DNA of 64,000 bases, from NCBI GenBank assembly GCA_016934715.1, contig JAFGSI010000028.1:62001-126000 (forward strand), written 5' to 3'. Made by a program: the position numbers and the translations under genes. Below the pieces are notes generated by a model. The model was not told the DNA's origin, made no database searches, and saw only the letters and a program-made list of their open reading frames with translations. This document shows positions 1 to 64,000 of this stretch, piece after piece. This stretch comes from Anaerolineales bacterium (GTDB lineage: Bacteria; Chloroflexota; Anaerolineae; Anaerolineales; Villigracilaceae). Position 1 is the stretch's first letter. Every line of letters begins with the position of its first letter.

Positions 1-2
1 AC

Positions 3-1178
3 CGCTGGGTCGTCCTGGCGGTCTTCATGTTCGTAAACCTGACCATCCAGATCCTGTGGATCGCCTACGCGCCGATCACCGGGCCGGCGGCGGCCTTCTA
101 CGGCGTGACCGACCTGCAGATCGGATTCCTGGCGATGGTGTTCATGATCGCCTTTTTACCGCTTTCCCTGCCGGTCTCGTGGGCGCTCGACACCTACGGC
201 TTTCGCCCGACGGTCAGCATTGGGGTCGTACTGATGGCTGTCTTTGGCATCCTGCGCGGGCTGGCGGGCGCCAATTACACCTTGGTGCTGTTGAGCACCA
301 TTGGTTTGGCCGCAGCCCAACCGTTCCTGCTCAATGCCTGGACCAAGGTCCCGGCGCAGTGGTTCGCAGTCGAGGAGCGGGCAACTGCCGTCGGGTTGGT
401 CACGCTGGCCAACCTGGTCGGAACGGCCCTGGGGATGGTCCTGACCCCGATCCTGACCGAGTCGCTGCCGATCCCGACCGTGCAACTGATCTATGGAGGG
501 GTGGCAGCCTTTTCGGCGGTCCTGTTCGTGCTCCTGTCCCGCGAAAAACCCCTTACGCCGCCCTGTCCTCCAGGATTGGAGGTGCGGGCCTTGATGTTCG
601 ACGGCCTGAAGCATGCCCTGAAGGTCAAGTCCTTCTGGCTCTACCTCTTGGTCTCGTTCATTGGGCTGGGTATCTTCAATGGGGTCACAACCTGGGTGGA
701 GAATATCATTCGTCCACGCGGATTCACGCCGACCGAGGCCGGCACGCTCGGGGCGCTGATGCTGGTCGGCGGCGTCCTGGGAGCGGTGATCATCCCACCT
801 TTCTCGGATCGCCAGCGCAAGCGCCAGCGTTACCTGCTACTGGGAATCTTGTTGGCCATTCCCGGCCTGGTCGGTCTGACCTTTGCCACGTCGGCCTGGC
901 TGCTGTTCGTCTCGGCCTTTGCGATGGGTTTCTTCCTGATCAGCACCAGTCCAATCGGGATGCAGTACGCGGCCGAGGTGACCTACCCGACCCCTGAAGG
1001 GACCTCCAACGGGCTGATCCAGCTCTTCGGCCAGGCTTCGGTGGTTTTCGTCTACATAATGGAGGCGATGAAGTCCTCCGACGACTCCTTTACCCCTGCC
1101 CTGGTGCTGGCGGTCGGGTTGCTGATCGTCAGCGCCATACTCATTACCCGGATGAAAGATCCTGTTTACGGGGATTGA
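3..1178 (+). CDS. MFS permease, 5'-truncated by window edge
   Basis: Major facilitator superfamily carrier of the cytoplasmic membrane. The frame is already open at base 3 and the first in-frame Met (base 27) falls inside the first hydrophobic segment, so the real start lies upstream of the window. Roughly eleven to twelve hydrophobic segments are visible over the 391 residues present. The stretch QPFLLNAWTKVP (about residue 108) resembles the FLVCR-like branch of MFS, whose known members move haem, choline or other small organics; the substrate cannot be deduced here. The stop is only a few bases from the start of a decayed GH31 glycosidase in the same orientation, so the permease may once have been co-transcribed with it. 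Confidence 0.85.
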   Translation, partial: RWVVLAVFMFVNLTIQILWIAYAPITGPAAAFYGVTDLQIGFLAMVFMIAFLPLSLPVSWALDTYGFRPTVSIGVVLMAVFGILRGLAGANYTLVLLSTIGLAAAQPFLLNAWTKVPAQWFAVEERATAVGLVTLANLVGTALGMVLTPILTESLPIPTVQLIYGGVAAFSAVLFVLLSREKPLTPPCPPGLEVRALMFDGLKHALKVKSFWLYLLVSFIGLGIFNGVTTWVENIIRPRGFTPTEAGTLGALMLVGGVLGAVIIPPFSDRQRKRQRYLLLGILLAIPGLVGLTFATSAWLLFVSAFAMGFFLISTSPIGMQYAAEVTYPTPEGTSNGLIQLFGQASVVFVYIMEAMKSSDDSFTPALVLAVGLLIVSAILITRMKDPVYGD

Positions 1179-1181
1179 CCC

Positions 1182-1830
1182 TTGCCGTTTCCCCCTGCGG
1201 CGACTCTTTCGCCAGTTGCCAACCTGGAGGCCGTCGTGCGGATCCGGAATGCCCGCTTCACCGTTCTGACCAACCTGCTGGTTCCAATCGAGTCCGGCCG
1301 GAAGGAGCGCTTCGAAGAACGCCGACGCAGGTCTTCTGAAACCGCGATCTGCCGGTTCCCCAATTCGCGAAAACGAGCACCGACCGGTTGGTCGCGAGCG
1401 AGACTGAATTCCTGCGCCTGTGTTACCGCATCACCTCCCTTGGCTTTATCCATGGATGCTGTCGATCACCGCAGGCAGGATGGGCCTTCCTGGAATTATC
1501 GGGATGCCCCGGCTGGCAACCTGAAGGGCACCGCCCGGAGCCTGGAAATGGTCAGCGGAGCGACGCGCCTCTCAAACGGGGCTGGTTTCGCGTCTGGGAT
1601 GGGCTCTGGTAGACGACTCGAGGTCGCTGGTCTTCGAGAATGACGGCCAGCTGACGCCGCGGCCAGGATCTGTATTCCTTGGGCCCGCGGGATTGCACCT
1701 GCGTGGCGGGACCTGTTCCACTGATCCCCCGCTTCGCCCTGGGCAACTGGTGGACGCGGCTGCCGGGAGGTTCCCCAGGATGAACTGCAGGCAGTACGTG
1801 CTGACGGCAATGGACATGACATGGGATGAG
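1182..1830 (+). pseudogene. Decayed and truncated GH31 glycosidase (alpha-glucosidase/alpha-xylosidase type)
   Basis: No intact frame exists here, but all three forward frames contain consecutive pieces of a family GH31 N-terminal half. Near 1236 the frame of base 1182 gives NARFTVLTNLLVPIE and RFEER; from 1325 a second frame gives TQVF, a stop, then NRDLPVPQF and ETEFLRLCYRI; the first frame returns with APAGNLKGTARSLEMVSGA (about 1508-1565); a third frame gives GWALVDDSRSLVFENDG (about 1597); the second frame then gives GPVPLIPRFALGNWWTR (about 1710-1760), the conserved lead-in to the GH31 barrel. At least four frameshifts plus one stop separate them. Everything after the start of the catalytic barrel is missing, so the gene is both frameshifted and truncated. 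The family call rests on recalled GH31 motifs; the exact borders are approximate. Confidence 0.75.
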
Positions 1831-2100
1831 GCCGGATGCGCTTCCCGGTCCAGGCCGTCTTCACGTGCGCGGAATCGCGGCCAAGCCCCATGCCCATTGG
1901 CCGGGTAGGTACGACCCGGCCTGGCGGACGGGTCTCCTTAGGGCCGGTGAGGTATTCTCCGGATCAGGATTCGCCGCTCTTCGTGCTCGCCAGTTCTCCT
2001 GGGGAGAAAAATAGGACCCAAATGGTCGGGAATTCTAATGCTGTACTTAGCTTCATCGCATATATTTATGCAACTTAATTCGGAATAGAAGGAGCTGCAT

Positions 2101-2637
2101 ATGGCGAAGCGTTTCTCATCCTTGGCCATCCTGCTGACCGCAGTCTTTGTTTTGGCCGCCTGTGGTGGAGCACCCGAGGCTGATGCCGGCCTGCTGGAAG
2201 CCCAGGCGGAAACTGCCGTCAGTGAGGTGCCTGTCACAGACGAAGTGGCACGCACCGAAGAGATCACTGAAACGGCCGAAGATGAAATAGATGAATCGAC
2301 CGAGGCGGCGGAGACGGAAACCGAAGTGGCCACCCAGGTCAGCCAGCCGGCGGCTCAGGGGGTTGGTTTTACCAATGACATCCTGCCGATCTTCCAGGCC
2401 AATTGCACGCGCTGTCACGGCTCGTCACGCCAGCAGGGTGGCCTGCGCCTCGATTCGTACGCCGCTGTGATCCTGGGCTCGGAGGATGGCGCAGTGGTCC
2501 TTGCTGGCGACGCGGCCAACAGCCTGCTGGTCCAGCTTGTCGAGGCCGGACGCATGCCGCGCAACAGCGCCCGGCTGACGGAATCCGATATTCAGGCGAT
2601 CGTCGACTGGATCAACGCCGGCGCGTTGGATAATTAG
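2101..2637 (+). CDS. c-type cytochrome lipoprotein
   Basis: Exported lipoprotein of 178 residues with one c-type haem domain. The start is set by AAGGAG nine bases upstream of the ATG. A signal peptide ends in the lipobox LAAC (Cys about residue 21), followed by an acidic Glu/Thr-rich linker to about residue 75. The C-terminal domain begins TNDILPIFQANCTRCHGSS, giving a single CxxCH haem site at about residue 101, and continues with GGLRLDSY and a late Met (RMPR), which may be the distal haem ligand. This arrangement resembles Planctomycete-type cytochrome C domains. It would sit on the outer face of the membrane as a small electron carrier. No partner oxidase or reductase is adjacent, so its redox partner is unknown. 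Confidence 0.85.
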   Translation: MAKRFSSLAILLTAVFVLAACGGAPEADAGLLEAQAETAVSEVPVTDEVARTEEITETAEDEIDESTEAAETETEVATQVSQPAAQGVGFTNDILPIFQANCTRCHGSSRQQGGLRLDSYAAVILGSEDGAVVLAGDAANSLLVQLVEAGRMPRNSARLTESDIQAIVDWINAGALDN

Positions 2638-2657
2638 TCCCTCTGTACATCGACATC

Positions 2658-2704
2658 TGCCTTACTGGCCTCGTAGGCAAACGCGAGGCCAGTAAGGCAT
2701 TTTC
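2658..2704 (+). terminator. Intrinsic terminator of the cytochrome lipoprotein gene
   Basis: Perfect 16-bp stem (2658-2673 with 2684-2699) directly after the stop codon, followed by a short T run. Confidence 0.75.
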
Positions 2705-2915
2705 AGACAGGCTGTGCTTGCCTGGGCGGGTCTTCCATCCCAGCGCCCGGTCCGACGTGGTGATATTCTTCATTAATGTGCGCGAGTGCGCAACCTCATG
2801 CTCCAGAACGGGTTCGCTGCCTCGTAACAGGATCGGGCCGGATTTCAAGACCCGGCCGTGAATGTTCGCTGATGCGTGACTGGTTCTACCGTCGACGAAC
2901 TGCCGCAAGGCCAAC

Positions 2916-4079
2916 TCAGGTCGAGGAGGTGTATGGCAGGGCGGCGCGTTCGGGTTTGACCAGGGGAAATACGTCGACCAGTTCGTAGTCGCGGCAGCCC
3001 AAACCGTATTTCTCGGCGTATTCGGTCATCACATAAGGGTCCTTGTATGGACCGAAGAGCTGGCGAAAGGGGTGTCCGTCGCGGAAATGGATTTCCATCG
3101 CCAGCGGGATGTTCTCTTCGATCAAGGGGGTCCTGGCGATGATGTCCAGGGCTGCCTGGTCGATGGCGACTATATCGTCCGAGCCGAAGATGCCCGCGTC
3201 GGGCAGGATCGGCATGGTGGTGAAGCCGAAGCAGTCGCACAGCGGGGTCATGAAGCTGGCCAGGCTCAGGTGAACGACCTTGGCTGCCTCGAAGGTCGAG
3301 AGCACCTCGCTGACCGCGATGGCGCAGGCCTCCATGAAGGTGTGGAAGTTGACCGCCTGGATCTTCAGGCTGCCTTTCGGGGCGACCTTCAGGCAGCGCC
3401 TGCACTGGTTGCATTGCTCGATGTGCAGATGCATGTGTCCGGGCAGTTTGTGGTCTTCGACGATTGCCTCGAAGGGACAGGCGGCGGCGATCGCCTTGAT
3501 CTTCTCGGGATCGGAGCATTTCTCGGGTTCCCAGTAGGGGTCGTAGTGCATGGTATCGTGCATCTGACCGCGAGTCGCGCTGGCCATGCAACCCAGGGCG
3601 ATGTTCTTGAGCGCCCCACCGAAACCGCAGGTCGGGTGGCCCTTAACATGGGCGAAATCGACCAGGAAGCTGGCGTCCTCGATCATCCCGGCCACATGCC
3701 ACTCCTGGATGTTCTTGTACGGCCGCTTATGCGCGTAGGAGTACTTTTCATCCGGACCAGAGGTCGGGTAAACCGGACAGCCCAGGACTTCGGACGAGTA
3801 GCCGCGCATCTCGGCCCCGGCGGCGTCCCAGGGAACGTCGGCGACGAATGGCTTCCCGCCGCCGTCCTTGATCGCCTGGACCACCTTGCGGACGAAGACC
3901 GGGTGGATGGTCGAGTAGCCGATATTGTTGGCGGTGTGCATCTTGATGACCACGCGCTCGTTCTTGACCCGCTCGCGCAGGTTCAGCTGTTCCAGGATCA
4001 GGTCGAGTTTGGCGGGCAGGGTCTCCCTGGCTTCCAGGAGGGCCTGGCGGGCGGAACCGTAGAAGACTTTACTGGGCAT
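2916..4079 (-). CDS. DUF362 iron-sulfur protein
   Basis: DUF362-family protein of 387 residues. The chosen ATG (4079) gives MPSKVFYGSAR, the usual family beginning, with AAGGA about nine bases upstream; an upstream in-frame Met would add 38 atypical residues. DUF362 domains occur N- and C-terminal to a ferredoxin-like insert around residues 200-235, where ACPFEAI and CNQCRRCLKVAP are seen. The last Cys expected in the second cluster motif is Ala, so that cluster may be incomplete or three-Cys ligated. Cytoplasmic, function of the family unknown; proposed redox or cluster-carrier role is inference. It stands alone between a terminator and a divergent gap, so context adds little. Confidence 0.85.
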   Translation of the reverse strand: MPSKVFYGSARQALLEARETLPAKLDLILEQLNLRERVKNERVVIKMHTANNIGYSTIHPVFVRKVVQAIKDGGGKPFVADVPWDAAGAEMRGYSSEVLGCPVYPTSGPDEKYSYAHKRPYKNIQEWHVAGMIEDASFLVDFAHVKGHPTCGFGGALKNIALGCMASATRGQMHDTMHYDPYWEPEKCSDPEKIKAIAAACPFEAIVEDHKLPGHMHLHIEQCNQCRRCLKVAPKGSLKIQAVNFHTFMEACAIAVSEVLSTFEAAKVVHLSLASFMTPLCDCFGFTTMPILPDAGIFGSDDIVAIDQAALDIIARTPLIEENIPLAMEIHFRDGHPFRQLFGPYKDPYVMTEYAEKYGLGCRDYELVDVFPLVKPERAALPYTSST

Positions 4080-4216
4080 GGGATCATGATCCTTGTCAAA
4101 AAAGTTGAATGGATGAGCAGCGGCACATGGGAGAGTCAAGCCAGATTTCTCTTCACCATCGGCTGAAGCCGGAACCTTCTGGCCATCGGGCAACGTACCG
4201 GGCGAGACCGGCCATG

Positions 4217-4245
4217 AAAACCTTGGGGCTGCCAGTGGCAGCCCC
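4217..4245 (-). terminator. Terminator after the 442-residue membrane protein gene
   Basis: Stem GGGGCTGCC (4225-4233) with GGCAGCCCC (4237-4245); on the minus strand it is followed by a T run (TTTTC), just past the stop at 4256. Confidence 0.65.
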
Positions 4246-4255
4246 GTCTCTTGGA

Positions 4256-5584
4256 TTAATTCTCCCCTGGCTTGGTGCCCGTACCGCGCACGTTGACCAT
4301 CTTGCGCAGAAGATCAAACCAGAACGGGGCGCCCTGGGCGGCGGCAAACCCGCTGATCAGGATGCCGAAGACCTTGCTCAGCCAGCCCGGCAGATCGATC
4401 GGGATATTGTCGATCTGTTTGCAGATGGCGTTCCCGTTGCTGTCCACACTTGGGAAGCCGATTACCTGGTTGGCGGACAGGGGGATGTAGGCGCATTGCT
4501 TGCCGCCGGTGTCGAAGGGAGCCGTATGCCAGCCGAAGGGCAGGGTCAGGAAGGCCAGTTGATCCTTCAGGTCGGAGATGGAGAGGTTGATGTCGGCGCT
4601 CTCACCGGTATCGGTCACTATCTCGGCTGTGACGTCCAGGTACTGGTCGGCCTGGGCGACGATCGCCTGGCGCAGGGTCGGTTCGCGCCACAGACTGGTG
4701 GCGATGTTGATCGAGTCGACATTAAGCAACAGTGCAAAGGCAATGCCGATGATGAAGGAGACCAGCTGCGCCTTGCGCTTGTAGGCGCCGGAGAGGCGGT
4801 CCATGGCGTTGTTGAACCAGCCTTCAACGCTGGTGCGGGCGGCCGCGACCGCCTGCTCACCCTTTTCGGCAACCGTCTCGGCGTTCTGGAGCAGGGTGGT
4901 CAGGGTGGCCTTGAGCTCGGGGCTCGCCGATTGCAGGGCGATGACGCCCAGGCGCACCTGGCGCAGAGTCAGGTCTGACTGTCCGAGGGCGTCGGCGGCG
5001 CGCTGGTCGGCCAGCAAGGTCTCGTAGTAGAGGTCGACTTGCGGCATGGCCAGCTCGATGGCCCCCTGCATTTCGGGGTATTTATCGGCGTAGGCGTGGA
5101 TTTGCAGTTTAAGGCTGTCCACAGCCGCCTGGCCCAGGCCGGAGGAGGCGATCGTGCGGGCCGTGCCCAGGATGGCGACCCAGTCTTCCTGGGCCAGTTT
5201 GCGCTGGTCGGGATCCTCGAAGTTGTCCATTTCGGTGTGGACATCCTTGAAGATCTTGCGCAGCGGGGAGGCTTCTGTGCCGGCGGTCATGGCCAGGTCA
5301 AAGAGTGCCAGGACGAACTTGTCGGGGGGAATGTAGGATGGCAGACGCGGATTCCGGCGGGTCTGGCGATCGCGGTACAGACTGGCGATCAATGGATGGT
5401 TGTAGATCTTCCTCGTCAGTTCCTCATCGTTGCTGAGCAGGCCGCGGATGGTCTGCTCGAGGTCTTTGGCGCGCCAGTTGAAGATGTTGGAAATCCATTC
5501 CTGTGTCTGCATGACGGCGATGCTCAAGACCAGCCACATGAACACCAGGCCGATACCGACTTCCAGAATCTCTTGCAGGTACAT
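4256..5584 (-). CDS. Hypothetical three-segment membrane protein
   Basis: Unrecognised membrane protein of 442 residues. The ATG at 5584 (MYLQEILEVG) is chosen because AAAGGAGG lies five bases upstream, whereas the in-frame upstream ATG has no ribosome site. One membrane segment lies at about residues 8-28 (LVFMWLVLSIAVM), a second near 270-295 (SFIIGIAFALLLN) and a third near 405-425 (FGILISGFAAAQGAPFWF). The long region between segments one and two is polar and helical, containing several Ala/Lys-rich stretches that could form a coiled coil. Similar proteins are annotated only as hypothetical in many bacteria. It is followed by its own terminator and is probably monocistronic. No function is proposed. 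Confidence 0.8.
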   Translation of the reverse strand: MYLQEILEVGIGLVFMWLVLSIAVMQTQEWISNIFNWRAKDLEQTIRGLLSNDEELTRKIYNHPLIASLYRDRQTRRNPRLPSYIPPDKFVLALFDLAMTAGTEASPLRKIFKDVHTEMDNFEDPDQRKLAQEDWVAILGTARTIASSGLGQAAVDSLKLQIHAYADKYPEMQGAIELAMPQVDLYYETLLADQRAADALGQSDLTLRQVRLGVIALQSASPELKATLTTLLQNAETVAEKGEQAVAAARTSVEGWFNNAMDRLSGAYKRKAQLVSFIIGIAFALLLNVDSINIATSLWREPTLRQAIVAQADQYLDVTAEIVTDTGESADINLSISDLKDQLAFLTLPFGWHTAPFDTGGKQCAYIPLSANQVIGFPSVDSNGNAICKQIDNIPIDLPGWLSKVFGILISGFAAAQGAPFWFDLLRKMVNVRGTGTKPGEN

Positions 5585-5661
5585 GCTTGCCTCCTTTGTT
5601 GCCACATAACAACAGCCTCAGTATATAGAAAAAAACCGTTCCGGGCAAGGGCTTGGGCAGG

Positions 5662-6570
5662 TCAATCTCCCGTGACAGGCGCCTGGCGGCGGTTGTAGGT
5701 CCGGTGGATCAGATAGATGCCTCCCAGCACCAGAATCCCGCCTATCAGCTGCCACATACCCGGAATCTCGGCCAGCAACGGGATGGCCAGGATGGTTGTC
5801 AGCACCGGCTGTCCGATCATCGTCGGCGAGACGATCGAGGCAGGCAGGTGACCAAGGGCATAGGACATCGATATGTAGCCCAGGATCTGCGAGAAGATTG
5901 CTGAGGCCAGAAAGATGATCCAGGAGCGGGCCCCGTAGCCTGTCAGCGGGTTGCGCATGATCAGGTTGAGGATCAGCAGTCCCAGACTGGTTGCCCAGGC
6001 CGAGATCCAGACGTAGGTCAACGGGTCTAGGTGGACCCGGCCGTGCTGGGTGGACAGGAAGTACCCGGCATAGAAGATGCTCGAAACCAGTGCAAGACTG
6101 TCACCCAGTCCGAGGGTTGGGTGGAGCAGGAAGTCGCTGCCCATCACCAGGATCGCCCCGGCCAGGGTCAGGCTCAGCCCGGCCCAGAACAGGCGTCCCA
6201 GTTTCTCGCGGAAGACCAGCAGGGCGAACAGGGCCACCCACAGCGGCGAGGCATTTCCAAGCAGGGTGGCGTTGGAGGCAGTTGTCAGTAGAACAGCTAT
6301 CGACCAGGCGCCGAAATCCAGGGCCGAGAACGACCCGCCGATCAGGGCGAAGAGCGCACCCCGGGGCCCAAAACGCGCTTCCCGGCGGACAAGTCTCAGT
6401 ACCGCGATCGGGGTCAACAGCACGGCAGCCAGCAGCAACCGGAAAAAAGCTGCCACCGGACCCGGGGCCTGCGCCCAGCGAATAAAGAATGCCGAAAAGC
6501 TCAGGCAGATGATACCCGAGGCCAGGGCAAGATACGGCAGGCTAGCCCGGCGAGGCTGGGATGAGTCCAT
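5662..6570 (-). CDS. DMT-superfamily (EamA) permease
   Basis: Integral membrane carrier of 302 residues built from two EamA repeats, giving ten hydrophobic helices. Characteristic stretches are SFSAFFIRWAQ near residue 24, LLGNASPLWVALFALL near 105 in the first repeat, and SPTMIGQPVLTTILAIPLL near 246 in the second. Members export amino acids, metabolites or drugs; the substrate is not predictable from sequence. The gene lies 14 bases downstream of the CPBP protease gene on the same strand, so the two are likely co-transcribed. No good ribosome site is visible ahead of the ATG, compatible with coupling to the gene upstream. Confidence 0.85.
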   Translation of the reverse strand: MDSSQPRRASLPYLALASGIICLSFSAFFIRWAQAPGPVAAFFRLLLAAVLLTPIAVLRLVRREARFGPRGALFALIGGSFSALDFGAWSIAVLLTTASNATLLGNASPLWVALFALLVFREKLGRLFWAGLSLTLAGAILVMGSDFLLHPTLGLGDSLALVSSIFYAGYFLSTQHGRVHLDPLTYVWISAWATSLGLLILNLIMRNPLTGYGARSWIIFLASAIFSQILGYISMSYALGHLPASIVSPTMIGQPVLTTILAIPLLAEIPGMWQLIGGILVLGGIYLIHRTYNRRQAPVTGD

Positions 6571-6584
6571 GGGGGAGGTGGTTC

Positions 6585-7487
6585 TTATTGGATTTGACTG
6601 CGTTCCCGTTTACGGGTGTACACCAGGACCAGCAGGGTGCCGAGGATCAGGGCCGGGATGATGATCAGGCCGGCCTCCGGTCCGAAGAGGCCGCCGGTCC
6701 ACAGCTCCGGACCCGTGAGCCGGACGAGGAGCAGACCGGAGGTCTCGAGCCCGCTGACCGGGAAGCCGAAGATCGGGCCCTCGAAAAAGTTCCAGCCAAT
6801 GTGCAGGCCGATCGACAGCCACAACTGCCCGGTCCGTAGATACCCGATGGCCAGGAACAGCCCGGCCAGGATCACGCCGCTCGCCGAGACCCAGCTGGCG
6901 TGGGGGTTGGTCAGGTGCAGCATCCCGAAAATGACCGAAGAGATTGTCAATCCCCAGAAGAGGTTCAGGCCGCTGGCCAGGGTTTGCAGCTGGTAGCCGC
7001 GAAAGAGCAACTCCTCATTCCAGCCGGTCAGGATGAAGATGATCAGGGCCAGCAGGAGGCCGCCCAGAACAGCCAGCGGCGTCTCGCTTTGCCAGGCGAA
7101 CCCCTCAAAGCTGATCCAGCCCATCTGGCGCATCACCAGGGAAAGGCTTCCCATCATGACAAAGGCGATCCCGGTGCCGACCAGGATGTCGAGTGGGGCG
7201 CGCCAATCCAATTTGAACCCCAGGCTGGCGAAAGAGCGCCGGTCCAGGAAGCGGCGGGCCAGGAAGATCGAAAGCGTGAAGGCGATCAGCTCGCTCACCT
7301 GGGCGAACAGCAGGCCAATGGGGGAGTACGGGTCCTGTCCTACCAGGCGCATGACCACCAGCGGCAGGGATGCACAGACCAGCATGACGAACATCGCGAT
7401 GGTCTGGATCGCCAGCCGCCAGCCAGCCCGCAGGCGTGGTTCGGGGGCGGAAAGGAAGACGCGCTTCCAGAACGGAGGAGGGCTCAT
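6585..7487 (-). CDS. CPBP-family intramembrane metalloprotease
   Basis: CPBP (CAAX-processing/bacteriocin-processing, Abi) membrane protein of 300 residues with about eight hydrophobic segments. The family's motif 1 is present as EELLFRG (Glu158-Glu159), with a downstream His in GMLHLTNP (about residue 210) and a second conserved His region, GLHIGWNFFEG, near residue 245. These residues form the metal site of the glutamic/metallo-type proteases of the Rce1 class. The N-terminal 20 residues are cytosolic and basic. The biological substrate is unknown in this setting. It sits 17 bases after the CoA-transferase B subunit gene and 14 bases before the DMT permease gene, so the minus-strand block 9461-5662 may be one transcript. 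Confidence 0.88.
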   Translation of the reverse strand: MSPPPFWKRVFLSAPEPRLRAGWRLAIQTIAMFVMLVCASLPLVVMRLVGQDPYSPIGLLFAQVSELIAFTLSIFLARRFLDRRSFASLGFKLDWRAPLDILVGTGIAFVMMGSLSLVMRQMGWISFEGFAWQSETPLAVLGGLLLALIIFILTGWNEELLFRGYQLQTLASGLNLFWGLTISSVIFGMLHLTNPHASWVSASGVILAGLFLAIGYLRTGQLWLSIGLHIGWNFFEGPIFGFPVSGLETSGLLLVRLTGPELWTGGLFGPEAGLIIIPALILGTLLVLVYTRKRERSQIQ

Positions 7488-7504
7488 AGGTTAACTCTCG
7501 GTGC

Positions 7505-8284
7505 CTATTCACTGCCCAGGTAGATCCCGGTCGGGTCGAGTTCCTGGCGCAGGATCCGAAGCTCTTTTTCGGTGACGGGTTCGGTGGTGCGCAACTGCGA
7601 GGCGACCTTCAAGTCCCAGCCAGTGTTTTCCCTGGCCATCCCGACCGTCTTCCCGGGATGCAGGGCGGTCAGGACCAGCTCGCCGCGCTCATCGGGCTCG
7701 AGCAAGCCGATGTCGGTCAAGACGGTCACGGGGCCGCTGCCGCGCAGACCGGCCCGCTGTCGCCCTCCCTCACCATCCAGGAAACCGGCCGAGGTCAGGA
7801 AATCGACCTTTTCAGGGAAGCGGCGCTTCTGGTGGGGAGTCATGATGTAGCAGCGGTTGGCCCAGGCAGCGATCTCCTGGGACCCACCCGAGCCTGGCAG
7901 GCGTACCTTGGGTTGGGTGTAGTCGCCACCGATGATCGTGGCGTTGAGGTTGCCGTAACGGTCGATCTGGGCTCCGCCCATGAAGCCAACGTCGACGTTG
8001 CCGCGCTGCAGGTAGAGGGCAAAGATGTCGTACATGCTGACCACCGATAGCGATCCGCTGACCAGGGTCGGGTCGCCGATCGAGAGCGGTAGGCGGGCTG
8101 GTTCGGCCCCGATCACCCCGGCCTCGTAGATCATGACCAGGTTGGGGGCGTGGGTCCGTTTGGCCAGGTTGCAGGCCAGGTTGGGTTGGCCAACCCCGAC
8201 AAAGACGACGTCACCGTCGCACAGCAGCCGGGCGGCATTGATGATCATCAGTTCAGCGGAAGAGTAGGTGAACGTGGCATCCAT
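7505..8284 (-). CDS. CoA-transferase, beta subunit (glutaconate CoA-transferase-like)
   Basis: Beta subunit of a class I CoA-transferase, 259 residues. The ATG at 8284 (MDATFTYSSAEL) follows the alpha-subunit stop by one base, so translation is coupled; an in-frame Met further upstream would overlap the alpha gene and is less likely. In MIYEAGVIGA the Glu is residue 54, the position of the catalytic Glu that carries the CoA thioester in Acidaminococcus GctB. Gly-rich GVGQPNLA near residue 29 also matches the family. The heterodimer moves CoA between a carboxylic acid and an acyl-CoA. GctAB and the steroid-degrading IpdAB are close relatives, so the actual substrate pair is uncertain. Confidence 0.85.
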   Translation of the reverse strand: MDATFTYSSAELMIINAARLLCDGDVVFVGVGQPNLACNLAKRTHAPNLVMIYEAGVIGAEPARLPLSIGDPTLVSGSLSVVSMYDIFALYLQRGNVDVGFMGGAQIDRYGNLNATIIGGDYTQPKVRLPGSGGSQEIAAWANRCYIMTPHQKRRFPEKVDFLTSAGFLDGEGGRQRAGLRGSGPVTVLTDIGLLEPDERGELVLTALHPGKTVGMARENTGWDLKVASQLRTTEPVTEKELRILRQELDPTGIYLGSE

Positions 8285-8285
8285 C

Positions 8286-9188
8286 TCAATATTGTCCGTA
8301 ATCGACCGGAGCACTCGGGCGCGGCGCGACTTTCAGGCGTTCATGGATCTCGGGGCCAAGCTTCTGCCAGTAATGGTCACGGTCCTTGAGACCGTAAACC
8401 CATTCGTCCAACCAGGCCCGGGTCATCTCGGCCGACTTGCTGATCGCGTCCCATCTGAGGTAGAACTCGTTGTCGCGGTCGTAGTAGCCCTGGGCATAGG
8501 ATGGGTGCGAAGCGTGCGGGACGTGGCAGACCGCAGTGACAACGACTCCTGGGATCAGGGTCCGGTTGGGGTCGGAGCGGATGGTCGCTTCCGGGACGAT
8601 CTCCTCGGCGGTCAGGATGACCCGCTTGGCGGCGAAAGCGACTTCCTTCTGTTCGCCGATAATCCCCCACAGGTGGGCGTTGCCTTCGGAATCGGCGCGC
8701 TGGACGTGGACGACCGCCACGTCGGGGTTGAGGGCCGGGACCGTGATCAGGTCAGGACCGCCGTAGGGGTCGGTGATGCGCCGGATCTGCGGGTTGGCCC
8801 GTTCCAGGTCGGTGGCGGCGGTCTGTTTCATTGGCATGAAAGGCAGCCCGGCAGCCCCGGCCTGCAGGCGCGAGATCATCCCGAAGTGGGAATATTCCTC
8901 CCACTCCAACCGGCCGGCCTCGAGCTCGGATCGGGCAATGCGCAGCGATCCGACTCCAGGGTTGCCCATGTAGGAGAAGACCAGTTTGCGGGCGCAGCCG
9001 GCGGCGATCATCTGGTCGTAGATCAGGTCTGGGGTGGCGCGTGCCAAAGTCAGGTCACGTTTGCCCTGGCGGATGATCTCGTGCCCGGCGGCGAAGGGGA
9101 TCAGGTGGGTGAAGCCGGCTGCGTAGACCGTGTCGCCGTCGTGGACGTGAGCGGAAATGGCTTCGGAAAGGGGGGTGAGCTTGGGCAT
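8286..9188 (-). CDS. CoA-transferase, alpha subunit (glutaconate CoA-transferase-like)
   Basis: Alpha subunit of a class I CoA-transferase, 300 residues, cytoplasmic. It opens with DGDTVYAAGFTHLIPFAA (residues 17-34), matching the glycine-rich N-terminal turn of GctA/IpdA-type subunits, and contains SYMGNPGVGSLRIARSELE near residue 72 and DVAVVHVQRADSEGNAHLWG near 161, which are family hallmarks. It is immediately followed by the beta subunit gene. Together they could transfer CoA from an acyl-CoA to a fermentation intermediate or ring-cleavage product. Whether the substrate is glutaconate, a 3-oxoacid or a steroid/aromatic intermediate cannot be decided without a close homologue. Confidence 0.88.
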   Translation of the reverse strand: MPKLTPLSEAISAHVHDGDTVYAAGFTHLIPFAAGHEIIRQGKRDLTLARATPDLIYDQMIAAGCARKLVFSYMGNPGVGSLRIARSELEAGRLEWEEYSHFGMISRLQAGAAGLPFMPMKQTAATDLERANPQIRRITDPYGGPDLITVPALNPDVAVVHVQRADSEGNAHLWGIIGEQKEVAFAAKRVILTAEEIVPEATIRSDPNRTLIPGVVVTAVCHVPHASHPSYAQGYYDRDNEFYLRWDAISKSAEMTRAWLDEWVYGLKDRDHYWQKLGPEIHERLKVAPRPSAPVDYGQY

Positions 9189-9200
9189 TCTACCTTCATC

Positions 9201-9461
9201 TCATTTTTTTTGCTTGGCCTCGTTACGCTGCTTGCTCTTCTCGCGCAACTGACGCATCGACTTGAAGCGATCGCTGGACTGGGGCTTGGGGCCTTTCTTG
9301 CGCAGAATGAAGCCGAACAGGCCGGCGCCCAGGCTGAGGAAGAACAGGTCGAACTGCGGATCATCGCCAAGATCCGAGCCGATGAACAACAACATCAGCC
9401 CCGCGGCGAGCAGGTAAAAGAACATCCCGACACGTGCGATAAGTTCAGAACGGTTTTCCAT
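9201..9461 (-). CDS. Small membrane protein, unknown function
   Basis: Protein of 86 residues not recognised. Two hydrophobic stretches, at about residues 9-28 (ARVGMFFYLLAAGLMLLFIG) and 37-53 (FDLFFLSLGAGLFGFIL), are followed by a strongly basic tail (RKKGPKPQ, KSKQRNEAKQKK), predicting a cytoplasmic C-terminus. It precedes the CoA-transferase alpha gene by 12 bases and is probably the first gene of that minus-strand transcript. Confidence 0.65.
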   Translation of the reverse strand: MENRSELIARVGMFFYLLAAGLMLLFIGSDLGDDPQFDLFFLSLGAGLFGFILRKKGPKPQSSDRFKSMRQLREKSKQRNEAKQKK

Positions 9462-9681
9462 CGGAGGTGAAGAGAAGAGGAGGTGGGCGTTCTCCTCCCC
9501 ATTCGGGTCAATTGTACACCGGATTTTCCAAAAGGGTCATGGGTTTGGTTACAACTGCAGTGGTGCAGGGGTTTCAGGAATAGGAAGGCTTGCGTGTTAA
9601 AACAGGAAGGATGTCTCTATACTTCATCACGATCGGTCATTAAACTAGATAACAGGATACCTCTAGGAAAAGGAGTCTCTT

Positions 9682-10089
9682 ATGCGGCTGTATGTCGATA
9701 GCAAGAAGTGTTCAGGATGCAATGCTTGCCGGGTGGCCTGTTCGCTGAGCGTCTTTGGGGAGAACAACCCCAAGAAGGCCTCGCTGGTCATCGAACCCCA
9801 TTTTCCTGCCCCGGGCGAGTACATTGTGCGCGTCTGCACCCAGTGCGGTGAATGTGCGGCAGTCTGCCCGACGGAGGCGATCAAGCAGGATGCCCAGGGC
9901 GCTTACTATGTGGATTTCGCCGAGTGCAACCTGTGCGAGGCCTGCGTTCCGGTTTGCCCGGAAGGGGTCATGTTCGTGCGTACAGAACTGGCCAATACCG
10001 CCTGGAAATGCACCTCCTGCGGTGACTGCGTGGCCGTCTGCGGTACCAGCGCGCTCTGGCTGGCCGAAGTAGAGACAGAAACGGCATAA
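9682..10089 (+). CDS. 4Fe-4S ferredoxin of the aldehyde oxidoreductase cassette
   Basis: Polyferredoxin-like electron carrier of 135 residues. Four cysteine motifs are visible: CSGCNACRVAC (residue 11), CTQCGECAAVCP (about 53), CNLCEACVPVCPEG (about 82) and CTSCGDCVAVCG (about 110), enough for up to four [4Fe-4S] clusters. The arrangement matches the HycB/AOR-associated ferredoxin subunits. AAAGGAG precedes the ATG. Ten bases separate its stop from the GTG start of the aldehyde:ferredoxin oxidoreductase, so it is almost certainly its electron acceptor or relay subunit. Electrons could then pass to the ferredoxin pool shared with the Hdr-Mvh complex elsewhere in the window. Confidence 0.9.
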   Translation: MRLYVDSKKCSGCNACRVACSLSVFGENNPKKASLVIEPHFPAPGEYIVRVCTQCGECAAVCPTEAIKQDAQGAYYVDFAECNLCEACVPVCPEGVMFVRTELANTAWKCTSCGDCVAVCGTSALWLAEVETETA

Positions 10090-10099
10090 GGAGGCAAAC

Positions 10100-11926
10100 G
10101 TGAATGGGTATGGTGGAAATATCCTGCGTGTGAATTTGACGACCGGTGGGATCACCAGGGAGGCAACGCCGCCGGAATTGGCGCGCGATTATCTGGGCGG
10201 CCGCGGGTTTGGTATTTATTTTTTGCTCAAGGAAGTTCCCAGGGGCGCCGATCCGCTCGGGCCGGAGAATAAGCTGATCGTCTCTCCTGGCCCACTCTCG
10301 GGAATGCTGGCGGCTGGTGGCGGCAAGTGCGATTGGACCTGCAAGGCACCGCTGACCGGCGGGTATGCTTCTGCCTCCATGGGCGGCCATTTCACGGCCG
10401 AATTAAAATATGCCGGTCTGGACAGCATCATTCTGGAAGGTGTCAGCTCGAAGCCTGTGTATGTCTTCATTGATGACAAAAAGAGCGAGCTGCGTGATGC
10501 TGCTGAATATTGGGGTCAAGGCGCCGTGGATGTCGAGAAAGAATTGAAAGACAAGTTCGGCGAAGAGTTCCAGATCGCAGTGATCGGCCCGGCGGGTGAA
10601 AAAGCGGTCTCTTTCGCCCATATCAACCACGACTTCGGCCGCCAGGCCGGACGCGGCGGGGTGGGCGCGGTGATGGGCTCCAAGAATGTCAAGGCGATCG
10701 TGGTACGTGGTACCCGGTCGGTCCCGGTGGCGGACCTGGATGCTTATCGTAAAGCTGGCATGGCGCTCTATAAGGCCTGCAAGGAAGCCGAAGGCCTTAA
10801 GGAATGGACGAGTTACGGGACCACGATCGTGGTCAGTTGGTGTGATGAGGCCGGTGCATTGCCGACTCGCAACTTCAGCGCCGGTTCTTTCGAAGACGCC
10901 AAGACTCTGTATGGCCCGTATATGCGCGAGAAGATCGTTGTGACTGACAAGGGCTGTTTTGGCTGTCCGTGCCCATGTGGGAAATACAGCAAGGTCAAGA
11001 AATATAACGCCTATGCCGAAGGACCGGAGTACGAGACCATTGGCCTGCTGGGCTCCAATGTTGGTATTTCCGATATTGAAGCGGTCGCCTACGCCAATCT
11101 GCTGTGCGACAACCTGGGCATCGATACGATCAGCGCAGGCAATGTGATCGGCTGGGCGATGGAGTGCTACGAGAAAGGCATCCTCACCAAGCAGGATACC
11201 GGCGGCCTGGACCTCAAGTTCGGCAATATCGACGCCACGTTCAAGCTGATCGAGATGATCGCCAAGAAGGAAGGCCTGGGCGCTTTGCTGGCCGACGGCG
11301 TGAAGAAGGCCTCGCAGAAAATCGGCAAGGGATCCGAAAAGTTTGCTATCCAGGTCAAGGGCATGGAGCAATCGGGTTATGCCACTCACAATGCCACTTC
11401 CATGCTGCTGGCCTATATGACCTGTGATGTCGGTGCGCATCACAATCGCGCCTGGGCCATCACCTATGACATCCAGGTTGGACGCGAAAAGGTTGTTCCG
11501 GAGAAGGTCGCCCGCGTCATCTGGTTGCAGAACTTCCGCCCGATGTTCGATGTACTGGGAGCCTGCCGTTTGCAATGGGTGGAGCTGGGCATTGATCGAG
11601 AACTGTATATCCCCTTGCTGGAGTCCATTACCGGCATCAAGCGCTCCTGGGAAGACCTGGAGAAGGTTGGCGAGCGCATCTGGAACCTGACCCGCCTGTA
11701 CTGGGTCCGGGAAAATGCCGACTTTGGCCGGGCTTGGGACATGCCTCCTGCTCGTTTCTACACAGAGGCCCCCACGAGTGGCACCACCAAGGGGCAGATT
11801 ACAAAATTCGAAGATGTCAATCGTCTGCTGGATATGTACTACGAACAGCGCGGTTGGGACTCAAATGGCCTGCCTATTCCCGAGACGATGGAGAAATTGG
11901 GCATCAAGCAAGAAATGGTCGCCTGA
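10100..11926 (+). CDS. aor: Aldehyde:ferredoxin oxidoreductase, tungstopterin type
   Basis: Oxidises aldehydes to carboxylic acids with ferredoxin as acceptor, using a bis-pterin tungsten (or molybdenum) cofactor and one [4Fe-4S] cluster. The 608-residue length is normal for AOR. The start is GTG, placed five bases after AAGGAGG, and gives MNGYGGNILRVNLTTG, the family N-terminus. GRGGVGAVMGSKNVKAIVVR near residue 180 is the pterin-contact loop; cluster ligands are in CFGCPCPC near residue 290 and in LGACRLQW near 488. It lies between a dedicated ferredoxin and a MoaD/ThiS-like gene, the classic bacterial AOR operon. Which aldehydes are used is not predictable. Confidence 0.95.
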   Translation: MNGYGGNILRVNLTTGGITREATPPELARDYLGGRGFGIYFLLKEVPRGADPLGPENKLIVSPGPLSGMLAAGGGKCDWTCKAPLTGGYASASMGGHFTAELKYAGLDSIILEGVSSKPVYVFIDDKKSELRDAAEYWGQGAVDVEKELKDKFGEEFQIAVIGPAGEKAVSFAHINHDFGRQAGRGGVGAVMGSKNVKAIVVRGTRSVPVADLDAYRKAGMALYKACKEAEGLKEWTSYGTTIVVSWCDEAGALPTRNFSAGSFEDAKTLYGPYMREKIVVTDKGCFGCPCPCGKYSKVKKYNAYAEGPEYETIGLLGSNVGISDIEAVAYANLLCDNLGIDTISAGNVIGWAMECYEKGILTKQDTGGLDLKFGNIDATFKLIEMIAKKEGLGALLADGVKKASQKIGKGSEKFAIQVKGMEQSGYATHNATSMLLAYMTCDVGAHHNRAWAITYDIQVGREKVVPEKVARVIWLQNFRPMFDVLGACRLQWVELGIDRELYIPLLESITGIKRSWEDLEKVGERIWNLTRLYWVRENADFGRAWDMPPARFYTEAPTSGTTKGQITKFEDVNRLLDMYYEQRGWDSNGLPIPETMEKLGIKQEMVA

Positions 11927-11933
11927 GAGGATC

Positions 11934-12158
11934 ATGCCCGCCATATTGCGACTGAGTGGTTCCCTTAAAGATGTGACCGGCGGGAAAAGTGAGTATACCG
12001 TCGAGGCAGGCCGCAGCGTGCGGGCGGTGCTGGAATCCCTGGGCATCGTGCCGCTGACCGTTGCCCTGGTGGTCGTCAATGGGGAACAGCACACCAAGGA
12101 TTACATTATCCAGGATGGGGATGCGGTCAGGGTCCTGGCAGTTGTGGGGGGAGGATAA
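11934..12158 (+). CDS. MoaD/ThiS-family sulfur carrier protein
   Basis: Beta-grasp protein of 74 residues. GAGAGG precedes its ATG, seven bases after the AOR stop. It ends VLAVVGGG; the terminal Gly-Gly is the site of adenylation and thiocarboxylation in MoaD and ThiS. Family knowledge plus position argue for a dedicated sulfur donor in the pterin cofactor synthesis that AOR needs. The extra Gly after the Gly-Gly pair might be trimmed or tolerated; this is uncertain. Confidence 0.82.
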   Translation: MPAILRLSGSLKDVTGGKSEYTVEAGRSVRAVLESLGIVPLTVALVVVNGEQHTKDYIIQDGDAVRVLAVVGGG

Positions 12159-12160
12159 CG

Positions 12161-12199
12161 AAAAAACCTTCGGGCGGCAGTTGAGCCTGCCGCCTGAAG
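12161..12199 (-). terminator. Terminator after the aldehyde dehydrogenase gene
   Basis: Thirteen-bp stem (12168-12180 with 12187-12199); on the minus strand it is followed by six T residues. It may also halt plus-strand transcripts from the AOR cassette. Confidence 0.75.
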
Positions 12200-12267
12200 A
12201 GTATGATACCAGCGGAGCGAGCAAACCATGCTCGCCGGGGCGGGTATCCCTGTGGGCGAAACACAAC

Positions 12268-13842
12268 CTATTTCACGGTCGTGTGGATTTGCTCGTGCAT
12301 GTAGAGCGGCAGGTAATACCTTCCGCCGGCATTCTTTCCGCTCGACCCGGAAGCTTTCCAGCCGCCGAACGGCTGGTGTCCCGGCCAGGCTCCGGTAGAG
12401 GCGCCTTGCGGCCGGTTGGCATAGGTCACGCCTGCCTCGATGTGGTCAAAGAACCACTGCACCTCGTCATCGCTGCCATAAAAACCCGCCGTCAGACCAT
12501 AATTCGCATCATTGGCACATTGCATGGCTTCTTCGAGGTCCTTGACCTTTCCAATGGTTGTGATGGGCAGGAACATCTCGTGCTTCCACAAGCGGTGCTG
12601 GAAGGGCAGATCGGTCACCAGGGTAGGCTCACAGTAAAAGCCCTGGTCATACGATCCTCCGGTCAAGATCTTCCCGCCGGTCAGGAACCTGCCTCCCCCT
12701 TCAGCGGCCTCCTGGCAGAAGGCCAGGAAATCATTGCGGGCGCTGGCATTGATGACCGGCCCCAGGTACACGGAACGATCGGTCGGGTCGCCGATGGTGA
12801 GTTTTTCGGTCAGGGTCTTCAGGCGGTCGAGCAACGCATCGTAAAGCGGGGCTTCAACATAGACGCGTGAGGCGGCCGAACATTTCTGACCCTGCAGGCC
12901 GAAGGCGGAGCGGACGATGCCGATCGCGGCGCGTTCCAGATCCGCCTTCCGGGAGACGATGACCGGGTTCTTGCCTCCCAATTCGAGGATGATTGGGCGC
13001 ACCCAGTTGCAGTCCGAGAAGTCACGGAAGATCCCCATGCCTACATCGAAGGAACCCGTGAAGGTCGCCCCGTCCACGTCGTGACAGGTGATCAGGGCAT
13101 TCCCCAGCGTGCGCCCGGGTCCGCTGACAAAGTTCAATACGCCGTCGGGAAGTCCTGCATCCCGAAAGCATTCGGCCAGTAGGCGAACGATCCAGGCTGT
13201 ATCCGTGGCGGGTTTGATCACGACCGTGTTCCCGGCCAACAGCGCGGCGCCGGCCGGGCCACCGGTGAGTGCAAACGGGAAATTAAAAGGGCTGATCACC
13301 AGCCAGACCCCGTATGGACGCAGGTGGGAGACATTGTTCGATGTAAAGCCGATCAATGGATCCTTGCCCATTTCCGTCACGAATCCATTATTGGCTTCCA
13401 TCTGGTCGCAGGAATAGTAGATCAGGTCGGCGGTTTCTTGCACATCGCCCAACGATTCCATCCGGTTCTTGCCGACCTCCAGGGCCATGACCGTGCTCAG
13501 GTCGAAGAGGCGGGCCTCGATCAGTGCGGCTGCCTTGCGTAACAGTGCGACGCGCTCCTGCCAGGGTGTGTGACTCCAACCCGGGAACGCTTTGCGGGCG
13601 GACGCCAGGGCTCGCAGGGCATGCTCTGCATTACCTTTCTGCATCCTGGCCAGCACCCAATCGGTGTTGACCGGCGATCGGTCTTCGAGCTTGTCGTCGG
13701 CAAAGACATCCTGGTTGTCGATGATCATGCCGAATTCTTTGCCAAGGTTGGCTTTGACCTTTACCAGCGCCTCGTCGAAACGGGTGTGGAGTTCCTCGGG
13801 CGGGTTGAACATCGTTGCATAGGTCAATTTGAAATCTGCCAT
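12268..13842 (-). CDS. pruA: Aldehyde dehydrogenase, 1-pyrroline-5-carboxylate dehydrogenase type
   Basis: NAD(P)-dependent aldehyde dehydrogenase of 524 residues, closest by eye to the PruA/RocA group that oxidises glutamate semialdehyde to glutamate in proline breakdown. Seen: SPFNFPFALTGGP near residue 184, TGSFDVG in the cofactor-binding turn near 265, the active-site Glu in LELGGKNPVIV near 289, and the catalytic Cys in GQKCSAASRVYV near 324. The start has CAGGAGG nine bases upstream. It is convergent with the AOR cassette and monocistronic, ending at an intrinsic terminator. No proline dehydrogenase gene is adjacent, so a broader aldehyde substrate range is possible. Confidence 0.85.
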   Translation of the reverse strand: MADFKLTYATMFNPPEELHTRFDEALVKVKANLGKEFGMIIDNQDVFADDKLEDRSPVNTDWVLARMQKGNAEHALRALASARKAFPGWSHTPWQERVALLRKAAALIEARLFDLSTVMALEVGKNRMESLGDVQETADLIYYSCDQMEANNGFVTEMGKDPLIGFTSNNVSHLRPYGVWLVISPFNFPFALTGGPAGAALLAGNTVVIKPATDTAWIVRLLAECFRDAGLPDGVLNFVSGPGRTLGNALITCHDVDGATFTGSFDVGMGIFRDFSDCNWVRPIILELGGKNPVIVSRKADLERAAIGIVRSAFGLQGQKCSAASRVYVEAPLYDALLDRLKTLTEKLTIGDPTDRSVYLGPVINASARNDFLAFCQEAAEGGGRFLTGGKILTGGSYDQGFYCEPTLVTDLPFQHRLWKHEMFLPITTIGKVKDLEEAMQCANDANYGLTAGFYGSDDEVQWFFDHIEAGVTYANRPQGASTGAWPGHQPFGGWKASGSSGKNAGGRYYLPLYMHEQIHTTVK

Positions 13843-14170
13843 TCTTGAACCTCCTGTGGGTTACGTGGTGAGTAGGCCACCGCGCTTGCCGGTGGCCTTG
13901 CGTCTTATACGAAAATTCCTTGCGCGAAGAACGGACCGGATGGGGTCCCCAGGGTGAAATTAGGACAATTTTGGCTCAAATAGTTGCGCAATACCCGTAG
14001 TATAGCGCAGACTGGCAGACAAGTCAAAGAGAAAGCCAGATCCGCCCCGGGAAATCCTGACGGAGGCAGCAGGCCTCCTGGGATTTGGCCATCGGGGGGA
14101 ACGGAGATCGGCCCGAATAAGACAAAAACAGTAATAAAAGGGTATAATAGGCCCATTCAAGGAGAAAACG
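13843..14170. other. Divergent intergenic region
   Basis: No gene seen. Towards the minus-strand aldehyde dehydrogenase it contains a leader hairpin (GCCACC with GGTGGC, 13877-13897). Towards the plus-strand thioredoxin-like gene it contains a promoter described separately. Confidence 0.6.
14119..14148 (+). promoter_or_regulatory. Sigma-70-type promoter of the putative selenoprotein gene
   Basis: AAGACA (14119-14124), 18-base spacer, TATAAT (14143-14148), 22 bases before the ATG; AAGGAG follows as ribosome site. Confidence 0.55.
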
Positions 14171-14701
14171 ATGCGCCCAATCCGTTTCTGGTCCACGGGC
14201 CTGCTGCTTGCCCTGGTGCTGGCGGCCTGTGCCCCAGCGCTGGCGGACATGCCGCCTGCCACCGACCCACCGGTTGCCCCGACCCCGACTGAACCACTGG
14301 TCGAGGCGCTGCCCACCGTAACTGGCGGGCCGGGAGCAAGCTCCGAGCCGCTGGCGGTCCCGACGACCCGCGGCGACGCTCTGCAGGCCTCCAATCCGGC
14401 AACGATCAGCCTGGCGATCGGCAAGCCGCAGTTGATCGAGTTCTTTGCCTTCTGGTGAGGAACCTGCCGTTCGATGGCGCCCATCGTGCATGGGCTCGAA
14501 GTGGAATACTACGACCGGGTTGGTTTCGCCTACCTGGACATCGACGACCCGGCGACCGCCCCGTTCAGGAGCGCTCTCGGATACCGCCTCCAGCCGCATT
14601 TCTTCCTGCTCGACGGGCAGGGCAACGTGGTGCGGGAATGGCTCGGCTATGTCTCACCCGATGATTTCCGGACCGCGGTCGATGCCCTGTTAGGGCAGTA
14701 A
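14171..14701 (+). CDS. Thioredoxin-fold lipoprotein, putative selenoprotein (Sec96)
   Basis: Exported lipoprotein of 176 residues if the in-frame TGA at 14456-14458 is read as selenocysteine. The signal peptide ends in the lipobox LAAC (about residue 19), followed by a Pro/Thr-rich linker. The thioredoxin domain starts near residue 83: LIEFFAFW, then TGA, then GTCRSMAPIVHGLE. The TGA therefore replaces the first Cys of the CxxC motif (U-G-T-C). Downstream the domain is intact: YLDIDDPAT, the cis-Pro region LQPHFFLLDGQGNVV, and a regular C-terminal helix. A SECIS-like stem-loop begins 11 bases after the TGA. The ATG has AAGGAG and a promoter. Alternative: a one-base Cys TGC to TGA nonsense change making a pseudogene, but the hairpin and undamaged 3' part argue against that. 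Confidence 0.72.
14470..14500 (+). promoter_or_regulatory. Putative bacterial SECIS element
   Basis: Immediately 3' of the in-frame TGA. Lower stem TTCGA/TCGAA (14470-14474 with 14496-14500), a 5'-side four-base bulge TGGC, upper stem GCCCAT/ATGGGC (14479-14484 with 14490-14495), apical loop CGTGC. The loop begins 26 bases after the TGA and has G as its second base, both within the published bacterial SECIS consensus. Confidence 0.6.
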
Positions 14702-14722
14702 GTGCCCCTTTTGCATGAATAA

Positions 14723-14755
14723 ACGGTCCATCCTTTTCTCGACAGGATGGACCGT
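14723..14755. terminator. Hairpin between convergent genes
   Basis: Twelve-bp perfect stem (14723-14734 with 14744-14755) between the convergent selenoprotein and FN3-lipoprotein genes. No strong T run, so termination is inferred from position. Confidence 0.5.
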
Positions 14756-14760
14756 ACCGA

Positions 14761-15945
14761 TTATTGCAGAAGCACCGCAAACTCGACCCAGCCGGATGCG
14801 GGTCCAGCATTCCCGGCGCCATCGATCGCCAGGACGCTCCAGCGGTAATACCAGCCGCATTGCACGTTGACGCTCGTGGAAGTTCCGGTCAGGCCGGTCA
14901 GGGTCCCTACTGGCTGCCATTGCTGGTCGCCGCTGTGGGCTTCCAGTACGACTTGGTATTGGCTGATCCCGCTGGGGTCGGTGACTGGACTCCAGGTCAG
15001 GGTCACCTGGGCGACACAGCCAAGGTCACCGGACGGGGAAGCCGGAGCCGGAGCCGGAGGCGGCGTGGTATCCGCCGGGGCCGGAGCGGGTGGGGGATCG
15101 GTGGGAGGCGGCCCCGGGTCAACCGGCGGATCAGAGGGCATCGGCTCCGGTGGGGTCGGCGATCCGCCGCAGGACCCGTGGAAATCGGTCGTGAAGGTCT
15201 GTGTGACTGAGGTCGGTCCCCAGTTCGTGCCGACCCGGGCGGTCACCCTCCAGTAATAGCGGGTGCAGTCATCCAGGGCGGCCTCGGAGATTTGTCCGAA
15301 GGCCGGGTGGACCTCGGCCACGCTGTGCACGCTCATCAGGTTGGGGCCGGCGAATGCCGGGTCATCTGACAGTTCCGGCTGGAAGCCTTCCGGCAGGCAG
15401 GGATCCGGATAGGTCCAGGACAGGATTACGTACTCGGTCGTGACCAGAGCCCCTTCTTCCGGGCCGGCCGGGATGGGGGCGATAAGGTCGGTGGCATCGC
15501 AGGTCGGCCCGGTCCAGAAGCAGTTCACCTCCGAATACTCCCCCACAGTGCCACGGATGATTCCGGCCACACGCCATTGGTAGAAGGTCCGCGGCTCCAG
15601 TTCCTCGGCCGGGGACCATTCCATGCCGGCCCCGGTCGTTTCAGAGATAAGCGCGCCCTCTACGGATCCCCAGGAATCGCAATCCGAGTAATGGGCGACC
15701 TCGATCTGATAGCTTGCCGGCCGGCAATCGAGGGGATAGCCCCACTCGAATGCCGGTGTGAGGTCGTCGGTGATGATATAGTCGATGGGAAAGGTCGGTG
15801 CCGGGGGAACCAGGTCAGACATCAAAAGGCAATAAGGATAGCGGACCTCGGTGACCGGATCGGGCAGATTGCACCCGGGCAGAAGCGTGCATGTCAACAC
15901 AAAGAAGGTTGCGATCGTAAAGCCCCGTCGATAGACTTTGGTCAT
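14761..15945 (-). CDS. Lipoprotein with fibronectin type III-like domains
   Basis: Exported lipoprotein of 394 residues. The ATG at 15945 (MTKVYRRG) is chosen because AGAGGAGG lies seven bases upstream; six codons further up there is another ATG without such a site. The signal peptide ends in LLPGC (about residue 25). Three FN3-like modules are suggested by repeated Tyr-Trp-Arg-Val patterns: YQWRVAGI (about 125), YYWRVTAR (about 235) and YYRWSVLAI (about 367). A Pro-rich spacer of about 40 residues (PPTDPPPAPAPA) separates the last module. Numerous cysteines suggest disulfides. It may bind surface carbohydrate or protein, but no ligand can be assigned. Confidence 0.75.
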   Translation of the reverse strand: MTKVYRRGFTIATFFVLTCTLLPGCNLPDPVTEVRYPYCLLMSDLVPPAPTFPIDYIITDDLTPAFEWGYPLDCRPASYQIEVAHYSDCDSWGSVEGALISETTGAGMEWSPAEELEPRTFYQWRVAGIIRGTVGEYSEVNCFWTGPTCDATDLIAPIPAGPEEGALVTTEYVILSWTYPDPCLPEGFQPELSDDPAFAGPNLMSVHSVAEVHPAFGQISEAALDDCTRYYWRVTARVGTNWGPTSVTQTFTTDFHGSCGGSPTPPEPMPSDPPVDPGPPPTDPPPAPAPADTTPPPAPAPASPSGDLGCVAQVTLTWSPVTDPSGISQYQVVLEAHSGDQQWQPVGTLTGLTGTSTSVNVQCGWYYRWSVLAIDGAGNAGPASGWVEFAVLLQ

Positions 15946-16304
15946 GTGATTTCCTCCTCTCACCTCATAACCTGATGCTAGAAAAGTATAGCGGCAAGTG
16001 GGCTATAACTCAATAGGACAATACGGTGAGGCAGGTTGTACCGGGGGAGTTATCGGTGAATCGAGGGAAGTTGAGGAAAGGATGAAGTCGTTACGGACAG
16101 GGCGACGATCTCACTCGCAGGCAGTGTTCAGAGCAACTGCTTTTGGACGGTCTGCAGAGCACCCTGCAGAGTTCTGCGTAAAGATCCGAACCGAAATCGT
16201 TGCCACCACCTGCTTCGGCGCAACATCGGTTCCGCTCTTTCTGCAAGAGCAGCCAATCGTCAGGGGCTGCTTCATTCTAGGTTAAAATAAGGGAAGCAGA
16301 GCCA
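15946..16304 (+). other. Non-coding region with hairpin-rich leader ahead of queA
   Basis: No gene is seen. Three stems lie before queA: TCTGCAG/CTGCAGA (16151-16170), GAACCGA plus GTTGC pairing with GCAAC plus TCGGTTC (16188-16232), and GCTCTT/AAGAGC (16234-16250). They might form a regulatory leader, but no known riboswitch class was recognised. Confidence 0.35.
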
Positions 16305-17384
16305 ATGAAGACTTCTCACTCCACGCCAAACAACCTGCGCACTCTCGATTTCGAATTCGATGTCCCGACAGAACTGATCGCTGTTGCGCCGCGGCCTCAT
16401 GCTGAGCATCGTCTGCTGGTATTCGATAAGAAAAGTGGGCGGATCGGCCATTATCGATTCGACGAGATTGCTGACCTGCTTCCCCCGCAATCGCTGATCG
16501 TGGTCAACAACTCACGCGTGATGAAGACCTCGCTGGCGCTGGACACGGACACGTGTGCGGATATCCAGGTGCTCAATCCAAAGTCGGACTCGCTGGAAAT
16601 GGTGGTGGTCCTCTGTCCCTCACCGATGCAGGTTGGTGCGCGGCTTGCGATTGCTGGGGGGCAGTTCGTGGTGACGGGGATCCCCGCTGCAGGGAAGAAC
16701 ATCCGGATCGGTGGTCTCAGGGCGGAGGATCCATCGATTCAATCCCTGCCGGTATTTCTGGAAAAGTACGCACAGGTAGCCCTGCCCAGATACCTGTCCA
16801 GTCAGCGTATTCCTGCCAGGGTCGGGGAAAGCGCCTTTCAAACAATCTTTGCCAGAGTTCCTGGATCGTTGACCTGTCCCACGGCCGGTCTACACTTCAC
16901 GCCTGCACTGGTAGAAAATCTTGCAGCTGCCGGGCATGAATTGGTTGAAATCAGCCTGCATATCGGCTTCGGCAGTTGGGGCAGCCTGGAGACTGAGTAC
17001 GTGAGGGATTTTGATCTGGATGCCGAGCAGATCACTGTGAGCCGCGAGGTTTTACACTGCCTGCGTGAGGCCAGGAGGAAGGGTCGCCGAATCCTGGCGG
17101 TGGGGACGACCTCAGTACGCACACTCGAGTCCATCTCCGAGGAGATCTTAGGAGCAACTGAACCGTCGGTCGACGTGCACCGTCTGACCAACCTGTTGAT
17201 CTATCCGGGTCACGAACTCAAGGTTGCAGATATGCTCCTGACCGATTTCGCTTTTCCCCGTACTCCTGTGATGATGATGTCGGCGGCATTCTGCGGGCTG
17301 GATGCACTAACGATGATTTACCAGGAGGCCGTCCGCTCAGAATACAAATTCGACCTGTTTGGTGACGGTCTGTTATTGCTCTAG
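16305..17384 (+). CDS. queA: S-adenosylmethionine:tRNA ribosyltransferase-isomerase
   Basis: Makes epoxyqueuosine in tRNA by transferring the ribosyl group of S-adenosylmethionine to preQ1-modified tRNA. The 359-residue protein has QueA landmarks: an N-terminal FDVPTELIAVAPRP (about residue 18), VVNNSRVMKTSLA near 65, LTCPTAGLHFTPALVENL near 188, LHIGFGSWG near 222, and GTTSVRTLES near 266. The sequence is rather diverged: the usual GSVAAPTAGLHFT reads GSLTCPTAGLHFT and the usual VPVRTFRPV region is altered. GGAAGCAG is a moderate ribosome site. A bidirectional terminator follows. The convergent neighbour is an ECF-S-like membrane protein, a family that includes queuosine-precursor transporters, but linkage is only suggestive. 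Confidence 0.85.
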   Translation: MKTSHSTPNNLRTLDFEFDVPTELIAVAPRPHAEHRLLVFDKKSGRIGHYRFDEIADLLPPQSLIVVNNSRVMKTSLALDTDTCADIQVLNPKSDSLEMVVVLCPSPMQVGARLAIAGGQFVVTGIPAAGKNIRIGGLRAEDPSIQSLPVFLEKYAQVALPRYLSSQRIPARVGESAFQTIFARVPGSLTCPTAGLHFTPALVENLAAAGHELVEISLHIGFGSWGSLETEYVRDFDLDAEQITVSREVLHCLREARRKGRRILAVGTTSVRTLESISEEILGATEPSVDVHRLTNLLIYPGHELKVADMLLTDFAFPRTPVMMMSAAFCGLDALTMIYQEAVRSEYKFDLFGDGLLLL

Positions 17385-17394
17385 CTGCAGATCC

Positions 17395-17436
17395 AAAAAA
17401 CAAGAGATGGGGATTGTCCCACATCTCTTGTTTTTT
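17395..17436. terminator. Bidirectional terminator between queA and the ECF-S/HAMP gene
   Basis: Fifteen-bp stem (17395-17409 with 17422-17436) with A6 on one side and T6 on the other, so it can work on both strands. Confidence 0.9.
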
Positions 17437-17446
17437 GCGACCCCGG

Positions 17447-18640
17447 TCACTCTTTGTTTTGATCCTTCTTCTGTTGCATCGATTTCTGCTGCCTGGCCCG
17501 GATAGCCTGGGATTTCACTTTCAATTCCTGGAAGAAGTCGCTGCTGATCACTTCCTCCACTTGTTTGCTTTTCTTGACCAGGTCGATTTCGATCCGCAGT
17601 TGTTCTACCTGCTTCCGTAAGACTTTTTCGCGTTCGATGACCTCGCGGGCCATTCTTCCAAAGACCCGGCTCAGGTTGCCAATTTCGTCCTGGTTGTTTT
17701 CCTTCATCAGTTCATTGATCTGCTCGTCCTTAAGTTCCCCGTTTTCCATGTTACGCGCCGCGCCGGTCAGCCGCAGCAGATTGCTGGTCAGCGTCTGCGC
17801 GACCAGGCTGGCATTCGCAACCGTAAAGAGCAGGGTCAAGACGATGGTGGCGATCAGTTTCGGCAGTACGCTCTCAGTATCGCCTTCCTGGCCGCTGAAT
17901 TGCTGGGAAAGGAAGAAACCAAGCAAGGCGATCGGGAGAGCGGCAGACACGATCACCGCCAGCAACAGGCGGCGCAACAGGCCTGACCCCAGCCAGTTGA
18001 TGGATCGCAGGTCGAGCCGGGCGATGTTGAAGAGAAGAATGGGCTGTAAAATGAGCGTATTGACCGCATTCACCTTGACTGCCGGCTGGAATGCAGCCCA
18101 GGAGTCGCTGGCCGTGATAGGAATTTTGGAGCAATTGGCCAGGATCTGACCTGCCTGGATTTGCGCCAGCCATGAACCGGCAGACGCTTCCTGGCAGATG
18201 AAAATCGTGCTATAGGCAGCGAAACCCATCCCCAGAACGATCCCGACCAGCGAAACCAGGAATGCGATGAGTTGTTCCTTTAAGCTGAAGTAAGAGCGCC
18301 AGCGCAGGGCATACAGACCCGGCACAAGTCCCATGATGCCATTGCCGACACTCCACTGCCACCAAACGCCATCCCAAAGAAGGTAATCGCCGAGCAGGTT
18401 CCCGAGAGTGCCCACCAAGAAACCGGCTACCGGACCATACATAAAACCGAATATGATCGGGATGACGATCGCCGGTCGCAGTTCGATATCCAAACTGCCG
18501 CCGAGTTTCGCGAAACTGGTGAACCAGGTGATGGCACAATAAAGCAGTGCTCCAAGAACCGTTGCGATCAATTCGCGCCGACCGAACCAGCGCGCGTTTT
18601 GATGGGGAGTATTCACGCCAGATTGAATGATTTGGGCCAT
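17447..18640 (-). CDS. ECF transporter S-component-like protein fused to a HAMP/coiled-coil tail
   Basis: Membrane protein of 397 residues. Residues 25-180 resemble an ECF S-component: hydrophobic helices with ELRPAIVIPIIFGFMYGPVAGF (about 54) and GTLGNLLGDYLLWDG. Further helices follow at about 210-235 and 260-290. From about 283 LTSNLLRLTGAARNMENGEL starts a HAMP-like linker (NMENGEL, EIGNLSRVFGRMA), followed by a long coiled coil to the C-terminus (KVLRKQVEQLRIEIDLVKKSKQV). S-components normally end after the membrane part and work with EcfT and EcfA, which are not here. The fusion suggests a membrane sensor that uses a substrate-binding module, but this is inference. It is monocistronic and faces queA. 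Confidence 0.65.
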   Translation of the reverse strand: MAQIIQSGVNTPHQNARWFGRRELIATVLGALLYCAITWFTSFAKLGGSLDIELRPAIVIPIIFGFMYGPVAGFLVGTLGNLLGDYLLWDGVWWQWSVGNGIMGLVPGLYALRWRSYFSLKEQLIAFLVSLVGIVLGMGFAAYSTIFICQEASAGSWLAQIQAGQILANCSKIPITASDSWAAFQPAVKVNAVNTLILQPILLFNIARLDLRSINWLGSGLLRRLLLAVIVSAALPIALLGFFLSQQFSGQEGDTESVLPKLIATIVLTLLFTVANASLVAQTLTSNLLRLTGAARNMENGELKDEQINELMKENNQDEIGNLSRVFGRMAREVIEREKVLRKQVEQLRIEIDLVKKSKQVEEVISSDFFQELKVKSQAIRARQQKSMQQKKDQNKE

Positions 18641-18675
18641 AGCTGCTCCGGTTTTGGTAGCTTAATCCGTGTAGA

Positions 18676-19443
18676 TTATACTACCTGAATGTAAAGTATT
18701 TGTCCATAGTGTTGGTAACCGAGGAGTTGTGCGACCTTCAAGGAGGAGACATTGGTGGTCGCGGTATCATATTGCGGGATCAAATCTGTTTCATCAAGCA
18801 CCCAGCGGGTTGCCATGCTCACGGCGCGGATCGCATAACCGCGTCGGCGGTGCGCCGGATGGGTGGCGACCATCATCGAGCCCACCTGGCCGGCCCATGA
18901 TCGAACAATGGCAATCGAGATCAGGTGTTTTTCTCGAAAAATCCCAAATCGGGCGATCCACGAACTGGCGGTTTCATGAAAGAGGTCGGTCCAGCCAACC
19001 TGCTGCCCCAGCCATTCGATCTCGTCCCTGTCATCCTCGCGAAGAGGGCAGACGTCAGCATCGTCTGCCGGGCGAAAGTGCCGGGAATGACAATAGGTCA
19101 GGTATCCTGGCCCGTATGCTTCTCCGGTGCGAAAGCCGTTCTCGTCCAGCGCCGCCATGGGTTGCGCCAGAGTAAATTCATCCCCCGCGATCCAGGTTGG
19201 GAGAATATCTTTGTTCGGGAGCAGACAACCGAGCTGGTGGTTCACGGAATACACCCGGGCATCTCCAACCATCAGCCCAAAGATGCCCGGTGAGTTTTTC
19301 GAAAATACGATCCCCCGCCGGGGATGGTGTAAGGCATCGACACAACAACCGAGGTACTCCGCCCAATAGCTGTCGATTCGCAGACGCCATGCCTCGTCGT
19401 CAAGCGTGATAGCCCCAGTGATTTCGCCGCTGCACTTAAGCAC
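18676..19443 (-). CDS. GNAT-family N-acetyltransferase
   Basis: Protein of 255 residues. The C-terminal half (about 140-250) is a GNAT fold: SMMVATHPAHRRRGYAIRAV contains the acetyl-CoA pyrophosphate loop (R-R-R-G-Y-A), followed by the beta5/alpha4 part TNVSSLKVAQLLGYQHYG. The N-terminal 130 residues are an unrecognised extension. Start is GTG, two bases after the stop of the upstream MFS-like gene, so the two are translationally coupled. Substrate unknown; the coupling to a carrier suggests a shared compound. Confidence 0.72.
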   Translation of the reverse strand: MLKCSGEITGAITLDDEAWRLRIDSYWAEYLGCCVDALHHPRRGIVFSKNSPGIFGLMVGDARVYSVNHQLGCLLPNKDILPTWIAGDEFTLAQPMAALDENGFRTGEAYGPGYLTYCHSRHFRPADDADVCPLREDDRDEIEWLGQQVGWTDLFHETASSWIARFGIFREKHLISIAIVRSWAGQVGSMMVATHPAHRRRGYAIRAVSMATRWVLDETDLIPQYDTATTNVSSLKVAQLLGYQHYGQILYIQVV

Positions 19444-19445
19444 GA

Positions 19446-20771
19446 TTAAAAGTCCAGTTTGTCCATAACATCACTTTTCCGAGTACGCCTTCGCAGGCGC
19501 CAATTCAGCATGGATTGATCGTAGGTCGAGCGGAAACGGACGAACAACCAGATCGCCGTTGCAGCGGCCAGGGCGGATATTCCCAGATAGACGCGCTGGG
19601 TCGTTGCCTGTGATAGGAGACCGTATCTTCCCAGCAGCAGGACGCCGCCGATCAAGATGCAACTGATGACCGCCCCGAGTGGGTAGAGGTATCCGTCCAG
19701 AAAGGCACTGATGCGGCCGCGCTGTTCGTCGGGGATCAGGCCGACCAGGGCGCGGCGGCTGGGATCGTCCACTCCTTCCTGGGTGATTCGCACCAGGTAT
19801 TCCCCGGCCGCGATTACGATCAGGAAGGGGAAGAAGAAAGTCCCAGCCAGGGCCAGGAACATCACTGTGGGGAGGATAATGAAGATGGACTTGAAACCGA
19901 TGCGTTTGATCAGCCAGCTGCTGAGGAGGGCCTGGACGATCAGCAGGGAGATCATCCGCACCATACGGAACAGGCCCAGGAAGGCCTGCAGGTCGCCGAT
20001 GCCTGGGTATTGCAGATATCCTCCCACAGCTAGTTGGTATTCGACGGTGTTCAATCCGATCCCAACCAGCAGCATGGCCAAGGCAAGATATCGATAGATT
20101 GGAATCTCGCGCACGAAGGTTAATCCGTCCTGCAGGATGTCCTTCGGGGTGTCGCCTCGAGAGGCCTGGCGGACGGTAGATTTGACCAGGCGGATGAAAA
20201 ATGCGGCCAGGCCTGCCGAGAACGTCAGCAGGAGGCTGTTGAACAGCATCAGCTCGACATTGCTGCCCAAGAATCGGGCCACGGAGGCAGCCAGGCCGTT
20301 GCCCAGGATGCCGCCGATGAAGCCGACCAGTCCGATCAGCGGAAACAGCCTTTTGTTCTCAGCCACCGAGAATACATCGCTGGCCAGCGCCCAGATCATC
20401 AGGGCGAAAACGATCCATTGCTGGTCGTTGAGCACCATCAGAAGCGTGTAGGTGATCCGGCTGTCCACTCCCAGCCGGAACAGAAAATACATTGCCAGGT
20501 AAATGAGTGCGGCGATAAAAAAAGCCACCGAGGCCAGCTTGCGTCGGTCGAACTTGTCGCTGATCAGGGAATAACCGGTGGCCGACAAAAAGATGATCAG
20601 GTTGTCAACCCCCCACACCAAAGGAATCCACTGAGGTCCGGTATTGCTGATAAAACCGCTGATCGCAACAACACCGTTGGACTGAACGATGATCGAGTTG
20701 ATGAACAGCAGGGTGGCAATGACAAAGAAGCGCAGGCGTTCGCCGGGAGTGATGCGGGTCAGGTTGAACAT
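19446..20771 (-). CDS. MFS/nucleotide-exchange-like membrane carrier
   Basis: Twelve-segment integral membrane protein of 441 residues. It begins with a short basic N-terminus (TRITPGERLRFF) and first membrane helix at about 15-35. Its layout resembles MFS carriers and the distant ATP:ADP antiporter-like family (Tlc); WALASDVFSVAENKRLFPL near residue 130 is like the loop in the latter group, where a conserved acidic/basic pair is used. TQEGVDDPSRRALVGLIPDEQ near 330 matches a typical MFS cytoplasmic loop with EQRGRISAF. Substrate is uncertain. It is coupled to the GNAT gene downstream by two bases. Confidence 0.68.
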   Translation of the reverse strand: MFNLTRITPGERLRFFVIATLLFINSIIVQSNGVVAISGFISNTGPQWIPLVWGVDNLIIFLSATGYSLISDKFDRRKLASVAFFIAALIYLAMYFLFRLGVDSRITYTLLMVLNDQQWIVFALMIWALASDVFSVAENKRLFPLIGLVGFIGGILGNGLAASVARFLGSNVELMLFNSLLLTFSAGLAAFFIRLVKSTVRQASRGDTPKDILQDGLTFVREIPIYRYLALAMLLVGIGLNTVEYQLAVGGYLQYPGIGDLQAFLGLFRMVRMISLLIVQALLSSWLIKRIGFKSIFIILPTVMFLALAGTFFFPFLIVIAAGEYLVRITQEGVDDPSRRALVGLIPDEQRGRISAFLDGYLYPLGAVISCILIGGVLLLGRYGLLSQATTQRVYLGISALAAATAIWLFVRFRSTYDQSMLNWRLRRRTRKSDVMDKLDF

Positions 20772-20923
20772 CTTTATCGTCGCGAGAGCAAAGTCCGGGA
20801 TGATGGGGCGGGTGGAATTGACTGTATTATTGTACAGCGAGATGAGAGAATTGGTGGCATTATAACAGGTGTAATCGGGATAGCCATTGGTCCGGTTCGC
20901 CAGCGAGAGATAAGCAGAAGAAC

Positions 20924-22159
20924 CTACGAAGACCCGTTAATCAATTCCGGTTTTCCCTTTTTCGGCAGGCTGAATCTGAGCCAGACGATCAGGCTTGAGA
21001 TGGCGCAGGCGATGGTTGTGATCCAGAAGGGCGTCTGCGGGCCGAAACGCTCCCACAGTTGGGCCCCGATCCACGGGAAGGGCAGCGACAGGATGCCCAG
21101 CGAGGTGCCGAAGAAGCCGAAGGCCAGCCCGCGCTTGTCCTCCGGGACGGCCTTCGAGATCAGCGAATCGTAGGCGGGCATCAGCCCTCCGATTCCGAAT
21201 CCGTACAGGAACATGGCCAGGGCGAAGCCGAGAAAGCCGCGGGCCTGCATCAGGCTCACCAGACTCAAGGTCACGATCAAGAAGCTGCCGGCGATGACCC
21301 GCCGTTCGCCGATCCGATCGGACAGCCGTCCGCTCAGGAGGGAAGCCAGGATGCTGGCCAATCCCCAGGTGCCGTTGAGCAGGCCGATCCGGGCGATGTT
21401 CTGCAGCCCGATGTCCGCCAGGTAGATCGGGTACAGCTGGCCGATCAGGTTAAAGGTCGTGTCATTGATCGCGTCGGTGATCCAGATCCAGGTTAGAAGC
21501 CCACCACCGAACAGCATGGTCAGCAGGGCCCCCATTTGCAGCTTGAGCTTGCCCAGGGTCGGTTTTTCGGCTGCGCGGGTGGGAGCGAACTGCTCGGCGG
21601 TCGCCATCCAGACCCGTACGCAGGTCGCCATGGCATACAGCCCGAAGGCGACCAGCAGCATCCAGCGGAAGCTAAAGCGGTAGGCCAGGAAGCCGGCCAG
21701 TGTTGGGCCGATGACGGATACGATCATGTAAATGCTCTTGGTGATCCCAAAGACCTGCCCGCGCTTCGCCTCGTCCGATTGCTCTGCGACGTAAGCCCCG
21801 AAGCTCGGCCCGACGAACGCATTGGAGACGTACTCGACGCACAGCCCGACCATGATCCATTCCCAGGATGGCGAGAATAGGAACAGGAGGTAACCGATTA
21901 CGGCGATTGAACTGCCGATGGCGATGGCTCGCAGGCGCCCGATCGTGTCCGAGATCCAGCCGCCGAGCAGCTGCAGGGCCATCGGGACCAGTGAGGCGAC
22001 AGTAAAGACCAGGCCCACCTGGGGCACGCTGGCTCCCAGGTCCACCAGGTAGAGGGCCAGCATGCTGTAGGCCATCTGCCCGGCGATGTTGGCCAGGATC
22101 ATGGCCAGCAGGAACCAGCGCAGGTTGCGGTTGAGAAGTTGGTGCGACGATGATTTCAT
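20924..22159 (-). CDS. MFS permease
   Basis: Major facilitator superfamily protein of 411 residues with twelve hydrophobic segments. The MFS loop 2-3 signature is visible as GGWISDTIGRLRAIAIG (about residue 65), and the duplicated loop 8-9 signature as SGRLSDRIGERRVIAG (about residue 280). EDKRGLAFGFFGT near 345 is also a common feature of drug/sugar efflux carriers. The ATG lacks a clear ribosome site. The gene is separated by 150 bases from the MFS-like gene downstream. Substrate unknown; multidrug efflux type is a plausible guess. Confidence 0.82.
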   Translation of the reverse strand: MKSSSHQLLNRNLRWFLLAMILANIAGQMAYSMLALYLVDLGASVPQVGLVFTVASLVPMALQLLGGWISDTIGRLRAIAIGSSIAVIGYLLFLFSPSWEWIMVGLCVEYVSNAFVGPSFGAYVAEQSDEAKRGQVFGITKSIYMIVSVIGPTLAGFLAYRFSFRWMLLVAFGLYAMATCVRVWMATAEQFAPTRAAEKPTLGKLKLQMGALLTMLFGGGLLTWIWITDAINDTTFNLIGQLYPIYLADIGLQNIARIGLLNGTWGLASILASLLSGRLSDRIGERRVIAGSFLIVTLSLVSLMQARGFLGFALAMFLYGFGIGGLMPAYDSLISKAVPEDKRGLAFGFFGTSLGILSLPFPWIGAQLWERFGPQTPFWITTIACAISSLIVWLRFSLPKKGKPELINGSS

Positions 22160-22554
22160 GAATCTGTTAATTCGAGAAGATTGGTCAACTTACAGGTGCT
22201 GCCCTTGTGCATTGAACCGATCAATAGGATCGTCTCTCATTCCATCAGCAGTTCATCGGAAAGGTAGCCCCATTGGTGTGGGATGCAGCCTCGGGCAATT
22301 CGGCGTGAGCGCGGGCCTCGTCTTCCGGCCGCTCTCCCCCCACAGGTCGAGATCATGCTGCATGAGGGGGTGGTCTGTCCGCTGCAGGGCGAGGGTGGCG
22401 ACCAGGAACAGGCGCACGCCGGTCAGCCAACGATCGTTCTTCTCGGGATGATGGCGTGGCTCAAACTGCCATCCGACCCCCGTTCGGCGGCCGGTTATTG
22501 CACATTGCGGCTCGTCCAGCAGGTTCTGCCGGGCAGTTCACAGGCTGCCATGAC
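22160..22554. other. Intergenic region, possible protein relic on minus strand
   Basis: No supported gene. On the minus strand a stop-free stretch of about 70 codons (about 22265-22536) reads protein-like (GVGWQFEPRHHPEKNDRWL, then VRLFLVATLALQR) but has no start codon or ribosome site; it could be the remains of a gene or chance. Confidence 0.25.
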
Positions 22555-23043
22555 TCAGTCCAGCAGCGTCTGCCAGTCCAGATCCCGGATGGCCTCGTGC
22601 AGACGGTGGTCGTCTTCGACGACGATGTAAGTGAGCTTTGGAAAAACCCGCTCAGCCATCTTGCGGACCGGCCCGGGCGGGACGATCCGGTCCAGAGTCC
22701 CGTGGACGATGACAGCCGGTACTCGGATCGGCTGTCGAACCTGAATCTCAAACTCGGGCAGGTTCAACGCCGGGGCAAGCAGGATCAGCTTGCGGACCCG
22801 CTCGGGGTAGCGGTCGGCGTAGATCGTTGCCACCATGCCTCCCAGGCTTGACCCGATCAGTGTCCATTCGTTTGTCTCGCCGATGATGGCATTGAGTTCC
22901 GACAGGCGTTCAGGGACCAGATCGCTGAAGTCGGGGGTGATCATATCCGGGAACCGGCTGCGCAGGTACTGGGCCTTGAAGGTCTGGCTGCTGCTTTCCG
23001 ATCCATGGATGTAGAGGATGCGTGTCGGGTCTACCATGTTCAT
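22555..23043 (-). CDS. Alpha/beta-hydrolase, YqiA-like small esterase
   Basis: Alpha/beta-hydrolase of 162 residues, the size of YqiA/UPF0227-type esterases. It starts with RILYIHGSESSSQTFKA (the oxyanion region HGSESS). The nucleophile elbow is GSSLGG (Ser about residue 69), and the acid and base are likely Asp121 (in HGTLDRIVP) and His146 (in EDDHRLHEA). Cytoplasmic. No strong ribosome site before either candidate Met (23043 or 23037). Natural substrate unknown. It is downstream of degV but separated by a strong hairpin. Confidence 0.8.
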   Translation of the reverse strand: MNMVDPTRILYIHGSESSSQTFKAQYLRSRFPDMITPDFSDLVPERLSELNAIIGETNEWTLIGSSLGGMVATIYADRYPERVRKLILLAPALNLPEFEIQVRQPIRVPAVIVHGTLDRIVPPGPVRKMAERVFPKLTYIVVEDDHRLHEAIRDLDWQTLLD

Positions 23044-23099
23044 ATGATACTACGGATTGGGGAAAGGCTTATGCTGCTTTGATGGTTTTCTTGCGGGGG

Positions 23100-23130
23100 C
23101 GCAGGCCTCCGCGTTACGCGGAGGCCTGCG
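23100..23130 (-). terminator. Hairpin after degV
   Basis: Perfect 14-bp GC-rich stem with a three-base loop (23100-23113 with 23117-23130) between the end of degV and the esterase gene. No T run follows. Confidence 0.5.
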
Positions 23131-23160
23131 CGAGTTGAAATTCCAAAGGCTGCAGGAGGT

Positions 23161-24012
23161 CTACTGGGTCACAAAGCACACGCCGACCAACCCGGCGCCC
23201 GAATGGACCGATAGACCGGCGGTCATCTCGGCGAAGATCGGTTCAGCGGGGCAGGCCAGAGCGGTACCTACCTGCCTGGCGAATTGGCGGACCATTTCCG
23301 GAGCGTTGGCGTGCAGATAGCCGATGCGCTCGACCTGCTTGCCGGTTGCAGCCTCGGCGGCCAGTTCGATTGCCCGTGCCCATGACTTGGACTGGGTGCG
23401 GACTCTCTCGAGCAGCTGCAGCTTACCGTCGATGACCGTCAGGACCGGCTTGACCTCCAGCACCCCCGCGAAGGCCGCCGCCAGGTGGCTGACCCGCCCA
23501 CCCATGGCCAGGTATTTCAATGTTGATAGGGCAGCGAAGAGGTGGGTGTTGTCCCTGGTCCTTTCTGCGGCAGCGATGATCTCTTCCTTCGATTTTCCAG
23601 CGGCCGCCGCCTCGGCGGCTGCCAGGACAACGAAGCCCTGACCGAGCGCCAGGGTGCGCGTATCGAAGACGGAGATATCCTTCTCGGGCATCGTCTCGGC
23701 CGCGGCGCGGGCAGCACCGAAGGTGGCGCTCATTTCGCTGCTGATCGTGTAGACCAGGAGCGAGTCAGCCCCATCTTTGAAGGCCGCCTGGAAGGCCTCG
23801 ACGAACTGCCCGGGAGAGGGGGCGGCGGTGGTTGGGATCCGGCCCTCCTTGTCAACCCGGGCGAAAACGGCCGCGTCGTCCATGTCGTAGACTGACCGGT
23901 AGCTGTCGTCTCCGAACTGGATCATGATCGGGACCTGGGTGATGTTGTGTTTTTGGGCCAGGTCGAGCGGCAGGCTGGAATCGGTATCGGTGATGATGGC
24001 GATCTTGGACAT
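23161..24012 (-). CDS. DegV-family fatty-acid-binding protein
   Basis: Soluble DegV protein of 283 residues. Members bind a single fatty acid and, as FakB, deliver it to the kinase FakA. The start MSKIAIITDTDSSLPLDLA and the Asp/Ser of TDTDSS are typical; the phosphate/lipid loop TSS-like region is TTAAPSPGQF near residue 60, and the conserved CF-hydrophobic C-terminus HSGAGLVGVCFV is present near 270. AAGGA precedes the ATG. No fakA gene is adjacent, so its kinase partner would be elsewhere. Confidence 0.9.
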   Translation of the reverse strand: MSKIAIITDTDSSLPLDLAQKHNITQVPIMIQFGDDSYRSVYDMDDAAVFARVDKEGRIPTTAAPSPGQFVEAFQAAFKDGADSLLVYTISSEMSATFGAARAAAETMPEKDISVFDTRTLALGQGFVVLAAAEAAAAGKSKEEIIAAAERTRDNTHLFAALSTLKYLAMGGRVSHLAAAFAGVLEVKPVLTVIDGKLQLLERVRTQSKSWARAIELAAEAATGKQVERIGYLHANAPEMVRQFARQVGTALACPAEPIFAEMTAGLSVHSGAGLVGVCFVTQ

Positions 24013-24133
24013 GCTGTTATCCTTCCTTGGGTGGGATTACAACCATTTTAACACGCTGGAGAGCTAATGGTTCTCCCGGGCGGGGGTGAACCCGTACCGG
24101 AAATACGGATTCAAGGATCCGGATTCGCACCGA

Positions 24134-24206
24134 GAAACAAGCCCCCCGGTCGACACAGCGGTGAGGCTTGTTTCCCGGGCCGGCTGCTGGACGGGATTCT
24201 TTTTTT
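24134..24206 (+). terminator. Terminator-like hairpins with T run in the degV/csoR divergent gap
   Basis: Stem GAAACAAGCC/GGCTTGTTTC (24134-24143 with 24165-24174), then a TCCCG/CGGGA stem and a run of seven T residues (24200-24206). It faces the plus strand although no plus-strand gene precedes it. It may insulate csoR from read-through or end a small RNA. Confidence 0.4.
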
Positions 24207-24216
24207 AAGACCCATC

Positions 24217-24246
24217 TTGACAAACAGGACTAAAATAGTGTAAAAT
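24217..24246 (+). promoter_or_regulatory. Promoter of the copper operon
   Basis: TTGACA (24217-24222), 18-base spacer, TAAAAT (24241-24246). The start point predicted near 24253 falls in the CsoR-type operator. Confidence 0.75.
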
Positions 24247-24251
24247 ACACC

Positions 24252-24272
24252 CATCCCCCATGGGGGGGGATG
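24252..24272 (+). promoter_or_regulatory. CsoR/FrmR-type operator
   Basis: G/C-tract inverted repeat CATCCCCC-AT-GGGGGGGGATG between the -10 box and csoR, matching the known type-1 CsoR operator style (C-tract facing G-tract with flanking AT). Its position allows the repressor to block its own operon. Confidence 0.7.
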
Positions 24273-24275
24273 ATA

Positions 24276-24545
24276 ATGCATAGCGAAGATACCTTGCGAC
24301 GATTGAAGACCATCGAAGGCCACCTGCGGGGCATTATTCGGATGGTGGAGGAGGAGGCTTACTGCATCGACGTCATCCGCCAGGTCCAGGCGGTTGAGGC
24401 AGCCCTGAAGAAGGTCAGCGGGCAGATTCTGGAAGGGCACTTGAATTCCTGCGTCATCACGGCCGTGCAGGGAAGTGATCTGGCCGAACGTCAGAGGGTG
24501 ATGAAGGAAGTCCTCGAAGTGTTCGAGACAGCGACGAAGGTGTGA
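24276..24545 (+). CDS. csoR: Copper-sensing repressor, CsoR family
   Basis: CsoR/RcnR all-helical DNA-binding repressor, 89 residues from the ATG at 24276, which has a G-rich ribosome site six bases upstream (an ATG at 24270 is the alternative). The copper ligand set C-H-C is visible: Cys30 in AYCIDVIRQ, His55 in LEGHLNS and Cys59 in SCV. The first segment LRRLKTIEGHLRGI is the family helix 1. Cu(I) binding would release it from the operator just upstream and switch on copZ, copA and the following genes. Confidence 0.92.
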   Translation: MHSEDTLRRLKTIEGHLRGIIRMVEEEAYCIDVIRQVQAVEAALKKVSGQILEGHLNSCVITAVQGSDLAERQRVMKEVLEVFETATKV

Positions 24546-24595
24546 TACGCATAGCCTAAAAATCTTCTTTATTCCTAATCACAAAGGAGCATCCC

Positions 24596-24802
24596 ATGAA
24601 TACCGTTACCTTTTCTGTTCCCAATATCTCCTGCGGACACTGTGTTCACACCATCCAGACGGAAGTTGCCGAACTGGACGGCATCCGGGACGTGCGCGCC
24701 AACGCTGACACAAGAACCGTCGTGATCGCTTTCGAAGCCCCCGCCTCCGAGGAAAAGATCAAGACCCTGTTGGCGGAGATCAACTACCCGGTGGCGGCGT
24801 AA
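24596..24802 (+). CDS. copZ: Copper chaperone, HMA domain (CopZ-like)
   Basis: Cytosolic 68-residue ferredoxin-like HMA domain that carries Cu(I). The metal site CGHC is in ISCGHCVHTIQ (Cys13 and Cys16), and the fold continues with VRANADTRTVVIAFE and NYPVAA. CAAAGGAG precedes the ATG. It lies between csoR and copA on one transcript, so it should hand copper to CopA. Confidence 0.9.
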   Translation: MNTVTFSVPNISCGHCVHTIQTEVAELDGIRDVRANADTRTVVIAFEAPASEEKIKTLLAEINYPVAA

Positions 24803-24838
24803 GGGGGCGCTCAAGCGTACTCCTGCGATCAGGGAACC

Positions 24839-27286
24839 ATGTCCGAAATCAAACAACTGACCTTGCCCGTCACCGGGATGACCTGCGCCAACTGCGTCGC
24901 CAGTGTCGAGCGTAATCTGAAGAAGCTTGGCGGCGTGCAGACAGCGGTGGTCAACCTATCCTCGGAGCGTGCCACGGTCGACTTCGACCCCGCCGCGATT
25001 GGCCTGCCGGATCTGGTGGCCCGGGTCCAGCGCGCCGGGTACGGGATCGCCTCCGGCGAAGCCGACCTGATCATCAAGCGCCTGTCGGACGACAACGACG
25101 CCAGGCGTTTAGAGAAGGCTCTGCACAACCTGGAGGGCGTACTCGAAGCCCAGGTTGCGTTGGCGACCGAACGGGTGCGGGTGCGTTATGTCCCGACGGT
25201 GGTCAGTCAGGCCGAGATCCGCACTGCAGTGTCCAGGGCCGGTTTCGAGGCGGTCGAGTTGGGCGGCGAGGTTGAGGATGCTGAGGCGCGGGCGCGTCAG
25301 CAGGAGATCGAGAATCAGCGGCGCCTGCTGCTGATCGGGCTGTTCTTCACCATCCCGTTGTTCTTCTTTTCGATGGGGCGGGATCTGGGCCTGCTGGGCA
25401 TGTGGGCGCATGGCAACTGGGCGCTCTGGCTGATGCTGGCTCTGGCCACACCGGTGCAATTCTACGTCGGCTGGCAGTATTACATTGGGGCTTTCAAGGC
25501 GCTGCGCAACGGTTCGGCCAATATGGACGTGTTGATCGCCATGGGATCGTCGGTGGCCTACCTGTACTCGCTGCCGATCACTTTTGGCTGGCTGGCGGGA
25601 CACGTCTACTTCGAGACAGCCGCGGTGATCATCACCCTCATCCGACTGGGCAAGTTCCTCGAAGCCCGGGCCAAGGGCCGCACCTCGGAAGCGATCAAGA
25701 AGCTGATGGGCCTGCGGGCCAAGACAGCCCGGGTCGTGCGCGAGGGTGCCGAACTCGAGGTCCCGGTGGACGAGGTGCGGGTTGGCGACCTTGTCCTGGT
25801 CCGGCCGGGCGAGAAGATCCCGGTCGACGGCGTGATTGTGGACGGTCGTTCGGCGGTCGACGAGTCGATGTTGACCGGCGAGTCGCTACCGGTCGAGAAG
25901 GGACCGGGCGACCCACTGATCGGGGCCACGCTCAACAAACTGGGCCTGCTCAGGTTCGAAGCCACCAAGGTCGGCAAGGAGACTGCCCTGGCGCAGATCG
26001 TTCGGTTGGTGGAGGAGGCCCAGGGCAGCAAGGCGCCGATCCAGAAACTGGTCGACCAGATCTCGGCGGTCTTCGTCCCGGTGGTGATCGTGGTGGCACT
26101 GCTTACTTTTTCCGGCTGGTGGTTCTTCGGCCCGCCGTTGCCGGTGGAGGCTGAAATCAACACCTTCACCCGGGCGTTGATCAATATGGTGGCAGTGCTG
26201 GTGATCGCCTGCCCATGTGCGATGGGCCTGGCTACGCCGACGGCTGTCATGGTCGGGACCGGAAAGGGCGCCGAGTTGGGCGTCCTGTTCCGCAGCAGCG
26301 AAGCGTTGGAGCGCGCCGGACGGATCGATGTGGTCGTGCTTGACAAGACTGGCACAATAACACGCGGCCAGCCGGCGGTGACCGATATTCGGACCGCAGA
26401 TAGTGGGCCGTGGGCCGGTGATGAACTCCTGCGCCTGGCTGCCTCAGTCGAACGCGGCAGCGAGCATCCACTCGGCGAAGCCATCTGGGCCGAAGCCACG
26501 ACCCGTAACCTGGCCCTGGTCGACCTGACCGGCTTCCAGGCTGAGGCCGGCTACGGTGTCTCGGCGGACGTTGATGGGCAGCGGGTGGCAGTCGGCAATC
26601 TTCGCATGATGGAGAAGCACGGCTTTGCCCTGAACGGTTTCGAGCAGGACGTGGCGCGATTGCAATCAGAAGCCAAAACGGCCATGCTGGTCGCCGTTGA
26701 CGGGCAGGTGCGCGGCGTGATCGCGGTGGCCGATACCCTCAAGGATGGCTCGCGCGAGGCCATCGATGCGTTGCATGGTATCGGCCTGAAGGTCGCCATG
26801 ATCACCGGCGACAACCGCAAGACCGCTGAGGCGATCGCCCGGCAGGTTGGTGTGGATACTGTCCTTGCCGAAGTGTTGCCGGAAGGCAAGGCGGACGAAA
26901 TCAAGAAATTACAATCGCTTGATGGCCGACGGTCAACGGCCCATGTCGTCGCAATGGTCGGCGACGGGGTCAATGATGCCCCGGCCTTGGCCCAGGCCGA
27001 TGTTGGGATCGCCATCGGCACCGGCACTGACGTTGCTATGGCGACTGCCCCGGTGACGTTGATCTCGGGCGACCTGCGTGGTGTTACCCGAACCATCCTG
27101 CTCTCGCGCAAGACCTTGCGAACGATCCACCAGAACCTGTTCTGGGCTTTCTTTTACAATGTCATCCTGATCCCGGCCGCCGCCCTGGGCTTCCTCAACC
27201 CGATGTTGGCGGCAGGGGCCATGGCCTTCAGCAGTGTTTTCGTGGTTTCGAACAGCCTGCGCTTGCGGCGAACGAAGATTTCCTGA
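24839..27286 (+). CDS. copA: Copper-exporting P1B-type ATPase
   Basis: Pumps Cu(I) out of the cytoplasm using ATP. 815 residues. Domain order: HMA1 (residues 6-70, GMTCANC with Cys16 and Cys19); a second HMA-like fold (about 75-145) without the CxxC; eight membrane helices from about 160; the actuator loop [11 protein letters not shown] near 345; the membrane metal site [12 protein letters not shown] (CPC) near 460; phosphorylation site DKTGTITRG near 502; SEHPLGEAI near 542 for nucleotide binding; [18 protein letters not shown] near 705. All are P1B-1 marks. The second N-terminal domain can probably only act as a structural spacer. Confidence 0.96.
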
Positions 27287-27315
27287 AATCCCATTCACCA
27301 GAGGATGTTCTCCCT

Positions 27316-28368
27316 ATGCAGCAATATCTGCTTGCCTTCATCACCGGCCTGACGACTGGAGGGTTAAGCTGTCTGGCGGTCCAGGGTGGGCTGCTGGCCA
27401 GTTCACTCGAACGCCAGATCGAACAGGACCTGGTTACCCTCCATGCACGGCGCTCCGTGAAGCAGAAGAAGCGCGCCCGCCCGGAGCTGGCCCTGCCGAT
27501 CCTGCTCTTCCTGATTGCCAAGCTGGCGACCTACACCGTGTTGGGTTTCCTGCTCGGAGCCCTGGGTTCAGTCCTGCAGTTGACGCCAGTTACGCGGGCG
27601 GTCCTGTTGATTGCCATCGGGATCTTCATGGTCGGCAATGCTCTGCGCATGTTTGCCGTACACCCCATCTTCCGCTTTTTTACCGTCGAGCCCCCGAAAT
27701 TTATCACCCGTTACATCCGCCGGACCGCCAGGAACAAAGAGAACATCTTCGCACCTCTTTTCCTGGGTGCCCTGACGGTGTTGATCCCCTGCGGAGTGAC
27801 GCAGGCTATGATGGCGGTGGCGGTCGGCACAGGCGACCCGCTGCAGGGTGCCATGCTGATGTTCGCCTTCACGCTCGGTACCACTCCGATCTTCTTCCTG
27901 GTAGCTTACCTGACGATGCAGATTGGTGCCCGGTTGGAAAAATGGTTCCTGCGCTTTGTGGCAGTCGTGGTCCTGGTCCTCGGGCTGGTTTCGATCAATT
28001 CGGGCCTCAACCTGGCCGGCTCACCGCTGGCGTTCCCGGCGGTCTCACCGGAGACCCGTGCGGTGGGCGCACAGCCGGCCGGAGCCACCAGCGTGTCGGA
28101 CGGGATTCTGGTGCTGAGCGCCGAGAACTATGGTTACTCTCCACGGATCCTTCACGCCCCGGCCGGCGTCCCCCTGACCCTCACCGTGGTCACCGACCAA
28201 ACGTATTCCTGTGCCCGGGCTTTCGTCATACCGGTTTTGCGGGTCGAGGTGCTTCTGCCTGAGACAGGTACCGTCCCGATTGAGATTCCAGCCCAGGCGG
28301 CCGGGACGGTGATGCAGTTCACTTGCTCGATGGGCATGTATACCGGCGCAATTGTCTTTGACCAGTAG
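27316..28368 (+). CDS. SafE/TauE-type membrane domain fused to cupredoxin domain
   Basis: Membrane protein of 350 residues. Residues 1-240 form a six-helix sulfite-exporter/DsbD-type domain with TTGGLSCLAVQGGLLASSL (about 13) and LTVLIPCGVTQAMM near 155, where Cys residues (CLA, PCG) sit like those of CcdA/DsbD or SafE copper proteins. After a linker the C-terminal 85 residues (about 265-350) are cupredoxin-like, with YSCARAFVIPVLRV and FTCSMGMYTGAIVF, so Cys and Met replace the usual His-rich copper site. Position in the copper operon suggests copper handling at the outer face of the membrane. The cargo or reaction is not known. Confidence 0.72.
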   Translation: MQQYLLAFITGLTTGGLSCLAVQGGLLASSLERQIEQDLVTLHARRSVKQKKRARPELALPILLFLIAKLATYTVLGFLLGALGSVLQLTPVTRAVLLIAIGIFMVGNALRMFAVHPIFRFFTVEPPKFITRYIRRTARNKENIFAPLFLGALTVLIPCGVTQAMMAVAVGTGDPLQGAMLMFAFTLGTTPIFFLVAYLTMQIGARLEKWFLRFVAVVVLVLGLVSINSGLNLAGSPLAFPAVSPETRAVGAQPAGATSVSDGILVLSAENYGYSPRILHAPAGVPLTLTVVTDQTYSCARAFVIPVLRVEVLLPETGTVPIEIPAQAAGTVMQFTCSMGMYTGAIVFDQ

Positions 28369-28404
28369 GCGGTCCTGTGTATCTGCCCTGTGAGAGTGTG
28401 GCTG

Positions 28405-28629
28405 ATGAAAAAGATCATCCGTGTGCCCGACATGCACTGCCCAAACTGCGCCATGCGTCTGGAGGGGATCGAGGATTCCCTGCCGGGCATCAAGCAGATC
28501 GATGCCAGCTACAAGAAACAGAGACTGGTTGTCGAATTTGATGAAAGTGTGGTCGACGAGACGCAGATCTTGGCGGCAGTCGAGGACCTGGGTTATCATC
28601 CCGAACGTGATTGCACAGGCCTGCGTTAG
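28405..28629 (+). CDS. Second small HMA-domain metal chaperone
   Basis: HMA domain of 74 residues with the site CPNC in DMHCPNCAMRLEG (Cys12 and Cys15). ATG at 28405 is favoured over an upstream GTG because MKKIIRVPDMHC is the usual family N-terminus. It is the last gene of the plus-strand copper cluster. It could pass copper to the cupredoxin fusion or act as a second CopZ. Confidence 0.82.
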   Translation: MKKIIRVPDMHCPNCAMRLEGIEDSLPGIKQIDASYKKQRLVVEFDESVVDETQILAAVEDLGYHPERDCTGLR

Positions 28630-28760
28630 AATCTGACCACACATCCTGGTTGGCGCCATGCCTTTTCCCGCAGCCCTCAGCGGCCTTGGACAGAAGTGGA
28701 TCTGAGCCAACAGCAGGTGTTCGAGACGTGCATTCGGCTGTTCCGCATCGACCGCTATAG

Positions 28761-28787
28761 CTGCCCGACGTGGGTTTTGTCGGGCAG
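28761..28787. terminator. Hairpin between convergent genes
   Basis: Nine-bp stem CTGCCCGAC/GTCGGGCAG (28761-28769 with 28779-28787) after the copper cluster and before the end of the minus-strand neighbour. Confidence 0.45.
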
Positions 28788-28812
28788 CGCGATTCTTGTG
28801 ATCGTTGGGTGC

Positions 28813-29550
28813 TTAGCGGTGGGAGAGCCAGCCTACCAGGCCCACCAGAAAGTCGATGATCCCGAAGATGATCGCACCGTAGCAGAGGATGGAACTCCCC
28901 CCCAACTGGTCGCGGAAGATGGAGCTCATCACGGTCACCGCGACGCCTGCACCTGTCCACAAGAGACCGGCGATCATCTGTTTCCTGTACTTTTCTGAGC
29001 GCCCTTTCTTGAAGGCCTGCTCGGTCTGGCTGACGATGCGCGCGGCAGTCTCGGAGGAAACTCCCTGATCGGTCAGACTTTTCAGAACCACCCGTGAAGG
29101 GGTTTTACTCGCGATGGCCTGGGCTGCGTACTGGTACAGGCCCTTCAACCCTTCCTGGTCGCCGGCGGCAGCCGGTGGCTGCGGTCTTGCCTGCGTTTGA
29201 GGTTGTAGAGGCGCGGGTGGTGCCGAAATCGATGAGGTTGCATGCTCGACTCCAGGCAACGTGGCCGCTGGGGATTGCGCGGCGGTGGGGGGCATCGGGA
29301 CGGATGGAAAGACCCCCTTCTGGCGCAGCATCGCCACGCCACGTTGTGCTGGGACATTGTTTTGGTTGATGCGCAGGACGTTGTCGAGGCAGAACAGGCG
29401 CTCGGAATCGTGCGTGACCACCGCCGAGAGCCACAACCAGGCCTGTTCGGCCGTACGGTTGTCCTGAGTGGCGCGTGTCAGGAGTTGGAAGGCCTGGGAA
29501 TGGTCTCCGGCCTTGTGGGCAGCAATCCCTAGCTGTAAAGAGTTGTCCAT
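28813..29550 (-). CDS. TPR-like N-terminal, C-terminal membrane protein, unknown
   Basis: Hypothetical protein of 245 residues. Residues 1-75 look like a tetratricopeptide array (AAHKAGDHSQAFQLLTRATQ, AWLWLSAVV, VLRINQNNVPAQRG). A Pro/Gln/Ala-rich linker spans about 80-135. A helical segment containing SRVVLKSLTDQGVSSETAARIV follows, then two hydrophobic stretches at about 195-215 and 223-243 (LCYGAIIFGIIDFLVGLVGWL). It would be anchored by its C-terminus with the TPR part in the cytoplasm. Function unknown. Confidence 0.7.
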   Translation of the reverse strand: MDNSLQLGIAAHKAGDHSQAFQLLTRATQDNRTAEQAWLWLSAVVTHDSERLFCLDNVLRINQNNVPAQRGVAMLRQKGVFPSVPMPPTAAQSPAATLPGVEHATSSISAPPAPLQPQTQARPQPPAAAGDQEGLKGLYQYAAQAIASKTPSRVVLKSLTDQGVSSETAARIVSQTEQAFKKGRSEKYRKQMIAGLLWTGAGVAVTVMSSIFRDQLGGSSILCYGAIIFGIIDFLVGLVGWLSHR

Positions 29551-29783
29551 CTATGCTCCTCGGGTATGTTCAGAAGAGAATTCCTCCTAATTTTACAATG
29601 GATTGCAGTTTAATGCTTCTACTCTTAGGCCACCGATCCTTGCCAACGCTTGGCGACAACAACAGAAGAAAAACCCGATGCAGAAGAGCGAATGCCCGGC
29701 TGGGCAGCCCAATCACCTGATATGGGTGAGCAGATCCGGAAAGTTGAGCAGGAATGGCTGCGCGGCGCTGATGCCCATAGGGA

Positions 29784-30764
29784 TCAATACCCCGCTTGCA
29801 GGTCGACCTGGTTGGGAATGATCTCCCCGGACACGGCTGCCCTGAGCAGGCGGGCCAGGTGCTGCATGCGCAGCTCTTCGGTTTCGGAAGAGGCGCCCGC
29901 GCGGTGCGGGCTCAAGACCACGTTTTCCAGTTCCTGGAATGGATAATCGGCCGGGGGCGTGTGGACCCGGCTGGCTTCATCTGGCGGATAGTTGTACCAG
30001 ACATCCAGACCGGCAGCCAGAAGGGGACCGGAGGTCAGGGCCTGGTAGAGCCCGGCCTGGTCGACGATCGCCCCGCGCCCGACGTTGACCAGCACCGACC
30101 CGCGCGGCAGGCGGCTCAGCTCGCCCGGGCCGAGCAGGTTCTCGGTTTCCGGCGTCGCCGGCAGGGTGATGATCAGTGCCGCGGCGTGCGGCAGCAGGTC
30201 CGCCAGCGCCTGCGGACCGTGAATCCCGGCCGGGTAGTCGAAGGTCCGCACCCTGCCGGGGTCCCGCCGGATCGCCAGGATATCCATTCCCAGGGCGTGG
30301 CAGGTCCGCCCGACACGTTCCCCAATCTGGCCAAAACCCAAGATCAGGGCGGTCTTGCCGTCCAGGGTGACGGCCGGGGGCGGGTCGTAGCGCGGGCGCC
30401 AGTCCTGCCTGCGCAGGGCGGCATCACAGGGCAGCAGGAATTTTGCGGCCGTCAGCAGCAATGCAATTGCCAGTTCGGCCGTCGGGGCGGCATTGTGATG
30501 AAGGTTATGGACCTGGATGTGGGGGAACTCGCCGATCATAGCGCGCGTTGAGCCTGGAACCCCGGCGAAGGGGATGATCAATGCCCGCAGGTTCGTCCCG
30601 GCGCTGATCTGCGCGCGGCTGGGTCGCCCGGCGACCAGGATTTCAGTTGCCTCCGGGATCTGCGGTCCGAACGACAAGCGGACATCGACGGACAGGTCAC
30701 CCTGCAATAGTTGCAGGGCCTGGTCGTCTGGTTTCTGCAGGAGATGTACGAATAAGGGAGCCAT
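29784..30764 (-). CDS. D-isomer-specific 2-hydroxyacid dehydrogenase
   Basis: NAD(P)-dependent dehydrogenase of 326 residues. Start ATG at 30764 (MAPLFVHLLQ) matches the family length; upstream in-frame codons lack homologous character and would overlap the previous gene. The Rossmann motif is ALILGFGQIGERVG (about 145). Catalytic residues are Arg in NVGRGAIVD (about 225), Glu in the region following PPADYPFQELENVVLSP, and His in SPHRAGAS (about 284). Relatives include phosphoglycerate, hydroxypyruvate and lactate dehydrogenases; the substrate is not assignable. It follows the metallo-hydrolase gene by 100 bases. Confidence 0.88.
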   Translation of the reverse strand: MAPLFVHLLQKPDDQALQLLQGDLSVDVRLSFGPQIPEATEILVAGRPSRAQISAGTNLRALIIPFAGVPGSTRAMIGEFPHIQVHNLHHNAAPTAELAIALLLTAAKFLLPCDAALRRQDWRPRYDPPPAVTLDGKTALILGFGQIGERVGRTCHALGMDILAIRRDPGRVRTFDYPAGIHGPQALADLLPHAAALIITLPATPETENLLGPGELSRLPRGSVLVNVGRGAIVDQAGLYQALTSGPLLAAGLDVWYNYPPDEASRVHTPPADYPFQELENVVLSPHRAGASSETEELRMQHLARLLRAAVSGEIIPNQVDLQAGY

Positions 30765-30864
30765 GCCTGGATTGTACCCGAAGGGGAGAAAATCACCAGT
30801 CAAGGGGTCTTCGTCGTGCAGGAAAGATCCTTGTGGGGATCCCTGTGTTGCTCGGAAGGTCCGA

Positions 30865-31629
30865 CTATCTCCAGACTTCCAGTTCGTACAGGGCAGCATA
30901 GGAACTTGCCAGATTGCCCAAAATGAGCAGGCTGGTGTCGCGGGGAAGGCGGTTCGCGGAAATGACGATGGCGCGAGTCTCGGAATAGTAACCCGACCAG
31001 CGTTCTGCACCAATGGCGATCGTGTCGCTGTCGGAATGGGTCGGGATGATCAGGAGCGGCTGGACCTGTTCCATGAGGTGAAAGCCTTTCAAGTTGCTGG
31101 CATCCATGCTGCTGTAGGAATTCGAGAACTGGGTGATGGCCACGTCGACCGCGCCGATGGCGGCCAGCTGCTGTGCGGTGAAAGCCTCCTGTCCGAGATC
31201 ACCAAAATGGACGATGCGCAGCCCGGCGGTCTCGATGATGAAGATGTAGTTGGTCGCCCCCTCATCCTGGATGGGATCGTTCGTGTTGTGGGCGGAGGCG
31301 ATCGCAGTGATGGTGACGTCGGGCAGTCCGAGCGTGCCGGTTTCGGCGATCAGGGTCTGGCCCGGGAAGGCGTTGACGAAGGATGGGTAATAGTGGTCCT
31401 GGTGCAGGTGGGTGATCAACAGGACATCGTCCTCGCCAGGGTCCTGGGTAAGATAGATGTTACTGTGGATGTCGATGTAGATGTGCCGGCCCTCGGGTGT
31501 GATCAATTCCACCTGGGCGGCCTCACCGTAGATCAGCGTCACGCTGCTCGTAGGGGAAGACCCGCTGCAGGAGGCGAGCAGGAGGACAGCGGTGGCGCAC
31601 AGAACGATGGGCCTGAGGATGGTTCTCAT
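30865..31629 (-). CDS. MBL-fold metallo-hydrolase lipoprotein
   Basis: Exported lipoprotein of 254 residues with the signal/lipobox LLASC (Cys21). The metal-binding motif THLHQDHYY (about residue 75) is the MBL HxHxDH set, with further ligands near GDLGQEA (about 145) and THSDSD near 200. The family includes the UlaG-type lactonases. It is one gene in a minus-strand group: GH20 hexosaminidase (31633, three bases apart), this protein, then a hydroxyacid dehydrogenase. A role in sugar or amino-sugar handling outside the cell is plausible but not shown. Confidence 0.82.
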   Translation of the reverse strand: MRTILRPIVLCATAVLLLASCSGSSPTSSVTLIYGEAAQVELITPEGRHIYIDIHSNIYLTQDPGEDDVLLITHLHQDHYYPSFVNAFPGQTLIAETGTLGLPDVTITAIASAHNTNDPIQDEGATNYIFIIETAGLRIVHFGDLGQEAFTAQQLAAIGAVDVAITQFSNSYSSMDASNLKGFHLMEQVQPLLIIPTHSDSDTIAIGAERWSGYYSETRAIVISANRLPRDTSLLILGNLASSYAALYELEVWR

Positions 31630-31632
31630 GGA

Positions 31633-33066
31633 CTATGCCTGCCAGGGGATCTGGGGTGATCGGTAGAATTTAACGCCCAGGGCCTCCAGGCGCGGGCCGT
31701 GGGCGCTCAGGCGGATCCGGAAATCGTTCCACCTGCGTTGCCCGGATGGAGTCCAGCCGACTTCGGCGACCGCACACAGGCGCGGGAAGATCATGAAGTC
31801 CACATCGTCGCGCGTTGCAGTCGTCTCGGTCCACAGCAGCGCCTCGATCCCCAGAATCTGGTCTGATTTGGCCTCTGGCAGGATGGTCAGCGGGTCCCAG
31901 TCATAGGAGTCGCGCACATCGATGTAGCTCTGGGTCCAGTCCTGGCCAAGGCGGATCGTCGGGTCGTACTTGATGTCCAGGTAAACCTTACGGGCCGGGG
32001 ACATGATCAGCGGGTTGCCCTGGGCAGCAGCCCTGCTGGCGAAGTCGGCGTTCCACCAGTACTGGACAACGGTCGCCGGGTCGAGGTCGGCCTTGCCGAC
32101 CTCCTCCCAGCCGATGGGAGTCTTACCCAGGCTCCTGACGATCGGCTGGAGGCGCTCGATGAAGGTCTTGTATTCTGGTTCGGGTGTCGAGTGGGCCTCG
32201 TCGCCACCGATGTGCAGGTATGGGCCGGGGGTCAGAGTGGCGAGTTCGCCAAGCACCTCGGCCAGGAATTTATAGGTGATCTTCTCATGGATTGCCAGGG
32301 AACTGAAACCCACCTCGGCGCCGGTATAAAGTTCATCCGACTTGGTGGTACCCTTCAGTTCGGGGTAGGAGATGATGGCGGCGTGGGTGTGGCCGGGCAT
32401 GTCAATTTCCGGGACGAGCAGCATTTGGCGGGACTGCGCGTAGGCGACAAGCTCTTGATATTCCGGTTGGGTGTAGAAACCGCCCGGGGCGCCATTGCTG
32501 GCGGAACTGCCGCCGTATTCGGCCAGCCGCGGCCAGGCGTTGATCGCCAGCCTCCAGCCCTGGTCGTCGCTCAGGTGCAGGTGCAGAACGTTGCACTTGT
32601 ACCCCGCGGCCAGATCGATCAGTCGCTTGAGATCCGCCATGCCGAAGAAATGGCGGGCCACATCGAGCATCACACCGCGCCAGCGGAAGGTGGGCTGGTC
32701 GCGGATCTGGCAGGCCTGGATGATGGTTGGGCTGCTCTCCGGGGGCAGCAGTTGGCGCAGGGTCTGGATGGCGTAGAACAACCCGGTCGGGTGCGGGGCC
32801 TGCAAGCTGATCCCCTCGGGGTACACCTCCAGCCGGTAGCCTTCCGGGCCGAGGTCCGGGTCGCTGATCAGGGCGAGGTGCAACGCGCCCGACTCTCCGA
32901 CCCGGACCGGGAGCGGAAAGCCGGTTGCTGTGCGCAGGGAGGCCGCCAGCAGTTCGCCGAGCGACTGCAGGTCTGCCACGGCGACAGTGACGGCTGTCTC
33001 AGGGGACAGGTTGAAGACCCCCGGGAGAGGAATGTATTGTGTGGGTTGGGGAATGAGGTTGGGCAT
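31633..33066 (-). CDS. Beta-N-acetylhexosaminidase, GH20
   Basis: Hydrolyses terminal beta-linked N-acetylhexosamine residues. 477 residues: an N-terminal GH20b domain (1-125) and a TIM-barrel catalytic domain with GVMLDVARHFF (131), LHLHLSDDQGWRL (161), PEIDMPGHTHAA (219) and LHIGGDEAHS, in which Asp289-Glu290 are the substrate-assisted catalytic pair. No signal peptide is obvious at the N-terminus (MPNLIPQPTQYIPLPG), so it may act inside the cell on imported oligosaccharides from chitin, peptidoglycan or glycans. It is the first gene of the minus-strand set that includes the MBL lipoprotein. Confidence 0.93.
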   Translation of the reverse strand: MPNLIPQPTQYIPLPGVFNLSPETAVTVAVADLQSLGELLAASLRTATGFPLPVRVGESGALHLALISDPDLGPEGYRLEVYPEGISLQAPHPTGLFYAIQTLRQLLPPESSPTIIQACQIRDQPTFRWRGVMLDVARHFFGMADLKRLIDLAAGYKCNVLHLHLSDDQGWRLAINAWPRLAEYGGSSASNGAPGGFYTQPEYQELVAYAQSRQMLLVPEIDMPGHTHAAIISYPELKGTTKSDELYTGAEVGFSSLAIHEKITYKFLAEVLGELATLTPGPYLHIGGDEAHSTPEPEYKTFIERLQPIVRSLGKTPIGWEEVGKADLDPATVVQYWWNADFASRAAAQGNPLIMSPARKVYLDIKYDPTIRLGQDWTQSYIDVRDSYDWDPLTILPEAKSDQILGIEALLWTETTATRDDVDFMIFPRLCAVAEVGWTPSGQRRWNDFRIRLSAHGPRLEALGVKFYRSPQIPWQA

Positions 33067-33242
33067 GATCTGTCCTGGGGTGGTGTGTGGAGGACCGCTG
33101 CTGCAGAGTGCTTCGAGTTCACCAGGCGAGGCATGGCGAGGTTTCCATGTGCTCGATGGGCTTTACGGCAATTCTTTCAATGATACACTCTACAACCGAT
33201 CCGGGCAAGGTGTATACTTGGCCTTTATCGAAAAGGAGGCGA

Positions 33243-34133
33243 ATGAAGAAAGGGATCTGGCTTGCGGTCGGCGCTTACGTGACCTGGGGGTTGTTCCCCG
33301 CCTATTGGAAATTTCTACAACATGTCCCGGCACTGCAGTTACTCGGGCATCGTATTGTCTGGTCGTTCCTGCTGTTGTTGGTCTTTGTCCTCGTCCGGAA
33401 GCAGTGGCAGGTGTTCAAGGAGGCAGTCCTGGGCTGGCGCGTCCTGCGCATCTACCTGGTGGCGGCGGTGCTGATCGGAGTCAACTGGCTGACGTACGTC
33501 TGGGCGGTCAATGCCGATTTCATCGTCGAGACCAGCCTGGGGTATTTCATAAACCCGCTGTTGAGCGTGCTGCTGGGGATGATCGTGCTGCGTGAACGCC
33601 TGCGCCGCGGGCAGTGGCTGGCGGTGGCCCTGGCGATGGCTGGGGTGGCATATTTGACCCTGACTTACGGCCGCCTGCCGTGGATCGCCCTGACCCTGGC
33701 CTGTTCTTTCGCCACCTACGGGCTGGTCAAGAAGATCGCCCCGCTGGGTTCGCTCTACGGCTTGACCCTCGAGACCGGGATCCTGTTCTTGCCGGCCCTG
33801 GGCTGGCTGGTCTTCGCCCAGGTCGAGGGGACGGGGGCCTTGGGGCACGCCGGCCTGGCGTCTGACCTGCTGCTGGTCGGCGCTGGCCTGGTGACCACCG
33901 TTCCGTTGTTGATGTTCGCCATGGCCGCCCGGCGCATCCCGCTCTCAATGGTGGGAGTCCTGCAGTACATTGCCCCGACCCTGCAGTTCCTGCTCGGTGT
34001 GCTGGTTTACAGGGAACCGTTCTCGCAAGCGCAACTGATCGGATTCAGCATCGTCTGGATGGCGTTGCTCATTTTCTGGCTGGAAGGGTTCCTGGCCCGC
34101 AGGGCAGGTCCGCTGACGGCCCCGACGGATTAA
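33243..34133 (+). CDS. rarD: RarD-type EamA transporter
   Basis: DMT-family ten-helix carrier of 296 residues, closest to RarD (YojE-like). ATG at 33243 follows AAAGGAGG; upstream in-frame Met codons lack this. RarD hallmarks: GAYVTWGLFPAYWKFL near residue 10, NWLTYVWAVNADFIVETSLG near 81, YFINPLLSVLLG near 102, and YIAPTLQFLLGVLVYREPF near 243. The physiological substrate is unknown (originally linked to chloramphenicol sensitivity). Divergent from the hexosaminidase gene. Confidence 0.93.
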   Translation: MKKGIWLAVGAYVTWGLFPAYWKFLQHVPALQLLGHRIVWSFLLLLVFVLVRKQWQVFKEAVLGWRVLRIYLVAAVLIGVNWLTYVWAVNADFIVETSLGYFINPLLSVLLGMIVLRERLRRGQWLAVALAMAGVAYLTLTYGRLPWIALTLACSFATYGLVKKIAPLGSLYGLTLETGILFLPALGWLVFAQVEGTGALGHAGLASDLLLVGAGLVTTVPLLMFAMAARRIPLSMVGVLQYIAPTLQFLLGVLVYREPFSQAQLIGFSIVWMALLIFWLEGFLARRAGPLTAPTD

Positions 34134-34184
34134 CCGCGAACAGGGGCTGCCTGGATTTTCTTCCCAGGCAGCCCCTGTTCGCGG
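34134..34184. terminator. Long hairpin after rarD
   Basis: Perfect 21-bp stem (34134-34154 with 34164-34184) starting right after the rarD stop and shared with the convergent GIN-domain gene. No T run is seen. Confidence 0.6.
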
Positions 34185-34192
34185 CAATAGGA

Positions 34193-34987
34193 TCAGTGGC
34201 GGTCGGTGCGATTGACCTCGCCCGAGCCAGTGCTGCTGACGCCCAGGCGGGCATCACCGGCGTAGTTGATGTCGCCGTTACCCAGGATGGTCACGTCGAG
34301 GGTCTCGTCGACCCACAGGTTGGTCTGGCCCGAGCCGCTGACGTTGACACTGGCCACCTGGCAGAAAAGGTCGGCGGCGTTGTAGTCACCCGAGCCCAGG
34401 ATGCGGATCTCCTGTTGCCTGGCTTGCCCGGCGGCGCTGAAGGAGCCCGCGCCGGTGATTGTGGTCGAGATCTCGTCGGCAGCCAGCACATCGATGCGAG
34501 CGTCCCCGGAGCCGCTGAGGTTGACCGTCAGGCGGCCGGTTTCCAGGCTGTCCAAGTCGACGCTTCCAGAACCGAGGATGCTCAGGGCGAAATATGCTGC
34601 CTCGATGGCGGAGATGTCGATGTCCCCCGAACCAGCGACGGTCACACCCTCCAGCTCGATCACGGTGACATAAAAGCGTACCGGGCGGGTGGGATTCAAC
34701 GAGAGCGTGCGATATTCATCCTTGAGACCGATGGTCAGGGTCCCGCCGCGCACCTCGGTCTCGAAGTAGTCGATCAAATTCGACTCGGCTTCGATGACGA
34801 GCGTTTCAGTCTCGCCCTGGGTGATGATCACTTCACCGATTCCGGCCAGAGTGATATTGGAGAAGTTGCTGACTTGACGATTTTCGGTGACAATGTCCCG
34901 GTTGCCGGCAATGACCGAGAAGCCACAGCCGGTGAGCAGCAGGGCTGCAATGAGGACGATGATGGGGAGATGAATTCTGGTTTTCAA
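34193..34987 (-). CDS. GIN-domain (DUF2807) lipoprotein
   Basis: Exported lipoprotein of 264 residues. Start is assigned to TTG at 34987 (MKTRIHLPII when read with fMet), since AAAGGA lies seven bases upstream; no ATG with a ribosome site is in place. The signal peptide ends LLTGC. The rest is a GIN domain, a right-handed beta-solenoid with repeated motifs: VTVAGSGDIDI, LSILGSGSVDL, VNLSGSGDARIDV, EIRILGSGDYNA, VNVSGSGQTNL, VTILGNGDINYAG. Such proteins are outer-face adhesin-like heads; function uncertain. It follows a membrane protein gene and a strong hairpin. Confidence 0.82.
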   Translation of the reverse strand: MKTRIHLPIIVLIAALLLTGCGFSVIAGNRDIVTENRQVSNFSNITLAGIGEVIITQGETETLVIEAESNLIDYFETEVRGGTLTIGLKDEYRTLSLNPTRPVRFYVTVIELEGVTVAGSGDIDISAIEAAYFALSILGSGSVDLDSLETGRLTVNLSGSGDARIDVLAADEISTTITGAGSFSAAGQARQQEIRILGSGDYNAADLFCQVASVNVSGSGQTNLWVDETLDVTILGNGDINYAGDARLGVSSTGSGEVNRTDRH

Positions 34988-35007
34988 GAGATTTCCTTTG
35001 TGAGACC

Positions 35008-35057
35008 GGCCCATGCCTGTCACCCGGGTTGAGCGGGTTGGGTGACAGGCATGGGCC
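35008..35057 (-). terminator. Hairpin between the membrane protein and GIN-domain genes
   Basis: Perfect 18-bp stem (35008-35025 with 35040-35057) just after the stop of the upstream gene and 20 bases before the TTG start of the next. It may terminate, attenuate or be an mRNA end. Confidence 0.55.
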
Positions 35058-35066
35058 AGGTGAGGA

Positions 35067-35810
35067 TTACACTTTGCTTTTCGAAACCGCCTCTTGCGGT
35101 TTTTCTGCCTTGGCCGGCTCGTCCTGCCCGGTGCGCTTGAACAGGGACGAAGCGACCATGTAGATGCCCAGGAGCAGTACCAGAGCCGGTCCGATCCAGG
35201 TGGTGGCCCAGCCGAAGGCGGCCAGGATGCTCGACATGGCGGCGAAGGCCACTCCGGCAAAGCCGCACAGGATGATCCCGGCTGTGCGTACGCCGTCGAT
35301 CTTCAGAACCGAGCCAATGACCAACAGGGGCAGGCCAACGGAGAAGGGCACCACGGTCCACAATACGGCCCAGGAGGCCCACAGGCCGGTCAGGGCGCAG
35401 AACTGCAGCACCAGGCCGGCCAGGCCGACGATGCTGGCCGGGATATAAAGCCAGATGACCCGCAGGAAGATGGCGGCCATCACGAAACCGACAGCCAGGC
35501 CGATGACTTCCAGGGGCCACCAGACCGACCACAAGCCCCAGGCATTGGTGACGGAGGCGGCGAAGAGCAGCAAGCCGGTGGTCAGGATCGGCAGCCCGGG
35601 GATGAACAGTCCCCCCAGGCCGCGCACCTTCGTGAAGACGAAGGGCGGGACGCAGAAGAGCAGCCCGGCGCTGATCACGAACAGCGGCCAGGCCCGGAAG
35701 CCGAGCGAAAGGGTCCCGCCCGACAGGCGCATGAACAGGTTGCCTGCCAGGGCCAGCAGGCCGAGCAGTACCAGGGTTACGCCGAAGAGAAGAGATGTTT
35801 TCTTATGCAT
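35067..35810 (-). CDS. Polytopic membrane protein, unknown
   Basis: Membrane protein of 247 residues with about seven hydrophobic segments, beginning SLLFGVTLVLLGLLALAGNL. Tandem short helices in the middle (SIVGLAGLVLQFCALTG) resemble the DUF5668/LiaF-type membrane module, but the match is weak. A cytoplasmic charged tail (KRTGQDEPAKAEKPQEAVSKSKV) ends it. AAGGAGG precedes the ATG. It lies upstream of the GIN-domain lipoprotein and downstream of the Ser/Thr kinase on the minus strand; LiaF-type modules and GIN/Toast-rack domains often co-occur in envelope-stress systems, which may be the case here. Confidence 0.7.
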   Translation of the reverse strand: MHKKTSLLFGVTLVLLGLLALAGNLFMRLSGGTLSLGFRAWPLFVISAGLLFCVPPFVFTKVRGLGGLFIPGLPILTTGLLLFAASVTNAWGLWSVWWPLEVIGLAVGFVMAAIFLRVIWLYIPASIVGLAGLVLQFCALTGLWASWAVLWTVVPFSVGLPLLVIGSVLKIDGVRTAGIILCGFAGVAFAAMSSILAAFGWATTWIGPALVLLLGIYMVASSLFKRTGQDEPAKAEKPQEAVSKSKV

Positions 35811-35918
35811 TGGAACCTCCTTAGGTTATGCTTTCATTTGGTACAACCGCGTTGAAGAGAACCGGCGGCTGTCGATGCCTATCCAGTGAATCAGGATCTG
35901 CTTGCAGTCTGGTGGCGA

Positions 35919-37448
35919 TCAGTCGGCAGTGCGCAAGGCGTACCCGATTGCAGCGATAAGTGTGATGGCGGCCGTGACGGCGGAACTGGCCAGCATGATC
36001 ATGCCGATGCGATGGACCAGCTGCTGGCCTCCCTTGGCACGCTGCTTGAGGATGAAGGGGGCGATGATCGATCCTCCGACCAGCAGCGGCTCGAGCGGCC
36101 AGCAAAAAGCCCAGTGGGTCCAGAAGCCGGTCAGGACGTAGTAGGTCATGATCAGGCCGTTGCCCAGGACGATCCCGGCGGGGAGTAAGATCCAGGGATT
36201 GTGTGTGGCGGTCATGATGGCGGTCAGGAGCACTCCGACGGCGATCAGTTCCAGCGGCCAGCTGCGGCGGAAGATTTCCCAGCCAAAGATGGGGCTTAAC
36301 CAGAGCAGGAGAAAGTTGACGCCGACGATGATGCCCACACCGCCCAGGGCTGCCTGTCTGACGATCTTGGGATCGGGCAAGAAGGGTTTTCCGTCTGCGG
36401 CGGGCGCGGGCTTCTTCCCGACGGTGACATCAGTGTCGTCCCGGGCAAAGCTGGAGTCGGGGATAGCGGCGCGGGATGTCCCGGAGAAGACGGCTACCGG
36501 TCCAGGACGGAGCGGGGACAGTGGCGCCGATACCGGCAGTGTGACCGACCCCGGGACCTCGACTCCGGCCTGCTGGGCCGCCTCGTTGAGGGCGGCGGTC
36601 ATTTCGACGGCGGTCTGGTAGCGGTCGCCGGGATTCTTGGCCAAAGCCTTGAGGGCCACGCGTTCGAACGGTTCGGGGATGTTCGGGTCGATCTTGTGCG
36701 GCATCGGCAGGGGGTCGTTGATGTGCTTCATCAAGATCGCCAACGGCGTATCGGCGTCGAAGGGCACCGTGCCGGTCAACATTTCGAAGAAGACAATGCC
36801 AAGCGAGTAGATGTCCGAGCGGACGTCGCACTTGCCGTCGCGCCCCTGCTCGGGGGCCATATAGTTGAGCGTGCCCATCAGGGCCCCCGAGATGGTGTAC
36901 TGCGTCCCGCCAACGATCTGGGCGATACCGAAGTCGGTCAGCACGGCCTGGCCTTTGCGGGTCAGCATGATGTTGGCTGGCTTGAGGTCGCGGTGGATGA
37001 CACCCTCCCCATGGGCATAACTCAGACCGGCCAGTACGTCGTTCAGGATGCGGACGACCTCGCCCAAGGGCAGGTGCTCACCGCGCTGCCGGAAGGCGTT
37101 CAGGTGGGCCTTGAGGGTGTCGCCTTCGAGCAATTCCATGACCATGTAGTACATTTCGTCCTGGACATCGAAATCATAGACCTGGACGATGTTGGCCTGG
37201 CGCAGGGCGGCCACCGACCGGGCTTCGCGGCGGAAACGGGCCAGGAATTCAACCTCCTCGACCAGGTCCGAGCGCAGCACTTTGACTGCGACGTAACGGT
37301 CCAGCTGCGGATGATACGCTTTGTAGACCTGCGCCATCCCGCCGCGTCCGAGCGGTTCCAGGATGCGGTACTTGCCGATGGTTTGTCCTTCCAGAGATGC
37401 AGGGGCCATGGTTTTCTTCTTGTCCGGGTGCGTGGTTTTGGTGGCCAT
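35919..37448 (-). CDS. Ser/Thr protein kinase, membrane-anchored
   Basis: Hanks-type kinase of 509 residues. The kinase domain spans about residues 27-290: glycine loop LGRGGMAQVY, catalytic Lys56 in VAVKV, HRDLKPANIML near 151, DFGIA near 170, activation region TQYTISGALMGTLNYMAPEQ, and DIYSLGIVFFEMLTG. A Pro/Ser linker (about 300-365) leads to several membrane helices (about 375-400, 405-455, 475-505), so the kinase is cytosolic. No PASTA or other sensor domain is visible, so the signal is unknown. A FHA-winged-helix protein is encoded just upstream on the same strand, a plausible phosphothreonine reader. Confidence 0.92.
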   Translation of the reverse strand: MATKTTHPDKKKTMAPASLEGQTIGKYRILEPLGRGGMAQVYKAYHPQLDRYVAVKVLRSDLVEEVEFLARFRREARSVAALRQANIVQVYDFDVQDEMYYMVMELLEGDTLKAHLNAFRQRGEHLPLGEVVRILNDVLAGLSYAHGEGVIHRDLKPANIMLTRKGQAVLTDFGIAQIVGGTQYTISGALMGTLNYMAPEQGRDGKCDVRSDIYSLGIVFFEMLTGTVPFDADTPLAILMKHINDPLPMPHKIDPNIPEPFERVALKALAKNPGDRYQTAVEMTAALNEAAQQAGVEVPGSVTLPVSAPLSPLRPGPVAVFSGTSRAAIPDSSFARDDTDVTVGKKPAPAADGKPFLPDPKIVRQAALGGVGIIVGVNFLLLWLSPIFGWEIFRRSWPLELIAVGVLLTAIMTATHNPWILLPAGIVLGNGLIMTYYVLTGFWTHWAFCWPLEPLLVGGSIIAPFILKQRAKGGQQLVHRIGMIMLASSAVTAAITLIAAIGYALRTAD

Positions 37449-37575
37449 CGATGGGATCGTCCTCTTTCGGTCTAGATGATACCTGAGAGGCCGGGAACTT
37501 GCCTATCGAACAGCTAACAAGGGACTATCGGGATTCGATGATGCGGGCACTGAATTGGCTTCCGGAGCCCGAAAG

Positions 37576-37602
37576 GGGCTGCGCAAAGGGAATGTGCAGC
37601 CC
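37576..37602 (-). terminator. Hairpin after the FHA gene
   Basis: Stem GGGCTGC/GCAGCCC (37576-37582 with 37596-37602) ten bases past the stop, facing the minus strand. Confidence 0.45.
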
Positions 37603-37611
37603 GGTATTTCG

Positions 37612-38226
37612 CTAGGCGATCATCAATTTATAGCCCAACCCGCGGATGGTCAGCAGGAGTTGCGGCACGGCCGGGTCGAATTCGATCCGGGTTCGCAGGC
37701 GGCGGACCAGATTTTCGATCTGGTAGTCAAAGATGCCGCCAGCCTCGTATTCCGGCCAGACGGCCCTTCCGATGTCGTCTTTCGAGCAGACCTGGCCGCG
37801 GCGTTCGAACAGATAGGCGAGCAGCTGGTATTCCTTGGGCGAGAGAGTTACGATCTTGCGATTGACTCGCACCACGCCGGCGACAAGGTCCACCTCCAGG
37901 TCGGAGATGGGATTTTTCCGAATGGTCGTGTCGGGGTCGTGGAAGAGGAAAGTCACCTCGCCGACCTTGAGGGCATCCCCATCGCGCAGTTCCAGGTCTC
38001 CGATGACGCGCTCTTCATTTAAAAACGTGCCGTTTGTGGACCCGAGATCTTCAACCAGCCAGCGGTGCCCATCCTGGCGGATGCGGGCATGTTCGCGCGA
38101 GACGCTCTTGCTGGCAATGACCACTTCGCATTCCACGGCGCGGCCGAGGGTGATCGTCCGGGTGGTGAGAGCGTGTTCCTGACCACCGGGGTCTTTGATG
38201 TAGGGGCCAGTTTTTTCGGATTTCAT
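37612..38226 (-). CDS. FHA domain-winged helix DNA-binding fusion
   Basis: Protein of 204 residues. ATG at 38226 (MKSEKTGPY) is used because GAGGTG lies five bases upstream; an upstream GTG has no such site. The FHA domain (about 8-100) has LGRAVECEVVIASKSVSREH and LGSTNGTFLNEERV, the pThr-binding core. From about 112 an OmpR/PhoB-type winged helix follows: TLSPKEYQLLAYLFERRGQ, SKDDIGRAVWPEYE, IENLVRRLRTRI and RGLGYKLMI. Phosphopeptide recognition joined to DNA binding fits a transcription factor controlled by the adjacent Ser/Thr kinase, which is inference from context. Confidence 0.88.
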   Translation of the reverse strand: MKSEKTGPYIKDPGGQEHALTTRTITLGRAVECEVVIASKSVSREHARIRQDGHRWLVEDLGSTNGTFLNEERVIGDLELRDGDALKVGEVTFLFHDPDTTIRKNPISDLEVDLVAGVVRVNRKIVTLSPKEYQLLAYLFERRGQVCSKDDIGRAVWPEYEAGGIFDYQIENLVRRLRTRIEFDPAVPQLLLTIRGLGYKLMIA

Positions 38227-38270
38227 GGGCACCTCGGGCAGAGTTATCCCTTATTATACCTTTTCGGGGT

Positions 38271-38276
38271 TATAAT
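38271..38276 (+). promoter_or_regulatory. Probable -10 box of the phosphofructokinase gene
   Basis: TATAAT 45 bases before the ATG; no convincing -35 box. The ATG itself is preceded by AAGGAGG. Confidence 0.4.
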
Positions 38277-38320
38277 TGCCGCTTAATTGCGCACTCATTT
38301 TTTAATCCAAGGAGGTTAGC

Positions 38321-39517
38321 ATGACCAAGAAGAAGGGTGTGATTGGCATCCTGACAGGCGGCGGAGATGTGCCCGGGCTGAATCCGGCCATTCGCGCTGT
38401 CACCATCCGCGCCCTGCGGGAGGGGTATGAAGTGATCGGCATCCGCCGCGGCTGGGCCGGGCTGGTGGATCTCATCCGGGACAAGAAGGCGGATAACAGT
38501 CATTGTTTTATGCAGTTGACGGAAGAGATCGTCAACCGGGCCGGTAGGACCGGGGGCACGTTCCTTCACACTTCACGCACCAACCCCCCCAGGATCAGAA
38601 AAGAGAATGTCCCCCCCCATCTGCGCGAAAAGTATTCTGATGAGCGCAATGACCTGACCGAGGAAGTGCTCAAGAACCTGGAATTCCTGGGTATTGATTA
38701 CATGATCCCTATCGGCGGCGATGATACGCTCAGCTATGGGGTCCGTTTATACCAGGAGGGATTCAAGGTCGTGGCCATCCCGAAGACGATGGATAACGAT
38801 GTGCCTGGTACCGACTACTGCATCGGCTTCAGCACCTGCGTTACCCGCACGATTTCTCTGACCAACAACCTGCGCACCATTGGCGGTTCCCACGAACGCA
38901 TCATGGTGCTGGAGGTTTTTGGTCGTTATGCCGGTTTTACGGCCATGCTGCCGACCATGGCCGGAGCGGCCAATCGTTGCGTCATTCCGGAATGGAAGTT
39001 CAATATTGACCAGCTGACCGAGCTGTTGATCCACGACCGCAACCGCAATCCCAGCCACTACTCGATCGTACTGGTCTCGGAAGGAGCCATGTTCGAGGGC
39101 GGGGAGATGATCTTCGCTGACCGTTCCACCGATGCCTTCGGGCATGCCAAGCTGGGAGGCATTGGAGACCTGGTCTCGTCGGAGATCCAGAACCGCTCAG
39201 CCCAGTTTAACGATGGCGTACCCATCAATATTATCAACCAGAAGCTCGGTTACATGGTGCGCGGTGGGGACCCGGACGCCATCGATTCGGTCGTTCCAAT
39301 GGCCTTTGGCAATCTGGCTCTGGACCTGATCCTGAAGAACATCCACGGCCGGCTGGTGGTGCTCAAGAACGGCCGCTACGATAACGTTCCGTTATCGGTG
39401 GTCAGCGGAACGAAAAAGATGGTCAATGTGCCCGAGTTCTACAACACCGAGCGTTATCGCCCCAAGTATGAAACATTCGAAATGAAACCGCTGTTCATCA
39501 TGACCAGCGAAGGCTAA
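38321..39517 (+). CDS. Phosphofructokinase, pyrophosphate-type signature
   Basis: Phosphorylates fructose 6-phosphate. 398 residues, longer than ATP-dependent PfkA (about 320). Two markers decide the donor: GGDDT (residues 132-136) where ATP enzymes have GGDGS, and PKTMDND (154-160) where ATP enzymes have PGTIDND; the Asp and Lys are the residues that exclude ATP and favour pyrophosphate. The catalytic Asp158 in the base pair TMDND is retained; the substrate region MVLEVFGRYAGF and AIDSVVPMAFG follow. The gene is monocistronic, with AAGGAGG before ATG and a terminator after. A reversible PPi enzyme would suit an anaerobe; the donor inference rests on these two motifs. Confidence 0.9.
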   Translation: MTKKKGVIGILTGGGDVPGLNPAIRAVTIRALREGYEVIGIRRGWAGLVDLIRDKKADNSHCFMQLTEEIVNRAGRTGGTFLHTSRTNPPRIRKENVPPHLREKYSDERNDLTEEVLKNLEFLGIDYMIPIGGDDTLSYGVRLYQEGFKVVAIPKTMDNDVPGTDYCIGFSTCVTRTISLTNNLRTIGGSHERIMVLEVFGRYAGFTAMLPTMAGAANRCVIPEWKFNIDQLTELLIHDRNRNPSHYSIVLVSEGAMFEGGEMIFADRSTDAFGHAKLGGIGDLVSSEIQNRSAQFNDGVPINIINQKLGYMVRGGDPDAIDSVVPMAFGNLALDLILKNIHGRLVVLKNGRYDNVPLSVVSGTKKMVNVPEFYNTERYRPKYETFEMKPLFIMTSEG

Positions 39518-39524
39518 TGCAACA

Positions 39525-39551
39525 GACCGGGTTCCGCTGAGGAACCCGGTC
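39525..39551 (+). terminator. Terminator after phosphofructokinase
   Basis: Eleven-bp stem GACCGGGTTCC/GGAACCCGGTC (39525-39535 with 39541-39551). Confidence 0.6.
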
Positions 39552-39732
39552 ATCTTGGTGCGCCTTTTTCTACCCGGGGGCATTGACCAGGAATGCGACC
39601 ATTTCAGTTTCTTCTCTGGATCAAGTGCTCCCTTATTAGCATGTGTGCATAGGTGACACGGGGTGCATGGTCCCCAGAACACGGGAGGTTCCGTTCGCCC
39701 AGGCCGGTTCTATATATACGGATCTGAATTGG

Positions 39733-40479
39733 CTATGGCAAGATAACTGGAAGAAGATCCACGGACTGGACCGCCCGGGCGATCTGAACTGTACCCTGGT
39801 GGCCTGAATCAGGCGGGTAGAAGAGGCTTTCGGATATCGTGATGTCAGCGCCGATGAGAGCGTTTGAAAGGTTGTCTACCCAGATTGTCCCAGCGATGGA
39901 TCCTTCATCGATTTGACCATCGAGTGTGTATTTTGTCGCCTCAAATCCGTTATCAGCTTGTGCGCCAGCAGGGGTGAAGGAGTTTTCAGCAAGCAAAGTC
40001 AGCCACAGGCTAGGACCATCCGGACCAAACAGGATGTCTTCTGGCATGGTGAGATAGGCATCGTCAGCGAGGGCTGCCGCTTCACCGGCTGTTGAAGTGT
40101 AGGCAGTTCCATCGATGATGAAAAACGCGAAGGTGTCTGTCCCCGAAAACTCGAGAACCGGGATGGTTTCTGGAGGAATTGGCAGCGCGAAGGTCAAGTG
40201 GACATTTCCGGAGTTGTCAATTTGCAAAGCCACAGTTTGGTGGGGGTCTTCTCCCGGATAGAGCGTTACAAGTTCAATTTCGACAGAACGCAGTGCAAGA
40301 GTCGCCTGCAGCCACTGATCGCTCCGGGAAGGTTCTTCGGAGTCCAGTTCATGGGGAGGTTCTGTTGTCGGAGGGATCCCTTCACCGATCTGGGGGGTGC
40401 TGGTTGCAGTGCAGGCCAGTGTGAGCAGGATCCAGGCTGCCACGAATATGCACACAGATCGAAACATGCGTGTAGTCAT
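39733..40479 (-). CDS. Lipoprotein, LppX/LprAFG-like
   Basis: Exported lipoprotein of 248 residues with the lipobox LTLAC (Cys23). The remainder is a beta-rich domain of about 200 residues containing EFSGTDTFAFFIIDGTAYTS (about 112), which looks like the LppX/LprAFG lipid-binding half-barrel, and ATKYTLDGQIDEGSIAGTIWVD (about 183). By eye this is a hypothetical; lipid transport is only suggested by the family. It is a single gene. Confidence 0.65.
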   Translation of the reverse strand: MTTRMFRSVCIFVAAWILLTLACTATSTPQIGEGIPPTTEPPHELDSEEPSRSDQWLQATLALRSVEIELVTLYPGEDPHQTVALQIDNSGNVHLTFALPIPPETIPVLEFSGTDTFAFFIIDGTAYTSTAGEAAALADDAYLTMPEDILFGPDGPSLWLTLLAENSFTPAGAQADNGFEATKYTLDGQIDEGSIAGTIWVDNLSNALIGADITISESLFYPPDSGHQGTVQIARAVQSVDLLPVILP

Positions 40480-40910
40480 CAGGCATCACCCCACCACGCT
40501 TAAGAGGGGCGACACCGTAAAAGGAATGGCTGGCGGAAAAAGTGAATACACCATCCTAGCTCCCGGCAGGTAATCGGGCCTGTAGGGTTCCGGCAGCCTG
40601 TGCGGGTGTTCCGATGGCCAGGGCCGCAAGCAGCAAGAGCAGAATCGTGGGGCGGACCCTTTTCCTGCGATCGAATAGATCCCGGTGGCAGGGATTGATT
40701 GTGGCGTGGCCAGTAAATCTTCTATGCTTTAGGGCGATCCCTTTCTACAAGTCTTTGCATGAAAAGCAATTCATCGCTGCCCGCGCGCGCATTGTAGCAC
40801 TATCGAGAATGATATTCAAAGGGAAAGAAGAAGAGCCAGGTCTGCCGTCCTGACTCCTCAACCGATCTCACGATTTGCTTGATGATCTTTATCTGTTTCC
40901 AATCCGGGCA
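40480..40910. other. Intergenic region, 431 bases
   Basis: No complete gene seen. On the minus strand a short frame (about 40575-40690) reads like a signal peptide (RVRPTILLLLLAALAIGTP) but lacks a start codon and soon stops; probably a relic. Confidence 0.3.
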
Positions 40911-41375
40911 TCATAGCAAGGCTTCAATCACTTTCACTGCCTTCGGTAGCGCTGTTTCGACAAGCGGCGATAGTTTTTCGGAAAATTCGTAGACGTTCTC
41001 GGCTTCAATGGCTACGATCAATACGTCGTTGTCCAGGGGGAGTGGGATATCCATGCTGCGCCCGATGTTGAGAGCATTACGCAGGGACGTGTCGTGGGCT
41101 GAGGCGGTGTGACCGGCGCTCAGGTCGGGCAGGTCGGCCAGGGTGAACGTGCTTACGGTCCCGATCGGCTTGGTCCCGGTGTAGATCGCGTCCACCAGGA
41201 TGACGCGCGCGTAGCCGGTCAGGCGTTCCATCAGGCTCAAACCGCCCAGCGAGACGTAATCGAATTCCAGATCAGACTGTTCTGGAAGGCGCGCGGCGAC
41301 CTGTTCGACCGCACGCCAGCCGACGCCGTCGTCGCCAAGGATGGGATTGCCCAGTCCGATGATGAGAGTCTTCAT
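40911..41375 (-). CDS. Hydrogenase maturation protease
   Basis: Endopeptidase of the HyaD/HycI class, 154 residues, that removes the C-terminal tail from the [NiFe]-hydrogenase large subunit after nickel insertion. Motifs: GLGNPILGDDGVGWRAV (nickel-recognising Asp16), VDAIYTG (Asp62) and SAHDTSL (His93). It is the last gene of the Hdr-Mvh operon, 92 bases downstream of mvhA, and mvhA has a tail after its DPCFGCATH motif that such a protease could remove. Confidence 0.9.
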   Translation of the reverse strand: MKTLIIGLGNPILGDDGVGWRAVEQVAARLPEQSDLEFDYVSLGGLSLMERLTGYARVILVDAIYTGTKPIGTVSTFTLADLPDLSAGHTASAHDTSLRNALNIGRSMDIPLPLDNDVLIVAIEAENVYEFSEKLSPLVETALPKAVKVIEALL

Positions 41376-41408
41376 GCGTAGGTCAGGCAGTGTTCTGTAA
41401 TAATTTGT

Positions 41409-41450
41409 CTAACAGGTCTAACCAGCCTGGGGGCTTGTTAGACCTGTTAG
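41409..41450 (-). terminator. Hairpin between mvhA and the protease gene
   Basis: Fourteen-bp stem (41409-41422 with 41437-41450), followed on the minus strand by an A/T-rich stretch. It could partly terminate or stabilise the upstream message so the protease is made in smaller amounts. Confidence 0.5.
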
Positions 41451-41467
41451 TTTGTCGGTCCGGTTGG

Positions 41468-42937
41468 CTATTCGACGAACTGCTTGAGCACGTCGAGGAC
41501 ATCACCATTGGCCTTGCGGATGGTGACCTCCAGCGGCATCTGGCCGGGCAGCGAATGGGTGGCGCAGCCGAAGCAGGGGTCGTAGGCCCGGAAGGCCATT
41601 TCCACCATGTTCAGCAGGCCCTGGTTGACGTTGCCACCCTTGATCAGGCTGCTGGCAGCTTTTTTGATCGACATGGTGATCGGGGCATAGTTGTTGGTCG
41701 TCCCGACAACCAGGTTGACCTTGGTGACCACGCCGCGCTCATCGGTCCAGTAGTGGTGAGTCAGGGTGCCGCGTGGGGCCTCGACGATGGCCACGCCCTC
41801 GGTTGGGGTTTCGGTCGGGATGGTGTGGAAGTTTGGCGAGGTGATCTCGGGATCGGTGGCCAGTTCCAGCCAGCGTTCTGCAGCATAGAGAAGTTCGATC
41901 AAGCGGGCCCAATGGATGGCCAGGCGCTGGTGCACCGGCTTGCCGCCCAGGGTGCTGTAGAACTTCTCGTACTCGGCCTGGGCCAGGGGGGTGGCCAGGC
42001 CATCCGCGGCGTTGAGGCGCGACAGTGGGGTGGCCATGTAGACACCCGAATCGGGTCCATCCACGAAACCTTTCCAGCCGACCTTCTTGAGGTACGGGAA
42101 CTTGAGATAGGTCCACGGCTCGACGCGCTCGGCGATGTTGTCGACGTATTCGTGGGGAGCGTACTTGACCAGTTCAGTCCCGTCCGGCCCGACCACGCGC
42201 ACCTTGCCGTCGTAGAAATTGACGTGATTGTTCTCGTCGACCAGACCCATGTAGTAGGTTTTCTCGGTGTAGATGTCGCCCAGGATCAGGTCGAGGTAGG
42301 TTTTGTTGGCCAGGACGATGTCGTTGAAGGCCTGCAGGCTGAACTGCGCAAATTCGATCGCCCAACGGCCCATTGCCTCGATCTCTTTGCGCTGTTCTTC
42401 GGTGATGCCCTTGGTCAGACCGCCAGGAATGGATGTGCAGGGATGGACTTTGCGCCCGCCGATCATCTCGACCACATTGTGGCCGAACTTGCGCATTTGG
42501 ATGACCTTGCCGCCGACCTCCAGACCAACCTTGTGAATGACGCCAAGGATGTTGCGCTCGGCCACCGGGGCATCGGGTCCCATGATGAAGTCCGGGCCGC
42601 CCAGGGCATAGAAGTGGGTGGTGTGGTCGGTGCAGAAAAAGGCCATGTAGAGCAGCTCGCGCAGCATTTTGGCGGTGCGCGGCGGGTCGACTTTGTAGAC
42701 CGCATCCGCGGCCTTGGCGCCGGCCATGTGATGGGCCTCCGGGCAGACGCCGCAGATGCGGTTGGTCAGCAGCGGCATTTCCTCGACCGGCCGTCCGACG
42801 CAGAAACGCTCAAAGCCGCGCAACTCGGGGATCTGGAAGTAGGTGTTGGCGACATTACCCTCGTCGTTGAGGAAGATCTCGATCTTCCCGTGACCTTCCA
42901 GACGGGTGATGGGGTCAATGGTGATTCTCTGTGCCAT
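41468..42937 (-). CDS. mvhA: [NiFe]-hydrogenase large subunit, group 3c (MvhA-like)
   Basis: Catalytic subunit holding the Ni-Fe(CN)2CO site. The ATG at 42937 (MAQRITIDPITRLEGHG) is preceded by GGAGG; 489 residues. Cys62 and Cys65 in RICGVCPEAHH and Cys455 and Cys458 in DPCFGCATH are the four nickel ligands; both of the C-terminal pair are Cys, not Sec. His461 ends the mature core, leaving a 28-residue tail for removal by the downstream protease. Gene order with mvhG, mvhD and hdrABC makes it the hydrogenase of an Hdr-Mvh complex, giving electrons to HdrA through MvhD. Confidence 0.94.
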   Translation of the reverse strand: MAQRITIDPITRLEGHGKIEIFLNDEGNVANTYFQIPELRGFERFCVGRPVEEMPLLTNRICGVCPEAHHMAGAKAADAVYKVDPPRTAKMLRELLYMAFFCTDHTTHFYALGGPDFIMGPDAPVAERNILGVIHKVGLEVGGKVIQMRKFGHNVVEMIGGRKVHPCTSIPGGLTKGITEEQRKEIEAMGRWAIEFAQFSLQAFNDIVLANKTYLDLILGDIYTEKTYYMGLVDENNHVNFYDGKVRVVGPDGTELVKYAPHEYVDNIAERVEPWTYLKFPYLKKVGWKGFVDGPDSGVYMATPLSRLNAADGLATPLAQAEYEKFYSTLGGKPVHQRLAIHWARLIELLYAAERWLELATDPEITSPNFHTIPTETPTEGVAIVEAPRGTLTHHYWTDERGVVTKVNLVVGTTNNYAPITMSIKKAASSLIKGGNVNQGLLNMVEMAFRAYDPCFGCATHSLPGQMPLEVTIRKANGDVLDVLKQFVE

Positions 42938-42956
42938 AGTTGATATACCTCCAGGG

Positions 42957-43943
42957 CTAGTCGCCGCTCGTGTGGGCTTGCTTGCTACCGCGCAGCAGGG
43001 AGCCGGCCAGGTTGAAGCGGTAGAACTGGCCAGCCGGGTCAACCAGGCCATCCAGGATCCGATCGATCTCCTGCGGGTCATCACTGTCGATGACCGAGGC
43101 GAAGGCAGAAATGAGGCGGGCTCCGTAGTCGACCACGCCCTCAGCAGGACCGTAGCAGCCGATGCACTGGGCGCCGGCCGACGGGCAGCGGGCGTTGCAG
43201 CCACTGCGGGTGGCAGGCCCGTTGCAGGGGATGCCCTGCTCGAGCAGGCACAGATCGGGATCGACCTTGCCGAGCTGGATGCGCTTGAACTCCTTGATCG
43301 TCTTGACGTTGCGCGTGCGCTCACACTCGTCGCAGACAGTTGAGTTGCCTGCGCCGATGGTGGCCCCCTTGGGCGGCAGATCCGCCTTGCCTTGCAGCGC
43401 GGCGATTACGACGTCGATGACCGCAGCGATCTGGTGAGACTCGGGCGGACAGCCGGGCATGTAGTAGTCAACGTCCACGACCTGGTCAAGGGTCCGCAGG
43501 AGCGGGTAGAGGGTCGGGATGGTGATCTCGCCTTCGGGCATCTGGTAATGCGGTTGTGGGCGGAGGTTGTCCGGGTTCTCGGTCGAGACGGTGGTGAAGG
43601 CCGTGTCGATGACCTCCTGGATGGGGGTGAAATTGGCCAGGCCGGGGATGCAGCCCTCGCAGGCGCACGAACCAAAAGCCACCAGGATCTTGGATTTCTT
43701 GCGCAGCAGGTGGGCGATGTGCTCGTTCTCGTCGTTGCGGATGCCGCCATTCCACAGGCACAGGGTGATTTCGCCGTCTTTCATTTTCTCAACGTCGGCA
43801 TACTTGGCGTCCATGGCCACCGGCCAGAAGACCACTTCGAAGTTGGCGTCAACGTCCAGGATCTTCTCATGGATGTTCAGGACGGCGATCTCACAGCCAC
43901 CGCAGGAAGCGGCCCAGTACATGGCGAATTTTGGTTTACTCAT
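42957..43943 (-). CDS. mvhG: [NiFe]-hydrogenase small subunit (MvhG-like)
   Basis: Iron-sulfur small subunit of 328 residues. SCGGCEIAVL (Cys14, Cys17) starts the proximal cluster; other cluster cysteines are in FGSCACEGCIPG (about 92), MPGCPPES (about 165), and the C-terminal region with CDECERTRN (about 210), CLLEQGIPCNG, CNARCPSAGAQCIGCYG (about 255). It lacks a twin-arginine signal and so stays in the cytoplasm, as in group 3c. The ATGA overlap with mvhD (4 bases) implies coupled translation. It passes electrons from MvhA to MvhD. Confidence 0.93.
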   Translation of the reverse strand: MSKPKFAMYWAASCGGCEIAVLNIHEKILDVDANFEVVFWPVAMDAKYADVEKMKDGEITLCLWNGGIRNDENEHIAHLLRKKSKILVAFGSCACEGCIPGLANFTPIQEVIDTAFTTVSTENPDNLRPQPHYQMPEGEITIPTLYPLLRTLDQVVDVDYYMPGCPPESHQIAAVIDVVIAALQGKADLPPKGATIGAGNSTVCDECERTRNVKTIKEFKRIQLGKVDPDLCLLEQGIPCNGPATRSGCNARCPSAGAQCIGCYGPAEGVVDYGARLISAFASVIDSDDPQEIDRILDGLVDPAGQFYRFNLAGSLLRGSKQAHTSGD

Positions 43944-44410
43944 GCGGGCACCTCCTCTTTCTCGATCTCCGGCAGGGCCTCGGCCCCGTTCCAGTTCAGC
44001 GGCCCCAGGGCACGCACGTCTTCGACGAACTTGGTGACCTCGGAAGCGAAGATCGCGCCCTCGGCGGCGCTCGCCCAGAGCAGTTTCAGGCGGGCAGGTG
44101 CGATGCCCAACTGTTCCAGGACGCGCGTCACCAGGTGGAAGCGGCGCAGGGCCTTGTAGTTCTGGTTGACGTAGTGGCAGTCGCCTGGATGACAGCCGGA
44201 GATCAGCACGGCATCGGCGCCTCCGGCGAAGGCCTTGAAGATAAAGGTCGGGTCAAGACGCCCGGAGCACATCAGGCGGATCAGCCGGACGTTGTGAGCG
44301 TACTTCATGCGCGAGATCCCGGCCATGTCGGCGGCCCGGTAGGAGCACCAGTTACAGGTGAAGCCAATGATGGTTGGCTCGAAGGGTTTTTTTTCAGTCG
44401 TCTCAGTCAT
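43940..44410 (-). CDS. mvhD: MvhD-like iron-sulfur adapter subunit
   Basis: Small [2Fe-2S]-type adapter of 156 residues that links hydrogenase to HdrA. Cys19 and Cys22 in FTCNWCSYRAAD, Cys48 in MCSGRLD, and GCHPGDCHY (about 71) are the family cysteines. It lies directly between hdrA and mvhG, overlapping the latter by 4 bases and separated from hdrA by 12, as in methanogen operons. Confidence 0.93.
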   Translation of the reverse strand: MTETTEKKPFEPTIIGFTCNWCSYRAADMAGISRMKYAHNVRLIRLMCSGRLDPTFIFKAFAGGADAVLISGCHPGDCHYVNQNYKALRRFHLVTRVLEQLGIAPARLKLLWASAAEGAIFASEVTKFVEDVRALGPLNWNGAEALPEIEKEEVPA

Positions 44411-44422
44411 GGTCTTCTCTCC

Positions 44423-46450
44423 TTAAGCCTTGACGGCCTCCTTGCTCTTGATATTCAGAAACAGCAGCCCGTCGATCTGAGAGAGAATTTGCTCGTTGGA
44501 GAAACCGGTGCCCGAAATGGCACCCGCCGGGCAGGCTGCCACGCAGGTCCCGCAGCCCTGGCACAGGGCCGGGTTGATTTCGCTGACCATCTTGTCTTCG
44601 TGGAACAGGATGGCGCTGAAGGGGCACAGGTCGTTGCAGATGCGGCAGCCCGAGCATTGCTCTTCGTTGACCGTGGCGCGCACGGGTTCGAGGGCGATTT
44701 CCTTCTGCTGGATCTTGCCAAGCACGCGGGCAGCTGCGGCCGCGCCCTGGACGACGCTGGCGGGAATGTCCTTGGGACCCTGGACGACGCCGGCGATGTA
44801 GATGCCTTCGGTCATGGTTGCCACCGGGTCCAGCTTGGGGTGCTTCTCGATGAACCAGCCGTCGGCCGAGCAGGAGATGCCGAACCTCTTGGCGACTTCC
44901 TTCGAGTCGGCGCGCGGCTCGAGCGCGGCCGAGAGGACGACCATGTCGACCGGGATGCGGCGCTGCTTGCCGATCAGGGTGTCTTCCACCTGGATGACCA
45001 GCTTACCTTCCTCGGCCGGGCTGAGAGCGGCATCGGTGACCTCGGCCACCTTGCCGCGTATGAACAGGGTGCCTTCCTCGATCAAGCGCTGGTAGAACTC
45101 GTCGTAGGCCTTGGCCGGGGTGCGGATGTCGATGTAGCAGTTGTAGACCGTTGCCCCGGTCCGTTCGTGGACCAGGTGGGCGAATTTCAGGCTCTGCATG
45201 CAGCAGATCGACGAGCAGTAGTTGTTGTAGTTCTTGTCGCGCGAGCCTACACAGTGGATGATGGCGACGCTCTTGGGGACCGTCTTGCCGTCGCGCAGGA
45301 CGATCTGGCCGCCCGTCGGGCCGGCGGCATTCGAGAGGCGCTCGAACTCCATGCTGGTAAAGACGTTCGGCAGGCGGCCGTAGCCGTAGTTCGGAATGCG
45401 GCGGGCATCAAACAGATCCCAGCCGGTGGCCAGGATGATATTGCCGACCTCGACGTTCATGATCTCGTCTTCCTGGGCGAAGTTGATCGCCCCGGTCGGG
45501 CAGAATTTCTCGCAGGCCTTGCAGGTGCCCTTCTCGTAGTAAATGCAGTTCTCCCGGTCGATTACTGGATACTTGGGCACTGCCTGGGGGAAGGGAGTGT
45601 AGACCGCCTTGCGGTAGCCGATCCCGACCTCGAACTTGTCGTCGATCACCTTCTTGGGGCATTTCTCCCAGCAGATGCCGCAGCCGGTGCAGTCGGCCTC
45701 GTTGACTGAGCGGGCTCGCTTGCGGATCGAGACAACGAAATTGCCTACGAACCCGTCAACTTTCTCGACTTCGGAGTAGGTCAGCAGGGTGATGTTGGGG
45801 TGGTTGCCCACCTGGACCATCTTGGGCGTCAGGATGCAGGCTGAGCAGTCCAGGGTTGGGAAGGTCTTGTCGAACTGGGCCATGTGCCCGCCGATGGACG
45901 GCTCGCGTTCGACCAGGTAGACCGGGTATCCCGCGTCGGCGATCTCCAGGGCGGCCTGGATGCCGGCGATCCCGCCGCCAACGATCAGCGTGGCGGGGTG
46001 GATCGAGACGTACAGCGGTTCAAGCGGTTCGTGGTGCACTACCCGGGAGACGCCGCCGGAGATGATCGCCTTCGATTTCTCGGTGGCGGCGTCCTTGTCG
46101 GTATGTACCCAGGAGACCTGTTCGCGGATCGAGACCAGTTCGCACAGGTAGGGGTTCAGGTCAGCGCCTTTGCAGGCGGTGCGGAAGGTTTGTTCGTGCA
46201 GGTGGGGCGAGCAGGCGGCGACCACGACACGGGTCAGGCCGAATTCCTTGATATCGTTCTGGATCAGTTCCTGCCCCAGGCTGGAGCACATGAACTTGTA
46301 GTCGCGTGAGACCACGACGCCCTGGTCTTTCAATTTCTCTCCGGCCCAGGTGCTGACATCTTCGACGTTGACCACGCCGGCGATGTTGGTGCCGCAGTGA
46401 CAGACGTAGACGCCAACGCGTTCCTGGGGTTTCTTCTCTTCAGCGCTCAT
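44423..46450 (-). CDS. hdrA: Heterodisulfide reductase subunit A-like bifurcating flavoprotein
   Basis: FAD-containing iron-sulfur protein of 675 residues, the site of electron bifurcation in Hdr complexes. Seen: N-terminal VCHCGTNIAGVV (Cys17, Cys19) with Cys55 and Cys80 for the extra cluster; a Rossmann FAD motif ATLIVGGGIAGIQAAL near 153; SACILTPKM near 213; a ferredoxin insert CTGCGICWEKCP near 256 and CKACEKFCPTGA near 322; and a C-terminal ferredoxin pair CSGCRICNDLCP (about 603) and CQGCGTCVAACP (about 633). No Sec codon. It overlaps hdrB by 4 bases. Confidence 0.94.
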   Translation of the reverse strand: MSAEEKKPQERVGVYVCHCGTNIAGVVNVEDVSTWAGEKLKDQGVVVSRDYKFMCSSLGQELIQNDIKEFGLTRVVVAACSPHLHEQTFRTACKGADLNPYLCELVSIREQVSWVHTDKDAATEKSKAIISGGVSRVVHHEPLEPLYVSIHPATLIVGGGIAGIQAALEIADAGYPVYLVEREPSIGGHMAQFDKTFPTLDCSACILTPKMVQVGNHPNITLLTYSEVEKVDGFVGNFVVSIRKRARSVNEADCTGCGICWEKCPKKVIDDKFEVGIGYRKAVYTPFPQAVPKYPVIDRENCIYYEKGTCKACEKFCPTGAINFAQEDEIMNVEVGNIILATGWDLFDARRIPNYGYGRLPNVFTSMEFERLSNAAGPTGGQIVLRDGKTVPKSVAIIHCVGSRDKNYNNYCSSICCMQSLKFAHLVHERTGATVYNCYIDIRTPAKAYDEFYQRLIEEGTLFIRGKVAEVTDAALSPAEEGKLVIQVEDTLIGKQRRIPVDMVVLSAALEPRADSKEVAKRFGISCSADGWFIEKHPKLDPVATMTEGIYIAGVVQGPKDIPASVVQGAAAAARVLGKIQQKEIALEPVRATVNEEQCSGCRICNDLCPFSAILFHEDKMVSEINPALCQGCGTCVAACPAGAISGTGFSNEQILSQIDGLLFLNIKSKEAVKA

Positions 46451-47439
46451 TGGCTTGCCTCCTCGGTAGTACCGATAGGTTTTTTCTGCAGCGGGGACGG
46501 CATCGGCAGGCCGGCCGGCTTCTTGGCGGCCGGGGCTGCTTCCGGGACTTCGACCCCGATACGCTTAAGTGCCTGCCGGGCGCTGACGAACTCCTGTCCA
46601 AAACCGAGTTTCTCGGGTTTTTCGCCGAAGGCAATTCCCATCAACTGGGTGAAGAATAGAACCGGCATCTTGTAGTGGGTGTGGAAGTAGCCGTTCATCT
46701 GGCCCTGGAAGGCGTCCAGGTTCATCTGGCACATTGGACAGACCGTGGCGATCACATCCGCGCCACTCTCGGATGCCGCAGCGATCAGCCGGCGGATCAG
46801 TTCGAACGCGGTGTCAGGGCCGATCTGGGTCATATGGCCACCGCAGCAGGCGGTTTTCAGCGGGAAGTCGATCACCTCGGCGCCCAGAGCTTGCAGCAGC
46901 TCGTCGAATTCCAGGGGGTGTTCGGAGTCGGAGTAGCGTTCGCCGTAGTCCGGGCGGGGGAGCATGCAACCCAGGTACGGGACCACGCGCAGGCCGGCCA
47001 GCGGTTTGCTGACCTGGGCCCTGATCTTGTCCAGTCCGATTTCGTTGACCAATACGTCCAGCAGGTGACGGACGGCCAGTTTGCCGGGGGTGTAATGCAG
47101 CCCGCCGGCGGACAGGGCTTCGTTGATCTTTTCACCGAAGGCCTTGTCCTCGTACATGTAGTGGTCGGCCTTGGCCAGATTCAGGTAGCAGGCCGAACAG
47201 GGGGCGACGACCGTCTGGCTGCCGTTGGCCTGCTTCTCGGCCAACGCCAGATTGCGTCCGATCAGGGCGTAGGCCGGTGTTAGATTCAGGGAGAGATATT
47301 CGGTTGCGCCGCAGCAATTCCAATCGTCGATTTCTTTAAGCGCAATCCCGAGGGGCTTGCAGATCGCCATGGTCGATTCATAATAGGCCTTGGCGCTGCT
47401 TTCTATCGAGCAGCCGGGGTAGAAGATGTATTCGCTCAT
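46447..47439 (-). CDS. hdrB: Heterodisulfide reductase subunit B-like
   Basis: Catalytic disulfide-reductase-like subunit, 330 residues, with two CCG domains: GCSIES (Cys9), NCCGATEY (about 42) and APCSACYLN (about 80); then GCMLPRPD (about 154), ACCGGHMTQ (about 195), VCPMCQMN (about 235). The cysteine pattern is that needed for two noncubane [4Fe-4S] clusters in HdrB. A Pro/Ala-rich tail of 30 residues (KKPAGLPMPSPLQ) is unusual. Overlaps hdrA and hdrC by 4 bases each. Confidence 0.94.
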   Translation of the reverse strand: MSEYIFYPGCSIESSAKAYYESTMAICKPLGIALKEIDDWNCCGATEYLSLNLTPAYALIGRNLALAEKQANGSQTVVAPCSACYLNLAKADHYMYEDKAFGEKINEALSAGGLHYTPGKLAVRHLLDVLVNEIGLDKIRAQVSKPLAGLRVVPYLGCMLPRPDYGERYSDSEHPLEFDELLQALGAEVIDFPLKTACCGGHMTQIGPDTAFELIRRLIAAASESGADVIATVCPMCQMNLDAFQGQMNGYFHTHYKMPVLFFTQLMGIAFGEKPEKLGFGQEFVSARQALKRIGVEVPEAAPAAKKPAGLPMPSPLQKKPIGTTEEASQ

Positions 47440-48008
47440 GCCGCCTCCAGTTCCTTGGCGCGCTTTAGGATCTTCTTGAGTTGATCCATGCCCTGGATGC
47501 GCTTGGGGGGGGTGATTGACATTCCCTTCTTGGTGATCATGCCGATCGCCATCGGAGCCATTGCCAGCAGGCGCCCGGCGAAGTGCTTGAGCGTATGCAG
47601 ACCGGCCAGCCCGACCTCAAAACTGCGCCCGTAGTTCTCGACCCACCGGATGAAGGTCTTGGAAAAATCGGACGCCGTTTTTGCTTGATAGGCCTTGGTC
47701 TCCAGAGATATGTTCTTGATGGTATACATTACATCTGTAATATGAATATCCTGCGGGCAGCGTACGGTGCAAAAATAACAGGACACGCACATCCATGGAG
47801 TGTTGCTCGAAAGCACATTGTCGCGCATGTTGGCACGCAGCATGGCAAAGAGTGCACGCGGGGTATGGTCCATCGCGGAGGCGGACGGGCAGGAACCGCC
47901 GCAGGTACCGCATTGGATGCACATCTCAACATGCGAGTTGCCCGGCGTACGCATTGCCACTTCGTGCAGTAACGATGGCGGACCGCTTGTGGTAGGGTTA
48001 CTCGTCAT
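47436..48008 (-). CDS. hdrC: Heterodisulfide reductase subunit C-like
   Basis: Iron-sulfur subunit of 190 residues. ATG at 48008 is favoured because AAGGGAG lies eight bases upstream (an ATG at 48014 is the alternative). Two [4Fe-4S] motifs are CIQCGTCGGSCP (about 29) and CVSCYFCTVRCP (about 72), connected by a helical stretch. A helical C-terminal half follows (LKKILKRAKELEAA). It wires HdrA to HdrB and is the first gene of a seven-gene operon (hdrC-hdrB-hdrA-mvhD-mvhG-mvhA-protease). Promoter sequences were not clearly identified. Confidence 0.92.
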   Translation of the reverse strand: MTSNPTTSGPPSLLHEVAMRTPGNSHVEMCIQCGTCGGSCPSASAMDHTPRALFAMLRANMRDNVLSSNTPWMCVSCYFCTVRCPQDIHITDVMYTIKNISLETKAYQAKTASDFSKTFIRWVENYGRSFEVGLAGLHTLKHFAGRLLAMAPMAIGMITKKGMSITPPKRIQGMDQLKKILKRAKELEAA

Positions 48009-48225
48009 AGGCATCGCTCCCTTGGTGATATGTAATGTAAGGCCGCGGTATTAAGCCCCGGCTTTATAAAGACACCCCTTTAGTATGTTTTTATCGGTCT
48101 CAAAAGGGTAGTGGGATTAGTCACAGGTTTGGGTGATAAAACTCACCTGCATACAACGATGTTTTCGAGAATGGCCCTGCTTGGGATGGATTATTTTTAG
48201 TGATTCTGAAGCGGATGGTTTGGAG

Positions 48226-48231
48226 TATAAT
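48226..48231 (+). promoter_or_regulatory. -10 box of the structured RNA/ubiA leader
   Basis: Perfect TATAAT; weak -35. It predicts a transcript start near 48238, just ahead of the stems. Confidence 0.55.
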
Positions 48232-48237
48232 CGCGCC

Positions 48238-48480
48238 GAAATTGGGACCAGGAGTATCCGTAGTCCAATACTCCTGGTCGTAACCGTCCGCCTGGCAGCC
48301 AGCTTCTCTTTTCGAGGCTGCAGTCCTTGCGGTTGCGTATGCTCCTCGGACAACGCTTCCTGCCCGCAGCTGTTTCGTGGGGTAGCACGAAACAGCGATC
48401 TCCATGCGGGGATTCAGAACCCTGCCATCACGACGGCATGGGTCTGAATCAAGAAGGCTGCGGATATTCCCTGCAAGGCA
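48238..48480 (+). ncRNA. Candidate structured RNA or leader upstream of ubiA
   Basis: Downstream of a perfect TATAAT. Predicted stems: 12 bp (48246-48257 with 48268-48279); CAGCC/GGCTG (48296-48300 with 48316-48320); closing stem CCTTGC/GCAAGG (48325-48330 with 48473-48478); nested within it CCGCAG/CTGCGG (48364-48369 with 48458-48463), itself enclosing an 11-bp hairpin (48369-48379 with 48386-48396, sharing one base) and an imperfect 14-bp hairpin (48411-48426 with 48435-48450). No T-run terminator, so it may be the 5' leader of ubiA (129 bases further). It does not match 6S, SRP, RNase P, tmRNA or a riboswitch class that I recognise. Confidence 0.4.
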
Positions 48481-48608
48481 GGATTGACAGGTAGCATTGC
48501 AGACGAACAAGCCGTTCCTCTGGAGGAAAACTCAACCCTGTATGGCGCATCCCTTGGCACAAAGCCGAGGGCGTCCGCCGCCGGGCAATCCCCGAAAGGA
48601 AAGAAACC

Positions 48609-49637
48609 ATGAATTTCGCCATGTGGCGCAAAGCCCTTACTGTTATCCCCAATGTCAGCATTGATGAGTGGAACAAGCTGGATATCCTATCGAAGTGGTT
48701 GATCTCTACCCGGGCGGCGGTTCTGGTGATGACCTTCCTCTCAGCGGTCTTGGCCGGTCTGTTCGCCTTGCACGACGGCTACCGGGTCTCCCCGCTGGCC
48801 TGGCTGGTTCTGACCCTTGGCCTGGTCCTGGCCCATGCGACAAACAATATCTTCAACGATTACACCGATTACGTGCGGGGGGTCGACCAGGACAACTACT
48901 TTCGCACCATGTACGGCCCCCAGCCGATCGCCCACGGACTTGTGACCAAGCGCCAGCACCTGACCTACTTCGCCGTCACTGGCCTGCTGGCCCTGGCCTG
49001 TGGACTCTACCTGATCCTGGCCAATGGCAACGACCTGACGATCTGGGCCTTGTTGGGCGTGGGCGTTTTCTTCGTTTTATTTTATACCTGGCCGCTGAAA
49101 GGGCTGGCGCTGGGCGAGCTCTCCGTCCTGGTGGTCTGGGGTCCCCTGATGATCGGTGGCGGATACTACGTCCTGACCGGCCTATGGAATTGGCACACGG
49201 TCTGGGCCAGCCTGCCCTATGTCCTGGGGGTAACCACGGTCATCTTTGGCAAGCACATCGACAAGCTGCTGATTGACAAGGCCAAGAAACTCTATACCCT
49301 GCCGGTGGTGATCGGCGAAAAGGTGGCCCGTTTTTCGGTCCTGAGTATGATGATCCTGCCTTACCTTTTGGTGGTCGGATTGGTCATGGTGCGCTACTTC
49401 ACGCCGGTCATGCTGCTGGTCTTCGTGGCCGTGCCGACCTTCCTGAAGGTCTACCCGCAGTTCCTGCAGCCCAGGCCCGAGACCCGCCCCGCGGCGTTTC
49501 CGGAGGGACAGGGGGGCTGGCCGCTGTACTTCGCCCCGCAGGCCTTCATTAACAACCGGGCCTTTGGCATGTGGTTCATGCTGGGGTTGATCCTGGATGT
49601 CATTCTCCGGCTGGTATTTCCGGGTTTCTGGATCTAG
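48609..49637 (+). CDS. UbiA-family prenyltransferase
   Basis: Membrane prenyltransferase of 342 residues with about eight hydrophobic segments, resembling MenA/UbiA quinone enzymes. The first aspartate motif is NIFNDYTDYVRGVDQDN (80-96; Asp84, Asp87 and Asp93 bind Mg-diphosphate), and the second region has HIDKLLIDKAKKLYTLP (about 213). AAAGGAAAG precedes the ATG. It may attach the polyprenyl tail to a quinone ring; other UbiA members make haem O, chlorophyll or lipids. It lies after a long leader with structured RNA. Confidence 0.85.
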   Translation: MNFAMWRKALTVIPNVSIDEWNKLDILSKWLISTRAAVLVMTFLSAVLAGLFALHDGYRVSPLAWLVLTLGLVLAHATNNIFNDYTDYVRGVDQDNYFRTMYGPQPIAHGLVTKRQHLTYFAVTGLLALACGLYLILANGNDLTIWALLGVGVFFVLFYTWPLKGLALGELSVLVVWGPLMIGGGYYVLTGLWNWHTVWASLPYVLGVTTVIFGKHIDKLLIDKAKKLYTLPVVIGEKVARFSVLSMMILPYLLVVGLVMVRYFTPVMLLVFVAVPTFLKVYPQFLQPRPETRPAAFPEGQGGWPLYFAPQAFINNRAFGMWFMLGLILDVILRLVFPGFWI

Positions 49638-49697
49638 AGTGTTCCTCCCGCGGAATTTCAACTTCGCAGAAGGCGCTCTACTCGTGGAGGAATTTGC

Positions 49698-50141
49698 ATG
49701 CGCCCTGAGTGGGATTCCTATTTCTTGAAGATTGCCAAGGCTGTATCCGAGCGCTCCACCTGCGACCGGGCCCTCGTCGGTTGCGTGCTGGTGCGCGAAA
49801 AACGCATCCTGACGACCGGCTTCAACGGCTCTCCGTCCGGTCAGCCGCACTGCGACGAAGCAGGCCACCTGATGGTCGATGGGCACTGCGTCCGCACGAT
49901 CCACGCCGAGACAAATGCCATCATCCAGGCAGCCCTGCACGGCGTCTCCACCAAAGGCGCCACTTGCTATGTGACCCACTTCCCGTGCATCAATTGCGCC
50001 AAAGCCCTGGTCAATGCCGGCATCGTCAGGCTGGTGTACAGTGTTGCCTATCGTCTGGATGAGAACGCCTTGAATTTTATCAAGACGGCCGAGATCGAGA
50101 TCTGTCACAAGGAAGAGGCCCTTGATGCGGGGCAGGATTAG
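49698..50141 (+). CDS. dCMP deaminase-like cytidine/deoxycytidylate deaminase
   Basis: Zinc deaminase of 147 residues that would convert dCMP to dUMP for thymidylate synthesis. HAE (69-71) is the first zinc ligand and proton shuttle, PCINC (96-100) the second pair of ligands. The residues before the zinc site, GFNGSPSGQPHCDEAGH (41-57), are typical of dCMP/ComE-type deaminases. GGAGG lies upstream of the ATG. It follows ubiA by 60 bases. Confidence 0.92.
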   Translation: MRPEWDSYFLKIAKAVSERSTCDRALVGCVLVREKRILTTGFNGSPSGQPHCDEAGHLMVDGHCVRTIHAETNAIIQAALHGVSTKGATCYVTHFPCINCAKALVNAGIVRLVYSVAYRLDENALNFIKTAEIEICHKEEALDAGQD

Positions 50142-50154
50142 GAAGTAGCCGAAG

Positions 50155-50910
50155 TCACAAGATCGCGATGTCGGATATTTCCAGCCAGGCTTCCGGATTG
50201 GAGAGGGTCCCGTGGCTCAGGTCGCCATCCGGGGTGAAGGCGGCGTACTGGTTGTCGATCCACAGCACCAGCGCCAGGGGCGGGCGGGGGGAGAGGCTGG
50301 CCTTCAAGATGATTTTCCCATCCACGCGGAACAGGCATTCCTCATCGCGCCAGGTGATTTCGTAGGTATGCCATTCTGTGATGTTTACCCGGACAGCGGC
50401 ACCTTCCTGGCGGACGATCTTCCCGGCCAGCTGGCGCAGCAAGCGCCGCAGCGGCCGGAATGCCAGCAAAGGCAGGAGTGGGCCGGCGGGCGCGAACAGG
50501 ATTGTCGGCCAGCGCGGTGAGAGGAAAGTCCCGGCGAAGAAGCCGTCGGCCGGGTGGCCGGGGCGCAGAGCCAGGTGGTTGGGCGGCGAGGCGTGGAAGA
50601 ACCAGGCCGCCTGCGGGAGGCAGGGCAGGCGCAGGGGCTGCCCGCCGAAGCCAAGACCGATTCCAAATGGGTCGTTCCACAACCCGAATCCCCAGGTCCC
50701 GGGCAGGTCGGCGTTCGAGAGACGGGCGCGCAGACCGAGGGTCCTGGGTGGGGTCCAGGGGAAGCGATGGCGGACGAGATGCGCATAGTCATCCAGTTGG
50801 GCCAGGCGGTATGTTCCCTTGTCTCCGGCAGGGAGGAACAGCCGCCAGCCGTTCGGAATGACGGAGATGTTCGCTCCGGGTGTCTGGCGGGGATGCAGTT
50901 GGTTTTTCAT
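50155..50910 (-). CDS. Hypothetical protein, jelly-roll-like
   Basis: Cytoplasmic-looking protein of 251 residues with no signal or membrane segment. The pattern of short beta strands (GLRARLSNADLPGTWGFGLW; then WHTYEITWRDEECLFRVDGKII at about 194-215; LVLWIDNQYAA near 220) is reminiscent of a concanavalin-A-like sugar-binding or GH16-like beta-sandwich, but the conserved catalytic E-x-D is not visible. It is divergent from an MBL-fold gene and appears to share a symmetric promoter with it. Confidence 0.65.
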   Translation of the reverse strand: MKNQLHPRQTPGANISVIPNGWRLFLPAGDKGTYRLAQLDDYAHLVRHRFPWTPPRTLGLRARLSNADLPGTWGFGLWNDPFGIGLGFGGQPLRLPCLPQAAWFFHASPPNHLALRPGHPADGFFAGTFLSPRWPTILFAPAGPLLPLLAFRPLRRLLRQLAGKIVRQEGAAVRVNITEWHTYEITWRDEECLFRVDGKIILKASLSPRPPLALVLWIDNQYAAFTPDGDLSHGTLSNPEAWLEISDIAIL

Positions 50911-50952
50911 CAGGATGCTGGTCTTTTTTGATCCGAGTAAGCCATCCTCTAG

Positions 50953-50968
50953 ATTATACGTGTATAAT
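50953..50968. promoter_or_regulatory. Symmetric divergent promoter
   Basis: ATTATAC-GT-GTATAAT is an inverted repeat whose arms each contain TATAAT, one per strand. It lies 42 bases from the start of the minus-strand gene at 50910 and 19 bases before the plus-strand gene at 50988, so one sequence can act as both -10 boxes. Confidence 0.55.
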
Positions 50969-50987
50969 TGGCCCGCATGGAGGTTTC

Positions 50988-51635
50988 ATGGAAATTACCT
51001 GGTATGGTCATTCTTGTTTCCGCCTGACCGAACGTGGCCTGGCGACGGTGGTCACCGACCCGTACGACAACTCGGTTATCGGCCATGGACCACTCAAGCT
51101 CAAGGCGGACATAGTCACGATCAGCCACCAGGCAGCGGGACACGGCTACCTGGAAGCGGTCAAGGGGTACAGCCACGCCATCACAGGCGCAGGCGAATTT
51201 GAGATCGGCGGCGTTTTCATCACCGGCGTGCAGACCAATGGGCACGATAGGAAGAGCACTGCTCAGCCGCGTAATACCCTCTACGTGTTCGACTACGACG
51301 GCCTGACGGTGGCCCACATGGGCGACCTGCCGGCCGTACCCACCCAGGCCGAGATCGAAGCGCTCGGGACGGTCCACGTGGTCCTGGTGCCGGTCGGCGG
51401 CGGGAATGGCCTGAATGCCGCCAAGGCAGCGGAGGTGATCAGCTTGCTTGAACCCAACATTGTCATCCCGATGCACTATGCCACCCCCGATGCGAAGGTG
51501 AATCTTGACTCCCTCGACAAATTCTTGAAAGAAATGGGCCTGCACAATGCCGAGACGACCCCCAGCCTCAAAATAACGAAGAGCGGTCTGCCTGAGGAGA
51601 CTCAGGTAGTCTTGCTTGCCTATCAACAAGGGTGA
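50988..51635 (+). CDS. MBL-fold metal-dependent hydrolase, UlaG-like
   Basis: Protein of 215 residues. ATG at 50988 follows GGAGG; it gives MEITWYGHSCFRLTERG, the usual family N-terminus (GHSCFRL). Metal ligands are rearranged compared with the canonical HxHxDH: SHQAAGHG near 45, AHMGDLPA near 107 and MHYATPD near 162. Such proteins are annotated as UPF0173 or L-ascorbate-lactonase-like; substrate unknown. Cytoplasmic. Next gene is 20 bases downstream. Confidence 0.85.
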   Translation: MEITWYGHSCFRLTERGLATVVTDPYDNSVIGHGPLKLKADIVTISHQAAGHGYLEAVKGYSHAITGAGEFEIGGVFITGVQTNGHDRKSTAQPRNTLYVFDYDGLTVAHMGDLPAVPTQAEIEALGTVHVVLVPVGGGNGLNAAKAAEVISLLEPNIVIPMHYATPDAKVNLDSLDKFLKEMGLHNAETTPSLKITKSGLPEETQVVLLAYQQG

Positions 51636-51654
51636 ACTGCGCTAGAGGACTGTT

Positions 51655-51957
51655 GTGGCTGTCAAACTGATCATGACCTGGGATATCAACCCCGAGCACG
51701 AACGCGAATACTTCGAGTTCGTCGTTGGCGAATTCATCCCCGGTGTTCAGCGGCTGGGACTTCAGCCAGCGGAGGCCTGGGTAACGATGTACGGCGAATA
51801 CCCCCAGATTCAGGTCGGTATCCTGGCCGAAAGCCAGGAGGCGGCCCATGTCCTTCTGGGCTCGAAGGCCTGGAGCGCATTGAGCGAGAAATTGTTTGCC
51901 TTCGTGAGCAACTATACTATGAAGATGGTTCCGGCCAAGGCGGGTTTCCAGTTCTAG
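51655..51957 (+). CDS. Small conserved-type protein, dimeric alpha-beta barrel-like
   Basis: Hypothetical protein of 100 residues starting with GTG, preceded by AGAGGAC. The sequence has one beta strand each at KLIMTWDIN, AEAWVTMYG and QVGILAE, separated by helices, compatible with a ferredoxin-like alpha-beta-barrel fold (ABM/DUF type). Not enough to infer a function. It lies between the MBL gene and mutY on the plus strand. Confidence 0.6.
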   Translation: MAVKLIMTWDINPEHEREYFEFVVGEFIPGVQRLGLQPAEAWVTMYGEYPQIQVGILAESQEAAHVLLGSKAWSALSEKLFAFVSNYTMKMVPAKAGFQF

Positions 51958-52030
51958 AGCCCGCCGGTCGTGATCATGGACACGAAGGAGGCCGACCACC
52001 CGGGCGCCGTCTTCGTGTTTTTCTTCTGCG

Positions 52031-53104
52031 ATGGATCGATTCAGTAAGCAAATTCTAGCCTGGTACGATCGGCATGGCCGTCATCTACCCTGGCGCAGCG
52101 ATCCGACTCCTTACCGGGTCTGGATCTCCGAAATCATGCTCCAGCAGACGCGCGTCGAGGCGGTCATTCCATATTTTGAGCACTGGCTGGAGCGCTTCCC
52201 GGACGTGCATGCCCTGGCACGCGCTTCCGAGCAGGAGGTGCTCTCGGCTTGGGAAGGGCTGGGCTATTATCGCCGGGCCCGCAACCTGCTCAAAGCCGCC
52301 CGGATGGTCGTTGCGCAGTACTCCGGGCGGTTGCCCTCGGCTCCAGCCGCTTTGCGGGAACTCCCGGGTGTCGGGCGCTATACCGCTGCAGCGATCGCCT
52401 CGATCGCCTTCGGTGCCGACGTTGCCACCCTGGACGGCAACCTGCGGCGCGTTTTCGCCCGGGTCTACAATGTCGAAGAACCCGCCGACACCCCGGCCGG
52501 GGAGGAGGCCCTATGGGTGCTGGCTGAGCAGAACCTACCCCCGGGCAGGGCCGGGGATTACAACCAGGCCCTGATGGACCTCGGGGCGACGGTCTGTCTG
52601 CCGCGCAAACCGGCCTGCGGGGATTGCCCCGTGAGTGGTCTGTGCAGGGCGCGCCGGGACGGAGTCCAGGAGCAGCGGCCGGTACGAAAACCCAAAAAGG
52701 AAGTTCCACATCACCTCGTCACGGCGGCAGTGCTGCAGCGCGGGGGGACCGTTCTGCTGGCCAGGCGTCCCGCACATGGGCTGTTGGGTGGGATGTGGGA
52801 ATTCCCGGGAGGCAAGGTCGAGTCGGGGGAGAACCTGGAACAGGCGTTGCAGCGTGAGATCCGCGAAGAGCTGGATGCGGGGGTGCGCGTGGGACAGCCA
52901 TTGGGGACCTATAAGCATGCTTATTCCCACTTCCGGATCACCCTTCACGCTTTCCTGTGCGAACTAGAGGGCGACGAACCCCACGCGCTCGAGGCGGCGG
53001 AGCTCCGCTGGGTGAGCCTGGAGACTCTCGAGGATTATCCGATGGGCAAGGTCGATCGCCAGATTGCTCGCCGACTGGCCGCGGAGGGACATGGTTCGGG
53101 ATAA
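52031..53104 (+). CDS. mutY: A/G-specific adenine glycosylase
   Basis: Removes adenine opposite 8-oxoguanine. 357 residues. Catalytic Glu34 in WISEIMLQQTRV; helix-hairpin-helix in LPGVGRYTA (about 114); catalytic Asp in TLDGNLRRVFAR (about 138); [4Fe-4S] ligands C-x6-C-x2-C-x5-C in CLPRKPACGDCPVSGLC (about 192-208). From about 230 a Nudix domain follows, with GGKVESGENLEQALQREIRE matching the Nudix box, which reads 8-oxoG. It overlaps or abuts the Pcm gene. Confidence 0.96.
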   Translation: MDRFSKQILAWYDRHGRHLPWRSDPTPYRVWISEIMLQQTRVEAVIPYFEHWLERFPDVHALARASEQEVLSAWEGLGYYRRARNLLKAARMVVAQYSGRLPSAPAALRELPGVGRYTAAAIASIAFGADVATLDGNLRRVFARVYNVEEPADTPAGEEALWVLAEQNLPPGRAGDYNQALMDLGATVCLPRKPACGDCPVSGLCRARRDGVQEQRPVRKPKKEVPHHLVTAAVLQRGGTVLLARRPAHGLLGGMWEFPGGKVESGENLEQALQREIREELDAGVRVGQPLGTYKHAYSHFRITLHAFLCELEGDEPHALEAAELRWVSLETLEDYPMGKVDRQIARRLAAEGHGSG

Positions 53105-53114
53105 AATAGAGGGG

Positions 53115-53759
53115 ATGGACGACAGGTTTCTAGAGGATCGCAGGCGCATGCTGGAGACACAGATCGCTCATCGGGGTATTCTGGACCCGCGCCTGCTGGC
53201 CGTAATGGGCAACGTACCGCGCCATCGCTTTGTTCCGCCTGACGAAAGGATGTGGGCCTATTCCGATGGTCCGCTGCCGATCGGCCATGGCCAGACCATC
53301 TCCCAGCCGTACATCGTCGCCTTGATGACCGACCTGTTGCGGCTGGATGGTCCGGAACGGGTGCTGGAGGTCGGCACAGGATCCGGGTACCAGGCTGCGG
53401 TGCTGGCCTGCCTGGTGGCTGAGGTCCATACGGTTGAGTTCATCCCCGAGCTGGGAAGGCAGGCAGCCAGGCTGCTGCAGGATCTGGGTCACAAGAACGT
53501 TCATGTGCATATTGGCGATGGGTCTCTGGGCTGGCAAGCTGCAGCCCCCTACGATGCCATTCTGGTGGCGGCAGCGGCCCCAGATGTCCCCCAGCCGCTG
53601 CTCGACCAGCTGGCCGAGGGCGGCAGGCTGGTCCTTCCGGTAGGCGGGCGCGGCTTCCAGGAATTGCAGATCTGGCAGCGCGAGGGAACTACTTTCTCGC
53701 AGAAGAACAATATTGCAGTGGCCTTCGTCCCGTTGCGGGGTGAGCATGGCTGGAAATAA
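53115..53759 (+). CDS. pcm: Protein-L-isoaspartate O-methyltransferase
   Basis: Methylates isoaspartyl residues with S-adenosylmethionine so they can be repaired. From ATG 53115 it is 214 residues; an ATG at 53091, which would overlap mutY by 14 bases, is also possible. Landmarks: RHRFVPPDERMWAYSD (about 36), LPIGHGQTISQPYIVALM (about 54), the SAM-binding motif LEVGTGSGYQAAVLA (about 83), and a late ILVAAAAPDVPQPLLDQL (about 151), all classic PCMT. Close spacing makes it co-transcribed with mutY. Confidence 0.92.
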   Translation: MDDRFLEDRRRMLETQIAHRGILDPRLLAVMGNVPRHRFVPPDERMWAYSDGPLPIGHGQTISQPYIVALMTDLLRLDGPERVLEVGTGSGYQAAVLACLVAEVHTVEFIPELGRQAARLLQDLGHKNVHVHIGDGSLGWQAAAPYDAILVAAAAPDVPQPLLDQLAEGGRLVLPVGGRGFQELQIWQREGTTFSQKNNIAVAFVPLRGEHGWK

Positions 53760-53776
53760 CCAGGAGGAACAAAACT

Positions 53777-53950
53777 ATGGATATGTTATTGCTGGGAGTC
53801 GGGATGGCCGGCGTGGTCGGCGGCCCTTACATACTTTATCTGGCTTTTTTCAAGCCGGATATCTTCCCTCGCCCGAAGCGGGCCCGCTGGGAAGGCGCCC
53901 TGGCCTTCGTCGTGGGTGTGGTCCTGCTGCTGATGTACTTTAAACCCTGA
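53777..53950 (+). CDS. Small membrane protein (57 residues)
   Basis: Short open frame preceded by AGGAGGAAC. Two hydrophobic segments: LLLGVGMAGVVGGPYILYLA (4-23) and ALAFVVGVVLLLMYF (40-54), joined by a basic FPRPKRARWEG loop. It is 17 bases after pcm and 19 bases before the next gene, so it is probably translated in this operon. Function unknown. Confidence 0.6.
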   Translation: MDMLLLGVGMAGVVGGPYILYLAFFKPDIFPRPKRARWEGALAFVVGVVLLLMYFKP

Positions 53951-53969
53951 CAATTAGGAGGCCGCATCG

Positions 53970-54368
53970 ATGCCTGAGATCATTGACTATGAGACCATGT
54001 ATGTGGATGACTTGCCGCCGATCTGGTCGCCGGTCCAATGGGAATTGAGTGAGGAGGAGCGCATCCGGGCACTGGAGGACCAGGCCCGCGCCAGTTTGCT
54101 GTGGGCAGCCGGTGCACCTGAGGCAATTCTGCGCCTGCTGCTCAACGAAACGGCCCTCGAGCGGCTCTTCAGTCCGCCGGAAGCGTATGATCCGGCCCAA
54201 CAGGGTGACTGGGATAACGAATTGATCACCTTCGGTTTTGTGCGCCCCTTCCGCCTGGACAGCATCTCGCGCGAGGCGGACCGGCTGGAATTGGTTTACA
54301 AGGCTGGTGAACTGGGCTACTGGCGTTTCGAGATCGATGAGGAATCGGTGCTGATCGAACGGATCTAG
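53970..54368 (+). CDS. Hypothetical acidic protein
   Basis: Cytoplasmic protein of 132 residues with TTAGGAGG before the ATG. Helical and acidic (WELSEEERIRALEDQARASL, PEAILRLLLNETALERLF) with a C-terminal beta-rich part (RLELVYKAGELGYWRFEIDE). No family recognised. It is the last gene of the mutY-pcm transcript. Confidence 0.6.
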   Translation: MPEIIDYETMYVDDLPPIWSPVQWELSEEERIRALEDQARASLLWAAGAPEAILRLLLNETALERLFSPPEAYDPAQQGDWDNELITFGFVRPFRLDSISREADRLELVYKAGELGYWRFEIDEESVLIERI

Positions 54369-54565
54369 GCCCTGTCTGCAGAGTTTCCTGGTTCATGTCG
54401 ATGCGAGGCGGCGTTCCGCTCATGCCCTGAACGGAAGAGCAGCGAGGCTACCCGCATATGCATCACCAGTGGGCTACAGTTGAGCCGCCTTCTCGCTGGA
54501 GGGCATGGAAGGATTCTTGTACGAAGGAGATCCCTTTCTTGCTCTGCTCCCCACAAGTACAGTTG

Positions 54566-54594
54566 ATCCGGGACAGACAGCGTCTGTCCCGGAT
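54566..54594 (-). terminator. Hairpin after RNase J gene
   Basis: Perfect 13-bp stem (54566-54578 with 54582-54594) with loop AGC, just past the minus-strand stop at 54599. Confidence 0.6.
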
Positions 54595-54598
54595 ACGG

Positions 54599-56242
54599 TT
54601 AAGCCTTGGTAATGCTGACGAAGACCATTGGCTTACGGCGGGTCTCGCCATACAGCAGGTTGCGCACGGCGTCGGAGATCGTCTTCTCGTCGTCCAGCCC
54701 GCCGCCGTTGATCATGTCGGTAACCTTTTTACGGACGGCAGGGAGCAGGCGATCGGCATCTTCAGCGGAGATGAAGCCGCGTGTGATCACATCCGGCTCC
54801 CGCAACAGACGGCTCGAGTATTTGTCGAGCGAGGCGCTGACCAGCACCAGGCCCGAGCGGGCGAGTTGTTCGCGCTCGCGCATCACATCGAAGTCGATCT
54901 CGCCGACGGTTTCCCCTTCGACGAAGACGTAGCCGCCTGGCAGGCGCTCACCCAGGGTCAGCTTGCCATCGGTCAGTTCGATGACCTGCCCATTCTCTAC
55001 CACCTGGATGTTCTCGGCCGGGATACCGACCTGGCGGGCCAGGGCTGCGTGGCGTTTGAGGTGGTGCAGTTCGCCATGGATCGGAACGAAGAACTTGGGG
55101 CGCACAAGGTTGAGCAGCAGCTTCTGCTCCTCGGAGCTGGCGTGACCGGAGACATGCACTGCGGCAATCGCTTCATAGACCACCTCAGCCCCGCGCCGCA
55201 TCAAGCGGTCCATGGTCTTGCTGACGGCCTCTTCGTTGCCCGGGATCGGGTGCGAGGAGAGGACGATCGTATCGCCTTCCTGCACGTCGAACTGGCGGTT
55301 GGTGCCGGTCGACAGCCGCCCGATGATCGAGGATGGCTCACCCTGTGAACCGGTACACATCAGGATGACTTCCTTCTTGGGTAGATTGAGGGCCTCGTCC
55401 AGGCTGACGATGGTCTCTTCTGGAATCTCGAGATAACCCATCTTGCGGGCGATCTTGGCATTGTCGACCATTGATGTGCCGACGAAGACCATCCGGCGTC
55501 CATGGCGTATGGCCGCGTCGGCGACCTGCTGCATACGGGCGATCAGAGAGGCGAAGGTGGCGACAATGATCCGCCCCGGGGCGGTGCGGAAGACCTCATC
55601 CAGGGCCGGGCCGATGACGCTCTCTGACTGTGTCCAGCCGGGACGCTCGGAGTTGGTCGAGTCCGCCAACAGGATGTCCACGCCGCGCGCCGAGAATTCG
55701 GCCAGCTTGGCGAAATCCGTCGGCCAGTTGTCCACCGGGGTCTGGTCGAATTTGTAGTCCCCGCTATGAACAATCAATCCCGCAGGGGTAGTGATCCCCA
55801 GACCGATGGCGTCGGGGATCGAGTGACAGACGTGGAAGGTTTCAACCTCAAACGGTCCAACCTGGACCTTTGTGCCGGCCTCCACGGTGCGCAGTTCGGC
55901 TCTGCTGGACAGGCCGTTGCGGGCGAGCTTGACTTCGACCAGGCCGCGGGTCAGGGGTGTGCCGTAGACCGGGGCCGGGACCACATTCAGCAGGTGGTGG
56001 ATCGCCCCGATGTGGTCTTCGTGACCGTGGGTGATGATGATCCCGTCGACGCGGTCGGCGTTCTGGCGCAGGTAATCGAAGTCGGGGAGGATGTAATCGA
56101 CGCCAAGCATGTCGTTCTCGGGGAACATCAGGCCGGCATCCACCACCAGCAGGCGGCGGTCGTACTCGTAGGCCATCATGTTCTTGCCGACTTCGCCCAG
56201 GCCGCCGAGGGGGATGATTTTTAGTTTTTTATCTTTACTCAT
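54599..56242 (-). CDS. rnj: Ribonuclease J
   Basis: Metallo-beta-lactamase/beta-CASP ribonuclease of 547 residues, cleaving RNA as an endo- and 5'-3' exonuclease. Key sites: LGGLGEVGKNMMAYEY (12), THGHEDHIGAIHH (71, zinc ligands), CHSIPDAIG (about 150), HSGDYKFDQTP (about 164, Asp ligand), LLADSTNSERPG (about 190), and HVSGHASSEEQ (about 363, beta-CASP His). The C-terminal domain from about 455 has the usual RNase J features. Single gene with terminator; the ATG lacks a strong ribosome site. Confidence 0.96.
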   Translation of the reverse strand: MSKDKKLKIIPLGGLGEVGKNMMAYEYDRRLLVVDAGLMFPENDMLGVDYILPDFDYLRQNADRVDGIIITHGHEDHIGAIHHLLNVVPAPVYGTPLTRGLVEVKLARNGLSSRAELRTVEAGTKVQVGPFEVETFHVCHSIPDAIGLGITTPAGLIVHSGDYKFDQTPVDNWPTDFAKLAEFSARGVDILLADSTNSERPGWTQSESVIGPALDEVFRTAPGRIIVATFASLIARMQQVADAAIRHGRRMVFVGTSMVDNAKIARKMGYLEIPEETIVSLDEALNLPKKEVILMCTGSQGEPSSIIGRLSTGTNRQFDVQEGDTIVLSSHPIPGNEEAVSKTMDRLMRRGAEVVYEAIAAVHVSGHASSEEQKLLLNLVRPKFFVPIHGELHHLKRHAALARQVGIPAENIQVVENGQVIELTDGKLTLGERLPGGYVFVEGETVGEIDFDVMREREQLARSGLVLVSASLDKYSSRLLREPDVITRGFISAEDADRLLPAVRKKVTDMINGGGLDDEKTISDAVRNLLYGETRRKPMVFVSITKA

Positions 56243-56451
56243 TTCTTTCCTTATTTATGTTGATCGTATAAAACAAAACAGACAACAACCCAGGCTGCTT
56301 GCGCCGGGGTTTGTGTAGAATGGGAACTGGTTTTTGATTACAAACTGCCCTGTGGGCAGTATAAGTCCATCCAGTTAAGCCCGTTGAGTATAGCAGGGGA
56401 AGAAAGGATTGTCAATCGGAACATTTTTCGGTTGTTCGCGTTTTTTAGTCA

Positions 56452-56494
56452 TGTCCCCTTTGCGCGAAGTTAAAATGTCCCTTAGAGAGGGACA
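56452..56494 (+). repeat. Repeated ATGTCCC motifs and small inverted repeat, candidate IS end
   Basis: ATGTCCCCTT (56452-56461) and ATGTCCCTTA (56475-56484) are near-identical, and TGTCCCT/AGGGACA (56476-56482 with 56488-56494) is an inverted repeat. Such repeats lie at the ends of ISNCY/IS1202-type elements, next to the transposase relic. Confidence 0.45.
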
Positions 56495-56499
56495 GGAAA

Positions 56500-56718
56500 G
56501 TGGACAAACGACTTACCATGAGCACAAAAGAGATCGATCGACTGGAAGTGCTGCAGCGGTTGGGAGAGAGGCGGATCACCCAGTTGCTTGCAGCCGAACA
56601 ACTGGGGATCAGTGTCCGGCAGGTGAAGCGCTTGTGGAAGCGCTATCGCGAACGGGGAGTCGAAGAGCTGATCTCGCGACGGCGCGGAAAGCCGAGCAAC
56701 CATCGTCTATTGCCGGCT
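56500..56718 (+). pseudogene. Truncated ISNCY/IS1202-type transposase (N-terminal part)
   Basis: Only the N-terminal helix-turn-helix part is left: MSTKEIDRLEVLQRLGERR, then AEQLGISVRQVKRLWKRYRE and SRRRGKPSNHR, the usual beginning of IS1202-group (ISNCY) transposases. After about residue 70 homology stops; the frame runs into the antisense of the next gene. Full-length members are about 400 residues or more. Thus a degraded insertion remnant. Confidence 0.65.
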
Positions 56719-56720
56719 GC

Positions 56721-57734
56721 TTATCCATTTTGGAGTAAGAAATGCTCATCACGCAGGAATTGGGAGCACACCGTACGGACCATGCGCGGGAAGTGTTCGC
56801 TGATCCACTCATGCTGTTGCGGATTCGGCAGGATGAAGGCATAGTAACCGAGGACACTGACCAGGAAGAAGGCCTCCACCTTGGTCAGGTAATCCTCCAG
56901 CAGCGGGCGGACTTCCCGATAGCCGTCGAAGAAGCGAAGCCGTAGAGGCACAGGATCTGGGCCGCCGAGGCTGCCGCAGCAGGTGGCAATATCAAAGAGC
57001 TGGTAGCCGAAGGCGCACAGGGCGAAGTCGATCGGGTAGATCTTGTTTGTCCGCCAGAGCCAGTTGCCGGTGTGCAGGTCGTTGTGGATCAGGCTCCAGT
57101 GGTCGGGAGTCTGCGGAATGGCGGCGACGAGCACCCGGATCGCCTCGGCCGCGCTGCGGACGGTGGCGAAGTCCTCCGGCCGGATCAGGCCGATCTGTAC
57201 GCCGGTGGAGATCCTGTCCATCAAACGGTCGACGTGCTCTGGGCCATACCTGGGGCGCAGGAATCCGTCCGGCGGCCTCCAGTTGCTGGCGTGGGCGTGC
57301 ATGCGGGCCATCAGGCGGCCTAGTTGGAAGGCCAGATCGGATGCATTCTCGGTCTCTGGCTGGAAGGGCTCGCCATCCACCCAACTGAGCAGGCTGCAGG
57401 GTATCTCCCGGTCTTCTCCGGGGATCTGGAGCGTGGCGACCAGTTTTCCATCTCGGGTGTGCCTTACCACCGGGATGGAGATCCTGGCCTCCCGCCTCAA
57501 GGCGTCCATCCACTGCAGTTCGGATAGGATTGCCCGCGGCTCCTGGCGGAGGTCCTCGAAATTGATTGTCACCGGCTTATGGAGCCTGAGAACGTACTTT
57601 TTCCCCCGGGCATCTCTAACCAGGAAGGTCAGGTTGTCGCTGTGGCGGATGAACTCCGCCTGCGGTGTGCGGAGTGGATAACGGGCCAGGGCCAGTTGGG
57701 CCCATTGCTGGAATTCATCCTGGCGGTTGGTCAC
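56721..57734 (-). CDS. Phosphotransferase, APH/choline kinase-like
   Basis: Kinase of 337 residues in the aminoglycoside phosphotransferase/homoserine kinase II superfamily. The Brenner motif is HNDLHTGNWLWR (about 216-227; catalytic Asp218), followed by PIDFALCAFGYQLFDIA (about 234), where the metal-binding Asp sits. An N-terminal lobe with YVLRLHKPVTINFEDLRQE (about 48) carries the ATP-binding Lys region. Substrate unknown. Its 3' end borders the transposase relic. Confidence 0.85.
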   Translation of the reverse strand: MTNRQDEFQQWAQLALARYPLRTPQAEFIRHSDNLTFLVRDARGKKYVLRLHKPVTINFEDLRQEPRAILSELQWMDALRREARISIPVVRHTRDGKLVATLQIPGEDREIPCSLLSWVDGEPFQPETENASDLAFQLGRLMARMHAHASNWRPPDGFLRPRYGPEHVDRLMDRISTGVQIGLIRPEDFATVRSAAEAIRVLVAAIPQTPDHWSLIHNDLHTGNWLWRTNKIYPIDFALCAFGYQLFDIATCCGSLGGPDPVPLRLRFFDGYREVRPLLEDYLTKVEAFFLVSVLGYYAFILPNPQQHEWISEHFPRMVRTVCSQFLRDEHFLLQNG

Positions 57735-57752
57735 ACACAGCCATCCTTTGCG

Positions 57753-58418
57753 CTACGAATGGCCGGGAACGGAGTATTTGAGCAGAATTCCGTCTTCCAG
57801 CACTTCGCGGGCCAGGAACTTGCCCTGGTTGCGAGCCACGTAAGCCTGCAGGAGGTAGCCATGGATGTCGACCTCGAAGCTACCGGGGGCCGGGGCAAGG
57901 GTCCCGCGGCTGCGGGCACTGATAACCACCCGGTCCGCTTCTTTCTCCAACGCCAGAGTGATGGTCCCTTCCCCGATCAGGTAAGCAGTCGCATAGGCAA
58001 TGGCGCTCGACAGCGCTTGGCGCATCTGTACTTCGTCGACGTGCAGGCTGGTGATGCCTTCCCCGACTTGGACCTCCAGCCGGACGGTCTGGGCCGGGTG
58101 GTTCTTGTCCCAGTCGGCCACGACGTGTTCGATGAGAGCCTTGACCTCAATATCGGCCAGGGAGAAATCCTTTTCACCGGTGCCGATCCGGGCGGCTTCC
58201 ACCATCAGGCGGATGTATTCCAGGGCCTTCAGGCTGCTGTTGTAGACGGTGGTCAGGTCTTCGCGCTGGAAGTCGGTCAGCGGGCCATCCTGCCCCTTGA
58301 GGATCATTTTCGTGAAACCGAGGATCTGGTTGAAGGGACTCTTCAGGTCGTGGGCTTCGCGCGATAAGAACGCCTGGAAGTCGATCTGGGTGGGAAATTC
58401 GGGGATGGCTTTGGGCAT
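57753..58418 (-). CDS. Degenerate histidine-kinase-like protein
   Basis: Protein of 221 residues. The HisKA dimerisation/phosphoacceptor region is intact: SREAHDLKSPFNQILGFTKM with His23. The following 120 residues occupy the position of an ATP-binding domain, but the N, G1 and G2 boxes (NLL.NA, DxGxG, GxGLG) are not visible; the best candidate, QALSSAIAYATAYLIGEGTI (about 145), lacks the Asn. No sensor or membrane region. It may be phosphorylated by, or dimerise with, another kinase, or be a phosphotransfer or scaffold protein. It lies 12 bases before a DUF1992 gene. Confidence 0.72.
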   Translation of the reverse strand: MPKAIPEFPTQIDFQAFLSREAHDLKSPFNQILGFTKMILKGQDGPLTDFQREDLTTVYNSSLKALEYIRLMVEAARIGTGEKDFSLADIEVKALIEHVVADWDKNHPAQTVRLEVQVGEGITSLHVDEVQMRQALSSAIAYATAYLIGEGTITLALEKEADRVVISARSRGTLAPAPGSFEVDIHGYLLQAYVARNQGKFLAREVLEDGILLKYSVPGHS

Positions 58419-58430
58419 GAGTTCTCCGGG

Positions 58431-58745
58431 CTAAGGGCGTGATTTTCCGCGGTTCATAAGAACACTAAATTGAAGCATGCGGTTCTCGATGGCCTTGCTG
58501 ATCTTCCTGCTCGCCACCTCGTCGGTCGTATTCCCCAGCGCTTCTTTCAAGGCGGTGATCTCCTTGAGTATTTCGGCCTCTTCTGGCAGCAGGTTGGCGT
58601 TCTTCAGGATCGTATAGGCCAGGCGGACTTCCTCCGGCATGTCGAAATAGGCGCTCAAATCGATGGGCCTGCCCGCACCGGGCAGGTCGTCGAATTCGCC
58701 GCGTTCTATGGCTTCCTGAATGATCGCATCGACTGATCTGGTCAT
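58431..58745 (-). CDS. DUF1992 protein
   Basis: Protein of 104 residues matching DUF1992, the domain of DnaJ homolog subfamily C member 28. The core reads AIIQEAIERGEFDDLPGAGRPIDL (8-31), the diagnostic GEF.DLPG.G.P motif, then EEVRLAYTILKNANLLPEE (38-56). Function unknown. It is the downstream gene of the histidine-kinase-like protein. Confidence 0.88.
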   Translation of the reverse strand: MTRSVDAIIQEAIERGEFDDLPGAGRPIDLSAYFDMPEEVRLAYTILKNANLLPEEAEILKEITALKEALGNTTDEVASRKISKAIENRMLQFSVLMNRGKSRP

Positions 58746-58819
58746 AGGCTCTGCAGATCGTATATTCCCTATTATAGCAATGAAATCCGTCCGCAGGGAG
58801 TTGATGATACAATCTGGTC

Positions 58820-60505
58820 ATGGATTCATCCCATCTGCGCGCCCGCTATTGGCGTATCCTGGTATTCTTCGCCAGGGCCGTGCTGCAGGTCTACTTTCTG
58901 GACATCTTCTTCGCCCGGTTGGGGCTGCGTGCCTGGTCGCGCCGGACTCGCTCCCGGCGCTATCGGCGGATCGCCCGCCGCTTCAGGATGCTGGCGATCT
59001 CGATGGGCGGGGTGATGATCAAGGTCGGCCAGTTCCTCTCTTCCCGGCTGGACGTTCTGCCGGTGGAGATTACCGAGGAACTGGCCGGGTTGCAGGATGA
59101 GGTTCCGGCGGAGGACTTCGCAGCCATCCGTTCTCTGGCGGAGGCGGAACTGGGTGCCTCGCTGGACGAGAAATTCGCTCACTTTGACCCGGATCCTTTG
59201 GCGGCGGCATCCCTTGGGCAGGTCCACCGTGCTCGGCTCCACGCCGGTTCTGATGAGTACCCGTTCAGCGCGGTGGTGGTCAAAATCCAGCGGCCACACA
59301 TCGATCAGTTGATCGAGGTCGACCTGAAGGCTCTGTGGCGGATTGGCGGCTGGCTGGAGAAGTACCGGCCGATCCGCAATCGGGTCGATGTGCGAGCCCT
59401 GATCGGCGAATTCTCGGACACGATCCGACAGGAGATCGACTACCTGGCCGAAGGCCAGAATGCAGAGGCCTTTGCCGCGAATTTTTCCGAGATGCCGCGC
59501 GTTCACGTACCGCGCGTCATCTGGGGTCGAACCACAGGGCGAGTCCTGACCCTCGAGGATGTCTTCGCCATCAAGATCACTGATTACGCGGCCATCACGG
59601 CGGCCGGGATCGAACGGGCCGAGGTGGCGGATATCCTGTTCGATACCTACCTCAAGCAGATCTTCGTGGATGGCTTCTTCCATGCTGATCCGCACCCCGG
59701 CAATCTGTTCATCACCCCGCTGAACGAGCCGGAGGATGGCCTGTCCTGGCGCCTGACCTTCGTCGACTTTGGCATGGTCGGGACCGTTCCCGAAACCCTG
59801 CGCCTGGGCCTGCGCGAATTGCTGGTCGCAGTCGGGACCCGGGACGCCGAGCGGGTTGTGCGGGCCTACCAGATGCTGGGAATCCTGCTGCCGGGGGCCG
59901 ACCTGAAGTTGATCGAACAAGCTGAGGCGGCGGCCTTTGAGCGATTTTGGGGATTAAGCATGAAGGAGTTGCGCCAGATCAGCCACCGGGAGATGGTCCA
60001 GTTCGCCAACCAGTTTCGTGAGTTGATGTATACGATGCCCTTCCAGGTGCCCAATGATCTGCTGATGCTGGTGCGCGGTTTGGCAATCCTTTCCGGGATG
60101 TGCACCGGCCTGAACCCGGACTTCAATCTGTGGACCCAACTGGCGCCCTACGCCAAGAAGTTGGTTGCCGAGGAAGTCGGGCAAAACTGGCAGGCCTGGT
60201 TGGACCAGATCGGGGAGTTGCTGAAGGATTTAATCGCCCTCCCGGCCGGAGCCCGCAGGGTGTTGGCCCGGGTCGAGCGTGGCGAAATGGAGGTCCAGGT
60301 GCCGCAGGTCAGCCGCCAGCTGACATCTTTGACGGGGGCAGTCAATCGCCTGACCGGTGGGGTGTTCTTCGCCGCATTGCTGGTCAGTGGCGTGATCTTG
60401 CTCGACGGCGGGCAGGATGGGTTGGGCGGCCTGCTGATGGGGATGGCGTTGCTGATCCTGGTCTGGATGTTGTTCATTCCCGGCAGGGATCGCAAGGGTA
60501 AATAG
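58820..60505 (+). CDS. ABC1/UbiB-family atypical kinase
   Basis: UbiB/AarF-type atypical protein kinase of 561 residues, linked in other bacteria to quinone lipid synthesis. Seen: KxGQ motif in MIKVGQFLSSRLDVLP (about 70), AAASLGQVHRARL (about 131), ATP-binding Lys in VVVKIQRPHI (about 151), EIDYLAEGQNAEAF near 211, HADPHPGNLFITP near 290 (catalytic Asp and His) and FVDFGMVGTVPE near 312. Two hydrophobic helices close to the C-terminus (about 512-550) anchor it. The distant UbiA-family prenyltransferase would fit, but they are 9 kb apart. Confidence 0.9.
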   Translation: MDSSHLRARYWRILVFFARAVLQVYFLDIFFARLGLRAWSRRTRSRRYRRIARRFRMLAISMGGVMIKVGQFLSSRLDVLPVEITEELAGLQDEVPAEDFAAIRSLAEAELGASLDEKFAHFDPDPLAAASLGQVHRARLHAGSDEYPFSAVVVKIQRPHIDQLIEVDLKALWRIGGWLEKYRPIRNRVDVRALIGEFSDTIRQEIDYLAEGQNAEAFAANFSEMPRVHVPRVIWGRTTGRVLTLEDVFAIKITDYAAITAAGIERAEVADILFDTYLKQIFVDGFFHADPHPGNLFITPLNEPEDGLSWRLTFVDFGMVGTVPETLRLGLRELLVAVGTRDAERVVRAYQMLGILLPGADLKLIEQAEAAAFERFWGLSMKELRQISHREMVQFANQFRELMYTMPFQVPNDLLMLVRGLAILSGMCTGLNPDFNLWTQLAPYAKKLVAEEVGQNWQAWLDQIGELLKDLIALPAGARRVLARVERGEMEVQVPQVSRQLTSLTGAVNRLTGGVFFAALLVSGVILLDGGQDGLGGLLMGMALLILVWMLFIPGRDRKGK

Positions 60506-60507
60506 AA

Positions 60508-60531
60508 ATGCCCCGCCGTCTGGCGGGGCAT
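60508..60531. terminator. Terminator between convergent genes
   Basis: Ten-bp stem ATGCCCCGCC/GGCGGGGCAT (60508-60517 with 60522-60531) with a four-base loop, between the UbiB gene and the small minus-strand gene. Confidence 0.65.
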
Positions 60532-60549
60532 CGGGATTCCTCAACCGAT

Positions 60550-60762
60550 CTACTTGCCTTTTTCGTCAATCCTCTCGAGGGCGTGATCGATGAGACTGCG
60601 CCAGGCGAGCAGCATTTCCTTGCGGGCCTTGCGGTGGTGTTCCAGGACCTCGGGTGGAAACATGGCTTCGAGACCCTGACGCATCTCCTGGTGGGCGGTG
60701 TGGGCGTGCTGGCGGGCATCCTCGGGAATGTGGGGGCGGGATGTCTTTTTCTGTTCGGCCAT
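60550..60762 (-). CDS. Small basic hypothetical protein
   Basis: Protein of 70 residues. ATG at 60762 is chosen because AAGGAG lies eight bases upstream; a longer in-frame version lacks a site. Sequence is helical and charged (ARQHAHTAHQEMRQGLEAMF, EVLEHHRKARKEMLLAWRSL). No family recognised. Confidence 0.6.
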   Translation of the reverse strand: MAEQKKTSRPHIPEDARQHAHTAHQEMRQGLEAMFPPEVLEHHRKARKEMLLAWRSLIDHALERIDEKGK

Positions 60763-60898
60763 CTTAGCACTCCTTATCGTCAGTTTCATTATAGCGCGAA
60801 GTCGGGCGGTGGGCAATATGGGCTACGGATGTTCCTTGCCTGTACGGGGACGCCCCTCCCGGCCCCGGGAGTTTGAGGCCGGGAGGCCGGTAACCCTC

Positions 60899-60927
60899 TT
60901 GCATCCAGGAGGTGAATATTATATACT
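60899..60927 (+). promoter_or_regulatory. Promoter of the dodecin gene
   Basis: TTGCAT (60899-60904), 17-base spacer, TATACT (60922-60927), 38 bases before the ATG. Confidence 0.7.
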
Positions 60928-60964
60928 GGAAGCAACCCATCAGTTTTTTTGAAAGGAGTCCAGG

Positions 60965-61171
60965 ATGTCTGTTGCCAGAGTTACTGAGATCAAAGCGGCA
61001 TCAGCGGATAGTTTTGATGCGGCCATAAAAGAAGGCATTGCCCGGGCGAACAAGACACTCAAGAATGTTCGATCGGCATGGATTGAGAATATGGATGTTG
61101 AAATCGGGGAGAAAGGAGAGATCATTCAGTATCGTGTGCAAATGAAGGTGACGTTCGTACTGGAAGATTGA
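60965..61171 (+). CDS. Dodecin, flavin-binding protein
   Basis: Dodecin of 68 residues, forming a hollow dodecamer that stores flavin. Typical features: VTEIKAASADSFDAAIKEGI near the N-terminus, flavin-stacking Trp39 in SAWIENMDVEI, and a strand at IIQYRVQMKVTFVLED. AAAGGAG precedes the ATG. Followed by a small membrane protein gene. Confidence 0.92.
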   Translation: MSVARVTEIKAASADSFDAAIKEGIARANKTLKNVRSAWIENMDVEIGEKGEIIQYRVQMKVTFVLED

Positions 61172-61218
61172 ATTCCAAACATTCGTTTTTTTTTGCAGAG
61201 AGAACAAGGAGAATTGGA

Positions 61219-61389
61219 ATGAAACTAACCCCGCCCACCAAACTCGTTTTTTGGATCACGGTCGCACTGGCCGTCATTGGCCTGGTCGCCTTTTTTGTGA
61301 CCATTCCTTTCCTCAGCGCCATTGCATTCTGGCTGGTGCTGGCGGCCTATGTCTTGCTGGTTCTGGCCCTCTTGCTCAAGGGCCTGTAA
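61219..61389 (+). CDS. Small membrane protein
   Basis: Protein of 56 residues starting MKLTPPTKLVFW; AAGGAG lies eight bases upstream. Two hydrophobic segments, VFWITVALAVIGLVAFFVTI and IAFWLVLAAYVLLVLALLL. Co-transcribed with the dodecin gene (47-base gap). Function unknown. Confidence 0.7.
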   Translation: MKLTPPTKLVFWITVALAVIGLVAFFVTIPFLSAIAFWLVLAAYVLLVLALLLKGL

Positions 61390-61407
61390 CTTCCCGGCGC
61401 TCGGATT

Positions 61408-61445
61408 GAAAACAGAAATCCCTGAGATCAGGGATTTCTGTTTTC
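61408..61445. terminator. Bidirectional terminator
   Basis: Stem of about 18 bp (61408-61425 with 61428-61445) with A4 on one side and T4 on the other, between the small membrane protein gene and the HerA-like gene. Confidence 0.85.
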
Positions 61446-63887
61446 CTACCAGCCGGGGGTGAGCCTTTTTTGGGCATCCAGTTGATATGGAGCCCACACA
61501 AGAGTCACAAGCTGGACAGCAATATCTGCTTTTCTGGGTTTGTAAATGACTGATTCAAGGGCTTCAGTCGACGGGTCGATCTTGCTTGCCAGCGCTTCTG
61601 AATCGGCCTCAAACTGGGCGCTCAGTTCCTCGAGCTGTTGCTGGTAGGCCTTGACGGATTCCTTCGCGCGGGCGACATCCTCTTGCTGCTGCATGGACCG
61701 GCTCACACCGCGCATGGTAGAGGAGGCACGACTGATGTTCGTCGAGCTGACCAACCTGCGTCCGGTGAATGCTCCCAGCAGCGTGGCTCCGGCATTGACG
61801 GCTGCCTGCACCTTGGCCTGCTTCGCCTGGGCGGCTTCTCGATCGACTGCCTGTTCTGCTTTGCGGATTTTTTCCTGCAAGGCATTTACTTTCTTCATAT
61901 ACTTCTGCCTTAGCTCTTCAACTGCCTGATCACGGTGTTCTCGAGTGACTTGCTGCAGTCGAACTCTAAAGTCACGCTCTGATTCGCCGGGCCTGGATCG
62001 TTCACCAGCGCTCGGGCTGCGCAGTAGTTCGAGCGTCTGGCTGCCATAAAGCCATGTGCTGAAGTCCTTGCTCCATTCGGTGTAGTTCTTGGCTTTTTCT
62101 GCTTCGCCTGGCAATTTGGAAAACTGGGCGCCTGGGACCGGTTGTGTTTCGAGATCGTTGGTGGCAAATTCAGCCTGAATGGCTGCATCCCACTCGACGG
62201 GGATCGCCTGATCGAGGATGGGTGTCATGGCCAGAATCGTTCGGGTCTCATCGAGCAGGCTCTTTGTGTCCGTAAAATGGATCTTGGCTGCCCCGAGCAA
62301 CATGGGTTGATAAAGGATCCCATCGCCCTTTCCGCGTATCGGGATGAAGTACTGAGTCACCGCGGTATCCAGGGCGGGTCGCTCTGTGGCCGAGAGGACA
62401 GCCGGATCGGTGGATGCAACCGATCCGGGTTGCCTGTGCTCGGCAGATATTTGAGCCGGGAGCAAGAGCGCACTTTTGACGGGATCCATGAGTTGTTTGA
62501 TCTGTCCACGTGTGAGCGGGCCGCGAAGATAGGATAGGCACCAACGGGTCTGAAATATGACCGGAGCGTCTTCGTGGACATTGTTCATGAGAAACACACG
62601 GCTGTCCAATCCAGACAAAAGCTGTTCCATTTTCTTAGGATCGAATTGGCTTCCCGACGCAATTGCAGCTCCCTCCAATCCATCCATCACCCTTTGTTTA
62701 TCGCGGTCGGTTTGAAGACGCCCAATAAACCACGTGCCCGTGTTGGCAAGGCCCTTATAATCAAGGTCGACAGGATTCTGGGTCGCCAGGACGATCCCAA
62801 CACCAAAAGCGCGTGCCTGTTTTAATAGCGTGAGCAGAGGCAACTTTGAGGGTGGGTTGGCCACCGGTGGGAAAAAACCAAAAATTTCATCGATGTATAC
62901 CAGAGCGCGCAGGCTGGTGGTTCCTGGTTGGGTTCGCATCCAGCCCAGGACCTGGTTCAACAACATCGCCATGAAGAACATGCGCTCATTGTCTGCCAGA
63001 TGGGCAATCGAGAATATCGCTATCCGTGGTTTACCTTGAGCGGTGTGCAGGATCTGGTCAATATCGAGAGGCACGCCTTCTATCCAGGCGTTGAAACTGG
63101 GGGATGCCAGCATATTATTCAACGCCAGGACCAGGGTGAAACGCTCTTTGGCCGGATAGAAAGTCTCAAGGTCCAGCACGCCAACCTTGGTGATGGGCGG
63201 GTCCTGGATTTTCGCGATGAGCTCGGTCAGGTCAAGGTCTTTTCCCTGACTCCAGAGTTTCCCGATAATGGTGGACATCAGGATGTGTTCTCGGCTTTGC
63301 AGGGGGTCGGCCTGAATGTTCAACAGGCCCAGGAGGCTGGTCACGAGGGTATTGATGCGTTCCTGCAGCATCTCGCCATCATTGAGGATCTCGCCTGGTG
63401 GGACCGCAAATGATTTCAAGATCGAGACCGGAATCCCAGAATTGCTGCCAGGGGTGTAGATCACGAATTCGGCCGAATCTTTTAACTTTTGAATACGCTC
63501 CCCGCTTTCGCCCCAATCCCTGAGCCCTTTACTCCACAACTTGGCCTGTTGGTCAGCGAACTCCTGTTCGGACAACCCTTTTCGGCGCGCCTCGTCCGGG
63601 TTGATCCACGGCAGGAAACTGGCAGCATCCAACTGGGGAAAGGTCAGCAGGAGGTTGGTAAGATCACCCTTCGGATCGATCAGGATAGCCGGAATCGCAT
63701 CGATTGCGGCTTCTTCAATCAGGTTGATACATAAACCTGTTTTGCCGCTCCCGGTCATGCCAACACACACTGCATGAGTTACCAGGTCTCTCGAATCATA
63801 CAGAATGAGTTCATCCTTGGCCTTCTTGGTAACCATATCGTAGTTGCGCCCCAGATAGAAAACACCTAGCTTTTCGAAGTCTTCCAT
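61446..63887 (-). CDS. HerA-like AAA+ ATPase with coiled coil
   Basis: P-loop ATPase of 813 residues. ATG at 63887 (MEDFEKLGVF) has AAGGAGAG eight bases upstream; an in-frame TTG two codons earlier is less likely. Walker A GMTGSGKTG (43-51), a conserved IDPKGDLTNLL (about 72) and Walker B ALVYIDEIFGFFP (about 343), then an ATQNPVDLDYKGLAN sensor-like region (about 378). This is the DUF87/HerA helicase class. From about 640 a long coiled coil extends (EELRQKYMKKVNALQEKIRK, then AKESVKAYQQQLEELSAQFE). HerA helicases usually act with a nuclease NurA, absent here; a role in DNA translocation or conjugation-like processing is inferred. Confidence 0.8.
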   Translation of the reverse strand: MEDFEKLGVFYLGRNYDMVTKKAKDELILYDSRDLVTHAVCVGMTGSGKTGLCINLIEEAAIDAIPAILIDPKGDLTNLLLTFPQLDAASFLPWINPDEARRKGLSEQEFADQQAKLWSKGLRDWGESGERIQKLKDSAEFVIYTPGSNSGIPVSILKSFAVPPGEILNDGEMLQERINTLVTSLLGLLNIQADPLQSREHILMSTIIGKLWSQGKDLDLTELIAKIQDPPITKVGVLDLETFYPAKERFTLVLALNNMLASPSFNAWIEGVPLDIDQILHTAQGKPRIAIFSIAHLADNERMFFMAMLLNQVLGWMRTQPGTTSLRALVYIDEIFGFFPPVANPPSKLPLLTLLKQARAFGVGIVLATQNPVDLDYKGLANTGTWFIGRLQTDRDKQRVMDGLEGAAIASGSQFDPKKMEQLLSGLDSRVFLMNNVHEDAPVIFQTRWCLSYLRGPLTRGQIKQLMDPVKSALLLPAQISAEHRQPGSVASTDPAVLSATERPALDTAVTQYFIPIRGKGDGILYQPMLLGAAKIHFTDTKSLLDETRTILAMTPILDQAIPVEWDAAIQAEFATNDLETQPVPGAQFSKLPGEAEKAKNYTEWSKDFSTWLYGSQTLELLRSPSAGERSRPGESERDFRVRLQQVTREHRDQAVEELRQKYMKKVNALQEKIRKAEQAVDREAAQAKQAKVQAAVNAGATLLGAFTGRRLVSSTNISRASSTMRGVSRSMQQQEDVARAKESVKAYQQQLEELSAQFEADSEALASKIDPSTEALESVIYKPRKADIAVQLVTLVWAPYQLDAQKRLTPGW

Positions 63888-64000
63888 GATCAATCTCTCC
63901 TTGAATCTTTTACCCAGAACACAGGCTAATTGTAATATATTCCGGGTGAATTGGAGAAAATCGAACAGAACCGGATTTCATGAAATCCCTCTGAGTCCTC
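63888..64000. other. Edge of window
   Basis: Upstream region of the HerA-like gene; nothing else is seen. Confidence 0.5.

Follow-up and report, generated by a model that had tools for sequence, protein, structure and literature searches.

Gene and protein layout

At positions 14171-14701 of the window, by which we mean the whole 64,000-nucleotide stretch of Anaerolineales DNA analysed here, a thioredoxin-like frame carries an in-frame TGA. Is this codon translated as selenocysteine (Sec), and if so what would the resulting protein do? That Sec is inserted at TGA 14456-14458 we hold to be very nearly certain. The fuller statement, that the gene encodes a Sec-dependent thiol-disulfide oxidoreductase which is tethered to the membrane outside the cytoplasm and probably acts as a reductase, is given a probability of roughly two in three. 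Re-reading of the sequence bears out the reading frame, coordinates and in-frame TGA described in a first-pass annotation of this DNA. The features of the locus are as follows.

14171-14701, plus strand: thioredoxin-like selenolipoprotein gene, 176 codons with the TGA taken as Sec, TAA stop
14119-14148, plus strand: promoter-like site (AAGACA, 18 nt, TATAAT), a candidate from a consensus scan
14159-14164, plus strand: Shine-Dalgarno-like AAGGAG, 6 nt upstream of the ATG, from the sequence
14171-14230, plus strand: predicted signal peptide and lipobox LAAC (residues 17-20, Cys20), by sequence pattern
14231-14380 (approximate limits), plus strand: Pro/Ala/Thr/Glu-rich linker, pLDDT 56-75 per block
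14387-14692, plus strand: thioredoxin domain, PF00085 over residues 85-159
14456-14458, plus strand: TGA of residue 96, the predicted Sec codon that opens the U-G-T-C motif, by TGA/Cys exchange in 70 loci
14465-14467, plus strand: codon of the resolving Cys99, invariant in alignment A3 (locus L109 has TGA there)
14591-14596, plus strand: Gln141-Pro142, likely cis-Pro loop; Pro142 is invariant and Gln141 present in at least 90% of A3

The promoter-like site matches the consensus at 10 of 12 positions, and the region possesses two such sites versus 0.2 in shuffled sequence. The product begins MRPIRFWSTGLLLALVLAAC, a lipoprotein-type signal with its lipobox, which is followed by the Pro/Ala-rich linker and then by the thioredoxin domain, where TGA replaces the first Cys of CxxC. 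The frame stays open past the TGA, as had been reported, reading EFFAFW-TGA-GTC and then 80 sense codons and TAA. The assignment as a lipoprotein, also proposed earlier, stands as a prediction made by pattern and by eye, without a signal-peptide predictor: LAAC occupies residues 17-20, and Cys20 is kept in at least 90% of the 67-row alignment A3, in which U is shown as C. An automatic lipobox pattern matches in 65 of 70 loci, some of its picks being clearly misplaced.

The thioredoxin domain is recognised by PF00085 at 39.6 bits against a gathering score of 23.5, in agreement with the earlier assignment. AlphaFold modeling with 67 aligned sequences predicts a thioredoxin fold with block pLDDT values of 95-98 from residue 71 onward, leaving residues 1-70 without secondary structure, and the closest PDB structures to the protein are thioredoxins (E 1.3e-8). 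Glu90, conserved in at least 90% of the A3 rows, is taken by us to correspond to Asp26 of E. coli thioredoxin, and Pro142 is presumed to be the cis-Pro by analogy with thioredoxins.

In bacteria, Sec insertion competes with termination, and on that ground the main product could be a 95-residue truncated lipoprotein, with the Sec form minor and selenium-dependent. The truncated chain would stop just past the first predicted strand (residues 87-92) and short of the active-site helix (97-113), and for this reason should not fold; we regard it as very unlikely to be the principal product.

TGA/Cys exchange among homologues

Public genome contigs, when scanned, yielded nine relatives, with TGA at the same codon in seven and TGT in two. 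A profile search (A1; E 1e-8), in which TGA, TAA and TAG are all translated through and tallied, found matches in 323 of 396 genomes of the class. TGA is the only stop in 55 of the best 57 rows (E ≤8.7e-27), 54 of these having one TGA and G207 two; the remaining two are G288, which is stop-free, and G172, with one TGA and three TAA. Being common to many relatives, the TGA gene looks real.

Sixty stretches were taken from the A1 list: 55 of the best 57 rows (G172 left out, and the window's own row counted separately), G270, G342 and G230 from just below them, and G003 and G104, chosen as stop-free. Together with the window and the nine contigs they make up 70 parsed loci, among which contig/genome duplicates are possible. 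The parser searched for U or C only at the active-site codon, and all 70 loci yielded one. TGA occupies this codon in 64 loci, TGC in four and TGT in two; as the loci come mostly from the top of one ranked list, these counts do not represent a random sample. Cys in place of TGA, for which the first-pass annotation had suggested looking, is therefore seen in six of the 70, and by sequence the locus shows the alignment of in-frame UGA with Cys required of a bacterial selenoprotein.

The same annotation had named nonsense mutations after the TGA as evidence that would count against it. There is no further stop over the next 74 codons in 63 of the 64 UGA members, and the median Ka/Ks after the TGA is 0.35 (273 usable pairs) versus 0.33 before it (529 pairs). 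The exception, L109 (G207:C213), has a second TGA exactly on the resolving-Cys codon and so reads UPTU, while L105, of the same genus code, has UATC; L109 represents either a double-Sec site or a sequencing error.

On a tree built by a quick method, the five Cys rows among 67 need four label changes, two of them forced by starred branches. Shuffled labels need 4.9 changes on average, 54 of 500 shuffles do equally well, and 24 of the 64 inner branches are weak. The tree thus shows more than one Sec/Cys exchange and nothing further.

A search of the phylum (400 genomes, A3 profile, E 1e-18) returned 17 rows at ≤9.8e-53, all from two families of the class, the window's own and that of G037. Outside the class no row is better than 1.4e-23; most of these outside rows are stop-free and were taken, without a domain scan, for ordinary thioredoxins.

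The SECIS hairpin

14479-14495, plus strand: bacterial SECIS, stem GCCCAT/ATGGGC, loop CGTGC (14485-14489), by covariation, RNAalifold and synonymous resampling

The published bacterial SECIS model, as given in section 5 of a 2026 review (PMC13188914), has a loop of 3-9 nt, an upper stem of 4-16 bp, a G within the first two loop bases, a distance of 16-37 nt from the UGA and a minimum free energy of -7.5 kcal/mol or lower. The window's hairpin agrees with these rules, having a 5-nt loop (CGUGC) with G second, six base pairs, and a loop that begins 26 nt past the TGA, as first annotated; taken by itself, the 17-nt hairpin has a folding energy of -7.6 kcal/mol, only marginally within the energy limit. 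The annotation had described two pairing blocks. The upper six-pair stem is indeed conserved. The lower block (approximately 14466-14478) appears when the 48-nt segment of the window is folded alone, yet the consensus structure computed for 58 homologues lacks it. It was rejected as a conserved element, RNAalifold on the 58 sequences retaining the upper six pairs only.

Fold energy was likewise rejected as evidence, the z-scores against shuffles being -0.13 for 48 nt and -0.84 for 75 nt. Because the 48-nt energy resembles that of shuffles and the 75-nt fold prefers a structure different from the 6-bp hairpin, the evidence for the SECIS is comparative and not thermodynamic. It comes from a gap-free alignment of 58 distinct 48-nt segments from UGA members, from which RNAalifold recovers the same six pairs (columns 24-29 with 35-40) without being given a structure. 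These are standard pairs in 97.4% of 348 cells, versus 87.0% in shuffles. Cells changed on both sides number 54 versus 15.7, and the covariation score is 0.429 versus 0.214, with slid versions at 0.152 or less; none of 500 shuffles matched the paired fraction, the number of such cells or the score. Both-side changes occur in five of the six pairs (for instance G-C to A-U, C-G to U-A and A-U to G-C), a figure that three of 500 shuffles matched. The number of further pair types in the 58 segments is not above that of shuffles (8 versus 8.1; 428 of 500).

Given that the hairpin lies inside coding sequence, where it codes for Pro-Val-Val-His-Gly-Leu and variants, synonymous codons were resampled at the frequencies with which the family uses them. 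Of the 58 real sequences, 49 form the complete stem of six pairs, whereas the 1000 resampling trials gave 1.7 such sequences on average and never more than 7; conservation of the protein does not explain the hairpin. The remaining nine among the 64 TGA loci form five pairs. The six Cys loci form 1, 2, 3, 3, 3 and 5 of the six pairs, none having all six; the five retained by L100 were counted against the selenoprotein reading. CGTGC is the commonest loop, present in 23 of 38 distinct hairpin cores, with GGTTC next in 12, and loop bases G31 and U32 are invariant across the 58 segments. With covariation this strong, the hairpin could be used to test how SelB recognises its SECIS in the class.

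Selenocysteine machinery

Absence of the Sec machinery from the genome had been named as the other finding that would tell against a selenoprotein. The window's genome (completeness 97.76%) possesses selA, selB, selD and tRNA-Sec, so that neither of the two conditions speaks against the annotation. A tRNA-Sec with anticodon TCA (ARAGORN) lies at C44:3578-3670 and scores 70.1 bits; a second match above the cut-off of the tRNA-Sec model, at 48.2 bits, is a tRNA-Ser. The protein genes, each over its cut-off, are selA at C59:42595-43920 (527 bits), selB at C48:137467-139323 (357 bits) and selD at C14:882-1811 (367 bits). The selD gene (L135, G000:C14:882-1811) has an in-frame TGA of its own (SSCAGUASK), for which reason SelD is probably itself a selenoprotein; such SelD proteins are already known.

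The type of active-site codon is also linked to selA. In 88 genomes whose best A1 match lies at E of about 1.1e-18 or lower, selA at E ≤1e-50 is found in 76 of 80 TGA-type genomes versus one of eight stop-free ones (Fisher p 4e-7, a value that overstates independence, since the genomes are related). The cut falls where reading of the list stopped; the next stop-free genome, G232, has selA, and the one following, G302, is without it. The two-TGA rows G207, G352, G281 and G094 were counted as TGA type, as was G172, and placement of the TGA at the active site was established for the parsed loci. The single stop-free genome with selA is G104, a weak match (5.1e-61). In four TGA-type genomes, G315, G248, G312 and G354, of completeness 78, 91, 67 and 67%, respectively, selA was not found. 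Natural Sec/Cys pairs in the family track the presence of selA.

Across the class, selA at E ≤1e-50 occurs in 318 of 396 genomes (315 over the cut-off), and accordingly the use of selenocysteine looks common there. In genus g135 (L144-L151), selA of G236, G384, G196 and G308 is longer by 27-32 in-frame codons at about model position 246, while in G300, of the same genus, it matches in one piece. A broken gene was considered for the two-piece matches and rejected; in all four genomes both pieces share one open frame, indicating an insertion.

Two explanations that do away with Sec may be weighed at this point. One base change turns TGC or TGT into TGA, so that a pseudogene or a sequencing error at a Cys codon could yield such a frame. 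Against this are the TGA in 64 of 70 parsed loci, the covarying hairpin, the constraint on downstream sequence and the link with selA, which leave it next to no probability. UGA might also be recoded as another residue or be read through at random, for which there is nothing specific in favour; UGA terminates 14 of 43 mechanical ORFs of at least 200 codons in the window, the six non-TGA loci all carry Cys instead, and ARAGORN, run on three tRNA-Sec-like loci, reports a TCA tRNA for just the best of them and calls it tRNA-SeC. This too we consider exceedingly improbable.

Redox partners and proposed mechanism

The genome encodes candidate partners for a thiol-disulfide oxidoreductase. On C61 there is a gene for CcdA with two Ser-Pro-Cys motifs, adjoining a frame that we read as TlpA/ResA-like. 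Within the window, 27316-28368 encodes a DsbD_2 protein with a cupredoxin domain; it comes after a gene that we read as a heavy-metal P-type ATPase. The neighbours of the family's loci are uninformative. No thiol-redox gene was recognised in the 30 largest clusters of neighbouring ORFs, whose names are our own reading except for the domain-scanned genes of the window. The neighbours are lineage-specific, with aldehyde dehydrogenase and CoA transferase in the window's own family and radical-SAM- and glycosyltransferase-like genes in another, so that function cannot be read from context; an operon partner as a clue to function was rejected, there being no conserved neighbour that indicates a substrate. 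As a separate observation, window positions 17447-18640 (minus strand) encode a protein that, unusually, has a HAMP domain after an ECF-type transporter S-component domain.

The same selenoprotein could instead oxidise or isomerise exported proteins and be reoxidised by a VKOR-type protein. An oxidising role is made possible by four VKOR-family matches above cut-off in the window's genome, and the genome also holds a frame, DsbA-like in our reading, with an in-frame TGA at U-P-F-C. The domain itself scores as thioredoxin rather than DsbA, Glu at the place of Asp26 and the CcdA gene suit a reductase, and Sec is thought to favour reduction; we judge the oxidising role unlikely. Granted a selenoprotein, a tethered thiol-disulfide reductase fed by CcdA is quite probable.

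For the reductase, we propose that SelB with Sec-tRNA(Sec) would read the UGA at codon 96, aided by the hairpin just downstream. The product would be a lipoprotein that has a thioredoxin fold and Sec-Gly-Thr-Cys at its active site. The protein would be exported and lipidated at Cys20, and a flexible linker of approximately 50 residues would hold the thioredoxin domain on the outer face of the membrane. There, Sec would react with disulfides, or with oxidised thiols, in exported proteins; Cys99 would then resolve the selenenyl-sulfide formed, and re-reduction would presumably fall to a CcdA/DsbD-type electron carrier in the membrane. The computation itself covers the gene, its covarying SECIS, the Sec machinery, the predicted fold and the Sec/Cys exchange; Sec insertion as such, lipidation, the reducing direction, the electron donor and the substrates are inferred from these. 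Annotation with TGA as a stop would split the gene and miss a conserved surface redox protein.

Other genes with in-frame TGA

At least three further redox or selenium genes with in-frame TGA are found in the window's genome. L002 (G000:C48:39986-40255, minus strand), on the same contig outside the window, is a second thioredoxin-domain gene (PF00085, 37.7 bits). Its in-frame TGA lies in PVLLEFQSPY-U-IACTALKPVVDGLE, after hydrophobic N-terminal segments, and the hairpin GCCCGTCGTCGACGGGC follows past the TGA in the same register. L133 (G000:C2:790-1413, minus strand) is the DsbA-like gene with TGA at U-P-F-C; it scores 164 bits with the model NF041057, below the cut-off of 190 bits. One genome thus appears to hold a lipid-anchored Sec thioredoxin, an apparently membrane-anchored U-I-A-C thioredoxin and a DsbA-like U-P-F-C protein, from which one might tentatively imagine that the class runs much of its outer-face thiol chemistry on selenium, with a Sec-based reducing and oxidising relay outside the cytoplasm.

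Comparison with known families

No description of this family turned up in the literature searched, although the groundwater survey of Deng et al. 2026, which review PMC13188914 names, may list such sequences. The terms "Chloroflex", "Anaerolin" and "lipoprotein" do not appear in the main text of PMC13188914, and the main texts of PMC5029168 and PMC12013277 are without Chloroflex, thioredoxin, lipoprotein or Anaerolin. The 2006 survey PMC1794560 already includes thioredoxin among its selenoprotein families and counts three selenoproteins in Chloroflexi.

Of the known kinds, the closest in design is the bacterial thioredoxin selenoprotein (PF00085, UxxC), listed under "Experimentally verified" in Table 1 of PMC13188914. 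Both have a thioredoxin domain with Sec first and the resolving Cys fourth in the active site, UxxC being present in the window protein as UGTC. The window protein differs in its signal peptide, lipobox and linker. Known thioredoxin selenoproteins are, as a rule, cytoplasmic. With the thioredoxin equivalog TIGR01068 the window protein reaches 41.1 bits against a cut-off of 96.8. The thiol:disulfide interchange protein selenoprotein (PF13098) in the same Table 1 of PMC13188914 likewise has UxxC, but the window protein scores 21.5 bits with that model, whose cut-off is 27.

NF041057 (Rcas_1661 family thioredoxin-like (seleno)lipoprotein) also comprises thioredoxin-like lipoproteins, some members of which have an in-frame TGA; of the 396 class genomes, 62 have a match above its cut-off. 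Membership of the window protein was rejected at 17.5 bits against 190. Nine of the 67 aligned members of the window family match this model at E 0.001, the best at 7.2e-7, and the two families co-occur, for example in G383, G155, G200 and G248. The NF041057 member L123 looks DsbA-like in our reading and, unlike the window protein, has a long insert after the active site.

The TlpA/ResA/DsbE reductases are membrane-tethered thioredoxin folds fed by CcdA, with Cys rather than Sec. They likely share their way of working with the window protein, as CcdA-fed tethered thioredoxin folds, but the latter scores only 25.4 bits with the dsbE model (cut-off 123.15), and no NCBIfam model reaches its cut-off. 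Given that the UxxC kind is known, that NF041057 fails by score and that no NCBIfam model passes, the window family is a new subfamily of the known UxxC thioredoxin selenoproteins, extending the selenoproteins by a branch of lipid-anchored thioredoxins.
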